Origin: Gaertneriomyces semiglobifer
Lineage: Eukaryota > Chytridiomycota > Chytridiomycetes > Spizellomycetales > Spizellomycetaceae
Assembly: GCA_025558075.1 (NCBI GenBank)
Contig: JAHLKF010000010.1
Coordinates: forward strand, 1 to 64,000
Direction of reading: 5' to 3'
DNA: 64,000 bases
Below the pieces are notes generated by a model that saw nothing but the letters and a program-made list of their open reading frames with translations, did not search any database and was not told the DNA's origin. Shown piece after piece: positions 1 through 64,000 of this stretch. The position numbers were made by a program, and so were the translations under genes. Position 1 is the first letter of the stretch. Every line of letters begins with the position of its first letter.

Positions 1-55
1 AACACCTGGTGACAACAAAAACAAAACACGAAAAACACGAAACATTGATTAGTCC

Positions 56-1070
56 ATGGCGCCGCGGAAACACTCACGCCGTCAAGAGTTACAGGTGCGA
101 CCCATTCCGCTACCTGTAACAGCTCACCACCCTCCTCCCCCCATTGGCGACGATGTTCTTCCGTATCATGAATTCACAGCCGGACTGATTGCACCGAAAG
201 GGAGTGGGAAAACAACGCTTATCTGCAACATCCTCAAATTCTATCAGGGCTACTTCCACGTTATCACGGTCTTCAGCCCAACGTTGCACTGTGACGAAAA
301 GTGGGAAACAGTCCGCCGTTTACCGTTATTAGCCGAAAATGCACAACTCGTCAAATTTCTAAAGAAGAAGGGGCAGAGTGAAAATCCGGTGGTGGGAAGA
401 CCCAGTATCATCGATCAGGGTAACAAACCTTTCAACCCGCATATACCAGACAGTCACTTTATCAGCGAATACGATGAGTCCACGTTGGACGACATGCTTA
501 CAGAGCAGCGGGACATGATCAAAGAAATAGAAGGGTTGGGAGGAACCAAACACCTCGCAAACCGTTGGTTGATCATTTTTGATGATCTTGTAGGTAGTAC
601 CTTATTCAGCAATAAGCGACAGAGTGTGTTCAAAATGTTGAACACGAATCATCGACACGCGTCTGCCAGTTTGCTTTTGGTCTCGCAAGCGTACCGTGAG
701 GTAAGCAAAACACGAGCGTGTTTTTTGATTACCTAACTCCGACGATGTGTCATATCAACACTTGTATTACTAGATCCCCAAAACCGTGCGGGTAAACCTT
801 ACCGCTTTGATTCTTTTTGAAGTGACGAACGAATCCGAGTTGAAAGCGCTTTATGAAGAGAACACTTGCGGAATGACTTGGGATGTGTGGGTGCAAGCAT
901 ATAGGTACTGCACAGAACAGGACTATGATTTTATGTACATCAACTACAAGAAGCCGAAAAAACTCCGTGTTATGAAGAATTTTGATCAGTACATCTTTCT
1001 GGATAATAATTGGAAAAGGCAATACAGTTTAATCTTTAGAGTAAATGAATTTTTATTCCATGACAAGTAA
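56..1070 (+). CDS. A32-like genome-packaging ATPase, two exons
   Basis: Exons are 56-700 and 774-1070, giving 313 aa. The first ATG is at 56. A Walker A motif (APKGSGKTT, about residues 46-54) follows the N-terminal basic segment, and a Walker B (WLIIFDDL) lies near residue 175. Exon 1 ends in SQAYRE and exon 2 opens with IPKTVRVN, which restores the conserved segment after Walker B in packaging ATPases of Polintons and related viruses. The 73-nt intron has a GTAAGC donor, a CTAAC branch-like site and a TAG acceptor. The family pumps genomic DNA into preformed capsids. An intron implies expression from the host nucleus. The gene appears intact. Confidence 0.8.
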
Positions 1071-1225
1071 ATCACTGTTACAACACGCGTGGTCTCTCTG
1101 TGACGGCCAACCGTTCTAACAACCCTCACATTCAGTCTGGCATGTTCTAAGTCATTCCTGCTTCTTCTCATGCTCGAGACCTGGGAACACAACATTTGTG
1201 GCTGCAAAGTTCATTCCAAAGCGTT

Positions 1226-1735
1226 TCATGCCCTTGTTGAACCAACCCCAACACTACAGTGAACTATCATCGGGATACCAGCATAAAGGGTTTTAGGCGG
1301 TGCACCAGGCATAAGTTTGATGTTGCTCTTGGCTTTGAAGTACTTCTTTGTCGTGTCAGTGGTCATTTCGACATAGATACGTGGTGTCGTCTCAGTGGGG
1401 TCAAAGAGACGTCCGTTCCAGCGTTTCTCCTTATCTTCGCTATGGAACGCCACAGCATCTTTGTCCGTAACACAACCTTCAAGACGTTCAAAGAGAGTTT
1501 GCAAAGCACTAAGGTCTTGAGCACTAACGGTGATACCGAACGTGTGATTGCTCCAATTATCCGTGTTGATGGTGTTTGTGGCAAGTTGTCCCACCAACTC
1601 GAGCAATAAGGGACGCACAGTCAGGTTGGTAAACATCAGATTAGGTGCATTGGGATTACTGAGTGTCACAGGTTGAAACGTGGTGTCAGGGTTGTTCTCC
1701 AGCAGGGCCGATGGTGTGAAGGTCGTAACAGTCAT
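1226..1735 (-). CDS. Unrecognised element protein, 169 aa
   Basis: This open frame runs convergently toward the ATPase gene. The frame is open up to 1900, but a TATAAAA box at 1859-1865 lies inside that extension, so the ATG at 1735 (protein beginning MTVTTFTPSA) is the better start. The protein is soluble-looking, beta-rich in composition, with no membrane segment. Its C-terminal half has a basic stretch (KKYFKAKSNIKLMPG). Position beside replication genes would suit a single-stranded-DNA-binding or structural role, but I see no motif that proves either. Confidence 0.5.
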   Translation of the reverse strand: MTVTTFTPSALLENNPDTTFQPVTLSNPNAPNLMFTNLTVRPLLLELVGQLATNTINTDNWSNHTFGITVSAQDLSALQTLFERLEGCVTDKDAVAFHSEDKEKRWNGRLFDPTETTPRIYVEMTTDTTKKYFKAKSNIKLMPGAPPKTLYAGIPMIVHCSVGVGSTRA

Positions 1736-1858
1736 TTTCCAAATGGGGGAAATAGAATTACTGACGTTGCTGTTGCTCTTGTTGGGACCCTGGGGTTCTT
1801 GATGGTTAAGGTTGTTTGCTAGAAAAAAAGCTTCTGGGGGCACAGAGAACCTTTCGCG

Positions 1859-1865
1859 TTTTATA
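1859..1865 (-). promoter_or_regulatory. TATA box for the minus-strand gene at 1226-1735
   Basis: TATAAAA on the minus strand, about 125 nt before the chosen ATG. It would lie inside the coding region if the longer frame were used, which is the reason for choosing the internal start. Confidence 0.4.
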
Positions 1866-2029
1866 TTCCAATCCGTGAAACAATGTAAAATAGTGAGCAT
1901 ACTACTCTATGAGAGTCGACAATATCAGTGGAAGTGTATAGAACTCAAAAGAACAAAATTGGTACGACCTGATGTTCACCGTTCAAAAAGCACGGATGCT
2001 CACATTGTCTCGTTTTTCTTTCATGCACA

Positions 2030-2293
2030 ATGTTGCAGGGCGGTTCAAGACATGTTCAGGCGAAGAACCTTCGAGTAGCGCGTCGGCCTCGGTATCGTCG
2101 ACAGCGACGACAACTTGGTGCCTTTGGGAGAGTCGTGGCACCACCGTGGCAGCGTCGCAACCCACTCGGCAGACTGGTACGACATTTCAATGAAAGTCCC
2201 ACGACCGCCATCTGTCGGGAGCGGAATGATGGGGAAGGCGACGATGTACACTGGTGTTGGACCTCAGACTCAAAACGACGGGTGTGCAGATGA
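2030..2293 (+). CDS. Possible small arginine-rich protein
   Basis: An 87-codon ATG-initiated frame whose first 55 residues carry a dense cluster of Arg (for example RRPRYRRQRRQ) with few acidic residues; the tail is acidic and mixed. Small basic core proteins are common in DNA viruses related to Polintons, which makes this worth noting. Overlapping frames on both strands are also open and no promoter stands out, so it may be a chance frame. Confidence 0.25.
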   Translation: MLQGGSRHVQAKNLRVARRPRYRRQRRQLGAFGRVVAPPWQRRNPLGRLVRHFNESPTTAICRERNDGEGDDVHWCWTSDSKRRVCR

Positions 2294-2374
2294 GATAGTA
2301 GGCATCCCCCTTTTCTCTGGAACCCTCTTTTGCTCACCCATACGGTTGTAAAAACTCCATAAATTCAATACAAG

Positions 2375-3012
2375 ATGGTTCGCCCCGCTAACGTAGAGGA
2401 CTTGACCCTTGTCATCGGCAGTACGAGCGCGCGCGGTTCTTTGAACTCTTAGGTAGCGAAACATTCGAGAACGTTCCTGAAGTGCGTGAAGACCAACTTC
2501 TCCTGTATCTGTACCCTGCAATGGATCAAATCTGCCCCTTGATTGTCAACGCTCGGGATCCAACCGTGTGCCATTGGCCCTTACGACAACACAATCGTAT
2601 GAACACCTTCCTGCTCTTTGTCCCGACGACCTTTCCAGAACCATTCCATATGACACCTTACTCCTTTGCGGAGATCCCACTCGGTCTGGAGTTTCACGTA
2701 CCACGCGGTATGACAGTTCAAATCGAACATGTGGCCGACGCATCCCATTCGGTCGTGCTTCAGACTTTTACTCATGAAACAAACACCAATGGTTGTGTCG
2801 GTACAAGAGAAGTGCAAGGTCTCCATATCACCATTCGGAACCCTACCGCGTCAATACTCACCATCGACCCGACGAAAGCTATTGCTGTAATGCGGCTAAT
2901 ACCTAGGATCGGCGCACCTTCCAGAAGCGTCCCGCTCAACGCATTCAACCCGCCCTCGGATACATTTCAAGTGGTCAATGATGATATGCTTAGTTTTGAA
3001 AGAACTCAGTAG
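2375..3012 (+). CDS. dUTPase-fold-like protein, probably frameshifted near its start
   Basis: The main frame is open from about 2392 to 3012. Its first in-frame ATG is at 2521, but coding-like sequence (RARFFELLGSETFENV) precedes this. An ATG at 2375 in another frame starts a short peptide (MVRPANVEDL) that joins it if one base has been gained or lost around 2400-2450. The region IPLGLEFHVPRGMTVQIE followed by GLHITIRNP and an AIAVMRLIP strand resembles the trimeric dUTPase beta fold, including its final hydrophobic strand. I cannot see the usual catalytic motifs clearly, so it may be a non-enzymatic relative or another small beta-barrel protein. Confidence 0.42.
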
Positions 3013-3033
3013 CGATTACTCGTTCAGTTCTGG

Positions 3034-3041
3034 TATAAAAT
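3034..3041 (+). promoter_or_regulatory. TATA box upstream of the polymerase gene
   Basis: TATAAAAT, 70 nt before the ATG at 3104 and just after the stop of the preceding gene at 3012. The spacing fits an element-borne RNA polymerase II promoter for the polymerase. Confidence 0.5.
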
Positions 3042-3103
3042 AAGATGTTCGACTATTTTGTGTGTATCATAGTTTGAATAGAAAATACACACCATTGTCA
3101 ACG

Positions 3104-6100
3104 ATGAGTACACTACCATTTCAAGTTGTTGAACCTTCTGCAACCAGGACACCTACCTATGAGGTCACAGTTCGCCGTGCACGAGATGGTCGTCCTATCG
3201 AAATTACGATGCGTGCTATACGTTTGGGTAACGATCAAGCGATTGATGATGATCGGGTTCGAGCTCTTTTTGGGATATCTTTTCGGAGTCGAATCTTTGT
3301 TGAGCTTCAAGCGTACCTGCCGAATTGGACACCAACTCAAATCATGACTCGCGTCCATGGATTTTTACAACTGAGAAATGTGGATGGTCCAGCGGTAACA
3401 GTAAATGAAACGGGCGTAGCGTTACATCATGTGACTGATCGACGCTTTGATGATATGTTGGAACGGGCCGTACATTCACAAACCGAAGTTACCATCTACA
3501 CCATCGCCTATTCTTACTACATTCAACGCGATACTCTGAATGTTGGTGCGGGAACAAAAAGAGGTCTGCGTGGTGTTAAAGGTGTTCGCCAAGCATCTCT
3601 CACCACCCATTATCACAATGATCAACCGGTCGCCTGCGCCGCTGTGGCGATCATGCTCCACTTCATCTATACTCGCCCGGATCTGTACCCTTCGGGAAGA
3701 ATGATGGTAGTTCGGGGTACACCTATGGTTCGTGAAGCTGCAGCGCTTCAGACAAAACTGGGTTGGTCTCAAGAAGTGACCATTGCCCAGTTGGAGGATT
3801 TTGTCAAACATCCTGACTATTCTACCTATCGTATCGTATTGATTATCCCCACGCTCAAGTCCATGGTGATGCACGATTGGTCAGGGGTAGATTATGATTT
3901 TGACGCCCTACCCAACCGTATTGTGTATGTTCACTTGGATGAAGTCAAACGTCACTATGTTTCTGTGGATGCGCCTCCCGCCTTTATCAGTCATATGCGA
4001 CGAGCTCAGAACTGGAACTGGTGCAGTTGATGTTCCAGCACCTTCTACATATCTGCTGGACATTCCTGTTGCGACGAGACTGGAGAGCCCCAAGTTGTAA
4101 GATGGCACGTTTCGTGGAAAACAAAATATGCGATTTGTGCGGCATCTCTTATTCACCAAAACATCGCCATGTATGTAACATGATGAATGCAAATTTTGCT
4201 ATCTGGACGTTAATTTTACAGAACTACGATCGCACCGATGTACCATATGGAAAGATTTTACCCAACACAAACCTACCTTTCTGTCCCACGGTGAGCAGGG
4301 TGAAAAGGACCAGTACATGGTTTGGGCATACGACATTGAGAGTTGTCTAGTACCTGTGCCGGATACGGAGTCTCTCCATTTCATATCGGATGAGGGTGGG
4401 AACTTTGTCTTGGATCAAGAGACGGGTAAAGTTAGAACATACACCGTAACGGAACAAACTCAAGTGCCCAATCTTGTCTGTTACCGGAACCTTTTCGACC
4501 ATGTTGGCGACACCTGTGTTGTGGATTCTCTAGAGGAGTTTATTCATTTCATGCTTCAACACAACGACGGTAAAAACGTTTGTCTTGCACACAATGCTAG
4601 CGGATACGACTCACGGTTATTGTTCAACACTTTAATCAAGATGACCGGCTTAGCCACCAGTATCAAACCGATCTTGCGCGGCGGAAAGTTCATGCGTCTC
4701 CAAGTTGGGAATATGATCTTTCTGGATACCATGCTCCATTTGAAAGGTCGTTTGAAGGATCTGGCAAATGATTTCTTTCCTAATAATGCGGATGTTGACA
4801 AGGGCCATTTCCCTCATCTGTTTAACACACCCGAAAATCAACATTATGTGGGACCTATTCCGGACAAGAGCTTCTTTGACCTGAGTTTCAGTTGTCGCGA
4901 CGCCGCCGAGTTACAGGAATTCAACGACTGGTACGCTACTTGGGTGGGGCGCAACGATTGGAACTTTCGCCATGAAATAGTCAAGTATTGTAAACAGGAC
5001 GTGGAGGTCTTGGTTCAGATTGCTCGAAAATACCACGATCTTTGTACTGAAAACCTGGCAGCGTTCGATGAAGACCTTGCTATCTCCCCATGGTTGCACC
5101 CAACCTCAGCAGGTTATGTCCACAATCTGTTTTTACGTTACAACAGCAAGATGATGGAGCTCGACCTGGACGATCCTGACAGTGTGGCTCAATCAGCATA
5201 CGACAACTGGTGCGCCTTGGAAGCTGAAGAATATTACTTTGATCGTGCTGCGCTCCGCGGTGGCCGAACGGACATTCGAAAGTTTCACCATCGTGTTTCT
5301 GATGCTGACTGGGAACGTGGAGAGCGCATCTCCTACATTGATGTGGTGTCGATGTATCCATTTGTCCAAGTGGTCAACGATTATCCGGTGGGGCCGCCTA
5401 TCATACATATATACGATGACGCTTTCTATCCGTGTTACAAACATTTCAATCGACCGTTAGACGGATGCAGGTGTCATATTGAAGAGAGGAGACGCACTCG
5501 TAATCGACGCATCCATGTTGTTGAACACACTGAACAACCCACACCTCAATACCTAGAAACCTTTTTCGGGATCATCTGTTGCGATGTGACACCTCCAAGA
5601 GATTTGTACCACCCTGTCCTTGTCCACTTTGATCATACACAAAACAAGTGTTTGGCGACCTTGGAACCTTTGAACAAGGGTGTTTTCACTTCGGTCGAGT
5701 TACAAAAAGCGGTCACCTGTGGATACAAGATCTCTCGAGTCTATCGCCTTCACGAGTACAAGCGCGCACCATCTAAATGGTCGGGTTTGTTGCACGAATT
5801 ATAAACTCAAACTGTACAACAGTGGGGAGCTTCGGTCTGAAGAAGAAGGTCAGAGACTCAAACAGGAGTACCTAGAAAGGTTCGGAATGGACATTGACCC
5901 CACAAGTTCCAAAACATGCCAGCTGTCAAACAGACATTCAAAATTCTTTTCAACAGTGCTTGGGGAAAGCATGCTGAGACTGTAGACCATCAACAGAGCA
6001 TCATTGTTCATGAAGAAGATGATGAAGATGTGTCAAGCTTCTTACAGACGGTGACTGACGATACGAACCGTGTCAGCTCTTATGATGCTTTGACGAGTAC

Positions 6101-6625
6101 ACGTTGTTCCGATACAAGCACAATCGGGAAAAAAGCCGGCCTGATCTCCATAAGGGTTACATACCAGCGGCCATCTTTGTTCCAGCGTACGGACGCCTCC
6201 TACTGTTAGAGCAAATGCTCAAGCTCGATACCAACGTTCTTATGCATGACACTGACAGTATCATTTATGTAAAGACACCCGATATGCCTAAGGATTTTGT
6301 ACCAGCAGGTGATATCTGGGGAGACTGGGAAGTGGACAAGTTTGAAAAGAAACATTAGGGGATTCGCGAGTTTGTCGGTTTGGGACCCAAGACGTATGGG
6401 TTACGTGGCAACGACGGCTACACTACCTTCAAATGTAAAGGCGTCTCCCTCAAAGTGGCTCACAACAAAATCCTCAATTTCAACACCGCCTTGGAGATTC
6501 TCTTGTCCGATAGAACCGTTGATGTGCCACAATTCACCTTTACATATCATATGGGTCGTGATATGACAAGTCGGCGTTTTTTCAAAAAGATCACGTTTGA
6601 TCAAGACAAGTTGAAGGGTGTGTAA
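3104..6625 (+). pseudogene. Protein-primed family B DNA polymerase, broken
   Basis: The ATG is at 3104. An N-terminal domain runs to the zinc fingers near 4020-4170, followed by the 3'-5' exonuclease: YDIES (about 4329), HNASGYD (about 4594) and YCKQD (about 4987). Polymerase motif A is DVVSMYP (5340-5360), motif B is KILFNSAWGK (about 5940) and motif C is HDTDS (6245-6259). The frame is broken by an in-frame TGA at 4028-4030 inside a CxxC zinc knuckle, frame changes near 4110, 4171-4310, 5795, 5915 and 6090, and a TAG at 6356-6358. A GTATGT...TTTTACAG segment (4171-4221) may be an intron. The family copies linear genomes using a terminal protein as primer. This copy cannot make a full enzyme as read; assembly error could account for some breaks. 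Confidence 0.82.
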
Positions 6626-6727
6626 GATAAAGAAACGAAACAATTGTGGCCTTTTGGACACGGTATTTTAGAGGATATGTGTTAAATAATATGCGCATTT
6701 ACATTGACAAGTGACGTGACATCTGCT

Positions 6728-7006
6728 ATGGACGTTTCCGGTGACCCTGCCACGACCTGCAAAGCACCGGATTGGCTTACCATTGTGACCGTTGTTTTGG
6801 GTGTCCTTCTTGGAGTATCAGAAGCTTTGGGAATCAAAGCACCGAACCGCACTGCTAGTGTCACAGGTGCTCTTTTCAAGGGAACAAAAGCGACCACCAC
6901 AACACTTGTTGAGGCTGTGAGCAGGCGTGGTTCCACGGCGCCCCCGGTTGACCATCCGCACCAGCGTGGTCCAGACGATTCTCCACCGCGCGACCGGACA
7001 CAGTAA
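6728..7006 (+). CDS. Small single-pass membrane protein of the element
   Basis: A 92-codon frame from the ATG at 6728 (the frame is open further upstream but lacks another ATG). A hydrophobic segment (WLTIVTVVLGVLLGVSEALGI, about residues 19-39) is followed by a Thr/Ala-rich and then Pro/Arg-rich tail. It sits about 100 nt after the polymerase stop and 10 nt before the next frame, on the same strand. Small membrane proteins are frequent in Polinton-like elements, but I do not recognise this family. Confidence 0.5.
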   Translation: MDVSGDPATTCKAPDWLTIVTVVLGVLLGVSEALGIKAPNRTASVTGALFKGTKATTTTLVEAVSRRGSTAPPVDHPHQRGPDDSPPRDRTQ

Positions 7007-7016
7007 CGTGACACTC

Positions 7017-7663
7017 ATGGGCATCGATAACGTTACCGTGTACGCACCACGCAGACCGATAGAACGTGTGAATGTTGGAAGTTGCGGAACCCGTTACTTT
7101 CCGTTGCCAACTGGCGAGAACATCGTACCCGTACTACCATTGCAAAAACCATTTATCAAGACTTCCGGAAATCCGATGTCAAGGCGGTGATACAAGCCCC
7201 TTACCCTTTTGGAAGATTTCATACGTTGGCCGCTCAAACCGATTCAGCCATGAAACGTACTCCAGCATCTGTGAGACTCCGACAACCTCCACATGGAACG
7301 ACACCTGTCATTGCTGGACGTTCGGAAGGTCCTCCAAACGCATTTTACGGTGGTAACGTTGATCAAATTCGCAAGGTTACCTATCAAGACGATCCTATGG
7401 AGGGTATCGAGTACCGCACAGGTAAAATAATGAAAGGTGGTGTGCTTAACTTGAAGACCTCCTCTCCTAGTGACAAGTGGATGAAATACCGAACGACCCG
7501 TTTGGTTGGCCCCACAGGGCGTCATCACGGTCCACCATCACAGGGAACCAGTGTGACGGAACGTCGAGCGTCGAGCAGCAGGGCTTCATCTGGTGGAGTG
7601 GTGATCCCTCATGCTGCGGCGGGGTCTGTTGGGTCGCTCCTTGATGAAATGAAAGGATTATGA
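7017..7663 (+). pseudogene. Unrecognised basic protein gene, probably with one frameshift
   Basis: An ATG at 7017 opens a frame (MGIDNVTVYAPRRPIERVNV...) that runs to 7190. A second frame, open from before 7082 to 7663, carries the rest (YQDFRKSDVKAVIQAPYPFG... to SLLDEMKGL). The two overlap over about 7120-7190 with no adequate intron, which suggests a one-base change. If not joined, the second part could begin at the ATG at 7250 and give 137 aa. The composition is basic and Pro/Gly/Ser-rich without a membrane segment. A virion-associated role would be a guess from position only. Confidence 0.45.
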
Positions 7664-7791
7664 GATAGCGTGCACCTCATACTGTACCTTGCACCCTCAC
7701 ACGACCGTCCGACGCAATAGATACCTCGTTTTCTTTTTTCTTCTTGTGCACACTTGATTATTCATTCTTTTTGTGTAGACGCCGCTCCACC

Positions 7792-8499
7792 ATGCCAAAG
7801 TCAGCTGCACCTACCAAGACTTCCCCATCCTTGTATGTCGCTTCGGCCCAGTCGATGGGCCCACCTACGAAACTGGATGAGACATCATCAGCGTCAGTTG
7901 AAACGAAACCTAAGCGGACTCTTTCAGAGGAACAAAAACAGAAGATGAAGGAAGCTCGCGAGAAACGCCGCCAAGAGAAACTAGCCGAAGAACAAAAACG
8001 TCGTGAGGAAGAACTTTTAAAAGTAAAAGCCGAAGAAGAAGCTGCTAATGCTGCCAAGGCTAGAAAGGAAGCCGCGAACGCGAAACGCCGTGAAGCCCGC
8101 AAACGGAAGCAAGAAACCGTCACCGAAAACGAAAACAGTGACACCAAGTCGGACCCTCGTTCCGAAACCGAAACCGAAGAACGTTCGGACCAAGTGTCGT
8201 CTCCCCCGACAGAGACCGTGAGCAACGGTGTTAGTAAACCGAAACGTGTCCGCAAACCAAAGAGTGAACCTAATTTGGATCCTTCAGAGGACAAGCCCCC
8301 AACCTGGTTCACCAAGTTTGTCACCTCCATTGTGAAGGAGCAAGAAGAGCAAAAAGGTGCCAAGATGACCAAGAAGGAACTGAAAGAGTTGGCAAACCAT
8401 GAGGTTGAACAAAGATGGCATGATGGGTACACTCGTGAACGTGTGCGTGGAGCTGTAGATAACCATGTCGCATCCATGTATTCGATGATTTTTGGTTAA
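7792..8499 (+). CDS. Lysine-rich coiled-coil protein, 235 aa
   Basis: The start is the ATG at 7792 in a good context (CCACCATGCC), although the frame is open further upstream. Residues about 45-115 are an almost uninterrupted Lys/Glu/Arg/Ala helix (KQKMKEAREKRRQEKLAEEQ and onward), a clear coiled coil. A Ser/Thr/Glu-rich segment and KPKRVRKPK basic cluster follow, then a more ordered C-terminal domain (PPTWFTKFVTSIVKEQ ... MYSMIFG). It follows the previous element gene on the same strand and ends 17 nt before the convergent gene. Function unknown; it may bind DNA or act as a scaffold. Confidence 0.6.
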   Translation: MPKSAAPTKTSPSLYVASAQSMGPPTKLDETSSASVETKPKRTLSEEQKQKMKEAREKRRQEKLAEEQKRREEELLKVKAEEEAANAAKARKEAANAKRREARKRKQETVTENENSDTKSDPRSETETEERSDQVSSPPTETVSNGVSKPKRVRKPKSEPNLDPSEDKPPTWFTKFVTSIVKEQEEQKGAKMTKKELKELANHEVEQRWHDGYTRERVRGAVDNHVASMYSMIFG

Positions 8500-8516
8500 C
8501 AATATATGTGCGTCCT

Positions 8517-9719
8517 TTATTCATCTATACGTACATGAAGCAAAACATTTTGACGATGAATGGGAAGCAACCCTGTCAACGTTGATTCAAACACTGAATC
8601 CTCATTGTAGAGTAAAAACAGTTCAGCGTCATCACAGCTGAGTTTGACAAGTTCAGCGAAGCGGCACCATTCGATCCAGTTTTCGCCATACTTGTAAGGT
8701 ATACGTTGCTGAAACCCGATGACAATACACGGATGCATTAGGTGCTTGACTGGTTCCATTGTCACATGAGATGAGGTCGCGTCGATGTGGGGTTGATTCG
8801 GCCCGTAGGAACGTTCGTACAATACGGTAGTGCCAATGGAACCCGCGCCCCATCCCAAGGATTTAAAACGCATGGGGCCTGCCGCACCATAACCTGTAGG
8901 ACGTTCCCGCACTCGAATCATCATCTGTCGCATGCTTCTGTGTCTCACAAATGCTTGGATACGTGAAGGAACAAAGGGGCGGTGCATCAATGTACGATCA
9001 TCGCCCGATTCGTCCAAAATAAACTCATCGTCATCCTCGTCGTCTTCCTCTTCTTGCATCATTGATGGTGCATCCTCCGACCATGTCGAATCTTGCGAAT
9101 GAATCGATTCCGAGTCAATGCCGCTACCTTCTTCCAGAGTCGATGTAACATGTTGTACAGTGCGTTCTGCAATGTGTAATGAAAGATCCTGATCATAGTA
9201 ATTGCAAAGAATGTTACAGGGGGAGTAATCAGCATTATTCCGAAACTGATAAACACAGTACTGCAGTGTCGTATCAAAGATGTTGTCGACGAAATTTCGT
9301 TCTTCACGAGTAATTTCAAAAGCGGCTCCGGCGACAAGGTGTAAGATGTTGAATGTTCGCAACATTTGGTGAATCATGGTGAATGTAGAGACTTTATCCA
9401 CGGTGTGAAGACCCCTGACGAACCGTCGAAAAAACCATCTTAACAACGGTTGGCTGATGTCTACCAGTCTAGCAGCCTCTGCAATCGCATGTCCTTTCAA
9501 CATTGTCAACACAGTGTATTGCAGAACACGTTCCCTCAGCTCTGGTGGTAATCGTTGGGTAAGAACCTTTTGAACTTTAACGTCGTCCAACGTATCTTCA
9601 CTCCAATGGATGCCGGTAAACATTTGCATCTCAAAGCGGCCGTCGTTTGTGACATTTTCAATCTTGAATATCCGTCCATGACGACCGTGTAGTACTTGTA
9701 CGTTTCCTTCGACAGTCAT
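8517..9719 (-). CDS. Unrecognised 400-aa element protein with acidic linker
   Basis: The open frame reaches 9770, but the minus-strand TATA box lies within that extension, so the ATG at 9719 (MTVEGNVQVL) is chosen. An N-terminal helical domain (about residues 50-180, with PPELRERVLQYTVLTMLKG) is separated by a very acidic linker (MQEEEDDEDDDEFILDESGDD, about 230-250) from a C-terminal mixed domain. No enzyme motif was found. The long intact frame beside a dead polymerase suggests recent decay or retained selection. It is divergently transcribed from the gene at 9799 through a very short shared promoter. Confidence 0.6.
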   Translation of the reverse strand: MTVEGNVQVLHGRHGRIFKIENVTNDGRFEMQMFTGIHWSEDTLDDVKVQKVLTQRLPPELRERVLQYTVLTMLKGHAIAEAARLVDISQPLLRWFFRRFVRGLHTVDKVSTFTMIHQMLRTFNILHLVAGAAFEITREERNFVDNIFDTTLQYCVYQFRNNADYSPCNILCNYYDQDLSLHIAERTVQHVTSTLEEGSGIDSESIHSQDSTWSEDAPSMMQEEEDDEDDDEFILDESGDDRTLMHRPFVPSRIQAFVRHRSMRQMMIRVRERPTGYGAAGPMRFKSLGWGAGSIGTTVLYERSYGPNQPHIDATSSHVTMEPVKHLMHPCIVIGFQQRIPYKYGENWIEWCRFAELVKLSCDDAELFLLYNEDSVFESTLTGLLPIHRQNVLLHVRIDE

Positions 9720-9757
9720 TGTTACATGTTGGTTTTTCCATTTCACAAACTCTACTC

Positions 9758-9768
9758 TTTTTATATGC
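9758..9768. promoter_or_regulatory. Overlapping bidirectional TATA element
   Basis: The stretch TTTTTATATGC reads TTATATG toward the gene at 9799 and TATAAAAA toward the gene ending at 8517. It lies about 40 nt from each start codon, so one AT-rich core could serve both divergent genes. Confidence 0.45.
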
Positions 9769-9798
9769 ACCTCATAATAGCAATCTCCTCAACCTGCC

Positions 9799-10275
9799 AT
9801 GCCAGCGACCTTTGACGATCTTCCTGTGGAGCTTCGAAAACTCATTTTCGGGATCCGCGCCAAGGACCATATGTTTGATCGTATTCGGACCTTCGAGAAG
9901 CTTTTTACTCCACAACGTTTACGCACTCATTTTCGAACCCGTCTTGCTCAACGCATTGGTCCCATGGGAAGCTTGTTAGGTCCTGTTCTCGATGAACGAA
10001 CATATGTCACCAAGTTAAGAGGCTCGGGTCTTCGGCGTCGTCGCTATCAAACCTATGTGATTCTCGAAGGTTCTGATAAGCCAAAATTGCTCTACGATGT
10101 GGAACATTACTTTAAGCCTGGTGTACCTTCCGGACACTTGCAATATCAACCTCAAGTCCATTTGCTATTTTGTGCAATATGTGCGTCCCTCTTTGGTACC
10201 ATCATCATGGACTTTGGTCATGACAATCTTCGTTCTTTCTATGGTGAAATGTTGTCTGCGGAGATGGTCTGGTAG
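9799..10275 (+). CDS. Basic 158-aa protein with F-box-like N terminus
   Basis: ATG at 9799, stop at 10273-10275. The N terminus FDDLPVELRKLIFGI matches the first helix of an F-box (LPxELxxxIF), but the rest of an F-box is not obvious. The centre is Arg-rich (RLRTHFRTRLAQRIG; LRRRRYQTY), and the C terminus has a hydrophobic stretch. If the F-box is real it could connect an element product to host ubiquitin ligases. Otherwise this is an unrecognised protein. Confidence 0.5.
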   Translation: MPATFDDLPVELRKLIFGIRAKDHMFDRIRTFEKLFTPQRLRTHFRTRLAQRIGPMGSLLGPVLDERTYVTKLRGSGLRRRRYQTYVILEGSDKPKLLYDVEHYFKPGVPSGHLQYQPQVHLLFCAICASLFGTIIMDFGHDNLRSFYGEMLSAEMVW

Positions 10276-10318
10276 AGCTTTGTTGAAGAATGTTTGTCAA
10301 CGTACAACCTGACTATTT

Positions 10319-10324
10319 AATAAA
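10319..10324 (+). terminator. Poly(A) signal AATAAA
   Basis: Canonical AATAAA 44 nt after the stop codon of the gene at 9799-10275; the likely 3' processing signal of the last element gene. Confidence 0.4.
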
Positions 10325-10542
10325 TGACTCTGTCAGGTAACACCCTCTCAAAATATTCCAAAACCTTCTATGAGTTTCCATAAACGACACCAGAGTGTCC
10401 GAAACTCTTTGTGGCTGTGTGGCGTACTATGAGTCACTCTCTTCCGATCCCTGGGTCGCACGCACAATCCAAACTCTATTTCTTTCACGAAACTTTCATA
10501 CATTTCCATTGTTTCCTTTCTTTTCTATCAAAACGCGCTTTC

Positions 10543-10611
10543 CCGAAATCTATGCAATTTATCCGAAATCTATGCAATTTATCCGAAATCTATGAAATCT
10601 ATCCGAAATTT
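10543..10611. repeat. 20-bp tandem repeat, about 3.4 units
   Basis: Units of ccgaaatctatgcaatttat start at 10543, 10563 and 10583 (the third with two changes), with a partial fourth at 10603. It lies in the gene-free interval after the Polinton-like element. Confidence 0.8.
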
Positions 10612-10779
10612 ACTCCGCTTCCGCACCCACTTTTGCGTTATCGATACCGAAAAAGGTGTTACAAACTATCATGCCCCCTTCTCTCGCGCTATGACATGTG
10701 ACTGGGTGCCCTAACACCCGACACGTGACCTTTTCCGTCGGGTGGTTCTCTTATGCCGGGCATTCAACTGTACTCTTAG

Positions 10780-10909
10780 AACCCTAGACTTGAATACACA
10801 TAAGCTTATTAGAAGGACCAGAGCCTCAGCAGGATCCTCTGCAACAAGAACTTACAACCTTAGACTTGAGAGATAACAGAGCTTATTAGAAGGATCAGAG
10901 CATCAGCAG
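10780..10909. repeat. Imperfect direct duplication, 75-bp period
   Basis: Two copies of about 54 bp, at 10780-10833 and 10855-10909, share cttagactt... and gcttattagaagga(c/t)cagagc(c/a)tcagcag. It lies upstream of the first HNH gene. The interval 10276-11104 holds no convincing gene. Confidence 0.7.
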
Positions 10910-11104
10910 CAACACCCATGACATATATCGACACGCGATTACGTAATCGTCGGCCCGTATTTACCCCCATGGTTTTGCCCCCAAAATGGACACCCTGGGG
11001 AAGGAAGGTCGTCTTTCCAGCCTGCTGCTAACATGTCAAGCGGACTTCTTCTGTTAGAAGAGCCCTGGTTTTGTCGTTTGTCGTTCCTTTTTCGAATCAC
11101 CGCA

Positions 11105-12275
11105 ATGGATTTCATTAGCGTTTCCAGCGTTGCCGGCCGAAACATTGTCGAATTGCCTTGCGCTGCGCCGCCGGCTGCATCGATAATTGACACTATGCTA
11201 AAGTATGTGTTTCCTGCCCTAGAGCACACGCCATTCGGTCTCTCAGTCAAGCTTGCTGTGGGTGATGGATACGAACCGTATTCGCCGGAGTGCGCCAATC
11301 CATGGGACATCATTCTACATCAACCTGGAGACATCATTGCGGATGTGGAGACAGGACCAAGGCTTTATTGTGACATGATCAAATCTCGAGCCGGTACCCC
11401 AGGAGGTGACACTCCCAACAAGTCGGGCAAACGATCTGGGGCGAGCACCCCCGCCAGCTCCTCAAATGGCGGCAACCTTGCTGAAGCTGTGACGGAGAAT
11501 TGGAATACTCGCAACGCCCGAGATGATCTGCAGTCGGCTATGAGAGAGTGGTGCTTACGGCGGGACCAAGCGTGTGTCGTTTCCGGTGAGGTGGAGCCTG
11601 GGAGTTTGGATTGCGCCCATATTTTGAAGCCAGCATATGCCGTGGAATGGGTATTCCTTCTGTAGCTATGCTTTACTTGTTACCAGTGCTACTACTGATT
11701 CTCTTTTATAGTTGGACAACCATCGGCGCCTTTGTGCTTACCTTCCAATGGTTTCTGGACGACATAATAGAGGCATGGATGTTCGCAACGGTATCATGTT
11801 GGGGAAAGGGGTGCATTCCTCGTTTGATGACTTCAAGTTTTCTATTGTGCCTGAAGGCGACGAGGTAAATCGCACCCTTTGAACTATGACATCAATGTAG
11901 AACATTGCTGACCACGGTTCTACATTTTTGTCATAGTTCAAAGTGTTCGTCTTCAAGCTGTCGCACTCCTCCGTGGCGCATGGGGCTAAAATCTTGACGC
12001 CGAGAGTGGATGAGCGATTTTCATATACGAGATATTTTGCGGATCTCTTCCCCGACAAGGCTGTATTTTTAGAGCACTTCCGACAGGCTGTACTCTTCAA
12101 TGCTCGAGGGGCAGCAGATTACCTCGCCTTCTCGGACGACGATGATTACGACAGCGGCGATTCTTTGGAATGGAAGGAGGAATCACATGACTCCGAGATG
12201 GAGGCAAGTGACCCAGACATAAAAGCAGCTGGACCGACTGTTAGTGACTCGACCGCAACTTCTTCCTGGGGGTAA
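11105..12275 (+). CDS. HNH-nuclease-domain protein A, three exons
   Basis: Exons 11105-11650, 11712-11864 and 11937-12275 give 345 aa, all junctions in phase 0. The HNH core spans the first junction: RDQACVVSGEV...CAHILKP at the end of exon 1 and DVRNGIMLGKGVHSSFD in exon 2, as in the HNH_2 type of fungal proteins. A Ser/Gly-rich linker precedes it, and the C-terminal tail is acidic. Such domains cut DNA using a His-metal finger, but the physiological role of these fungal proteins is unclear. Protein B at 15423-16660 has the same architecture and intron positions, so the two are paralogs. The ATG at 11105 was chosen for similarity in length to B; the frame is open upstream. Confidence 0.65.
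11878..11942. repeat. 26-bp inverted repeat filling an intron
   Basis: Arms 11878-11903 (tttgaactatgac...) and 11917-11942 (...gtcatagttcaaa) match at 24 of 26 positions with a 13-nt loop. They occupy most of the second intron (11865-11936) of HNH gene A, and the right arm covers the 3' splice site and the first six bases of exon 3. Confidence 0.75.
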
Positions 12276-12778
12276 TTGGTGCACCCATTATGTGGACGAC
12301 CAGAAACGCGGTTCCGGCTGCAAAACGTTCGACTCAACAGGGACATCGACGGAGTGGGAGATTCACCTCTGAGTGAGTTTCGCTTCCCGAAACCGCCGCT
12401 GGGTGCTTTTGCAGTTTTTTTTGGTTGGCAATGCTCACACGCAGTTGCTGGCCGGTCTCCTTGTCTGGCATGTTAACAGAAGGATCAACGCATAACTGGT
12501 GAGTCCATGCCTCCCGGACCTTTTGTGCCTGCTTGCCTCACCCTCTATCGAACTTCCAGAGCTCGAACAGCAGGTGTCGAGTGTGAAAAGGGAAGCATGT
12601 GCGTGCGTTGAGGACATCAGCAGTTACAGTCGCCCGTGTTTTTATGGATTAGGGGAGAGTGATTAGTGAAGGGCCACACAGTGGCCCGCGATGTGTGAAG
12701 CGCCTGAGAGTGGCTTGATGATTTTCGCTGACGTCGGTTTCTTTTTATCATTCAACCTGGCTACACATGTGACGGTAG

Positions 12779-13079
12779 AAAGGAGCATCACGTCAGAGTC
12801 ATCTTTGCCGAGGGCAAAACAATTACCGAAGAGCTCTCGCGGGAGGTTAGGAAAGGGTTAGACGAGCATGGGTTCGGCGGTTTCGAGGCGGTCGAACAAT
12901 ACACGGTAAGTACGCCGCGCTTTACTCTGGCTTAAGAAAGATTCTCAAGTTGCTAACATGTATCATAGTGCCCGGATGGTAAAGTTGGCGTGGTCGTGCA
13001 CTTTGAGACCCGGAGGCAGGCGGCTACGATGAGGGAATGTGAAAGAGACATTCTGTTTGTAGAGTTATGGAGATTGTGA
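12779..13079 (+). CDS. Two-exon gene fragment, start unresolved
   Basis: The frame HHVRVIFAEGKTITEELSRE... runs to a strong GTAAGT donor at 12906. A 63-nt intron ends in ATCATAG (12968), and exon 2 (12969-13079) continues in phase 0 (CPDGKVGVVVHFETRRQAA) to a TGA. The clean splice sites and amino-acid composition indicate real coding sequence. No in-frame ATG is present before the upstream stop near 12731, so a further 5' exon or truncation is likely. Family not recognised. Confidence 0.35.
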
Positions 13080-14074
13080 GCTTTTGCTGAGACGATGAGG
13101 TTCCTGATAACTTGGAGATTGTGAGCCTGTTCTGAGAACTTAGAGACTGTGAACTTTTATTCTGTGAACGCTCCCAGATCTCAGCAAAAGCTCAAAATCC
13201 CAGCAAACGTTCAGTGATAATGAGTGGGACCAGTTGGGTCGTGAAGGCGGACCCAATCAGAAGATTGTTGAGTGAGGATGAATGGGATCAGTTGGGTCAC
13301 GACTTTGACAAAGTCGGGCTTTGCATTCAAGAATTCTGAGCTCACATTAGCTCACCACGTCAGCAGCTGACGAGGATGGAGCTGTCACAGGGAACCTGCC
13401 GAATGGAATCGGGAAGAGCACCGGTGTTCCGCTGGTAGAGAAGTACATTCTTATTCTAGCGCCAGCAACGATATGTGCCAAATACGAGAGGAACTATCGG
13501 AGAGAACATAACGGGCTCAAGACTCGGAAGAGGTTAATGAAGTGAAGGGGTTTGTGCAATCCGCGTTCTTGGCAATGTCTATGAAGGGCGCTTTATGGTG
13601 CTGTTGGTGTCGGCACGCTTACAGAACTCTTTTCAAGAGTTATGACTTAACAGAAACCTAAAGTTTCTTCACGTTCAAGAACGGCTTCCTCTCCTTCTGT
13701 GATGTCTCTGAAACGGACTACCGTGGCAGGCGGATATGGCGGATTTCCGCATGATGAACAAGTATAATGGGATGTCTGCCTCGCTGCCCGAATGCTTCTT
13801 CTGTTCTACATCTTCGTGTAAAGTGTCGTTCTACATGAATACATACGCATCTTAACATATCGCTGGAATGTTGGAGTAGTTTTAACGTTGAGGACGTTGT
13901 CTGGCATGTAGGTAAAGGTTTGCCCACTGCATTTTCAGAAACAGAGGTACCGTTGTTGATACAAGACTCGTGTTCTGAAGTAGCTGCCCATTGCCGTGGA
14001 TGGCGGGATAAGCGGGACGACATGTGACTGGGTTTCGTTAGTATTTAGCGCACTAGTTTTGCATACGAGATTTG
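13080..14074. other. No convincing gene
   Basis: The interval contains short imperfect direct repeats (for example ga(g/a)tggga(c/t)cagttgggtc near 13220 and 13280; tggagattgtgagc near 13068 and 13112) and scattered short frames, but nothing with motif or splice support. Confidence 0.4.
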
Positions 14075-14946
14075 CTAGTTATCTTGTTCGCTTGCAAGAA
14101 TGCTTTCGATGCACTCGCCAAAGTCTTCGAACGTTGTAATATCTTCAACACCTTCATCATCCCCTGGTCGCCATTTTCCGGTTCTGACCAAAAAACCCAA
14201 CATCCCGCACTGCATCGCACCGACAACGTCGTCTCTAACATCATCCCCAATCATGGCGACTTGATCAGCAGGAAGTTGCAATTCGTTCAAGGCCGTCCGG
14301 AAGAAGGACGGCGAAGGCTTCCCGATGACCTCGGCAGTTCGCCCCGTCGCACATTCCAGGGCGCTCACAAATGCTCCTGGTCCAAGGCTCAACCCATCTG
14401 CCGCCTTGAGTACCTTGCTTTATGAATCGCAATCAGTGGCACATCCTTGTTGTCCATCAAGGTCCGAAATGCTTTGTTTAGCTCATGATAGGCAAATTTC
14501 TTGGCAGCCAGACCAATGACGACAGCATTTGGATTCGAGCAATCCAGACCAGCAAACTCGCTCTCAGCGTCATCGCTCAGGAACAACATGGGCCGGAGTC
14601 CTCGGGCAGCGATGAGGTTGCGGGCAGCGGTCAGGCTTGTGATAACCTAGCAGCCGTGCATTGACTTGGGCACTCGCGCCTCTTCTCCTATTCAACAATT
14701 CCTCCTACCTCTTGTTCGGATATGTCCAATCAAAGTTTCGCGACTTTCTTTGGTGGTGTTGGTCAAAAAGCGCACTTGAATGTTGCTCTCACGAAGTTTC
14801 TTCAGCGCCTCTATAGCGCCTGGAACGGGTTCGGAATCCACATGTAGGGTCCTTTGGATTGTTTTCATTAACCGTCATGGCAAAATGGGGTTCCAATCGG
14901 CGTACTCGTACCCAGAAAGATCGATCAAAATGCCGCTGGGTCGCAT
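14075..14946 (-). pseudogene. HDHD2-type HAD phosphatase, probably broken
   Basis: Exon 1 (14946-14912) ends in GILIDLSG; a 60-nt intron follows, and exon 2 (14851-14709) continues TLHVDSEPVPGA...VRFLTNTTKES, giving HAD motifs I and II. Exon 3 starts at 14646 (SLTAARNLI...NAVVIGLA). A final segment has GKPSPSFFR and the acid motif GDDVRDDVVGA. The whole follows the HDHD2/LHPP-like family closely. The frame does not carry through the 14709/14646 junction, and a second one-base break occurs near 14415 (HKARY to LGPGAFV). The two breaks make it a likely pseudogene, unless they are assembly errors. It lies between the two HNH paralogs. Confidence 0.7.
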
Positions 14947-15422
14947 GGTATGGTAGAGGGAGAGCAAAGATCCATCCAGCAAGGAGTGCTGGAGAAGTAA
15001 TGGGTGAACGGACTGAGTAGATCGCCGAACTCGGCCAAACCGCGTGAGACAGTATCTGATAGCGTGCTTGGGCTGAGGGTACGCGGGTGACGGCCTCCAG
15101 ATCCCTGCATCTTCGAAATACAGGAAGCAACACTCATACTTTGGGTATACTTTCTTTATGACTTCTCCGTGACATAAGGTACAACTTGGAAGATTTTGCT
15201 AGGGACAATATTTCTTGCCATAGTGCACGCTGGTCGCCATGAAGCTTCCCGAACAAATTCAGTAATTACAGTGCAACGATCTTTTGAAGGATGCAAATGC
15301 TATCAGTGATGATCCTGATCGGAGTTGTTGCAATGGTTGCTCCACGACCAACCCGCGAATGCTAGCCGCATGGAATATTGCTCTTGAGGTCCTCCAATCT
15401 TACATTGCTAGTACGTACACTG

Positions 15423-16660
15423 TCAAACTAGAAATGATTCATCCACTAACGTATCGCTGCTCTCCAGCGCTCTCAAGATGACCTTATCTTCTAAAGGTAA
15501 ACCCTCGAGGTCGCTCTCCTCTTCTTCGTCGACGCACAACATCTCATCGTCGGATGGTGGCAGGTCGTCGAAAGGTCTCCTGCCGGCAGCGATGAAGTTG
15601 CGCTTGACTGCCTCTTTGAAGTGTTCCCTGAAAAACTCTGGAGGTGGGAACTGGCTGATAAAATGCTCTTCGCTGCCTGGAAAATCCATAGGGTTTGGCA
15701 TTCTGATGGGAACATCCGCAGCGACAGCCCCACGCTTGAAGCAGTATGTTCGTAACTGTGGGAAATAGTCAAATGAGATGCGAAAATTGTATTTCGAACC
15801 TCAACTGAACGCATACCTCCCCGGACGCCGACGCGATAATAGACCAATGGAAACGATCCCACATTGTGTGCAATGTGGATACCAGCATGAAACCGTTGCG
15901 CACATCATACCCTTCAGCACGGTCAACCAGCCCACTGCGCCTTATGATGGTTGGTATGCGTAGGAGAAGACGCCGCATATTGCGATTCTGGGAGAACTGT
16001 TGAACAGATAAAATACGACCGTACGCGTGGCAAGTTAATGGGACGCGAAGGGTTTGATCATAAAGCAAAGTGATAACATACAAGTTCGTCGGCGTATTCT
16101 GGTGTCATAACATGGGCACATTGGAGACGCTCACTCTCCGGATCGCCCGTAATACAGCACCGTTGATCACGGGCATAGCAAAGGGCCCTCAACTTCGCCT
16201 GGAACGACTCGCGATCGGCTCTCGGATCGCGGCGACGACGCAATGCTCGGGCGACATTGGCAGGGGTGATCGGCGGAGTGGATGAATGAGTGGTCGTCGG
16301 TGGTGTCGTCGGAGTGGATGGATAACTGGGTGTTTCGGATGCGGGAGTTGTGCTGCGGCTGTTGGGGTTCCACAACGGATTCGGTGACGCCGCTTCACCA
16401 AGTTGCTCTTTGATCAATCCCCCAATAACAACGCGCAGAAACGAGGATGAGTATATTTGATGGACATCAAGCGGCTCACAAGGGCCAGTCGCAGTAGTGG
16501 CTGCGTGCAGTGTGTATGCAAGTGCGGAGAGCGTCGGATACAGACATTCCAGCATTGACACGATTAGATAGCCAGGGGTTACTTGGTCGACCTCCAGGTC
16601 TCCCAGCTCATGCGTAGCTGACGAGCCAACGCCATCGCTCAACTCAAATACCAATCGCAT
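15423..16660 (-). CDS. HNH-nuclease-domain protein B, three exons
   Basis: Exons 16660-16082, 15996-15817 and 15755-15423 give 363 aa; introns of 85 and 61 nt have GTATGT/GTATGC donors and CAG acceptors, all phase 0. Exon 1 carries a Pro/Thr-rich linker, then RDQRCCITGDPESERLQCAHV. Exon 2 has YDVRNGFMLVSTLHTMWD, the second half of the HNH core. Exon 3 ends in an acidic tail (CVDEEEESDLEG). Intron positions match protein A exactly relative to the domain. It is oriented toward protein A with the HAD pseudogene between. The interval 14947-15422 holds no other supported gene. Confidence 0.68.
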
Positions 16661-17103
16661 TGTAAATATTAACCAGAAGGAAACGATGGTATTTATCCTG
16701 TTGAGACGAATTCAAATAGTTACTTCCACAAATATTCTTTTGTAAGTGGCGTTCTATGTAAACAACTCAAAAAGTTTTCGCTTCGCTTGCATGTTTGCAC
16801 TAGGCTTACAAGTCACACTTGAAATTCACTCGCCAACGCGATTTCACGGATTTCGCGGATTTCGCACGCACACACTACGATATATACTCAGGAATGCTAT
16901 TCTACTCAAAAGTTGAATCAGGAGCACTGTGCTGAGAGAGGTTTGAAGGGCTATCAAACTCTTCTGAGAAATGATCTGCCCTAAACTGACTCAAACACAG
17001 TGCGAAAGAAGTTTCATGTCACTTGCTCATTTTGTCAAACGACTGAAGACAGTCTCTTGCCCGGTTTTCACAATCTGACCACAACACCTGCTCTACCTAC
17101 TCT
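16661..17103. other. No convincing gene
   Basis: AT-rich spacer between HNH gene B and the left inverted repeat. It would contain the HNH B promoter; I see no ORF or RNA gene in it. Confidence 0.5.
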
Positions 17104-17157
17104 GTTAACATCGACTGTTGCTTTAACACAATCCGCTCTATAGATCTACCCACTCTC
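17104..17157 (+). repeat. Left inverted repeat arm
   Basis: Begins gttaacatcgactgttgctt and contains the palindrome tagatcta; ends cccactctc. Its inverted partner is at 21148-21201, differing at four positions. Confidence 0.85.
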
Positions 17158-17284
17158 CGCTCTCCAAGAAAACGACTCGGTATGCTGTTCTGTAAGATGT
17201 CTAATTGTGAAGGGATCTTGACTGACTGCTCACGCGTACGCTCTTTCATGGTGCTGGAGGACAAAAGGCCGATGTGCTGATGCA

Positions 17285-17500
17285 TATGTGCTACTCTTAC
17301 TTGCTACGTGCTACTCCTACTTGCTACGTCCTACCCCTACGTGCTACTCCTACTTGCTACGTGCTACGTCCTGCTCCTATGTGCTACTCCTACATCCTAC
17401 GTGCTACGTGCTACGTGCTACGGCCTACTCTTACGTGCTACTCCTACTTCTATCTGCTACGTGCTACTCCTACATGCTACTCCTACAACGCGCTACGGGG
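17285..17500. repeat. Degenerate minisatellite of 10/20-bp units
   Basis: Repeated variants of tgctactcctacttgctacg, mixed with tgctacg units, cover about 200 bp just beyond the 3' end of the GIY-YIG gene and inside the left arm. Confidence 0.85.
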
Positions 17501-20500
17501 CATTGGGAGAAGGGGCAGCCAGATCAACCTCGGAATAGTCGTACGTTCGTCGACGATTGCTTGATGGCAACCGAACCTGACGAGATTCGGTCGTGGTGCC
17601 TGGTCGTAAGAATTTCAAATTTGCGACTATATGACGCACGTTTCGACCGTACGTTGGTCCTGGAGTGAACCACACTTTCCATTCCAAATAGTATGGATGG
17701 TCATGTCGATCCTCCAAGTATTGATTGAATTTTGACACCAGCGAAGCAGACGCAAGACCAGGTGCGCGCGACGGGTCCGCAAGATTAAAGGTGCCTCCAG
17801 CTGCATACTCCTCATTGAGAAAGTCACGTAAGAGAGCAGCTGCGTCATTTGGGTTAATGGGCAGTTGACGGTTTGCATGACTTGGGCCGTGCTGCTGCTT
17901 GATCATTCCACGTCCCTTTGGCATGGCCATTGGAACAGGTGCTGCTGTTGTGGTATTGTTGTTACTGGTCCCGAGGATACGACTTAGCACCGAGCTCCGG
18001 CGCCTTTGCAAGGCAGGCGCGTTAGCCCTCCAACATCTGTCCAAAGCCGCCGATTGTGCATGAAAAAGAAAGTCATTTCGGCTGAATACTCCTTGGTTTG
18101 ACCCATATCCCGGTCTCGTGATGACGTTCCCAGTACCATCTGTCAAGCCAATACCGTTGGCTAAGAATCGCACGATGCGAACATCGTCTTTTGTCAACGG
18201 AACCATTGCTTTTGGCAATTGGATCAAAAAGACAATGTCTGTTGCTGGCACGGTGCTCACGTCCCTCCAACGCAGCACCATTGTGCCCTTTGCTTGAATG
18301 ACAACTTGGGTGCCTTCTAGATTCTCGTGAAATTCATACAGAGGGCCCCTCAATGCATTTACCCTCCTCTGCCGTTGTCTTTCAGGCGTAAAGAAATCGT
18401 CAGGTAGGAACGAAGCCATGTGACGACTCTTGGCCCGCAGTGCCTCATCTACCAAGTTACGGTCATTCATCCACTCATCATCGTCAACAGCAACACCTTG
18501 CGGCCGGAACATTCTGATTGCATTTATCACTGACTGTGATAAGCCAGCAATCGGCCGCAAATATTGTGTCCGGTTGAGGGAACTGGCATAGTAAAACATG
18601 CCTTCGTCCAAGCTCATCGCCCACCGTTTCCAAACTCTCTCCCGATTAGTCGTGTTGGGTGGCACGTGCAGCATCACATCCGGCAACTGCATTTTCCATA
18701 GCCCATCAACTTGCTGTCGGCGCTCGTTGCTTCTACCTGCCCCTACTGCTTGCTGACCCCGTAACATGCGCTCTTTTGAACGTTCACTCATTAACGCACG
18801 AACCTGTGGTGTGAATTCAGGAATCGATGCATGTCCTCTGACTGCACGAAGGTCTTGTTGATATGTCTGCAAGTCCTGTTTCGCCCCTTCCAAGTGTTTG
18901 TACAAATTTTTGAGCGGCACGTTCCCCATGTTATCATCGTACCTACAGTGATGGTACAGTGCGTTCACCAACGTGTCATGGTCCCCGGGCGTTCCAGAAG
19001 ATGCCGCTTGGCCTGCGAGAATCAGCGCTTGATTCAGAATGTAAATCGACAGTTGCCAGGTCAAGTCATACACTCGGCGTAGCTGTACTGGTTGTTGTCC
19101 ATACTTGTCGTAGCCGGGATGAAGGTGCGGGATCATGATGAAACTGAATCCTGCTGGCGGAGTAGTCTGGGCCGAATCAAAAAGCCAATCTTGGTCAGCA
19201 TACGTTTGAATACTTGGAATTCCAACTTGAGAAATGTAGTTTTGTGAGGGCAAGCCAGAAGTATGAATAAAATTGGCCTTTGCACAAGACGACGGCAACT
19301 GTCCCATTGATAGCACAACTAGTGGACGCGTGATCCGAAGGTACATTGTCACCAGTTCCAGGATGGCGGCGATGTTTCGATGAACCAGCCAGGGATAAAC
19401 ATCGATGAATGACAACGTTCTCGTCTCAAATGTTCCATCCCATCGCATTTGGTTCTTCTCATAAGCTTCTAACCGGCTGAGAAAATCCTTGACTAAATGG
19501 CCAGCTCTCGAGCGACCACCGAAAAACGATGAACAACCAAAGTAATCTTCACGGGTGATATCCTTGCCAAGAATAGTCCCAATGACATGTCCGTGACACA
19601 GATATGGCATCGCTTGTTGCTTTAACATCTCCATGTACCCCACCGGAATTGGGTGAAGAGCAGTACCAGTTTCGGCTGGGTGGTTTTCAGCGTAAAGCTC
19701 CAACTCCGTTATCCAGCCATCAATGCTACGAACCATTTCGTCCGGTGCCACCTCTAGTGTTTGAGCAAACGACGTGAAAAAGCTTGTGCCTAGGTTCGTG
19801 AACAATACGTGGTCTGCGATCGAGGGCACGTATGATGCATAAAAGCCTCCTGATTGCTGGTTCAACAAAGTCCGCTTGTCAAAGTAGGCAATGATTGCAC
19901 GTTCCCGGTCATCCCGGACTTCGGGGCTTGCAAAGGATGGGAGTCGCGCGGCTTGAATCTCATAGGTCCGGCCGGCAGCATAACTATCAGGGGCGTGCTG
20001 TTCCAAAGCAGTCAAAAACTCTGGCAACATTCCACTATTTCTTGAAATGGAATCCTCGATGAAACGCTGGTGAGGCGTGGTAGGTGCCATGCACTTTCCG
20101 ACGTATCGGATGTGAAAGACTGTATCCGGATTGGTGGCCAACTGAATGGTACCAAGCCAGTTCCAAGCTTCTGGAGGTGTAATACCATCTTCCTCCCAGG
20201 TGGCAACAATATGGGCAAGGTCGGTGGCAGTGATTGGCCAGCTGCGAATGTAAAAGAGCTCCGTGCCGTCTTCAACGCTCCCAGAAGTGGGCTCTTCAGT
20301 GGACTCGACCAACTTGAGGGTGTTTATCATATCCTTGTCGGACACTTGCAACTGGTTCCGCATCAATTCGAGAGCACAAGCACGCAAACGGTCACCATTG
20401 CGACTGAGACCTTGACAGAGAAAAGCTGTCAAAGCCGGAACCATCCGATCGACCGACAAGTGGTCAGTGATCATCCTGTTGATGATGACATCGTGAATGT

Positions 20501-20648
20501 TCCTGTGTAGAGCTTCGCCGGTGAGAGGTGTGGTACCGTGCTCTTCTTGAGAGTTGGAAACCTGCTGGGCAACCACAAAGGGATAACGTCGAGAAAACTC
20601 GACCGAGTACGAACGAGGGGGAATCGCTCCAGAGCGCAGACGGGCCAT
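17493..20648 (-). CDS. Large protein with GIY-YIG nuclease signature, 1051 aa
   Basis: A single uninterrupted frame, ATG at 20648. Around residues 166-265 the GIY-YIG pattern can be followed: GTIQL, then HIRYVGK, an Arg in HQRFIED, a Glu in RDDRERAIIAYF and an Asn in LLNQQSGG. These correspond to the catalytic Tyr, Arg, Glu and Asn of the fold. The remaining 780 residues are unrecognised. They include a middle section with IPHLHPGYDKYGQQ, a basic RSKERMLRG segment and an Arg-rich tail. In the known family the domain makes DNA breaks in homing endonucleases, UvrC and Penelope-like retroelements. No reverse transcriptase or integrase is present. Its place between inverted repeats suggests it may mobilise the unit. 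Absence of introns contrasts with most neighbours. Confidence 0.6.
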   Translation of the reverse strand: MARLRSGAIPPRSYSVEFSRRYPFVVAQQVSNSQEEHGTTPLTGEALHRNIHDVIINRMITDHLSVDRMVPALTAFLCQGLSRNGDRLRACALELMRNQLQVSDKDMINTLKLVESTEEPTSGSVEDGTELFYIRSWPITATDLAHIVATWEEDGITPPEAWNWLGTIQLATNPDTVFHIRYVGKCMAPTTPHQRFIEDSISRNSGMLPEFLTALEQHAPDSYAAGRTYEIQAARLPSFASPEVRDDRERAIIAYFDKRTLLNQQSGGFYASYVPSIADHVLFTNLGTSFFTSFAQTLEVAPDEMVRSIDGWITELELYAENHPAETGTALHPIPVGYMEMLKQQAMPYLCHGHVIGTILGKDITREDYFGCSSFFGGRSRAGHLVKDFLSRLEAYEKNQMRWDGTFETRTLSFIDVYPWLVHRNIAAILELVTMYLRITRPLVVLSMGQLPSSCAKANFIHTSGLPSQNYISQVGIPSIQTYADQDWLFDSAQTTPPAGFSFIMIPHLHPGYDKYGQQPVQLRRVYDLTWQLSIYILNQALILAGQAASSGTPGDHDTLVNALYHHCRYDDNMGNVPLKNLYKHLEGAKQDLQTYQQDLRAVRGHASIPEFTPQVRALMSERSKERMLRGQQAVGAGRSNERRQQVDGLWKMQLPDVMLHVPPNTTNRERVWKRWAMSLDEGMFYYASSLNRTQYLRPIAGLSQSVINAIRMFRPQGVAVDDDEWMNDRNLVDEALRAKSRHMASFLPDDFFTPERQRQRRVNALRGPLYEFHENLEGTQVVIQAKGTMVLRWRDVSTVPATDIVFLIQLPKAMVPLTKDDVRIVRFLANGIGLTDGTGNVITRPGYGSNQGVFSRNDFLFHAQSAALDRCWRANAPALQRRRSSVLSRILGTSNNNTTTAAPVPMAMPKGRGMIKQQHGPSHANRQLPINPNDAAALLRDFLNEEYAAGGTFNLADPSRAPGLASASLVSKFNQYLEDRHDHPYYLEWKVWFTPGPTYGRNVRHIVANLKFLRPGTTTESRQVRLPSSNRRRTYDYSEVDLAAPSPNAP

Positions 20649-20856
20649 GATAGATTGGTAAAGCGTATAAGTGTGCTGGTAAAGTATGGTTCGGTGAAAG
20701 ATTCCATGGGACCGAGAATAGAGGAGCCGTACCTGGCATCCATTGCGGCGGTTGATCTGTCAAAAGTATATGTAGGTGTCCGCCAGTTTGACAGATCAAA
20801 CAGGTTGCATATTTCTATTAAAGGCGCGGTCTTTTCGTGACACATCAAAGGACCTG

Positions 20857-20866
20857 TTATATATAA
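20857..20866. promoter_or_regulatory. TATA element upstream of the GIY-YIG gene
   Basis: ttatatataa, symmetrical, about 210 nt before the ATG at 20648. It could also drive a transcript to the right (20867-21147), where short frames exist without support. Confidence 0.35.
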
Positions 20867-21147
20867 TGTCATGGCTATGCACGGTATGTGAGGTTAGCTG
20901 TCAGGCAAGTGAGATACACGACGGTAATAGACGCCATGTGGACGGACACAGTCTTGAAAGGGATAAGAGCACAAGACGGAGCTGCGTGCGATGCGCCGAC
21001 GGGCTCGCCGACGAAGAAAGTCATCTGCCCATTCCTTGCTGGCGCAAGTTACCACTTCCCGCGGCGGCCGAGATCCAGCAACTCTTCTTTACAGATGTGT
21101 CATTGATGAACAGCTTCGAAATTCATGCAACATTCGCAGTGTGATTC

Positions 21148-21201
21148 GAGAGTGGTTAGATCTATAGAGCGTCTTGTGTTAAAGCAACAGTCGATGTTGA
21201 C
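21148..21201 (-). repeat. Right inverted repeat arm
   Basis: Inverted copy of 17104-17157. Immediately outside, 21209-21254 repeats the motif in degenerate form (gtgttaaagcaacggtcaat), and its gagcggatc junction resembles the left arm more than the right arm does. Confidence 0.85.
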
Positions 21202-21278
21202 TGGGGTTGAGCGGATCGTGTTAAAGCAACGGTCAATATTAGCAGAGAGTGGGGAACGCTGATCATTGAACACAACCA

Positions 21279-21360
21279 GTCGCTTTGGCGGAGTGGTTAA
21301 CGCGGTGGCCTGCTAAGCCATTTCCTTCTGGGAGCACAGGTTCGAATCCTGTAGGCGACG
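21279..21360 (+). tRNA. tRNA-Ser (GCT anticodon)
   Basis: Acceptor 5' GTCGCTT pairs with 3' AGGCGAC, with G as discriminator base. The anticodon loop reads CTGCTAA (anticodon GCT), followed by an extended variable arm typical of serine tRNAs. The T-arm is ACAGGTTCGAATCCTGT. No intron. It decodes AGC/AGT. Confidence 0.92.
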
Positions 21361-21690
21361 ATTTTATTTTCGCTTTTTCTTGTTCGAATTCTATAACTTT
21401 TCAGTCAACTGTTGCTCGACGGGATTCTCATTGTTCCCTCCCTACATACAACCGTCGGCGATCACGTCAACTGACATTGGATCAAAGGAGTACCTGTTTT
21501 GATCCGACCTGCCACGGCGGGTGTATGCATATGGCGCCCGCATCCTCCTAATGATTCCTTTCTTATATGTCCCTGTGAAGAAACAGGTCAACAACCGATC
21601 AACACCAGGCTTTGCCAGAAAGCATGCCCTTCACCGATGGCATCGTACTAGTCATCAATAATGCATCCGCCAGAATAACGGCGGTCTCTA

Positions 21691-22067
21691 CCGTTGGCGA
21701 CCTGTCATGAGACATTGGATCAAACCCAACAGCGCACTATCCCGCCCAGGATGCAACCTGACCAGAAGTCAGGTTACCTGTTACCTTAAAGCCATCTGCG
21801 ATGCCACTGATTGAGCTGCCTTGAGCCTGCCCCCTCCGCATACCGGAGGTGCTGTTTTCAACCACACGTCGCCCACATAGCAGCTGCAAGCATCAGCCGT
21901 TGGCGACCCGTCATGAGACATTGAGTCACACCCAAGAGCGCACCAGGATGCAAAACGCGACGAGAAGTCGAGGTTACCTGTTATCCCTAAAGGTCCTCTG
22001 CGATGCCACTGATTGAACTGCCTTGAGCCAGTCCCTCCCAATATCAGAGGTTCTGTTTCCAACTCTA
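21691..22067. repeat. Tandem duplication, about 206-bp period
   Basis: Copies start at 21692 and 21898 (cgttggcgacc(t/c)gtcatgagacattg) and share ...tctgcgatgccactgattga(g/a)ctgccttgag. A more distant third relative may begin near 21450. It lies between the tRNA-Ser gene and an ORF remnant, with no coding support inside. Confidence 0.75.
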
Positions 22068-22409
22068 CTGCTGCCACGGGGACCCCGCACTGGCGTTGAA
22101 CGCGCGCGGACTGGTTCGGACGACAACGACGACGCCCAGCAGGCAAATATAGAAAAGAGAAGGTGTTCCCTTATTCTAAAGAGGAAACTCCGCTGCCTTT
22201 TGAGAGTTCAATCGTTTTGTTGAATCTGGATGTTTGGGTTGACGACGTTGTTACTGTTATTGTTCGGGACCCATTTCTGTTGCTTAGCGCTGAACAAAGA
22301 TGGATTCAATTTTCCGAGGTTCTTATCTGTAGCCTTGCAGAATTTTGTGCTCTGCTTCAGCGATACGGCAATGAATATACGCTTGCGGTAGCAGCATTGG
22401 AAGGGGTGA

Positions 22410-22940
22410 AAGTGGGCACGCAAACAGGGGAAATCGGAAGAATCTCAGTGTGGAGGCCTCCAATCAAGGGAGGTCGATCGCCTATGCAAGGAAACGAGAA
22501 GCGACACCATTGAAGGGAGACCAAGCAAGCGTCTTTTGGTGCCTTTCCAAGACGATTCGGGCACAAAGAGTTCGAGTGACGAAGAGGACGGTGGGAGGAT
22601 TACCTCTACCAGTGACGAACAGTGGACTGCGTACTATAAATACCACGTTGGATAAGACAACTTATCGTTGTCCAGTTTGAGCACCTCCCAATCAACGGAC
22701 GACAGCGGTGAAGAGAAAGCAACCCACGCCGAAGATGTCTTTGCTGGCCATGAGTTCACCGCTAAGCAACTCGACCGAGCATTCGATACCATTCTTCCTT
22801 CTGGGGAGGCCTTGGAAGAAAGAGTTGCCATTTTGACCACAGGGGACACGGAGAGCGAGACGCACGTTCTAGCACTTTGTGTGAGCAATCAACTCAATGC
22901 TGATTCTGCCTCCATAGCCTTCTCCATTCATGGGTTTTGA
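22410..22940 (+). pseudogene. ORF remnant of unknown family
   Basis: One frame has protein-like, acidic Ser/Asp/Glu-rich sequence across the interval (VPFQDDSGTKSSSDEEDGG; then HAEDVFAGHEFTAKQLDRAF) but is interrupted by a TAA at about 22650 with no plausible intron around it. No ATG is present at its start. It may be a gene fragment; the family is not recognised. Confidence 0.3.
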
Positions 22941-24401
22941 TTGTAGAAGAAAGTTTTGACCACATATTTAACGATAAAGATGCCAACCACATCTGCTGCT
23001 TCCATATGTGAAACGACGGCTGCTGTTCTTCAAGCAGCCTGACTGGCGCCGACGTTCCTATGCTATGTCATGGGATATCGTCCATACGCTAACTTCAAAT
23101 CTGAAGTTTGACAGGGCGTGCCCTGCCACAGGAGCTACACGAGTCACTTGTGACAACGGTCAGACAATGTTGGGTTTCTGCGGCTAACAGTGCTGGCTTC
23201 CGTTCACGGCGCGTCCCGTTTGTGTCGGATGTTGCCAAGCGTCGCGTTTTGCGGGGGCCCGGCCAATCTGCCCGCGATAGAGGTCTGGAGCAGCGGTACC
23301 TACCAAAACACACTGGATGATACCAGAGTGTTCAATGTATGGCCCTGTTCATTTTCGGAGCTGCCTTGAGGAGTGTGGCGACGGGAGCTCCCGCGGCCAG
23401 CCTGAGCGAGTGAGTGCCCAAGGGTTTACTACAGTTCAGTATCTCGCCCACCAGGAACTATGGAGGGTCGGCCGCCAAATGATGCTCTTGTCCCTGCGCA
23501 GTTCTGTAATAAAACGGTCTCAGACACCACATATTATACAGATTGTGCTCGAGACGGTGGGAACACCACTGGCCCGTCGACTCGATATCCTTAGGATATG
23601 GTTTCCAACGGTGTTTGCAGCTCTTACATCTTATTACGCGCGAGAAAACGAACTGGATCATCAGGGCTTTCTTCCGAATCCGGCTCCGCGTCGATGCCAC
23701 AGATCAAACTCAAAAATTAGAATTATGGAACGGAACAGCGCGCATTTCCATAAAAGCAAATTTGCGTGCTCGCCCGGCCGCAACGTCAATCAACGCAACA
23801 AACTTTGAGCCGTTCCACGCTCAATGCAGTGATCCCGATTCAGATCCTCCCAACCGCAACTCTCACCCAAGGATGTGTCTCTTCTGGCTCCTGGTCACCT
23901 ATATAAATAGATGCCGAAAGTTATATATAACATGTGCATACATGTGTATTCCTCGGAGTCACACACCCACGCATCCAAATGTGTGTGACGTTGGCACTTA
24001 TAGACAGACACCAACCCACAGGCCTGTCAAATTCAAAAACCTTGTCGGGCGGGCGGATCCATTGTGCGCGCGGGAGTCAGCGGCTGGTTGAAACACCCGC
24101 CCTTTTATCACACAATTAATCAATGGGCGCAAGACACACACATACACAGACACTTTGCGTCCGCAATAAGCAACCAGCGCCCCCGCACCCAATCCAAACA
24201 CAGCCAAACACAACAACAACACAGCCCCACTCACAAAATGGGCGCACCTAATTTAGGACGCACTCGTTCGGGCGTTGGACCCCGTTGTACTTGTGTCGAT
24301 CATCCCCATCCTTCTTCTTGCTCCTCCTTCTTCTGCTCCTTTCTTCTTCTGCTTCAAGCTGCTTTGCCTCTGCTTTAGGTTTTGTAGCAGGGTGCTTTGC
24401 A
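22941..24401. other. No convincing gene
   Basis: Open frames up to 180 codons exist on the + strand (23317-24091 region) but have no motif, no start context and no splice support. The interval 24200-24400 is CA- and pyrimidine-rich and probably belongs to the 5' region of the desaturase gene. Confidence 0.4.
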
Positions 24402-24437
24402 TAGATATATATATATATATTATATAGATATATATAA
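24402..24437. repeat. (TA)n-rich tract
   Basis: Alternating atatatat sequence just before the desaturase coding start; may act as a TATA region. Confidence 0.8.
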
Positions 24438-24449
24438 CACATCAATCGG

Positions 24450-26038
24450 ATGTGTCAGACCGATGTCGTCGCTCGCAAGCGGATCGCTGCTGAGAATGCT
24501 GCTCGCCGTACCGCCAAGAGGGAAGCTTGTATCTTAACTCGCGCTGACATCGACGAGCGTGGCGAAAAGGGCGACGTCCTTGTCATCATCGACCACAAGG
24601 TATATGACTTGACCAAGTTTCTCAAGGTCCATCCCGGTGGGGACCTTGCTATATTGCACATGAAGGGTGAGTTGGAATCCGTGCGCTAGTTTTCAATATT
24701 ATGGGCTTACGCCACATGTGTATGTAGGTAAAGACGCCACTGATGCAGTACTGGCGTACCATCCGGAAGAAACCATCAAGACGCGGATGCCCCACTATTG
24801 CATCGGTAGACTGGCTCCGGAAGATGTGATCATCAATGAAGCTTCTGAAGATTTCAGAAAATTGAATGCGCAGCTCAAAGAGCAGGGATTATACGACACA
24901 AATTACTGGTTCTACGCACGAGAAACGCTCAAGTTATTCTTGCTATGGGGCGCCATGGTGGCCTTGGTCGTGAAGGGACAGTGCAATATCGCATACGTTG
25001 CTTCTGCCTTGTGTGCTGCGACATTGTGGTAGGTATTTCATTCATCACTCAAAAACTTATAAGTATGCTAAACAGAATGTTTCGCAGGCACCAGTCTGCG
25101 TTCATCGCTCACGACGCTGGCCACTCGGGTATTACTCACGACTCCGCGACAGACATGCGCACCGGTATTTGCCTCGGCAACTTTCTCGGCGGACTCTCGC
25201 TGGGTTGGTGGAAACACTCCCACAATGTTCACCACATTCAGACAAACTCAACTCATCATGACCCGGATATTCAACTCATGCCTTTCTTTGCCATCACCAC
25301 AAAGTTTTTCGAGGATATCCACTCGACTTACTACAATCGCACCTTAGTCTTTGACGCACCCGCCAGATTTTTGGTTTCCATACAGCACTACCTGTACTAC
25401 ATTGTCCTGTGCTTTGGGCGATTCAACCTTCATGCTCTTTCCTGGACACACGTCCTCTCACCTCGTTGTATTCGTCACCGCACTCTGGAAATTGTGTGCA
25501 TGACGTTGCATTGGTGTTGGTTTCTCCCACTGCTTTCCTACATCCCCGAGTGGAAGTGGCGTATTGCCTATATCCTGATCAGTTATTGTTCGACCATGTT
25601 CTTACATTTACAAATCACGCTGAGCCACTATGGAATGCCTGTTGATGTCCATGAGGAAGAGACCTTTGCTGGAATGGCGTTGAGAACCACAATGGATGTA
25701 GAGTGCCCCGCTTGGATGGATTGGTTCCATGGAGGTTTGCAGGTAACTATCGCTTTAACTTTCGCTGTTGTTTCTTGGCTTCAGAGTCGTTAACAATTAT
25801 TCTTTGGTCGCAGTTTCAAGTAGAGCACCATCTTTTCCCCCGTCTTCCTCGCCACAATCTCCGCAAGACTCGCGCACTGGTCCGATCCTTTGCAAAGAAG
25901 CATGATCTCCCGTTTCACACCTACGGGTTTATTGAAGGGAATACTGTTGTTTTGAATACCCTAAGGACTGTGGCGCATCAGGTCAAGGCAGTGTGTCGCG
26001 TGGACCCCAAGTTGGCATGTGAGCACATGGGCGGATGA
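24450..26038 (+). CDS. Cytochrome b5-fused front-end desaturase, probably delta-8 sphingolipid type
   Basis: Exons 24450-24666, 24728-25028, 25088-25742 and 25814-26038 give 465 aa. An N-terminal cytochrome b5 domain has the haem motif HPGGD (about residue 61). The three histidine boxes of membrane desaturases follow: HDAGH (about 180), HNVHH (about 216) and QVEHH (about 394, with Gln replacing the first His as in all front-end enzymes). FHGGLQFQVEHHLFPRLPRH is close to fungal delta-8 sphingolipid desaturases; a delta-6 or delta-5 fatty-acyl enzyme is the alternative. It is an ER membrane enzyme using O2 and electrons from its b5 domain. The first in-frame ATG (24450) is used; an upstream exon beginning at the ATG at 24238 is possible. 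Confidence 0.82.
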
Positions 26039-26646
26039 AAAGAGGGTTAAATACTCTGGAGTGGAGAGAGATATCTGGCGAGGAGGGTTGGAGGGGTCGC
26101 ATTTCGGAGTTTGGGCAATTCACTCATGTCGTATCAGAGGATGTTCGCTGACGCATATTGTACAAGTGACACTTATTTATATAGAGATGTCTTGTATTTA
26201 CGTTGATCCCTGTGTTTTTGGCCACCAGCACTACAATTGCAATAGATGATTATATATATCGCACTTTCGCTGCATCCTGGAAACCTGGATGCAGACTTAC
26301 CATGCTCTGTCTTTCTATCATTTCAGATATCGTTCACGCTTGTGATTATCCAACTGTAACCACCCTCTTATTACTTCATAGAAAGGTCACACTTGCGATT
26401 ATAGACTGGGAACTCCACATGGTTTTCTGAGGAAGACATCCACCCTACATCAGCCTCACCAACGTCGCGAACGTGATAGCGAAGCCTCATCCACCAGATT
26501 GATAAACACCTACTACGGGTGATCTGTGCATGAAAAAAAAAAAACAAAAAAAACTGCCGGACAACAGCTGAAGCAAACTCCAATATTATAAAGTCCTAAA
26601 GAGTAGCTACATACTATTACAACATATTCAGTGAATTATACGTGGT
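26039..26646. other. Convergent intergenic region
   Basis: Holds the 3' flanks of the desaturase and AUR1 genes, including an A-rich run near 26530. No gene seen. Confidence 0.5.
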
Positions 26647-27823
26647 TTACCGCTCGTCAACGATTACAGAATCCAACTGCGCAAGTTCCGACCTTGCTGC
26701 GCGATCCTGACTGGCTGCTCGCCGGCTTTTTAATATGCTCTCGCACCATCCGCCGGCATCTGATGTCCTTGCCTTATCCGCCTCTCCTCCTTCCACATCC
26801 AATAGCCGGTACTCGCCATCCCCATTCAAAACCCATAGGCTCGGTCTTGTCAGGAATCGACGTGCAATGCCGTACGTAGCGGCGGCATATATACCGCCGA
26901 CGGTGAGGTCCACCATATAGTGATGACGTAGGTACATGGTCGCCCACCATTGCCAACACATATACACCATCATGACAGACCCAAGCTTTCGGTTAAAGTG
27001 CATGGCAAAGAACATGATCAATACGGCAAATGCGGAGTGGAGCGATGGCATCGCGCCGAAAACGAGTGGGGAGTTGTTGAATGCGCTCTTGTACATGTTT
27101 GTGCCGAAAAGGTCATCTACACGAGCAAGTCCTGCTGGGTCACCAGGCATAGAGTAATCTGCTGCTTTGAAGCCATTTTTGTCATTGTACCCTATAAGCG
27201 GAAAACGGATGTCAGTTCACAGTAAACAGGCGAGCCGATGTTCAGGCGGGTGCATACGTACATGGAGCAGCCGTTGGGAAAACAAGCTGAGTAAGAACAC
27301 CCAAGACATTTTGCACGCCAAACGCTTGAGCAAACACCACTCCTGACTGGATTCCAGCATACCACCAGAGCCACAAAACAAATAAAGCTGGCGAAAGGTA
27401 GTGTAGCACACCATATGGTAGAAAGGCAAGAACATCAGCCGCCGTGGATTGGAATTGGGCAACATCCCGTAACCCTCGTAGCACGAGTGGCACAAACACT
27501 ACTAATGCGGATATAGGTGACCCAGTGATTAACCATGTCGCGGAGACGAGGATTGCGCTGAAACAGAGCAACCCAAATGAATTTACGAATAGAAGCTCAT
27601 CGAGTGCTGGTAGCGTGTCAACCGAAATACTTGGACGCCATGTTGACGGGATAAATTGTGCGCCGACGAATAGAACGAGCCATAGCACGATTGGAAGGAC
27701 GGCGAAAAAGGTGCCCTTGATAAATCGGCATAGCGGAGAGCAGACAATGTCATCTGTAGAGTTGTGAGCGCATCCCCGTGTTGGAAAAAAACACAGTCGC
27801 CGAAAGACCGATGTGGCTGTCAT
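26647..27823 (-). CDS. AUR1: Inositol phosphorylceramide synthase catalytic subunit (Aur1-like)
   Basis: Exons 27823-27262 and 27191-26647 (intron 70 nt, GTACGT donor) give 368 aa. Several hydrophobic segments precede the lipid-phosphatase (PAP2-like) core: FGAMPSLHSAFA (about residue 232) and MYLRHHYMVDL (about 271), with the catalytic His residues of the family. The segments LPALDELLF, DVLAFLPYGVLHYLSP and the junction AAPWYNDKNGFKAADYSM also match Aur1. The enzyme transfers phosphoinositol from phosphatidylinositol to ceramide in the Golgi and is specific to fungi and some protists. The start is the ATG at 27823; the frame continues upstream, and an acceptor-like CTACAG at about 27760 leaves room for a different 5' exon. 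Confidence 0.85.
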
Positions 27824-29117
27824 TGGCTGTCCAGATGGTATGCTTTTTGATGGTGAAGCGGAGCGGGAGAACGGCGATTGCCACGGAGGCACACGTGACG
27901 GTAGTCGCAGAAAGCGATTGATGCGTGAAATGATGATGTCTAACAAGTACAAAAGACCCGTTCCGCAGGGGGGTATGCCTTAGCTTGGACGTGGTAGGCG
28001 GTGGGACGGGACGTCGGCGGCAGAACCTGGCCTTGGGAGCAAACGAGCTAGTAATCCGCACCCAAGACGACTGACAACTGTCGGGAAGCGTGTCGCCGAC
28101 GTTCGCGAAGTTGAGAAGCTACGGGCAACGAGAGCGTGACCGTTATGCCAAGGAGCGCGGTGGGTGGGTCTGTAGCGTTTGTACTGACGGAGCGGTCTTT
28201 TTTCCGCTTAACTTGCGGAAAGGCGACTGGTGACGGCGGAGGATAATAGATGACGAGACTTTGTGTGTTTTCAAAATCAGAAGGCCATTCAAGGATAGAA
28301 GGTCCAGGTGGATTGGGCCAGCAACGTTATGCGTCCTCCAGGTTAAAGTCGTCCAGTAATACGTACGGCGAAAGGGGCAAATGGGGCCTTGTTCCCCCTT
28401 TTTCTATTTAAATGCCCCGATGGTGTGGTGGTGGTGATGTGTCCAGTTGGGAATTCTCCAAAGGCAAAAGGGGCGACGACGACGAGGGGCTAATGTGAAA
28501 AACCGGGCGTGACTAATCCAGAAATTGTTTTCGATCTCGGTCGATTTCCCTCTGAAAATTGGCGATTTCCTTTGAAAATGTGTCGCGGGGGCGGTTGTGT
28601 CCGTGACGACGGAGTAGCGGCGGTGTTTGTGTGCAAGACTACAAGCGCATGCACATGCACTCGTACTACTGGTTACTCGTTACTCGTAGCGAAGCGATGG
28701 CCACTCGCATTCTCTCCATTTTATGTTCTGCTCATTTACTATGATTCCCATTCTATTCATCATTCATCACTTCGCTCTCTCCCTCCCAAATCCCATTATT
28801 CATTGATTATGGGGGAGTAGGGAGGTATATAAATAGGAATAAAACTGTTCCGAGTGTAGAAGGGCGTGTCCCAAAACCTCTCGCACACGCCCTTTTGCCC
28901 GCCCCTCGTCGCGGCCCCACCCTCATTCCTCGTCCCACGCGTATTTTGGGTTTGACTCTCGCAAAAAACTGCCCCGCCTTCTGTGCGGAAACTTCCCTGT
29001 CACTTCGCTAACGCGTTTTTGCTTCACTTCCGTGGAAATCTTTTGCTTCCTGGTCAAGGAGGCGGCTAATCTTCGTTTCCGCTTCCCACGGTTCCTAACA
29101 ATAGCTGAGCCAAAAAA
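27824..29117. other. AUR1 5' region and spacer
   Basis: Frames near 27750-28061 may include untranslated or alternative 5' exons of AUR1. The rest (28.1-29.1 kb) contains GT-rich and pyrimidine-rich stretches with no supported gene. Confidence 0.4.
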
Positions 29118-29189
29118 CGAGCTTACCAGGGATCGAACCTGGAATCTCCTGATCCGTAGTCAGGCGCCTTCCCATTTGGCCATAAGCCC
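29118..29189 (-). tRNA. tRNA-Arg (ACG anticodon)
   Basis: On the minus strand GGGCTTA pairs with TAAGCTC (one G-T pair). The anticodon stem-loop is CCTGA CTACGGA TCAGG (anticodon ACG), and the T-arm is CCAGGTTCGATCCCTGG. 72 nt, no intron. A34 is expected to be edited to inosine to read CGT/CGC/CGA codons. Confidence 0.93.
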
Positions 29190-29421
29190 TTTCTTGATAC
29201 CTTACAGTACAAGATAATACATATTGCGGAGTTAGGATCAGTGGACGCACCAAAGCACTTCGGCTGGGGAATGGTCTGCTGGAAGTGGACAAACAAAATA
29301 TATGCTGTGACTCGTTCGCTCGTTTCCATAAATTAAACGCACCGTACATATACACTTTCGCAATCACTAGGTCTCACTAGGACTCGCGGTACCATGTTCA
29401 TAACCAGGGGCGATTTTCCTA

Positions 29422-32400
29422 CTAACCCACGCTTGATTCTTCACGATCCTTTTGTTGTCGCTTCCAAAAAAATCGTACAACCGGGAAACGGCGCTCCACG
29501 GCGCCGTCAGACCCCATTATAACACACTCATCTTCGTCGAACGCAATCCTTTCCGGTTCGACACAAATACTTGTCCCTCCCAAACGTTTTATAACATATA
29601 TCTCCCGTTCCACTGCTGACGGCTTCTTTGCTATCTCCACTCGCTCCTGATCGGCAGTATCCATGACAAGGGTGTCTTCATAGTACCCTAATCTGATGCA
29701 CCAGTACGGCCGTGATGATAGGAGCTCTTTCCATGCCGCTGGGCTTAAAGTAGGTCGATTGGGTGTGGCCAACGGGACTTCTTTTCCGTTGAATGATTTC
29801 TCATGTAGATATGGCGGCCAGTTGACCAACAGGCGCGGAGAATACTTCAAACTATCCGCAAAAAGGACGATATAGTTAGCTACGTGGACATCAAAACGAA
29901 ACGATTCATCCTGCGTGGACTTACCATGCTTCGCCATTTTCACTCCACACGAGGGTAACACCGCCAAAGCCTTCCGCAGGTTCCGAAGCAGGCCATCCAT
30001 CCTCCGCATACTGATGCATCCATTTGTTTCCTTCCGCACCGTCTACATGGCCGTCATCCTCCTCGTCTTCGTCATGCCCGTTATACTGCGAGGTATCACT
30101 TCTTCCTTCATCAAAATCACTCCTGCTACGTCCAAAATCGCTATCATCATTATCATCAGACGATCGTGTAGTACGTAATTTAAACTCCTTTACCCCTTCC
30201 AGCCACTGCTTGACACCGTTTCCACGTCCCTTTTTCTCTACCCCCCTTTCAACCATTTCAACCTTTTCAACCCTGATACTCTCTCCATCGTGGCCTCCGC
30301 CCCAACCTCGACTGTGTATACCATTACGAAGCGAGCCAGTGTACTTGACTAGCCGTGGAAGCACGCGTAATGTAACAATCAAATCGTGGTCGGGCAAAGC
30401 AGCTGACGCGGCAAGCGGACGGTATATGGCTGGGGTGGGAGGTGTCGGAAAAGAAGCCGAGGAAACCCTGTCCTTCTCCTTCCTGGCAGCGTCGTTGTCG
30501 ACGATTCCGTCAGTGGCCGCCGGTGTCGCCCTAGACTCAACCGAAGGTACTACTGATTCATTCGTACTTGGTGGCTCCGTTTTCACACTCGGAGTCGCTT
30601 GTCGTTGCAATCGCGCATGCGGGTCATCTCCACATTTGTACCATCCAGCATGAGTCACAACTGCAACCACATCACTGTCGTCCGTATACACATCCGTTCC
30701 CCACACCGCTCCTTTTCTAAGAGCGACATTGTTCCGATACAGCAACCATCTTGCTGGAATTCGGACTTCTACGGTAGCATAATGATGTTCGGGACCAAAG
30801 GGCGGAAGGAGAAACAACTGAATATCATCTGGATGCGTGGACGTTGGGTGACGCAGGGTCGGACCCTTATATACTACGTATCCTGTAATCAAAAATTGGG
30901 TAAACGTGTCAGTAACGAAGCCTTTGCCGCGCTTGGTAACTATCATAAAACGCGGGCTACACACCTAAAGACCTCTCGCGCCATCCCCTCGGAACTCGCA
31001 GCAACCTCTCGTCGTTAACGACAGCGACATCACCTGGCTTACATCGTCGTTTCGCTTCTTTCGCAGCTTGTTCAAACTTTGCCTCAAACTCTGTCTTAGG
31101 GGGCATTGCCAACACCTTTGTCTGTGCCATACCTTCCCTTTGACCTGACCCAAAACCGTCGTCTTCACCGTGCCGGTCCGAGCTCCGAGTCCCAAACTCA
31201 TTTTGAGCAGCTTGCAACAAAGCCGTAACGTTTTGATATGGACTTTGCATTACCGGACTCTTCGCAGGTCCGGCCGGCGGCACTCTCTGCGGCTGAATGT
31301 TTGGCGGTCGCAGCTGCGAGGGAGCACTGCGCCGAAGGTCCGTGTAGTAGTTTGCGCCATAAGGTGGTACTCCAAAAGCTCCTGAACTAAATGGTGATAT
31401 TGTCGTAGAAGCAGAATGCGGATAGTGAGCCACTACGTGAAGAATTAGATGTAAGAACCGTATCCCGAAATAAACCCAGACCTGTACATACTGTTAAGAC
31501 CAGCAGGACTGCTAGCATTCCCCGGAGCCATTGCCATCTCCCTCCCGTAACCAGGAACTGGAGGAGGTTTGGGTATCTTGCTTACCGGAGAGCTCGCATT
31601 AAGTAGCGGAAAGTTTAGCCGCGGCATTGGCATCCCTCCATGAGTCATGGACGGCATAGAAACCGGCACTGACGAGTTCACCTTTCCATTGGCTACATTC
31701 ATATTTGGTGGATATCCGACACCCATCATGGGGGGCCCATACCTGCTGGGATCTGCAACAACACCGTGAGGAGTGGGGGAGTTTCTACTCCGTTTCGGTA
31801 GTGATTCGTTTGAATTAAACGCGGGCATCGAAGGTAGCATGTGCGGTACAGAGCTCGGATTAGAATATGGCACAGGCAGTCGGTTGTTATTGGCTTGTGG
31901 GTTTGCTTTAACAGGCGGAACCATTGATCGCGGCGGTGGAGGCAACTTATGCCCCGACCTGTTGGTCAAAGCTGCCAATGCGGCGATATCTACAAAAGCA
32001 ACCGTTAGAAAACTGGAATAGTGGTCGTGGCCTCGTTGAATAAGCATGCGTGCCAATATAGTAACTAACCAGGTAATTCAGCACTGGAGTGCAGTGAAAG
32101 CCGTCGCTGCTGAGCGGTTACATCAGCAGCTCCAGGGCTGCCAAAGCTAGGCCGATCACGCTCTGCCGCCGCTACCGTATCATCCAAACGCAACCTCTTG
32201 GCACTACTTTGAGGGGAAGGCGACCCATTTGCCAAACTGCCACGCACATGTGCGTGGATGGGAGGTGTTAGAACAGGCCCGCCGAATTGTGTCAACGACG
32301 ACAGCGGCGGTAGATTGAATCTCTCTGATGATGCGGTATGGGTAAGGGACGGAAGGGAAAGAGAGGGATCATTGATATAGTGATGAGAACTGGACGAGTT

Positions 32401-32454
32401 CTGCTTTGATGTCCCAGCACCCGGAGAGAGGGGTCGTTTCTTTGACGGTTCCAT
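29422..32454 (-). CDS. RXT3: Rxt3-family subunit of the Rpd3L histone deacetylase complex
   Basis: Exons 32454-32070, 31989-31492, 31432-30965, 30882-29925 and 29851-29422 give 912 aa with consistent phases. The N-terminal half is Pro/Ser-rich and disordered (KRPLSPGAGTSKQ; PPPPRSMVPP). The conserved domain begins near residue 450 (LGYVVYKGPTLRHPT) and includes KGAVWGTDVYTDDSDVVAV...HAGWY (about 505-530), the Rxt3 signature. VTLRVLPRLVKYTGSLRNG follows and an acidic linker leads to the C-terminal part. In yeast Rxt3 belongs to the large Rpd3-Sin3 corepressor. The protein is much longer than the yeast one because of the low-complexity N terminus. Confidence 0.82.
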
Positions 32455-33508
32455 GACGCGTGGCTAGGAACGACTAGAATGGTCAAGACAAATGATATTT
32501 AGTTTGCTGCCTATGAATTCCATTCAGTCCCGCCTTTTCAAATTCCCGAGCGAAATGCCATTTAACGACGCGGGATGGAAGTCGGACGCGACCCTCGAGA
32601 AAAAAGTTCCTGTCCTCTAAAATGTCCCTGCAGGGTAAGACATGCGTCGATCCCGTCTGTGGTAACTAGCAAGAACTTGCATGTATTCCTCCCGAGACCA
32701 TCCGTTTCTTCAAACAGATTCCCATGTTCGCCCACTTTTGCAACGCACCTTATGGACAATAAAAGCTGCAGTCGTCCGTCCGTTGTCGCTGGCGCATGAG
32801 CAGAACTCTACTTCTCGCTTGCAATCGCAATAAGAAAGAAAGTCGGTATTTACGGCCGAATGGTGCAACAGCTCGTCCCTTCCAGTTGCTCGCTGATTGC
32901 TGCTGATGGCCAAACTTATGAAATGTCAGACAAAGGAAGACTTTTACCCGAACACACGACATCGGATCCGTGGTGAAAGTCACGTGCTCTGAATGTAGTT
33001 GCACGTGACCTGCGCGGAGAGCCGAGAGCTGCCTCAGGGCGGTTTCTTTGGACCTTTGCACTGAATGAATTGGAGCAGAACGCCGAGAGAGGTGGGCCAG
33101 ATCCAGTACCATAGTATGGAAGGTTACGGGCTCTAGCCATGCGTTGTGGTTTGTTACAAGGATAGTGCAGTTCATGTAGGGAGAACAAACACCAGGAAGG
33201 AATTCGTTTAGGCCAGTGTGTCGTTACGCAAGTCCTTTAATTCCATTAATCCGGTACTGCCCTATAATGGCGGCTACATGCAAAGGTCGCTTTTTACAGC
33301 CCGTCAGTCGAGATTTGCGCGCGTGACATACGTTCGTCAGGGCTGCGAACACGGACGCGTTCTCTCACACCCCAGGCTGTGCGTTGACAGTTATTTCGCA
33401 GACTAACCACTGCACACTTCTTGGCACAGAACCTCATTATTATAGGATTTGTTGAGCATTAAAAGGAAGGAAGCAAGACGCACGAAAACGAACCGAGATA
33501 CAAGGAAT
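32455..33508. other. Divergent promoter region
   Basis: Spacer between RXT3 (minus) and the LITAF-like gene (plus). Short frames on both strands lack support. Confidence 0.5.
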
Positions 33509-34205
33509 ATGTCAGGAAACGAAAAGAACGTCAGTGCAGGACAGGGACAAGGATCTGCCTATCCATCGGCACCACCGCCTTATACGGCCCCGCACCAACC
33601 GCCGCATACGGTACAACCAGCAGCAACAACAACAGCTACCGGAGGTGCTTCTGGCAGTAGCTCCGCGGGATACGTCCAGCAACATCAGCGGCAACAGCAA
33701 GCGGATTATGTGGTGGTGGATGAGTACACACCCTTGTTTGGCGGAGAACAGCTGAGAGTTGCGCCGTACGCGAATCGCCAAGTGTACGCAGCCGCAGGAG
33801 ATGCGCAAGTTCCATATGAAGTAAGGCAAGGAGTCGTGTACGTGAGCGACCGCCATCCTGTTAGGTAATAGCACGTGAACGACCTGAGGCAATGAATGAA
33901 TGAACGGTTATTAACTCGGAATATGCGAATCTTGAACAGGATGTGGTGCCCCTTCGATCAGCAATATGTAATTACCAGCGTGACACGTATGCCGGGCATG
34001 GCAGCCTGGTGCTCATCCATCTTGCTATGCATTATCTGCTGGCCATTCTTTTGGGTCCCATTTTTGTGCCGTGGATGTCAGGTACGATCATCTTGTAGAT
34101 TTGCCTGGAATGCTGGTAAACTAAGCGTGGCTTTTTGATGGTCTCCAGGACAAAGTGCATCGTTGCACGCGCTGCGGCAACGTCCTCGCCATTGTTCCAG
34201 CCTAA
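33509..34205 (+). CDS. LITAF-like zinc-ribbon membrane protein
   Basis: Exons 33509-33864, 33940-34081 and 34149-34205 give 184 aa. The N terminus has overlapping PSAP and PPPY motifs (residues 19-25), as in animal LITAF, where they bind TSG101 and NEDD4-type ubiquitin ligases. The LITAF domain follows: CPFDQQYVITSV (from Cys122), a hydrophobic insert (CSSILLCIICWPFFWVPF) that monotopically embeds in membranes, and DKVHRCTRCGN at the end. The first zinc knuckle reads C-P-F-D instead of C-P-x-C, so one ligand is lost or replaced by Asp125. The expected location is the cytosolic face of endosomes or plasma membrane. Confidence 0.75.
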
Positions 34206-34921
34206 TTAGCCCTTATGTATCGTTCCAAGTTGTTTATATAGTTGGCCCTGTGTATAAAGTAGTTCATTTCCCATGTCCTTTTGCACCTACCTGCTGGGTA
34301 CGCATATTCGGGATGTTGTTATATACGTTTTCAATGATTATGCAGCATTCGGAAAACTGCCCGTACAATTTACATTACCTCTCATTCTTCGATGACAGTG
34401 GCACGATGAGAACGGCGTTCATTTTATAAGAGTGATGCATCCTGGCGCCCGCGGACGTTGTCAGCTCTAATCCGGGTTGCTTTGAATGGGTTGTTGTGCA
34501 ATCAGATGCAAAACAATGTGTGAGAAAATGAAGATTCCTTGTAGATGAGGTCGTCTTGAACAGTCTTATTACGGAACCCAAAGTCAATGGACTCATCACA
34601 CGGTTGGGACGAGCAATATGAAAAACGAAGAGTAGATAGTCGAAAAAGTTATCGAGCGTGGGACAAGGTTTTTGAAAATAGACTCGCATGTTCTAGACCA
34701 TATGTACAAACAGCCGTAATCCTCCAAAAACATCAAGAAGCAAATGAATGAACTCACAAAAAAAAGTACTGCCGAGATGGATCTCTAACTCTAGCTAATT
34801 CGTTCCTATATATTTTGTCTCGTCTGCCTATCTATTTCAGACGAGCAAGAACTCTACGCAGATCAACTGCAACCATCTCGACCGATACTGCATCAGATCA
34901 AAGATCACTCGCCAAAGACTT
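34206..34921. other. Convergent intergenic region
   Basis: No supported gene between the LITAF-like and fungalysin genes. Confidence 0.5.
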
Positions 34922-37156
34922 CTAACGACCGGTTGCTCCCGCCGGCTGCGCGTTGCCATTGTTCACCTTTCCAGCACATTCTGCCGGCAAGTTGAAGTCA
35001 TTGGTGAAGGTGTTGCCCTGTTGTCTCGCAGCCAATCCCATTCCCCGCTTGACAAATCCAGCCAAAACTTCACACTTGTTCTCTCCGTTAGTCAACTGTT
35101 GCTCAGCGGCCAAGATGGCATCACGGGCTTGGATGAATGTCGGGTTACACGGCTGGAGCTTCAAGCCGTTCACGACATACTGCATCATCAAGGTGTTGCC
35201 CTTCTTGCTCGCGACGTCCTTGAAATCGCTGGTGAAACCGAGCTTGTCAACAAGGTTCCAGTACGACTCGAACAACATGGTGTTCCAGAGCGTGCCGGCG
35301 TTGTGTACTTGTTGGAACCGAGCGTCGGCGAGGTCAGAGAACCGGAGCGGGTTGCGGGTAACATCGGTAGAGTAAGCAAATGCACGGACACCAAGTTGGT
35401 TGTTCATGACGTAGTCACCAACAGCCTTGTCGGTGGCTCTAGTGTCAGCGGCGGTCATCTTGAGGGACACTCCGAAAAAGTCGGACCATCCTTCACCCAT
35501 ACCACCAGCTTGAGCAGAGTTCAAGCAGTTACTGTTAGCGGGTCCACCAGTGAGACGGTTGGACAAGCCGTGAGTGAGCTCGTGGACGGGAATATCGTTT
35601 TGGAAGTTTCCGTCGCGCTGTGGGTTTGTCTGGGTGAACACGAACATACGCATCAATCCAGCCTGGCCGTCTGGCGGGGTGGAGAAGTTGGCGTTGTCCG
35701 TTCCGGAACCATCTTGAGCGTTCGCAATGACAGGGTCATTGCCCGCACCACCGTTGGCATTGGTGACCTGGAAGTTACCAGCCTGTTCGTCGAATCCGTA
35801 AGCAGCCAGCACGTCGTGGTATGCGTTAGCAAGGAAGAACATGTTGGTGATGGAGGCGTCCTGGTACTGTGGAGGTGCCTGGTTTTGATCGTTGGCCCTA
35901 AAGTCAAAGACAAAGTTGGCTGACTCGGGACGGGCATTGTTCAACGGGTTGTTGGCGTTGGCACGGTTTTCTTGCGCAATGACGTTGTTTCCGGCAGTGA
36001 TCGCAAGTTGGCCTTGACCGTCACCCATGTCGTGCCAACCAAGTGGGGAGAACCTGAGATCCACAGGGTTGTCGAGAAGAACGGGCGGGCTGGAACGCAG
36101 ATCGGCGCCGCCAAACGGAATGGCGCGGTACTTTGGCTTCGGAATGTTTCCGCCGGCCTGACGCTTGCCAAGCTTCTTGAAACTGTGGATCATCTCAGTG
36201 GGGTTAAACTTTTCCGTAACAGGCTCAGGCATGCTACGCTTGGCGGTCTTGGTGGTGGCTGGTGGTTCCCAGAAATTGGCGGTTTGCCAGTCGGCCTTAC
36301 CGACGAGTTCACCAGTCTTGGCCGAGACGTACGCTTCGTGGAACCACACGGTAGTGTGTACCTGAAGAGCATAAACCTTTTCGAGGGCAGTACCAGTGTT
36401 GTAAGCCTTGACGGTGGCTTTGACGTCCTGGAGAGCAAATGGGACGCCTTGTACTGTGATGGAACCATCAGCGTTCGCAACTTCTTTGAGGGTCGCCCCG
36501 GTAAGGTCGAGACCGATTGTCTTTGCGTAGGCTTGAAGTGCGGCAGTGGCAGAAATGTCGGGAGTGGGAATGGTGTCTCGGCGTTGGAGGGAAGAGACCG
36601 AGACGAATCCGTTCGCGGCGGTCAGGGCGTTTCCGTAGCGGTCGAAGTGCACATCTGCTACTCCGTTCACGACCTCAAGGCCATTCACTGTTTGTACCGC
36701 ATAGTAGTGGTACAGACCAGTGTTCGCATCTTGATATCTGCACGAACGAGTCACGTTAGTTTAGCTGTTTAAATGTGTGGCAGGCGCTCCGTGGGAAATT
36801 CATCGCGTCGCGTAACTCGACTACTAGGAACATTGTTGGAATACTCACGCAGCTTGAGCCTTGTTTTCAACAGGACCAAAGTTCTTGGTGAGCCAGCCAG
36901 AGGCTTTATCGGCGAAACTTGCGAGTGGCACCTCGACGTTGGAGAAAGACGCACCGGGTGCAGGCTTCCAGGAAGCTGCTTCGGGTGCATGGTAGTGAAG
37001 GGTGTCGACGGCTCTCTTGGCGAGATTTAATGGCGCGTTGAGAACATCGTAGTTGTTTGTTCGAGGGCTGGGATGGGCCTCCACTAAAGAGGAGAAGGAA
37101 GAAGAGAGACCGAGAGCCAACAGAGTGACCGTCGAGAGCAGAGAACGCGGCGCCAT
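34922..37156 (-). CDS. Fungalysin (M36 family) secreted metalloprotease
   Basis: Exons 37156-36849 and 36737-34922 (intron 111 nt) give 707 aa. A hydrophobic signal peptide (LLSTVTLLALGLSSSFSSLV) is followed by an FTP-like propeptide (LDLTGATLKEVANADGSIT). The catalytic zinc motif is HELTH (about residue 487), with GEGWSDFFG about 40 residues later supplying the third ligand. Fungalysins are secreted as zymogens and digest extracellular protein, including collagen and keratin. Expansion of the family is characteristic of chytrids and dermatophytes. Catalytic residues are intact. Confidence 0.92.
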
Positions 37157-39918
37157 GATGAATGTAGGTATGCAGTAACGGGCTTATATGTACAGAGCCT
37201 TTTTCCGTTCACTACCTATGGGGAGGGTGAAGCAGTAGAAGGCAAGAAGTTGTGGTGAAGGGCAAGTGGTAAAGAATCCGTATGTATATATATACAAGGC
37301 AGCGGGACGGCCGAGGGAGAACGGAGAGAAGGAAGATGTAAGAGAATATGTACACACCGATGTATATGACCCAAAGGAAGAGGAGGAGGGGGACAATGAC
37401 CAGATAGGCCTCTTTTAAGGAATGTGTGCGCAGAAAGTAGACAAAGGTGTGGAGGTCAAGACAGGGGTGGCCGCAAGGAGATCAAGACACATGCCCTGAT
37501 AGCAATGGACAAATGTTGATGATAAGCAATGAGTTGGTCGGATATTGCGGTGGGGCGAATGGGACCGGGCGAGACAACCGACTTAGGTTATGGCTGTGGG
37601 TTGTTGTTGTTGTTCTCCGAAGAAGATGAAATTTGCCAATTTGGTTTGAATGATTTGAAGGAGTGTTTGGGGGGTACCACACTCTTGTTTGGCAAGTTTG
37701 TCTCATCACACATACTCATAAGTTGAAATTGATGCGGCGGTTCTGAATTGTGTGGTGGTGGTGGGGCGGGTATTATCTACTGTCATGTACTGGTGGGATC
37801 AATTCAAGGGGGGGCGGTTTGGGCGGGGGTTGCGTGGGGTGGGAACAGGGCGGCGAGGAAGGGAACGAGGCGAGCAAAATGAGACAAAATAAGAGACATG
37901 AAACAGAGTGGGGCCCAAGTAAAAGTATTGGATATGCATATGTGTATTAATTGAAACAGATGGAGACAAGAGGCCAAAAAGACACCGTGGCAGGAAGACA
38001 AAAACCAAAACACAGATCCAAGGGTATGAAAGAGACAGACAAACGTCGTACACAAACACGTCCAACTCCTGTGTGTCATGTAATCAATGCAGGCCATCAT
38101 ACATCTGAAACACCAGGGGATGTGCAGTTTTGGCGCGTGGCTTTGAAACACGGCGGCGCACCCCGGGTCCCCGTCTTGCGGTCAGTCACGGGCGGCTCAC
38201 GTGACTGCACCTGACTAGCACGTCAATTTTCGCCGCGTCCCGTTCCCAGATTCCCAGAATCCCAGATCCAAGATCCGACTTCTGTTCAGCAGTAGATCGA
38301 ACGGCACAAGCGATTTGTCCGCGGAATGGTGGGAGTGCCTTAGGATGTCGTAAATCTCTGCTAACTTGCTGGAAAGCATGGTACTTACTGCCTACAGGAA
38401 GTAGTAACGGAAAACTACACGACTGTCTGTACACAGCTGACGAGGCGGAAAACGCTTTCAGCTTTGAATCAGCGGTTTGGAACTCAATATGCGAAAGTCA
38501 GATTATCGTCTAATCCTTGCGGTCGACCGTCATGCGATGGAATTACTATGTATCCGAGAATATCCAGGAGAGGCACTGCCGTTCTGAACCTGGTGTGCCC
38601 TTTCGCACCGTGGGCCAGATGCAATGAGTTAGGGGAGTCTTCATTACGTGAGATATATCTCAGCAGGCACTGGCGGGCAGCCAACATGAGAATTTCCTAG
38701 AGCCAGGAAGGAGCGAATGCATCAAAATCAACTGAATCGGCCGACTGGATGTTCGAGCCAGCCGCTGTTTTCGACTGTGCCGTGTGGTATAATTCTCATA
38801 ACCACACCATGGGCTCTGCAGCATTTGCTCAATCATTCTGAAGTGAGTTCGGAACGGACCACTATCGAGAATGGGGTTGCCACCTGACGAAACCTCCAAC
38901 GGTACTGGCCGTGGTATTTCAACGTACAGCTGCAGACGTCGTAAGACGATGTTCTGCCGTTGTGAAAATGATGCAGCACTACAGATGCTAAGACCCATAT
39001 TTCTGACGAAGACGACCTTTGGGGTTTCACGGTGGCGCTTTTGCCTTCCTTCTCAAGAAGCAGCCTACGAATTCATCCTCTCTGCAGCTGTGTACTTCCT
39101 TCCACAGCTACGAAGATGATGTTCATTGTCGCTAATGCTAACGACGATAACTGAATATAAGTACGAATGACACGGAGTAACTTTCATCGACCGACGACTG
39201 CTAACAACATAAAACGCTCTTTCCATCCCTGGCAAATCAAATGACGGCCGTTCTATCCCACCTACTATCAATCTTCCCGCTTTTATGTTTATGGTTTAAG
39301 TGTTTTTGGCCATTGAGGAGCTAATGGCATACGCAATAATCTCTGCCTTCATTATTATGTCCATTGTCAAAAAATAGTTAAAGGACCCCTTCGTGTCTCA
39401 TCTTTCGCTCCTTGTTTGCGAGTTTACTCTGCTGATGGTGGGAATGCGACTGTAAGCAGCATTTACTACTGGCTGCTGCTCCTGCTCCTGCGACTATTAC
39501 CGCCGTTATAGGGCAGCTCATTCACCTGGATCGTCCATTGCACAATCTTGCCGTGCCCAGGGGCTGCAACAGCGTTGGTCGTGTGAAGGGAAAGGGACGC
39601 TATAAATATCAGAAATCTACGTCTCGCTCAAGAACCATTGGGGATTACCTTGAATCAAACTCGCCCATTATTATCTCTATTCACAACAAAGATCTTTCCG
39701 TCGCTCGGTGCCGCACCTCCAGCAAAAAAGACCTAGCGTAGAGGAACACTTGCAACGACACCACAGCGACTCGAGTTGTCGCCAAGATTCAAGGCCTCCT
39801 TTCAGATCTAACCACTTAGGTCAGTTTACATTTCAACTTGCCATTTCCGTCTTTTTTACAATCCACTGAACTTCTTTCATCTGCATCATCCGCTAGTCTT
39901 AATAGATCACATGCAACA
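37157..39918. other. Long intergenic region
   Basis: 2.7 kb between divergent fungalysin and RRM/PUF genes. It contains purine-rich stretches (37.2-38.0 kb) and several short frames, none with motifs, splicing pattern or start context that I can support. Confidence 0.45.
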
Positions 39919-42900
39919 ATGTCATCGTCCTTCTACCTGGAAGCTCTACGCGACAACTCTAGTAGCGACAAGCCGCCTCTAGGAGATTCCTTAAAATCCG
40001 ACTCTGCTGCAACCACCACGACACCCGGCCGTGCCGGTTTGCCCCCGTACAAAACTCCCTCCTCCAGCAGCGCACAGCACTTTCGACGAGCCAGAGCCGA
40101 AACATTTTCCTTTTTTCCGCCAAAGCTCTTTCCCGATGATGATCCCGCCGCCGCCGCCGTCGCTTCCACCATGCCAAGCCCGCCGGCTGCGACACACGCC
40201 CCAGCTGTAATAGGCGGCCCATCACCACCCGCCACCGCCGCCAGGAACAGAAGCGGCAGTCTCAGCTTGCCCCGCGCAGGAATAGCTGGGGCTTTTGCCA
40301 GTCAGCTTTTTACTAGTACCTGGCAACCCTCCAACCTTGCAGGTGGGCTCTCAGAAAACCCACCCACGCCTCAGCTCCACTACGCCGGCAGCACCGGTGG
40401 TGAGGACGAAACCACAGCCGTAGCGCGCACACTTGATTACCTGGGCCTCGACGATCCACTTGATGCATCTGCGCGTGGACAATTTTCCGCCGGCGTCAGC
40501 ACGTCGTATTCAGTCACCAGTCGCACCAGCATCTCTGTTCCATCGGAAACCATCTATACGAGTCGTGGAAGGAGCTATAGTGTTGCTGTGGGAGAGAATT
40601 TGACACTGAATATCCCGGCGCCATCTTCCTATCGACCGCGCGCCAGTAGCATCGCCTTTCTGGAAAGTACCGCTGATAGTGATATCCAGGCGCTACGGCG
40701 CAGTTTGGCTAGGGGAGACATTGAACTGGGAATGGAAACGGGCATGGCCCCAGATGTCGCAGATATGGAAAGGGTATGTGTTTTACTTGGATTCTTCAAT
40801 TCTGATGTCGCACGTCTCGTATGTGCACTTGCTCCTTAACGCAGTAGCTCACTTAGCGTCCTTATTTTAGCAGCACTCGCTTGGCAGAAGCAGTCCGAGT
40901 TACATGTCCTATCCGATGGACCTCCTCGATTCTCCCACCCGCGAGCATCACAACCATCAAATTCCAACTCGTTCTCTTTGGATCGGCAACATTGACCCGA
41001 CACTCTCACCTTCCGACCTCCTCACGTTGTTTTCCCCATTCGGACCAATTGAATCCCTACGCATTCTTCCCGACAAAGAATGCGCGTTTGTGAACTACGT
41101 ACGCACTGAAGACGCGGTGAGAGCGCGTGACGAGATGCAGGGCGGACGTGTTGGTAATTGCATCGTCCGGATTGGGTTCGGCAAGGCCGAGAATTGCAAT
41201 GATACCGGGGGCATGCAACCCACTAAGAGTCTTTGGATTGGGAATTTGGTTCCGACAACTGATCCGGCAGAGTTGGAGGCACTCTTTTCAGGCTTTGGGC
41301 CTATAGAGAGCGCTCGGGTTTTGGTATGTGTCTTATGTGAACTGCGTGCAGTAGCGAATTCGCTTTTGAACTAGGTCGCGCCTCCTCACGAACTCTGGCT
41401 AACTTGGACCGATATTTCAGACCCACAAGAACTGCGGGTTTGTCAACTTTTTCCGTCTCGAGGACGCCATGGAAGCTCGGAAGACCATGAACGGAAAAGA
41501 AATCGGTGGCAGTGTTGTGAAGATTGGATATGCCAAAGTTCCTTCCAAAGATGCGGAACAAAACTCCACTTCGACAACCAGTCTCGGCATATACCCTATG
41601 TCGGGTAATACGTCACCTGTAAGAGAGCGCAGTGCGAGTTTATCGTATGGTGCGGGAGTTCCATATAATGTGGGCCTTTATGGTTCGCCAGCCCGTACAA
41701 ATGGAGGATATTCCACTGTCACTGGACCGCAGCAAGGGCGGGTCTTGATGCCTGGGTATGACGAAGCACTGTCGACTGTGAATTCCAGTGGAGGTACCGG
41801 TGCGGGCGCCTCGCAAGCAGCAGAGACGCAGCAGAGACGGGACTCCAGTGTGACTCTAGAGGGCTTGGATGCGCTTTGGAATGGAGGAGGAACGGGTAGG
41901 TTACGAGAATGGAGGTCATGATGTTTTGCAGTCAGATCATTAATTTCGTTGCCTACATGACAGAAACGTATGCCAATGCGATTCCTCCGATTCCAGAACC
42001 TAAACCCAACCGGCGCGTGGATCAGGGCAGGTTGCGAGAGTTGAGGAAGAGGTTGGAAGGACATGTGACCATGAAGGATGTGGAAGCCATGTTTAACGAG
42101 ATCGTTGATGACACGGTCGATCTGTGTACCGGTGAGTTACGCCCTTGAGGTGAAAGTGTATGCCCAGTTGCTTAGAAACATTGCCTATCAGACTATATCG
42201 GAAACGTGGTCATTCAGAAGATCATTGAAAAGAGTAGCGACCAGCACCGTCTACGGATTATTGAACTGATCGCCCCCCATATGGCTGCTATTGGAATCCA
42301 CAAGAACGGTACATGGGTCATTCAGAAAATGATTGACTATGCCAAAACCTCTGCTCAAATCCAGCTCATTGTTACCGCGCTTACCACATACACACCCCCC
42401 TTACTCCTCGACCAATTTGGGAACTACGTGGTGCAGTGCTGCCTTCGGCTTGGGAGCCACCGCAATCAATTCGTCTTTGATGCATGCATCTCCAAATGCA
42501 TTGATATTGGCACGGGTCGATTTGGAGCGCGTGCCATGCGTGCATGTCTCGAATCGCAATACACTACCAAACGGCAACAGAAAGGAGTTGCAGAGGCCAT
42601 CATTGTCAACGCCTTGCAACTCGTCACCAATCCTAACGGAGCAATCCTGGTCACTTGGTTACTAGACACGAGCAGTCTTCCAGGCCGGTACACTGCGCTC
42701 GCACCGAAACTTGCTCCACACGTGCCCCAACTAAGCACTCATAAGCTCGCCAGCGCCACCATCCTCAAACTCGTCTCCCAGCGTGTTGAGCTTAGTGCAC
42801 GCGAGACGATACTGCACGAGATTTTTTGGACATCAACCAAGAATCTCGAAACCATTTTAGCAGATCAAGTGCACGGTGTCTCTGTGATTCAAAAGATTTT

Positions 42901-43390
42901 GGCGTCTGCGTGTGTAAACACGGAAGAGAAGACACGTCTCGCTGACCGAGTGCGGGCAGTGCTTTCGGAAATGTCCGAAGTGCGGGACAATCAAATGGGA
43001 TATAAACGCTTACTGGACGAACTGGCCACCATCCCGTCCAGCTCGGCTTCCTCTTTGTCGACACTGTCGTTTTCGAATTTCAACGAAGACGTCGTGTCGC
43101 CGCTAGCACCCCCTCCCCATGCAAACTTTACGTATTTGCCGCCTCCAGGGAGCATGGGACCGATCACTTCAATGGGAAATATGGGAATGGCGAATATGAA
43201 CAACATGGGAATGGGATCGTTACCGTATGGATTTGTGAATGTGAACGTGACCTCCCCGCCGCAGCCGGGATATGCGGGTTTCCAGCGGCCGCCAGTGTAC
43301 GGGATGCCAGGGCATCAACCGGGTCCGTACTATATGTACCCGCCGCCGCCACCGCATACGCAGTCATCGCGATATGCCGATGAACAATGA
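39919..43390 (+). CDS. Jsn1/Puf2-like protein: two RRMs plus Pumilio repeats
   Basis: Exons 39919-40773, 40871-41323, 41421-41895, 41964-42131 and 42192-43390 give 1049 aa. A long Ser/Pro/Ala-rich region precedes two tandem RRMs, each starting (R/K)SLWIGN(I/L) (about residues 320-395 and 405-480) with RNP1-like CAFVNYV and CGFVNFF. Pumilio repeats occupy about 640-930 (DYIGNVVIQKIIEKS; FGNYVVQCCLRLG). A Pro/Gly/Met-rich tail closes the protein. This architecture matches the yeast Jsn1/Puf2 class, which binds 3' UTRs of mRNAs, many encoding membrane or mitochondrial proteins. All exon phases agree. Confidence 0.87.
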
Positions 43391-43950
43391 GTTGTGGAAG
43401 CATTCGGCAGAGAGAATAACCGAAGTGCGCCATGATCTGACACGCTTTTGCTTTTGTCGACACTTGAGTTATGATATGAAAGGAAAGCATAAGAGGAGTG
43501 CAGCTTATCAAAATTCTAATCGAACCGGCGCATCATAAGTGATGGCCCTTGCGATTCAAATTCTTAAACTCCGTCGGCTTTTTTTTGACGCGGAAAAAAG
43601 CTTGATATTCATTTTAAAGTCGCGCAAAATTACGTAGCACACCGAGGATGGTAAATACAAGGGGAGAAAGCAAATGTGGGAGAACCGTTGGTAGTACTTA
43701 CTTGCAAGTTAGTATGCGTGTGTATTTGCGAGGCGGTGGAGGAGAGGGTGAGAAATGGGCGATTCTGCGTCTTTCTTTCTTCTCATCGATTGTTATGGTG
43801 GTCGTTTTCTGTTACCCCCCCATGTGTGACAAATATATTATCCTACGACTGATCTCGAGCTGACAGCTTGTTCCGACTCTCAGTATCCGCAACCTAGCTC
43901 CCTCAAGTTGAAACAGTGCTCAAATCTATGTCAACATCTACTGCTACCAT

Positions 43951-44557
43951 CTACCTGCTCTTGACTTTGTTCTCTGCCAATGCTGCACAAAACTAATTCC
44001 AACGGGTGAGCAGGTTTCAGTTACAAACGTCCAGCAGCGTTGAGAAAACGTGAAGCAAGAAGGCAGACGCTCACCTCATCAAAAAGCACCCAGCCGCCAT
44101 TGTTAGTATCCATCTGTTTGAAAACCTCCAGCGGTTCACCCTTCCCACCATGCTTCTTCCAGCCCTTAATAAACTCATCCTTACTCAATCTGCGATCACC
44201 ATCCTTATCAAGATCTTTGAATAAATCATACACATCCTCAAGTGTGTCCAAGTAATAGAGCAGGTCGCCAAACTCGGATCGGGCAATAAACCCGTCGTTA
44301 GAGAGATCGGCAGCGCGGTAAGCGCGCATTAAGAGTGGTTTCTTGTCATAAAGTGCCGGATGGGTGGAACGAAGGATATGTTGGAGTTCCGCAAGGGAAA
44401 TAAGGTTGTTGGCGTTGTGATCGTATTGCTTCCATAACTTTGCGTTGACAAAATGTGACACAGGTAAGTGAGATGGATGATCGAATGGAACTAGGAACAC
44501 ACAACATCGCTGACTTACCGCATCCAGGTCACGCTGCTTTGTTGTCTTGCTTGCCAT
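43951..44557 (-). CDS. Four-EF-hand calcium-binding protein
   Basis: Exons 44557-44519, 44437-44075 and 43992-43951 give 147 aa. Four 12-residue loops each begin with Asp and end with Glu: DHNANNLISLAE, DLSNDGFIARSE, DKDGDRRLSKDE and DTNNGGWVLFDE. The second and third have good calcium-ligand patterns. The last (GGWVLFDEF) resembles flagellar calcium-binding proteins and related protist EF-hand proteins. The first intron (44518-44438) is 81 nt, frame-preserving and lacks stops, so it could be retained in some transcripts. A role in a flagellum is inferred, not shown. Confidence 0.75.
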
Positions 44558-45485
44558 CCTTTATGGTATCGCCTGCGTACTATCTTTTGCAAGTTTCCTG
44601 TCTCCTGGAATGCGCTGTTGTTATATCCCCACGCGTGGTGGCGTCCCCTAAACAGTTATCGATAGCTACATGACTAGCTTCCAGAATCGATGTCGACGCA
44701 TCCAAGACATTGGCATGTATTTTGTTAAGGAAGGATATAGGTCTCGCACCCGACGCATTGTGGGTTTCAAATATCATGCTCAAGTGCCATGTGGAAACAG
44801 TATGATATTTCACCGAGTTTGCTGCAACAGGATCCCTCTGTTCAGGCCGTTAGATGCTGCCAGCAACAAGACCGAGTTGCGGCGCCAGTGGAGGAGGAAC
44901 CAACCGAAAGTGCCTTGCGACACTGTAATTATGCGTTTCGCAATGAAATGAATCCAACAGGAGTGCTGTCGAGCTCTGGCAGAATCGTTTTTTCCGAATT
45001 GTTCATTTACCAATATTGCAAGCTCCGTCCTGATTAGTCATCAGTCGGAGTAACGCGCTGTCACCAACTTGAACAACCCTTCGGCCTGTCTGAAAACCAT
45101 CATGCGGCTTCACGGGGAGACTTCTCTCACCCCTGATATATATGGAGTCCTCAACATCCCGACGGGGTCAATGAGCGGTCATCTGCACGGGTCGTATCTC
45201 GGCTGTTGCTGAATGAGAGTAACGTGTAGGTCGTTGACTCTAACATTTCGCCGGCGATGCGCCAATGCTATTCCTGGATCGGCTATGAATAGGGGGCGGC
45301 GGAGGACGGTGGGAGTTGTACACTTAATGGATTTTCGTTTTAAAGGATGTTTGCGTGGTTGTTTGGTTGTGATAGCACTTGTCGTCCCATAAAGACTGGC
45401 TGTAACAACTCACGCCTCTCGTACATTAACCACCTAACGCTACTACTAGCAAACTCTAAGCAACTGACGAGACGTGGATTACAGG
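44558..45485. other. No convincing gene
   Basis: Divergent spacer with scattered short frames only. Confidence 0.5.
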
Positions 45486-46256
45486 ATGTGCATCGTTACG
45501 ATGTCGTCTAGCATTCCTCCACCGACATCGAGTTCCACTTCTCAATTACCAACCACATCACCGCACATGTCACATTTCTCGCAGTCTCTCTCCACCTCTA
45601 CCACCGCCGCAGGCCCACCCACATTACCTGATGACAAAACGGAAACCACAAGAACCAAAATAAAGGCGCAACTCAACAACACAACTACAAATTCATCGTC
45701 AATGGACCCCTCAGCCAACGGGACAGCTAGCTCCACAACTCCAGATGCCAGTATCAATTCTCCTAGAAACCGAATCCCGCGGTCACCAGCCTCCCGGCCG
45801 CCCCTTGAGGACAAATGTAGCAATGAAATCGCCATTCTACAAGCCTACGGTGTCATACCTGTAGATTCCACCAATGATATCAAATGGGGGGAATGTGTCA
45901 ACATCAGCCAATGGATGTCTGGGACTAATGGCGCAGCCAAAGCCTCTGGAGCCACCACTACGGCAACGTCCAAACCCTCAACAACAAGAAGAAGAAGCTA
46001 CTCGTCGCCCGTGGCACCTGTGGGACTAGCAAGTGACGGCATTTCTAGCGCATCATGTCCCAAAAAGTCAGCCGCTTCGACGGTGAACTTGAAAACGGGA
46101 CACAGCAATCTGACGCATGCAAAACTCCTGGCTGGTATTATGTCAAAGCCGCTCATTCCACGTCAACCAAAACGTCGTATATCGAGAAAGAGGAGTCATA
46201 GCTTTACAACGGCGTGCGCGGTAGTTATGGAGGAAGATGAACCTGTTGAGTGTTAA
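45486..46256 (+). CDS. Ser/Thr-rich protein of unknown function
   Basis: A single open frame of 256 codons. The start may be the ATG at 45486 or at 45501. It is mostly low-complexity Ser/Thr/Pro, with one ordered-looking segment (CSNEIAILQAYGVIPVDSTN, about residue 120) and a basic C terminus (PRQPKRRISRKRSHSF) that could be a nuclear localisation signal. No family recognised. Confidence 0.5.
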   Translation: MCIVTMSSSIPPPTSSSTSQLPTTSPHMSHFSQSLSTSTTAAGPPTLPDDKTETTRTKIKAQLNNTTTNSSSMDPSANGTASSTTPDASINSPRNRIPRSPASRPPLEDKCSNEIAILQAYGVIPVDSTNDIKWGECVNISQWMSGTNGAAKASGATTTATSKPSTTRRRSYSSPVAPVGLASDGISSASCPKKSAASTVNLKTGHSNLTHAKLLAGIMSKPLIPRQPKRRISRKRSHSFTTACAVVMEEDEPVEC

Positions 46257-46879
46257 TTGTGAAAGCCTCACGTACCTAAACGTAGCTTCATTAGAGTCCT
46301 GTATATTGGTTTCTCCTCGTCGCAGGGAAACCCTCTCACTCGTATGTAGATTAGTTTCATATTTACTCATAAACTTCCCAGTATGAATGAAAATTCTTGA
46401 TCGCTATTCGCTGCACGCTTTTGCCCGATGCTAAGATAGTACGATGTCGCCAAAGCAACTTGCACGCCTTCGTTAGCTTTGGCGTGGTTGCGGATAATGT
46501 GGTAATGAGCTAAAATGAACTAAGGAGGAGTTCATAGGCAACGATTGTAATTTTATAAAGATAATAGGCAGCCATGTGCGTTCTTGCGGTTAGGATGTGC
46601 TTTTGGGCCAATCCGGCGGCCCGTACATGCAACTCAGAGTTCTGCTGCGGTTGATGTACGGTTTTAATGCATCCATTGGTGAAGTGAATTGAGACGGTAA
46701 TAGAACTCTCGGTATATTTACAGAAGTCGAACGACTCGTATGTGAGCTGAAGGTGGATCACATACGGATAACTACATCCCAAACAAAATTACGCCTGCTA
46801 ACGATAGTCATCCAAACACAACAAATACGCCAAAAACGAGAAACGCTGTTTCACGTGGGAACTAAACACATCGGAGGAT
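46257..46879. other. Convergent spacer
   Basis: 3' flanks of the Ser/Thr-rich and Zn2Cys6 genes; no supported gene. Confidence 0.5.
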
Positions 46880-48912
46880 CTACTTGCGCTCTTCGCCTAA
46901 TAGCCCCGTTTCACCCGGCATGCAGAACTCTGGCGGCGTTGGTGGTGAATATATTCTGCTGGGCGACGAACGATGGTCACCCGCACCCAAGACGCGATGA
47001 TACGACACTTGCGTGGACGGATAAGCACCAGGTGCCGAGTATCCAAGAGGTGGGGCGAAGGTCTTCAAATCCAACGCCTGACCCTGAGACGTCGCAGAGA
47101 CTAAAGAAGATGTCATGTTCGCCACGTTAAGAGCAGAGATGCTCGTACTTGACAGACCCCCGACATTCGGTAGGTTTACGCTCGTGGTATTCGTTCTACG
47201 CCGTTTACTCCTGGCACTGGCCTCATCTTCCATACGTCGCACAGTATCGCTAATGGCGGCAAAATCATCCAATGGGTTCGGTTCTCTTGCCCCCGGCGTC
47301 GCCCCGGGCGTCGATGTGGCAGCGAGTGTGGCCGAACCAAGATCGTACGGTGAATTTAATCCGCTCGGGTTGATCGCATTCGATCCGTTTGAGTAATGCA
47401 TGGCAGCACTTCCATTGCTGCCTCCACCTGCTGCCGCCGTAAGAATGTCGAATGGATATAATGATCCATACGAAAGATACGGAAACGCCCCAAATACCCC
47501 CGTGGCCAGTTGTTCTATGGTAAGATTGCCGAAACTGCCCGTCTTCCCTAACTCATGCACAAGCTGCTTATGGTCGAAGCTTTTATGATCGTACTCAAAA
47601 GGCTTTGCAAATTCGTCGGATTCCACAGGTGTGACAGGTGTCACCATATCTAATTCAGGGGAACGTTCCTGTGCCCGTGCTTTGCTCGCCAATATGGATA
47701 AAGTGCGCGCAGCGTGAACCTCAGGTGTATCATCTGGGGATGGCTCGGGTACGCTCGGTGGCTCCGCGGACCTTGGTCGCCCGATTTCGTGTGCGTGAAT
47801 AAGAACTGTGCTGCAGAGCCTCGATAAAATATCCAACTTTGACCAGCCTGAAGATTCACCATCTTCTTGCGAATCAATTGATCCGGACCGTGGCGATGAA
47901 AGTGAAGAGTAACCGTGAGCGGTCGATATACCATCCAAATTCTTTCTGAATGGGCCGACTAGGTTTGATCGCGACCGTTCCTTTCGAGCTGAATCTGCGC
48001 AAGTTTTTTCCAAGCCGAATTTAATGCAGCGAGAACAGGGGCGCCCGTTATCGCACTTTTTACAGGCTTTTTGACAATTCACTATTAAAATAAAGATTCA
48101 GCAATTAGTTCGCCAATCGTGACGGCAGCGAAGCTGGTCGAGCACCTACCACAGGCTCGCTTCACTTGATTTCTTTTTCGCGGACCGAGCATTAAATCAA
48201 GATCGCTATCCATGACACTTGATGTATTCACATTAGTCGTTGAAGGAGGTGCTGGGTCTCCTGAATTGGCATAATGGGTGGTTGCACCGGCGGAGGGAAG
48301 GCTGGACGCGGGTAGTGTGGAAGGGAGGACTGCGTTGGTCGCCGAGTCAGGCAGGTAGTAAGCTGCTGGCGATGTCGACGTAACTGGTGCTGCTGAACTA
48401 CTTGAGGATGGCGGAATTACTGATTGTTGTGATGTAGGCAGCGCGGAGTTGAAGGGTACGCTCGAATGTGGCAGCAGCTGGGTGGACGGGGGCTGCATGG
48501 GGTGATGCGCAGGACTGGATGCGTAAGGATAAGTGTATAGAACGTCCCCATACATACCCATTGGAATACTATATGGTCCCGGACTTTGAGGGTTCGAGGG
48601 GTCCTGAAGCCCGTACGAAGGCGGTTGCTGTTGCGGTGCCGGAGATGGCGGCGCTGGCGGCAGTTGCGAAGCATAGGAACTGTGGTAGGGGTGGTTCGCA
48701 TAAGATCTATGGTAACCAGAAACAGAGGCCTGACGTGGTATTGGTGGTGGCGGTGGAGGCAGCTGTTGATTCACCTGCGAGAGCTGTAAAGGAGTCGGCA
48801 TGGGAGTAACGGGCGGTGTAGGATGCACAAACTGTTGCGTGGACGCATGCTGTTGTGTTTGTTGATGTAGGGTCGGAAGTGTTGGTCCCGGTTGGTGCGC
48901 CATTGATTTCAT
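46880..48912 (-). CDS. Zn2Cys6 fungal transcription factor
   Basis: Exons 48912-48150 and 48081-46880 give 654 aa. Pro/Gln/Ser-rich activation-like sequence precedes the binuclear zinc cluster near residues 254-284. The 68-nt intron splits the cluster after KRAC, and exon 2 resumes VNCQKACKKCDNGRPCSRC with the last Cys in GLEKTC, followed by basic RKERSRS. This cluster type is close to the AcuK/Ert1 group of gluconeogenesis regulators. The C-terminal half has an ordered segment (FGNLTIEQLATGVFGAFPYL) and no fungal-specific middle homology region that I can identify. Expected to bind DNA with CGG-type half sites in the nucleus. Confidence 0.82.
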
Positions 48913-49344
48913 TTTGACGAGCGGTAGTGGAAGGGTATGGTCTATACAATTGGGCTCACGGGGGAACGAAACGGTGATGGAGCGACCTCGTAGCGACCTT
49001 AGCCTGCTTACTGTCCTGCCCTGTCCTGTTGCCTCCTGCTGCTCCCGCCTACTTCCCTTCTATATCCTCGTGCGGCTATTCCTCGCCTGGCCTGCCCTGC
49101 AAGTCGTTAAAAGGGAAAAGGAGGTCGGAACCACCACAGCGACAAATTACGGCTGAGATAAGCAGAATTACGTAGCATTACATAATCTTGCTGACGCAGC
49201 GTGTGTCCGCTTCGCGTATGTAGCAAAAGCTCAGAGGGATTAAATTCAACAAAACATCAAATGACAACGAAAGCCTATTACAGATGGAGGCGGTCCAGCG
49301 CCTTGTCTACCCTAAGATACGTAATACTATGAAGGTACAGTGCT
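48913..49344. other. Spacer
   Basis: Promoter side of the Zn2Cys6 gene and 3' flank of the next gene; nothing else seen. Confidence 0.5.
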
Positions 49345-50619
49345 CTAACTCCTGGCGCCCCGGACAATGCTTTTCCAGTCGGGTCGCAAGGCCAAGTCGT
49401 CATCGAACGACGTGTGCTTGAAGTGCAATTTGGCATCTCCATACACGCTAGATAAGAACTCGGAAGTAGTAACTACATCCGCAATGTGGGCCGCACCAGG
49501 AAGAGCTTGTGGGTTGTATACAGTAGCAGGGTTGTAAGGCTGAACAGGTTCGGGAATGGCGTACACATGGTAAAGAGTAGTGCCTGAGGGAATCACGCTG
49601 AAAGATGAAGCAAAGTTTGCACCTGCCGTGGCGGGCTCCTGCACATTACGAGGTAAATGAGTGGGCGGTTACACAGGGCCCAAAGGGTACGTGACTTATG
49701 ACTTACCAAAATGGGAGAGTTGCTTTTGGCTTCGGCGCTGGGTGCCAACCAAATTTGAAATGGTGCCTTAGGGTTGGCAATTTGCGTTCCTGCGGTGTTG
49801 AATTTAGCAATGTCTGAGTTCCCAGTCATTTCAGAGTAATGGCTAACACGTTGGTTCAGCTGCCGGCGGGTTGTAAATTAAGATGCAAAACTTGAGATTT
49901 ACAATCTGACATCTTCGTCTTACCAGCTTGCCCGCCTTCGTCTTCAAACTTTCAGGAGGCGCAAGGTGATTACTGCATGGATGCTCAAAGAAGTTCCAAC
50001 TCTCCTGCCCTTCCAGAGAGTAGATAAAGAAGAGGTTTGTCGATGGCATGCCGTCGCGCCACAGTTTCATGACACCTCCGGGAGCGATCACCTTATCTCC
50101 AGCTTTGGGTTTTGTGGGAGGCTCTTCCAATGTAGTTAGCCGAATGATGCCGTTGTTCGCTCCTTCATTCCAGATGCCGGTGTATACGTCCGGGTTGTTG
50201 CCGGTGGGAACTAGCTTGACGAGCGCGTGAGCGCCACGGCTAGCGCCCCAAATGGGTCAGACCAACTGGTACAACATAAAGGTGGAGCAGTAACAGACAT
50301 ACTTGCGAATAAACTTCTTGCGTCCCTCGACCATTTCATCATTAATTCTGTCAAATGGCGGGCGCGGAGGAAGTGTCGTCATCAGGAAAGCAGTTTCCAA
50401 ACCTGAAATCCACTCTTGAGAAGAGTTAGCAGTCAGCTTGATTCGATCCCATATCAACCCTTGCTTCTCGAGGGCAGGCAGCGTCTCGTAGTTCGCAGGT
50501 AGAGGTGGAATTTGTTGCCGACCGATCAACGGGGTGTAATCATGAGAGGAGGGATAAGCAGATGCAACTCCTGCACCATAGGACAAGCCAAGGACGGAAA
50601 GGATTGTGGAGGTACGCAT
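49345..50619 (-). CDS. Secreted protein, possibly catalase-fold-like
   Basis: Exons 50619-50303, 50239-49924, 49859-49707 and 49638-49345 give 359 aa; three introns of 63-68 nt agree in phase. A signal peptide (MRTSTILSVLGLSYGAGVASA) is evident. The body has RGAHALVKLVPTGNN, GGVMKLWRDGMPSTNLFFIY, SWNFFEHPCSNHLAP and, near the end, VYGDAKLHFKHTSFDDDLAL. These resemble segments of catalase-related haem proteins (RDGxPS...N...F), but I cannot place the haem-ligating Tyr or the distal His, so the assignment is tentative. It is head-to-head with the alpha-dioxygenase gene 1.3 kb away. Confidence 0.55.
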
Positions 50620-51938
50620 TGTGATGAGAGGATTCTAGTTCTGTCTAATTCCCAGTGTCCAGGTTGGGGATGAGACGTGATCAGACGCCGCAGTGCACAA
50701 GGGATGGTCCTCTTTATGCTGCCTGTCCATTTTGGAATGCCAAGGAGTACTCATCTAACAGTTCTAGATCTGGGAGGACTTGACGGCCAAGGCCGTACAG
50801 AACGCATCCAACGACATCCACACCGTCCCGGCACGGGCTCCCTCCTCCGAAAAGATCCTTTTCCACACCCCACACCCCACCCTCGTGAGCGAAGCATTGC
50901 ACACGACAACCAGGAGCGGGACTTTCGTTGACATCAATGTTGTGTTGCACACCATCGGTCAACAAGGTGTGCACATTAGGGAACAGCGGTTGAGGAAGCT
51001 TCGTTACCAAATTTTCAACAGGGACATCTGCTTTTTTTTGATGATTCTCTCTTTTCAACCTAATCACCTCTGTTGCACATGTCGTTGTAGTACGTGTGTG
51101 CGGTCGTGGTGTGTGTGTTGTTTCTAAATTCCAGTGTTCCCTCCAAATTTCAACGACGCTGGGAGGGTCTTGACGCGTGTGTCATGTCGGAGTTTTTACG
51201 AGGTGACACGCGTGCATCTTTGGTTCTCCGTTGGTGCTGCACACAGTTTAAAATTAACCTTCGCTTGGCGGGAACCGTGGGATGCACAAAGTGGAATGCG
51301 AAAAAGTTGGCTCAAAGTGTCCTCTCACACAAATTAACCCGCCCTTGGGTTATCAGGCGACCATGTCGGCTTTGTAGCCTGCCTTCATGGAACATGAAGG
51401 ATGAGGCAGTTATGGTTGGACAGATCCATTGCGGGACCTTTGGGGAATTCTGTGGCAAACAATTAGACTTATTAGAGTTTTTTGAATGTGAGGCTCTTCC
51501 AAAACATCACCGTAGGCGATAGTGGACGTCCGCGTCTAGGTGTATACACTAGGGAGTGTGGTCGGACAGCTTTACGTTGTTGTTCTTTTGGCCAACATCA
51601 TGTGAAACGAGTGCGCTAGTGGTGGGGGCCTCTGAAAGGACCCTCATCCCAAAATTGATGTATGAACATCAAGGGTCGAGCCTCCGGCACTGTAAGGTAT
51701 GATGATTCGTGCTGCACATATTGTGCGGAATTTGGCGGAAGGAACGGTTCTCGAGTTGGCGGACATCCGATGACGCCGATGCGGAGTCTACCGTTTGCTC
51801 CTCCAAGGGGAGCACAACGAGCCCGTATATAAGAGGTCCAGGTGGGGTCCTTCGTCCACCTCTTCCTGTCATCAAGGTGCAAGCTCGCCTCATACACAGA
51901 TCGGAGCCAAGCATAGAACACGGCACTGAGTATTCACC
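50620..51938. other. Shared divergent promoter region
   Basis: 1.3 kb between the secreted protein and alpha-dioxygenase genes. Apart from the TATA box near the right end, I see only unsupported short frames. Confidence 0.5.
51826..51833 (+). promoter_or_regulatory. TATA box of the alpha-dioxygenase gene
   Basis: TATATAAG about 106 nt before the ATG at 51939. Confidence 0.5.
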
Positions 51939-53878
51939 ATGCCCGTCGTCCGCATCGCGCGCCAAATCTTTGGTGGAAAATGGTGGCAGAAAGGCTTCAT
52001 TGCCGGTCTCCTCTATCTCGCCAACACCCGTAGCAAGCTGGAGAAAGATAACCTTCATGACTCGTACACGACCCTTGACTATCCTGTGGCAACTTGTCCA
52101 GCTGACGCACGCTATGCACGCACGCTAGATGGCACGTGCAATGACTTGGAAAAGCCGGCCATGGGCAGTCTTGACTACCGCTTCGGCCGTAACATCCCCG
52201 TAGCAAAAGCTTTCCCGGACGAAGCGACGTTGTTGGAACCGAATCCTCGCGCCATCTCTCAAAAACTCCTCGTTCGTGATACATTCAAACCAGCGACAAC
52301 CCTCAATATGTTTGTTCTGTCATGGATTCAATTCCAAGTTCATGACTGGATGGTAAGCTCAATTGTTTCTTTCACACATCCGAGCCAATTTACTGATATG
52401 TTCGCAATTTGCCAGGACCACCACCGTGGTTGGGGTAATCCTGTCGATATGCCTCTCCCGGATGGCGATCCTCTGTCAGGCACAGGTCAAAAACTGTTCG
52501 TTTCTCGCTCTCAACCCGATACGACCCAAACCGATGGCTCCCGCCCTCCAGCATACAAAAATCGTGTGACCCACTGGTGGGACCTGAGTCAAATTTACGG
52601 CACGGACGAAGCAACCAATCGACGTATCCGCACGGGGGTTGATGGAAAACTCGTGCTTGCCGAAAACGGATTGCTTCCCTTCGGCGACGACGGCATCGAG
52701 ATTACTGGATTCAAAGACAACTGGTGGTCAGGCCTTTCCATGCTTCACAACATTTTTACACGTGAGCACAATGCGATTTGCGACATGTTCAAGGCAAAGT
52801 ATCCGACCTGGACAGACCAGAAGCTCCACGACATGGCTCGTTTGGTCCTTACTGCCGTCAACGCCAAAATCCACACTGTGGAATGGACGCCCGGAATTCT
52901 CCAGAACAAGATTTTGGCCACGGCCATGCAGACAAACTGGGACGGAGTTTTGCCACCCATATTGGACGACTGGCAAGGTGGCCCCATCCTGACTGGTATT
53001 GTAGGCGGTAAGAAGGACCTTATGGGCGTGGTAAGTTGAAGTTTCACGGTCTCAATCCACGGCATCGCTAACGTCGTATACGCGGTCGTTCAATTAGCCA
53101 TTCTCTCTCACTGAGGAATTCACTGCTGTCTATCGCTTCCACTCACTTCTCCCCGACACAATTGACGTCCGCGACCGCAACACCCGCAAGTCCACGGGCC
53201 GAGTTTACGACCTTCCATCTATCACCTTTGCCGGAAGTCGCAAGATGATGACAGAAAACAACCTTGCGGACCTCGTCTTCACCTTTGGAACTGCTATGCC
53301 GGGCGCATTGACTTTGAACAACTACCCGGCCTGGCTGATGAATCTCACAAAGCCCGGTGAACCGTACACTATCGATATGGGAACGACCGAGATTTTCCGA
53401 GACCGTGAGCGCGGTATCCCTCGGTACCTGCAATTCCGCCGGCTTCTCCAACTCCCCGAGTTCAAAACTTTTGCCGACATTAATCCCGACAAAAAGGTCC
53501 AAGCTTTACTTGCGTCTATCTACCCCAGTCCCGAAGATGTCGATCTCCTTGTTGGAACCCTTGCCGAAGAGCCTCGTCCGGACGGATACGGATTTAGTGA
53601 TACGTAAGATTGTGTGCGCTTCTGGTTTGCACTGGTAATTGTCGAATTTCAACGTTTTGACCTATAGAGCATTCCAAGTCTTCATTCTCATGGCTTCGCG
53701 TCGTCTCTTCACTGATCGTTTCCTTACCGACGACTACAAGCCTGAAATTTATACCAAGGAAGGACTCAACTGGATTGAAAAGCAAGGCAATTTCAAGTCG
53801 TTGATCACTCGTCACTTCCCCGACATGAAAAAGTACATGGATACTGTTGACAACCCGTTCAAGCCCTGGAAGGCTTGA
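51939..53878 (+). CDS. Fatty-acid alpha-dioxygenase (haem peroxidase superfamily)
   Basis: Exons 51939-52352, 52416-53030, 53098-53603 and 53668-53878 give 581 aa, slightly shorter than plant enzymes. The distal His is in FQVHDWM (about residue 135), the proximal His in NAKIHTVEWTP (about 291), and the radical-forming Tyr in AVYRFHSLLPD (about 355). MLHNIFTREHNAICD and the C-terminal FILMASRRLFTDRF also track the alpha-DOX/PIOX family rather than linoleate diol synthase. The reaction adds O2 at C2 of fatty acids to give 2-hydroperoxides, which shorten to aldehydes. A hydrophobic N-terminal stretch may anchor it to membranes. Start context CACCATGCC is good. Confidence 0.87.
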
Positions 53879-54497
53879 TTCATGGGATGATTTTCAATTT
53901 TTGCTGGCCCCTCTCTTGCTAATAGTAGATGCTGTCATGCTGGACATGGCAGTTGATCAATCTTAGTACAGGTACTTAGATCTATAAATCATGTACCACT
54001 TACATAATATCATAGTTTATCCGGTACTTCCATGTACAAGTATCCAAGTTCAGTGCAATATGAGTGTGACAGATCTACTACTCAAGATCAACCTCAAGAA
54101 AAGACGGTTGCCCTCAAGAGATTCTGAGAGGAGTAAATGTTACAAATGTTTCCGTTCATGCAAGGGTCATCTCAGCCACCTAGGTTGCATGACCAAAATC
54201 GCACGGCTAGATATAGATCTTCATATCTTTATCCGTTTGCAGCAAAAAGCCTTTATACGAATCGGCATTATTATGCAGTTCCACGGAAAATGGGTGACGA
54301 TGTTTAATGTAAAAGGCAGAACGGAAGCGCATGGACGCCAGGACGCGTTGTGAGCGACGCTTACATAAGCCTGCTTCGAGAGAAAATTGAGCACTGCAAG
54401 TCTGCAAAACCATCAACAGGCACAGTGTTTTTTGGTGGAGAGAGAGGGAGCGAGAGGAACGGACGGTGGTCGGTACAGGACATTCATTCAAACAGCA
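53879..54497. other. Spacer
   Basis: 3' flank of the dioxygenase and 5' flank of TRM732; no gene. Confidence 0.5.
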
Positions 54498-57400
54498 ATG
54501 CCGAAGTCGAATAAGAAGATCGCTCAGAAGCCTGCGTACCTATTTCCCGTTCGCGACGATTGGCTTCACGCCTTCCAGACACAGAAGAATGAACTGTCGT
54601 CACCGTCACCACGAGCAACCTGCATTCTGGACCAGTTCTATGGCTTTCTCTCTGGTTCCACTCTTGCCAAACAGGTAGCTGCTTTACGAAGCTTAGCCGC
54701 ATCTATATCCAAGTTGGCGAGAGAAGCGGAGGAGAACGATACCGGAACATCTTCGCTTTGTAATTCTGTGGTCCTCCCAATATTCTTACAAGCGAACTAC
54801 ACACCTACTCCTGCTCCTGAACCTGCTGTGCGCAGCGCTATATTTACTGTCATCATCAAAATATCCGAGCTTCCCGGCGGAACACAATCAGTACGGGCCC
54901 GCCTTTCTTCTCATCACAACGATTTCCTCCAATCCCTCGCCCTACAACACAACAGCGACTTGACAGACACACAGATAAGCTATTTTGGTGCCGTCATACT
55001 GACGCTTTTGGATCGTCCTTTAGGGCGGGAAGTCGTCGCCGCTTCATTGCCGCAAACCATCAGCCTAATCGTCCGATACTTACATGATATAGTCAACGAT
55101 GTTATCAAGGAGCCCTTCAGTCTGACTACTGAGGACACGAATGGTAGTAATGGCAACACCAATTCTTCTGCCACTCCCGCGTCAGGGGTGCTGCACCTCT
55201 CATCTCGTTTGGCAGCATGCAACGACGTCCTTAAAGTGTCGGCAACATTACTAAGCCGATTCTCAGCTGATTTCATGACCCTTCCACCGAGTATCTTGCA
55301 AACCCTTTTAGATATGTGGGTGGCAATATGCTTTTCTCAGGTCTTCCTCCAGGACAATCGCTTCCTGGCAGGATTCCTGGTGCCGGCCCTGCTGGCTTTG
55401 GATGGCGAGGTTGAAGGGATCGCAATGGGCTTACTCGAACTGGATTCAAAGTCAGTTGCGTCTTGTGTACCGAAGCATCGGGCGCTCCAGATACGCATCC
55501 CCTCGATGGCTACTGGGTGGAGTAAGGCAGTTGGATGGGAATACAGTGCTTTGTGTATCTACCGCGGTATTCTTGTCGCTTTTCCCAATCCAAAGTCGCT
55601 TATGATACCGATCAGTACCTCGAACATCGACAAGGCGATACCAGTACAACCCCTGCTATTTGTTCTGTATCGCAGAATTACATCGATCTGCGACCATGTA
55701 TCCGAGTCGCGTACGCGAGTGCTAGCCTTCCAAACCCTCGCGACCTGGTTGTCTGTGGTTCGCACGTTACTGTTAGAGTCTACTTCCGAAATAACGTCGG
55801 CCGTGCGTCAGATGATTGGCCCCGATGTGGTCGACCGGATTTTCGAGTATATTTATAATGGATGGGAGGACCCAACAGATACAGTTCAGCACCGATTGAA
55901 GGATGTTTTCTTAGGTCTGTTGGCGGTACTGAGTGTTGGCGGAGATTTGGGGATAGACGCCTCGCCCCATTTGGAAGCGATGTTGCGAGGAATCCTACGA
56001 TCTGACTGGCATCGGCGAGTGAAATATGATCTCCTCGGGGTTCTTCTATCACAAGTGAGGCCGAAAACTATCCTCGCCGCTCGACCAGATTTTTTGGAGA
56101 ATTGTTTCACAGCAATGCGTACTCCTATGCTAGGTGTTCGCATATCGGCATTCATCAATATGTTCCTAAAGGAAATCCGCCTGGTGACACCTCCGGATTC
56201 CGTTTCAGATACCGAGGCGAATCTGTATTGGATTTTACCTTTTTGTCAAGCACTGACTGACGAGAATCATACCGTTCGCAGAATTTGTAGTGAGAGTATT
56301 ATGCCGGAGCTCCTCTCTCAGTGGCCGGAATCATTGTTGCCGCTTTTCGCTACGTTGCACACATCAATGTCCCCTTACAGTTTACATGCCACTATCGCTG
56401 TCGCCAAAACCGCACGGGTAGCCGGGCTGATCGACATCCGTTCGTTCCTGTCCACGCCTGAGAATCAGTCTATGATTGCCCAGTCCATCACTCACCCCGA
56501 TTCGAATCTGCGCGTTGACGTCCTGGCGCTCTTATGTGACTCACAGAAGTCTACGGAGGATTTTTCGCGGAATGAACTTGAAGTGATCAAACGGTATCTG
56601 ATGTGCAGTCTGGATTCACAGTCACCTGAATTCCGCCAGCGTGTGCAATCCTATTTGGGAAAACTTTTGAGGCGAATACGGAGGGCAATGTATGCCAACT
56701 GGCGGGATTGGTGTGCTCGCAGAGATTACTTGCAGCAGGCAGGGGTAGATTACACTGAGGATGAAAAGATGGCAGCTTTTTGGAGCAGCTTATCGTTCAA
56801 GCGCGAGTTCATCAAATGGTTGTGCGATTTCACGGCCGTTAGCCTGTTTCCTGGATGTTCATTTCAAAGAGCTACATGTAATCTATCACTAATGGAGACC
56901 ATCGTTGAAAGTGAGGAGTCTGTAGGCGACATTGACAACGCCCGGGTTTCGCTGGCCGAAATTCCAAATTATCCTACCCTCTACAACCCTTTGACGCTGA
57001 GAACGTTGCTGGCGATATTGTTCAATGACACGTACGCCCCAAATCGGGAGAAAGCGTTGGAGTTATTGAAGAAGTTTCCGACGGTAGAAGGAATGTCAGT
57101 TGAGGAAGCTCAGAGAGTTCTTAAGACGGCCTTTGAATGGGTAAGCAGTGTTCGAAGTCACGAAAGTGATACCGGTGCCACGGTTTTGAGATGGGTCTTT
57201 ACCAAGTGGGTTGCCGGAAGTAACGTTCAGTTAGCCGTGGACGATTCTGATGCGCCACATCAACCTGCTGCTGATCACGATGTCGTTTTGGAGTTTGTGG
57301 CAAATATCGTCGAAAAATTGCGAGGTAACATTGTTGTTGCAGAAGAGAACCTTTACCGCAGTGCGGTTGGCCATCCATTGCACGGATGGTTCCGGGCACT

Positions 57401-60131
57401 ACACTGCATTCTTGGCGAAATAAGCTTCTCTTCCCCTTTGGTACAAGGCAACTGTAGCTCTTGGCAGGGGCTTGTGTTAGATATCTTCTCCTTGATTCAA
57501 AGGGCGTCTCAAACCGTTCTCGCGGTTTGTACGGATGAAAGTCCAGAAGGAAACCTTCCGGCTTCTTTTGCGGACATGCAAACCAATATGGAGGAAATGG
57601 TGCTGTCAGCGGACGGGGACGACGCGAGTGCGGATCTTGGTAGTGAAGCACAATTGATTCTCTACAATTGTTTTCATACTATTAAGGAATCCACCGCCGT
57701 ATTGCAAACCATTATCTGCCGTGCACCCCTACCGTGTGCAAAGGACGATGGCGGAACCATCATCACATACGACCAACTTGTTGATGTCGGAGATCTGTTG
57801 AGGAGACTGTTAGCCAGCATCCGACACCGTGGGGCTTTCTCAGCGGTTCATGTGTGTTTTGAGTCATTATGCGCGGTACTACTGCAATCTGGACGCCCGT
57901 TTTTGGTAGACCTCCCGCAAACATGGTTGGGAACATTTCTGCATCAGATTCAGCATGCCGATGTATCTATAACTCGGCGATCAGCGGGACTCCCACTTGG
58001 TGTGCTGGCAGTTCTTACGCCATATGTTCCAAGTCGTAAAGTGATGGTTGCTCAAACTCTAGGCCGGCTATTCGAAATCGGCTACGAAGCACTGCCTCCA
58101 AGCGCCAACGAACGATTGGATCTCCCCCAAGTACACGCGTTCAATATCATCCGAGCCATACTGCAATCAGCCGAGCTTGCGACAACCGTACGAGATTCCT
58201 TGGGAGATGCGTTTGCCCTGAGTATCAGTGGTTTTTCTTCCCCAGCATTTCCTATCCGGAACTGCGCGGCGATGCTGTTTGCCACTTTAACTACGAAAAC
58301 ACTTGGAACCAAGAAAGCGAAAGATGAAGGCAGTGCAGTGAACTCTGTTACCGGCCGAGAATTCTTTGGCCGCTTTCCCAAGCTCCACGGAATCCTTTTG
58401 TCCGAACTTTCATCTGCTGTCACGCTACTCAAGCACGGTGGAGTGCATCCCACACTTTATCCGATTCTTACCATCCTAGCCAGGCTGAAGCCTAGTGTTG
58501 TCGAAGGAAGTGATTCTCATCTTGCTATGAATTCTTTCCGCCCACTCGTGTCTCAATGTTTGTCGGCGACCATTTGGAAAGTAAGAGAAATGAGTGCGCG
58601 AGCGTATGCCTCGTTGCTATTGCCTACTGAAATTGTGGAGATCGTGAAAGAACTGCTGAAAGATGCGAAAAGACCAGGGACGTCCAACCGCATTCACGGT
58701 TCATTACTCGCGGTACTCTGGGTCGTACGGGCTCATTTGGGGGAAGGTAGTGACATGCTCACTGAGCTTCGCCAGGACGTTATCGGCAAACTGTGGCAGT
58801 CGCTAGGTGATCTGAGCGACTTCGCCTATAAATGTGATGTATTGCAGGCAGCGTTCCTGGATGTGGTCACCGAAATTCTTCATGTCTGTGAAGGTGAATA
58901 CCCACCGACCATCGGTGCAGCAGCACTGTCGTCTATCGAGCCATCTCGCACTTCGGAGGTCAGACTATCATACATCCCAAACATCGTCCGAGCAAGGATC
59001 ATGTTGTTATCCACCCCGAAGGAGCGTATGACGGATGTCATACGAACAATGCTCTTTGATGCCGACTACGAAGTTCAACTGACTACGACAAGGTACCTCG
59101 CTTCGTCTCCGCTTGAATCACCATTAGCACAAGTGCGAGATGATCTCATAAAATTGGCGACGACAACCGAGGCTTATTACTTAGTTTCTTTGGAGAGTGC
59201 ACAACTGCTCACTATTTTGTACAACGCAAACCTAGACCTGCCAGCCAATGGCGAGTTTGCGTCTACTCTGCTCAGTAGACTATCCCAGGACTCCAAACCT
59301 CACCTTGCTGAGTCTCATCTACCACTTCTCGGCATACTTCTCCGTCACCGTCAGACGCCACCAACCGCTTCCGTGGATAAGCTTATTGGCCTTCTTCCAA
59401 CATTTGCCTCCGATTCGCAACCACTTCCAACTCGGCTGTCGGTAATCCGAACACTCGGCAATTTACAGCTCCAGGGCAATTTTGGCAGGCTCACAGTTCA
59501 GCAGCGTATTACGGTTGTGAACGTCCTCCTCAAACTCCTCGACGACGAAGATTCAGAGATCCGCGACCAAACGGCGCATTTGGCCAGCGCTATTTTAGAA
59601 AAGCGCACTACGATTCTTCCTTCTCACGTACGTTTCCTACTCTCACAATGGTCATTAACTCTGGAAGGGAATGTGGGAATAGCATGCCTGAGTGATATGG
59701 TGGTCACTGAGGATTATCTGACAGCCGAAATAGCGTATGCCGATAAGGATGTTTTGTTCGCCAAAGAGCATCTCAACTCTCACCACGAACCATTCCTCGA
59801 CGTCGTCCTAGCCGCGTCGTTACTTCAGCGTCACGCTCAGCGTGAGGGTCTCTCGTCTTCTACAGTTTCAGCGCTTGCTTCGAATCTAAAACGCCTGCTT
59901 CCGTACTTGCTCGGCCAACCGCAGCTTGCTAGTGTGGGCGGATTTGCTCTTTTGGCACGCATTTTCGCCCTGGTGTGGGTTCTGGAAAGTAGCGGGGAAA
60001 AGTTTATACAAGACGTGGTACGTGAAGCCCGTCAAGCTCTTGAACCGCTCCAAAATACCCACCCTGTTGTGGACCTGATGTGGCAAGGCCAGTGGGGTTT
60101 AATCGAGGGCGTTTGCGGAAACATAGAATGA
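54498..60131 (+). CDS. TRM732: Trm732/THADA-type HEAT-repeat protein
   Basis: One intronless frame; the ATG at 54498 (MPKSNKKIAQKPAYLFP) gives 1877 aa, although the frame is open to 54387. The centre carries the conserved DUF2428/THADA core: TRRSAGLPLGVLAVL (about residue 1160), LPQVHAFNIIRAIL, FPIRNCAAMLFATL and GREFFGRFPKLHGILLSEL. The rest is alpha-helical HEAT-like repeats. In yeast Trm732 partners Trm7 for 2'-O-methylation of nucleotide 32 in the anticodon loop of certain tRNAs. The length agrees with the family's giant size. Confidence 0.88.
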   Translation: MPKSNKKIAQKPAYLFPVRDDWLHAFQTQKNELSSPSPRATCILDQFYGFLSGSTLAKQVAALRSLAASISKLAREAEENDTGTSSLCNSVVLPIFLQANYTPTPAPEPAVRSAIFTVIIKISELPGGTQSVRARLSSHHNDFLQSLALQHNSDLTDTQISYFGAVILTLLDRPLGREVVAASLPQTISLIVRYLHDIVNDVIKEPFSLTTEDTNGSNGNTNSSATPASGVLHLSSRLAACNDVLKVSATLLSRFSADFMTLPPSILQTLLDMWVAICFSQVFLQDNRFLAGFLVPALLALDGEVEGIAMGLLELDSKSVASCVPKHRALQIRIPSMATGWSKAVGWEYSALCIYRGILVAFPNPKSLMIPISTSNIDKAIPVQPLLFVLYRRITSICDHVSESRTRVLAFQTLATWLSVVRTLLLESTSEITSAVRQMIGPDVVDRIFEYIYNGWEDPTDTVQHRLKDVFLGLLAVLSVGGDLGIDASPHLEAMLRGILRSDWHRRVKYDLLGVLLSQVRPKTILAARPDFLENCFTAMRTPMLGVRISAFINMFLKEIRLVTPPDSVSDTEANLYWILPFCQALTDENHTVRRICSESIMPELLSQWPESLLPLFATLHTSMSPYSLHATIAVAKTARVAGLIDIRSFLSTPENQSMIAQSITHPDSNLRVDVLALLCDSQKSTEDFSRNELEVIKRYLMCSLDSQSPEFRQRVQSYLGKLLRRIRRAMYANWRDWCARRDYLQQAGVDYTEDEKMAAFWSSLSFKREFIKWLCDFTAVSLFPGCSFQRATCNLSLMETIVESEESVGDIDNARVSLAEIPNYPTLYNPLTLRTLLAILFNDTYAPNREKALELLKKFPTVEGMSVEEAQRVLKTAFEWVSSVRSHESDTGATVLRWVFTKWVAGSNVQLAVDDSDAPHQPAADHDVVLEFVANIVEKLRGNIVVAEENLYRSAVGHPLHGWFRALHCILGEISFSSPLVQGNCSSWQGLVLDIFSLIQRASQTVLAVCTDESPEGNLPASFADMQTNMEEMVLSADGDDASADLGSEAQLILYNCFHTIKESTAVLQTIICRAPLPCAKDDGGTIITYDQLVDVGDLLRRLLASIRHRGAFSAVHVCFESLCAVLLQSGRPFLVDLPQTWLGTFLHQIQHADVSITRRSAGLPLGVLAVLTPYVPSRKVMVAQTLGRLFEIGYEALPPSANERLDLPQVHAFNIIRAILQSAELATTVRDSLGDAFALSISGFSSPAFPIRNCAAMLFATLTTKTLGTKKAKDEGSAVNSVTGREFFGRFPKLHGILLSELSSAVTLLKHGGVHPTLYPILTILARLKPSVVEGSDSHLAMNSFRPLVSQCLSATIWKVREMSARAYASLLLPTEIVEIVKELLKDAKRPGTSNRIHGSLLAVLWVVRAHLGEGSDMLTELRQDVIGKLWQSLGDLSDFAYKCDVLQAAFLDVVTEILHVCEGEYPPTIGAAALSSIEPSRTSEVRLSYIPNIVRARIMLLSTPKERMTDVIRTMLFDADYEVQLTTTRYLASSPLESPLAQVRDDLIKLATTTEAYYLVSLESAQLLTILYNANLDLPANGEFASTLLSRLSQDSKPHLAESHLPLLGILLRHRQTPPTASVDKLIGLLPTFASDSQPLPTRLSVIRTLGNLQLQGNFGRLTVQQRITVVNVLLKLLDDEDSEIRDQTAHLASAILEKRTTILPSHVRFLLSQWSLTLEGNVGIACLSDMVVTEDYLTAEIAYADKDVLFAKEHLNSHHEPFLDVVLAASLLQRHAQREGLSSSTVSALASNLKRLLPYLLGQPQLASVGGFALLARIFALVWVLESSGEKFIQDVVREARQALEPLQNTHPVVDLMWQGQWGLIEGVCGNIE

Positions 60132-60325
60132 CCCGACATATCTATTACTAGTATCGTGCATGTATTTACTTCAAGCGTAGGAATTTCTCCAGTGTAGAAT
60201 GATAGATAGGCAAGCATTAAGTTTACGTTACGAACAGCAGTCGTATCAACGTATGTATATTTCCGAAATACAAGTGTGAGCGCCATCACATTGTGACACG
60301 CATGTCCAACTCGCCATTCCTTCGA

Positions 60326-60592
60326 TCATTCAGTTCCATAAGCTTCTTTCTCGGTCTTGTATTTCTGAGTAGACCCCCACTGTCGCTCGCTTGACGCCCA
60401 AATACGAGCGTCTCCAGCTGTTGCACAGTCGTCATCGCAGCAATTCACACAGGTTTGATCATCCTTATGAAGGAAGCACTTCTTCCCGGACGGCTCACAA
60501 ACGATCGCTCCTTTTGCTGTCGATTTGGCCCCATCTGAGCGGTCTTCCGACGATGAGGTGGTAACCGAAGTGGTTGATAGATGCTTTGACAT
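60326..60592 (-). CDS. Possible small cysteine-rich protein, 88 aa
   Basis: ATG at 60592, stop at 60326. Ser/Thr-rich N terminus, then a Cys-containing segment (IVCEPSGKKCFLHKDDQTC; CCDDDC) and a charged tail. No signal peptide. It might be an intracellular metal-binding peptide or a chance frame; no neighbouring evidence decides. Confidence 0.3.
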   Translation of the reverse strand: MSKHLSTTSVTTSSSEDRSDGAKSTAKGAIVCEPSGKKCFLHKDDQTCVNCCDDDCATAGDARIWASSERQWGSTQKYKTEKEAYGTE

Positions 60593-61756
60593 GCTTGCGC
60601 AGATAGTAAGACAGTCGCTTGCTTTAAGGTGCTGTCAAAGTTGGTGAGCCACCCTGAGACTGGCCGTTTTTCTCACGTAAATGCTGTAGCATGAGAATGG
60701 GAAAACACATTCTCAAGGATAAGGCTGAATGGGGAGCTTCTATGCGCAGCTGCGCAGGCATTGGTCATACGGGGGCTTTGGCGCCACGCATTTACAAAGC
60801 GGCGTACCCGACCTGTAAGCACTTCTTACGCACGATCGAATGTGATAACGACGAACGCTTTTGTAAAGAACTTTTCATATGGGGCCGTGTGAACATGAAG
60901 GAAGACCTGTCAGTTCAATTGTATCTCATTTCATATCCAAAATGCGTATGAGCTCCCGCGACATGATCGGGATGACTGAACATGCCCAAAGGATCGATCC
61001 CCCACAGCGACAAAGCCTTGCGAGCATTTGCAGATACTTGGCAATGGTGACCCACATAATTAAAACTACTGAAAATATTTCGCTTTTGACTTTCACAAGC
61101 ATTGTTCACATAAACCTGGTAGCCTTGCGGTAGGGGATCTCGGAAAAAGCCTCTGGGAACTTGCCAAGATGTGATGTATCCGCTAGTATTAATAGCGAAG
61201 GTCCAAATAGACAAAATGCGCTCAAATATTACATGGGCATTCACCTGTCAGTCGTCAAAGTTTCCTAGCCGTTATCATCTGTTAGCGCCTTCTTTGAAGA
61301 AAGGAAAATCCTACACTCCAACCGACATCGATATTCTTTCAAAGGTAAGCTGCGGAATCAGACAAGGTATCGAACATGATCTGATAATGCAGCATGGCGA
61401 GTGGGCGGGTACAGGGTGGGGTTCCAGGCGGATAAAAGGGATGGAGAATGTGCACAGCATGCTGCGGTAACGAAAACAAGGAGCGCGATCACTTGTGATG
61501 AGGAGACTTCGTGTGACCTGCCAGACGGCCAAATGATGTTCTACTGCTCATTCTCATGTCCCAGCAAAAGCCTGAGCAAGTATATAAAGCCGACAGCACC
61601 ACCAACGAGTCCCTGCCCAAGCGTTACCGTTAAAGTACTATTATTACCGTGCGGAGATACGCGTCGAGGTTCAAGCCCGGAGCGCGAAAAGTACGACTAA
61701 CCACAGTCGACGGACACCAAAAAGGCCACCTGTCAACCACTACAGTCCTTGCGAAT
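60593..61756. other. Mostly non-coding spacer
   Basis: Minus-strand (60915-61244) and plus-strand (60691-60951) frames exist but have no recognised motif. A TATATAAA at 61581-61588 lies 169 nt before the carrier's ATG and is its likely promoter. Confidence 0.4.
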
Positions 61757-62862
61757 ATGGATACTCAGAAGTCAACCTGGCAGGTTGTTCAACCGTTTGT
61801 TACCGGAGGGCTAGGTGGTATGATTGCCACAGCTATCATACAGCCAGTGGACATGGTCAAAGTCAGAATGCAGTTAGCTGGAGAAGGCATGAAGGTCAGT
61901 AGAGCTTTGCTTCGAGCGAGCGATGGGTGATTGTGCTGATGCATTGCATGTCAAGAATGTCAACCTGCATCCTTTCCAAACTGCTGCCGAAATCATTCGG
62001 CGCGAACGCTTTACCTCGCTGTATCGTGGACTATCGGCTGGCCTCCTCCGTCAAGCGACGTACACTACTGCTCGTATGGGACTTTTCAACACATTCCTCG
62101 CTGTAGCCAAAGACCACAACAGCAGTACCAAGGGCACTAGCCAGGTGACCCTCACACAACGCGCCATGGCTGGCCTTGCTGCTGGTGGCTTGGGCGCCAT
62201 TGTAGGGACACCAGCTGATTTAGCGTTGGTAAGAATGCAGGCGGACGGAGTACTACCCGTCGGCAAGAGGGCGCATTATACTGGTGTTGGCAACGCGCTG
62301 GTCAGGATCACCAGGGAGGAAGGCTTCTTGAAGCTCTGGCAGGGATGCACACCGACCGTCGCGAGGGCGATGGCACTTAATCTGGGAATGCTCACAACGT
62401 AAGGAAGTTCCAGCACTAGCTGAGTGATTGTTCCGCTCCTTTAACCTACTTGTCCAATCAGCTATTCTCAAGCCAAAACGGAGCTTGACCGTTTATATCG
62501 CCCTGGTTACGTGTCCAATTTGGGCGCCTCAGCTGTTGCCGGGTTCTTTGCTTCGGCCCTTTCCCTTCCGTTCGACTTTGTCAAGACTCGGCTACAGAAG
62601 CAAAGGCCCGATGCTGTCACAGGGAAGGTTCCATACAGCGGCACCGTAGACTGTGCTGTAAAGGTTATCCAGCGGGAAGGACCTTTGGCGTTTTACCGAG
62701 TACGTATTGCTATGGCGCGCGGGAGAAAGTGGGACGCATGCTGAGTATCATCCTCCACAGGGTTTCCCAGTGTACTACTTGCGAATCGCGCCACACGCCA
62801 TGCTCACACTGTTGATTGCCGACGCCTTGACAGCTTTGGCTGCTAACAGTATCCAAAAATAA
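61757..62862 (+). CDS. Mitochondrial carrier, 2-oxoglutarate/malate type
   Basis: Exons 61757-61894, 61956-62398, 62462-62699 and 62761-62862 give 306 aa, the usual length. Three repeats each carry the carrier signature: QPVDMVKVRMQ, TPADLALVRMQ and LPFDFVKTRLQ. SLYRGLSAGLLRQATYTTAR and the third repeat (YSGTVDCAVKVIQREG) match the oxoglutarate carrier (SLC25A11) and its fungal relatives; a dicarboxylate carrier is the near alternative. It would exchange 2-oxoglutarate for malate across the inner membrane. All intron phases agree. Confidence 0.85.
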
Positions 62863-63505
62863 GGGGACCCACAAACGAACGACATGCTCACGATTACCCA
62901 TACTTTGATCCTTCGGATAAGGCATATGTTCATACTACTACCGTTTCCGTTCAGAATTGTAGATCTTTCCTACTTTCATTCTTCCTTCATCAGATAATGG
63001 CGTCTGTTGACTGTACGTTAGCGGGCGGGTAATGCGTGGTGTTGTAGACGCGCCTCTCAATTTCTTTTGTACGATTTACTTTTGGCTTTCCCCGTTACTC
63101 GTAACGGTTCTTTATATCATACAAGCACATTGCGTGTGCGGTTCCTCATTCTCGTCTCTACTGTGCTGCTGTCTGCTAAAAAATTGTGCAAAAAGGTCGT
63201 CAACTCGCGAATACGCTTGACACGCAGTGCACCTATCGGAGAATAATCGGACGGCACCCTAACCCCAGCACGTCTGTGCGATCTTCCCGCGCGAAAACAT
63301 TGTGGGAACAGGGTAGTTCAGCTTTAAGGCTATCTTAGCATCCTCAGGAAATATATAGTTGGAGTAGATGGCACATTCTAGGAAGTGTCGTGCAGTTTGC
63401 TTCGTACATGTAGACGTTTAAGATCAAAGGTCGCAGGCCGTGGCAGCATTCGGACGTGTCCACTGAACTGAGAAAGTTCATTCAAGCAGACATCGACGCG
63501 ACGCC
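62863..63505. other. Spacer
   Basis: No supported gene; contains the presumed promoter of the last gene. Confidence 0.5.
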
Positions 63506-64000
63506 ATGCTCGCTTCAGGAACTCCTACTACATGCGATGGCGTCTGGGATGTTTGCATTCTCAATAGGAATTCCAAACGCGAAGGACTTTCGGTGGAGGC
63601 CGTGCCAGCTAACAGTCGCGAAGATGGACTGACAGAAGACTGCGTTTATAGAGTGGATACCCTAGCAGAGCTTATTCAGGATGCTGAGGTAGATGATTGT
63701 GTAATTGTTGTAGTGCCTTAGCCGCCGTGACGAATTTTTTGGGCAGAATGACAACGATTTAACTTGCCTGGCTGCCCAGTCGGCAACAGGTGTCTGTGTT
63801 GCCGTGGGAAAACAAGTACATTTACTGGATGCTGACTGCCTAACCCACAAGGCAACACTCACTTTTGGTACCCTCGCTGTTTTTCGTACTCGACCATTTT
63901 TTTAAAGATGAACATCTGACTTATTCATCGATGTGCAGAGAGTATCCCAGAAGCTCTCGCCCTCAACTCAACATCCTCGTTCCTGGTGGTAGGCGACAAT
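63506..64000 (+). CDS. Rod/KNTC1-like kinetochore protein, 5' end only
   Basis: Exons 63506-63688, 63747-63867 and 63939 to the window edge code for the first 121 residues. The pattern VYRVDTLAELIQ, then CVAVGKQVHLLDADC, then SSFLVVGDN follows the N-terminal WD40 blades of KNTC1 (Rod), the large subunit of the RZZ complex that recruits dynein and Mad1/Mad2 to unattached kinetochores. Two introns (58 and 71 nt) keep frame. The fragment is short, so another WD40-type protein remains possible. Confidence 0.5.

Follow-up and report, generated by a model that had tools for sequence, protein, structure and literature searches.

A tRNA gene-linked gene family of chytrid fungi that encodes GIY-YIG-like and uracil-DNA-glycosylase-fold domains and is a possible new type of selfish element

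Introduction

According to the accessible parts of the published reports, GIY-YIG genes in polinton-like viruses are mostly stand-alone genes with some helicase fusions, and no tRNA genes were found near their integration sites (PMC12220804). A GIY-YIG domain is also present in eukaryotic mobile elements, i.e. Penelope-like elements and Terminons (PMC5718144, PMC6431247), while the Fanzor/Mariner-type PGv-1 DNA elements of an algal virus have a separate, accessory GIY-YIG protein of 291 aa (PMC3627910). Targeting of tRNA genes is already known from retroelements, and many tRNA genes have Ty1-Ty4, TRE5 or DGLT-A retrotransposons on their 5' side (PMC5911963).

Here, we analyse a 1051-aa gene in a window of 64,000 nucleotides from the chytrid Gaertneriomyces semiglobifer (assembly GCA_025558075.1, contig JAHLKF010000010.1, positions 1 to 64,000). 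The accessible text of the literature searched, mostly outside subscription journals and preprints, contained no description of the family of this gene and no eukaryotic element lacking reverse transcriptase in which the main protein combines a GIY-YIG-like domain with a uracil-DNA-glycosylase fold.

Results

The gene is a single exon on the minus strand (17496-20648, stop codon 17493-17495), and the reading frame 17493-20648 is open throughout its 1051 codons, as stated in an earlier note on this DNA that described one intact, intronless gene. Upstream of the start codon lies a paired CTGTCAAA / TTTGACAG motif (20757-20794), the core of which recurs in 4 of the 6 elements inspected, with 7 matches against ~0.56 expected for a motif that was picked post hoc, before this count. 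Sequence searches against Pfam, NCBIfam and PDB gave no relevant match, and the C-terminal half of the protein (residues 548-1051; 17496-19007, minus strand) is without a named domain.

The gene belongs to a family with 10 scattered loci in the genome, among them decayed relics and fragments; three copies have long open frames of 1046-1089 codons from stop to stop. Related proteins are present in Spizellomyces punctatus (SPPG_01388, SPPG_04844), Geranomyces variabilis (BDZ88DRAFT_247296), Phlyctochytrium arcticum (DFS34DRAFT_678955, DFS34DRAFT_663601) and Gaertneriomyces sp. JEL0708 (HDU85_002879, HDU85_002675), and the divergence within the genome is about as deep as that between genera. The family is not confined to Spizellomycetales, because Phlyctochytrium arcticum is assigned to Chytridiales at NCBI. 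Searches with a single peptide pattern confirmed no relatives in viral contigs or in prokaryotes represented by one genome per species. None of 16 members scanned matched a reverse transcriptase or transposase profile; the Pfam reverse transcriptase profile was unmatched at E-values up to 10. No integrase profile was matched either. The earlier note had likewise seen no reverse transcriptase, and its proposal of a mobile or domesticated GIY-YIG unit agrees with a dispersed family that has decayed copies and the catalytic pattern and is devoid of reverse transcriptase and transposase matches, while the part of the proposal that concerns a unit bounded by terminal inverted repeats (TIRs) is unsupported (below). 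Because near-identical copies, an empty allele and a target duplication were not seen in the one genome, the mobility of the family is hypothetical.

At 9 of the 10 loci, the family member adjoins a tRNA gene, in all nine cases on its 5' side. Thus, many different tRNA genes are adjoined on a fixed side, as is the case for tRNA gene-targeted elements. In the window, the presumed target is a tRNA-Ser(GCT) gene (21279-21360, plus strand), from which the 1051-aa gene points away; the same 82-nt tRNA gene is present at two further loci, at one of them with a different first base as scored. The orientation of the family members relative to the tRNA gene is mixed (six away, three towards). The remaining locus is a relic on contig C32 with no tRNA gene in the 9.9 kb of sequence analysed there, and the tRNA-Thr gene is separated by a 482-codon frame from a family fragment 2.7-2.9 kb away. 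These counts come from partly non-independent loci, two being on contig C1 and two on contig C9, ~10 kb apart. The tRNA scoring of the genome covered 63 of 1078 candidates, and 12 tRNA control loci were drawn non-randomly from the best-scoring candidates. The tRNA isotypes differ at most loci and match in the two closest pairs of family members, and each sublineage seems restricted to a single isotype. Long segmental duplications do not account for these pairs: only 126 bp are common around the tRNA-His genes, and at the tRNA-Ser pair the downstream similarity fades just past the tRNA gene.

The inverted arms of 54 nt reported in the earlier note are real, with 50 of 54 positions complementary and a local score of 88, whereas 30 shuffles gave 26 at most. 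The right arm (21148-21201, plus strand) ends 77 bp before the tRNA-Ser(GCT) gene and is the first of two copies of a repeat; the second (21209-21247, plus strand; 39 nt, 87%), absent from the earlier note, also pairs with 17100-17138. The left arm (17104-17157, minus strand) is an inverted copy of this tRNA-upstream repeat, with similarity over 17100-17166. Each of the three tRNA-Ser(GCT) genes found, including one at a locus without a family gene, is preceded by arm-like repeats, and the arms resemble units of a tract upstream of tRNA-Ser on contig C22. Evidence that the arms originated from the 5' end of tRNA-Ser itself was only suggestive (p = 0.21, 0.11 and 0.03 for three units). No inverted pair above shuffles was detected at 6 of 6 other copies tested, a set that left out the copy at the contig end of C39 and two fragments, and a target duplication around the arms is absent, the longest word common to the 25-bp flanks being 2 bases. 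TIR boundaries were therefore rejected as a general feature of the family, and the inverted arms at this locus are best read as tRNA-upstream repeats and not as general element ends.

Beside one element, a tandem array built from truncated tRNA 5' ends has ~127 copies. A tRNA-Cys array on contig C4 has many more, and no family member was found on this contig; by eye, the array carries an inserted, LTR-like element. Of 9 element-linked tRNA loci, 3 have truncated tRNA 5' copies within 700 bp, compared with 1 of 13 tRNA genes without a family member, a difference that is not significant (one-sided Fisher ~0.17, calculated by hand), and a link between arrays and elements is thus statistically unsupported. 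The tRNA-Trp locus was rejected as an array locus because the match is a neighbouring intact tRNA-Trp gene.

The catalytic set of the GIY-YIG superfamily is Tyr-Tyr-Arg-Glu-Asn in this order. In residues 127-270 (19839-20270, minus strand), this set is present in order as Y133, Y182, R195, E249 and N263, with Y133 in FYIRSW, Y182 together with G184 in RYVGKC, and N263 in LLN. In an alignment of 20 rows, R135, R181, Y182, G184, R195 and N263 are invariant among the covering rows, while Y133 is replaced by Pro in one relic fragment and E249 by Lys in one row (P0004). The earlier note had placed the pattern at residues 166-265. The residues are present, but the Tyr of the first strand, Y133, is outside this range because of extra residues between the two strands. 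The predicted order of secondary structures (strand-two helices-strand-helix-helix-strand-helix) fits the GIY-YIG fold, whereas Foldseek with this domain and profile comparisons did not confirm it, and the GIY-YIG fold is tentative. In the profile comparisons with E. coli UvrC, Cho and YhbQ and two host GIY-YIG loci, for which the first reference alignment was poor, the real score was reached by 8, 12 and 21 of 100 shuffles. None of the 16 members scanned was matched by PF01541, the GIY-YIG profile of Pfam, which in a genome-wide search hit two other loci and no member of the family. The N-terminal domain is probably DNA-cutting.

Uracil-DNA glycosylases have two active-site motifs, motif 1 with a catalytic residue and motif 2 with His-Pro. 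In the structural model, the central domain (residues 303-547; 19008-19742, minus strand), which the earlier note missed together with the tRNA linkage, has the alpha/beta/alpha fold of these enzymes, and the sequences GKDITRED, FIDVYPW and HLHPGYDKY are within it. D363 and P511 are invariant among covering rows of the 20-row alignment, while H510 of the HPG motif is His in 10 of 17 covering rows and Asp in 7, making glycosylase activity uncertain. In Family-4 uracil-DNA glycosylases, an Fe-S cluster is bound by four Cys residues. By contrast, no position in residues 303-547 has Cys in at least 60% of 16 rows, and the domain, which has 9-14% identity to Family-4 enzymes and UdgX, is embedded in a larger, nuclease-like protein. 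Foldseek against viral structures returned nothing at E ≤0.001 and a few weak uracil-DNA-glycosylase rows.

Discussion

Based on these data, we suggest, at about even chances, that the 1051-aa gene is one copy of a tRNA gene-linked selfish gene of chytrid fungi. The family appears to be a selfish element of a type not described so far, with tRNA genes as its target. Intact copies are single genes for a protein of ~1000 residues with an N-terminal GIY-YIG-like and a central uracil-DNA-glycosylase-fold domain. In this model, the protein would recognise DNA near the 5' end of its tRNA gene and cut or nick it there, possibly with base excision. Similar to homing, host repair would then use a homologous locus that carries the gene as a template and copy the gene into a locus that lacks it. 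Alternatively, repair might insert the gene upstream and leave the internal promoter of the tRNA gene intact. Repeated cutting and repair might also give rise to the tandem arrays in which truncated tRNA 5' ends recur. The more far-reaching version, i.e. a new DNA-only class of eukaryotic elements in which glycosylase and GIY-YIG domains open tRNA 5' ends, homing follows isotype and cutting makes satellite arrays, is doubtful.

The locus could also be read as a TIR DNA transposon that is bounded by the 54-bp arms, moves by cut and paste with the GIY-YIG protein as transposase and has left arm-like repeats near other tRNA-Ser genes as remnants of earlier copies. The arms are far above shuffles, 54 bp directly interior to the right arm recur in inverted orientation at the other end of the C22 relic (score 59, compared with at most 41 among 200 shuffles), which fits longer TIRs, and the upstream flank at 16966-16996 resembles the flank of a gene-less tRNA-Ser at C10:79.8k (score 48; control maximum 36). 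However, the other copies tested lack such a pair, the flanks lack a duplication and arm-like units are repeated upstream of every tRNA-Ser(GCT) gene found, making a TIR transposon unlikely.

Survival could take the place of targeting if insertion were untargeted and no copies persisted except those upstream of tRNA genes, a place in which other elements gather as well, and if the tRNA arrays were ordinary satellites unrelated to the gene. The C4 array, with its LTR-like insert and no family member found on the contig, and the non-significant association of arrays with elements are in line with this scenario, but it does not readily predict the 5' position of all nine linked copies or the isotype match in the two closest pairs, and we consider it rather unlikely. 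A domesticated host family that acts on tRNA genes, e.g. in repair or replication-fork protection, and is kept or duplicated there would account for the low copy number without recent amplification, the three long open frames and the relatives in several genera. Yet, decayed relics and fragments, varied isotypes and genus-deep divergence within one genome fit a parasite better, and a host function is the least probable of these explanations.

If the proposed selfish gene is real, the family would be a possible source of isotype-specific nucleases; the tandem arrays of tRNA 5' ends would be of interest irrespective of the element. GIY-YIG homing endonuclease genes of phages, organelle introns and polinton-like viruses have in common with the family a probable GIY-YIG nuclease and the make-up of a free-standing selfish gene, and here, too, sublineages seem tied to one kind of site. 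The family differs from them in that it is nuclear and tRNA-adjacent and encodes ~1000 residues with a glycosylase-fold domain. Penelope-like elements and Terminons have a reverse transcriptase, while none was matched in the 16 members scanned here. As far as the sources were accessible, the nearest precedent is a viral DNA element with a GIY-YIG gene as an accessory (PMC3627910). Similar to the family, the PGv-1 elements have a GIY-YIG protein in a DNA element without reverse transcriptase; however, that protein is beside other element proteins, and the accessible text mentions neither tRNA linkage nor a glycosylase fold (PMC3627910). Finally, Ty1-Ty4, TRE5 and DGLT-A share with the family the 5' side of tRNA genes, but these are retroelements, whereas no reverse transcriptase or integrase profile was matched here and sublineages appear isotype-specific. 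Isotype-faithful, DNA-only targeting would, if true, lead to the same safe site by a route of its own.

Results

The Gaertneriomyces semiglobifer genome (20.86 Mb, 66 contigs) encodes the family protein at ten loci, i.e. on contigs C10 (to which the window belongs), C23, C1 (two loci), C9 (two loci), C39, C32, C5 and C22. At eight of the nine loci outside the window, the best protein matches reach 27-49% identity; the ninth, on C22, is a decayed relic with pieces 52-72% identical in protein, and its four longest pieces are 76-87% identical in nucleotide sequence. In a single-sequence protein search for relatives outside this genome, the window protein retrieved itself alone. A first alignment-based search returned 16 proteins, the window's own among them, and a second 17, three of them new; with the window protein set aside, this gives 18 records. 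The C23 and C1 copies account for two of them; the named relatives are from the Spizellomycetales Gaertneriomyces, Spizellomyces, Thoreauomyces and Geranomyces and from Phlyctochytrium arcticum (under Chytridiales in NCBI), and the remaining records are metagenome proteins. Scans of viral contigs and of prokaryote genomes, each with a single peptide pattern, confirmed no relative. Two metagenome relatives, P0011 and P0012, have a long C-terminal extension duplicating part of the family's C-terminal region, and a C9 copy has an exact 29-bp tandem duplication at its reading-frame break (extracted stretch L029, 5505-5565). A separate host gene at C1:50568 (L068) begins with a GIY-YIG-like part, followed by zinc-knuckle motifs of the CCHC type.

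At eight of the ten loci, ARAGORN and Rfam place tRNA genes at distances of 153 to ~2900 bp from the family gene or its fragment. The isotypes are tRNA-Ser(GCT) for the window copy and the C22 relic, tRNA-His for the C1 copy and the C1 fragment, tRNA-Trp (two genes) for the first C9 locus, tRNA-Thr for the second, which is a fragment separated from the tRNA by a 482-codon frame, tRNA-Pro for C5 and tRNA-Cys for C39. Around the C23 copy, the first 10 kb of sequence examined hold no tRNA gene, and tRNA-Arg(TCG) is reached across a 6237-bp tandem array; the C32 relic is the only locus without a tRNA gene (9.9 kb examined). At all nine linked loci, the family gene lies 5' of the tRNA, in six directed away from it and in three towards it. 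The probability of at least 8/10 loci lying within 3 kb of a tRNA gene is 6.7e-4 if all 1078 first-look candidates are taken as genes and 7e-7 if 400 tRNA genes are assumed, with the linked loci being partly non-independent (the C1 pair is ~9 kb and the C9 pair ~10 kb apart). None of 11 random 4-kb stretches contained a tRNA gene.

In both isotype-sharing pairs, the members resemble each other. At E 1e-5, the window protein was the sole match to the C22 relic among 23 family queries. The C1 copy matches the C1 fragment at 59% over 116 residues and 73% over 37 residues, exceeding the match of the fragment to every other member in the host genome; a protein from Gaertneriomyces sp. JEL0708 resembles the fragment just as closely. 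The two tRNA-His loci have only 126 bp in common, and the similarity downstream of the tRNA-Ser loci dies out just beyond the tRNA. The tree groups the C1 (tRNA-His) copy with one protein of JEL0708, and the C9 tRNA-Thr fragment with one of Phlyctochytrium, each with support 100/100. Hence, the sublineages either predate the species or passed from one to another.

The minus-strand frame at 17493-20648 is open throughout its 1051 codons, and the intact gene described in the earlier note is thus confirmed, as are its inverted arms: the left arm (17104-17157, inverted) and the right arm (21148-21201) match at 50/54 positions with a score of 88 vs 26 for the best of 30 shuffles. A second copy of the right arm (21209-21247) and the tRNA-Ser(GCT) gene (21279-21360) follow. 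Ten copies of a 20-bp tandem repeat (17288-17480) lie immediately past the stop codon, and direct repeats spaced ~202-206 bp apart lie downstream of the tRNA gene (21691-22035). A TTTGACAG/CTGTCAAA motif at 20757-20794, which in 4/6 elements precedes the gene by no more than ~160 bp, is possibly a regulatory site common to the elements; 7 matches were observed and ~0.56 expected for this motif, which was picked post hoc.

In the earlier note, the arms enclose a unit that could be a mobile element. None of six other copies (C1, C9, C5, C22, C23, C32; C39, at a contig end, and two fragments were left out) has an inverted pair above shuffles around the gene, and the longest word common to the flanks outside the arms is 2 bases. 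Each of the three tRNA-Ser(GCT) genes returned by the genome search has arm-like units upstream, also the one at C10:79.8k, which has no family protein match. Together, these comparisons argue that the arms are best read as copies of a tRNA-Ser upstream repeat with the left copy inverted. Two observations still speak for terminal inverted repeats: 54 bp just inward of the right arm recur in inverted form at the opposite end of the C22 relic, and the left flank of the window element resembles the flank of the gene-less tRNA-Ser locus. Across the host genome, the dispersal of the family over ten loci is supported; the arms as boundaries of a mobile unit are not. Another decayed array with 46-bp units occurs at C10:82.5k (L035, 7017-7187), ~2.5 kb further upstream than the units next to the gene-less tRNA-Ser gene, with no family protein match between the two unit groups.

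Several tRNA loci carry copies of tRNA 5' ends. The C23 array (49-bp unit, ~127 copies) spans from ~1 kb past the stop codon to the intact tRNA-Arg(TCG) gene, and its units include nucleotides 2 to 18-23 of this tRNA. At C22, ~14 repeats of a 46-bp unit lie upstream of tRNA-Ser; C39 has a single truncated tRNA-Cys copy. On C9, several pieces of tRNA-Trp, among them a weak second gene, are scattered mainly downstream of the first gene for this tRNA (L029, 7327-8713). On its side away from the tRNA-Arg array, the C23 element is flanked by a 199-bp tandem repeat of 4.7 copies (L027, 257-1189).

A tRNA-Cys gene on C4, chosen as a control on a contig in which no family member was found, also has an array of truncated tRNA-Cys 5' ends. 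Genome-wide, the first 19 nt of tRNA-Cys yield 191 forward and 10 reverse matches (reversed control, 0), and all matches listed lie within C4:1119261-1128890. Because the 700 bp before the intact gene at C4:1135366 are also array, the tract (C4:1119261-1135366; L062, L073), judged from both end parts, probably spans ~16 kb with interruptions. One interruption (C4:1119940-1121280; L072) is an element that is LTR-like by eye, with direct terminal repeats, part of which also occurs at window 10775-10909 (95% over 63 bp). Truncated copies within 700 bp were found at 3/9 element-linked tRNA loci (C39, C22, C23; the strongest match at the second tRNA-Trp gene is the adjacent intact tRNA gene and does not count as a truncated copy) vs 1/13 tRNA genes without a family gene, a difference that is not significant; the gene-less tRNA-Ser gene at C10:79.8k has no such copy in this test.

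Discussion

We suggest that the window gene is most likely a homing-like selfish gene. In this model, the protein would cut or nick around the 5' end of a tRNA gene, and repair would then copy the gene in from a locus of matching tRNA isotype that already carries it. The upstream position would leave the internal promoter of the tRNA unharmed, and recurrent breaks at tRNA 5' ends could produce the arrays. What the analysis establishes is the tRNA linkage, its constant side, the isotype match within two pairs, the conserved residues and the predicted fold; DNA cutting, base excision and movement are what we infer.

In the available parts of the literature, including PMC5911963, PMC5718144, PMC6431247, PMC3627910, PMC10886601 and PMC12220804, we found no description of the family. 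Retroelements are known to target tRNA genes (PMC5911963), and GIY-YIG is known from Penelope-like elements (PMC5718144, PMC6431247), from homing genes (PMC12220804) and from a viral DNA element that carries it in an accessory gene (PMC3627910). None of these systems has the combination of features found here.
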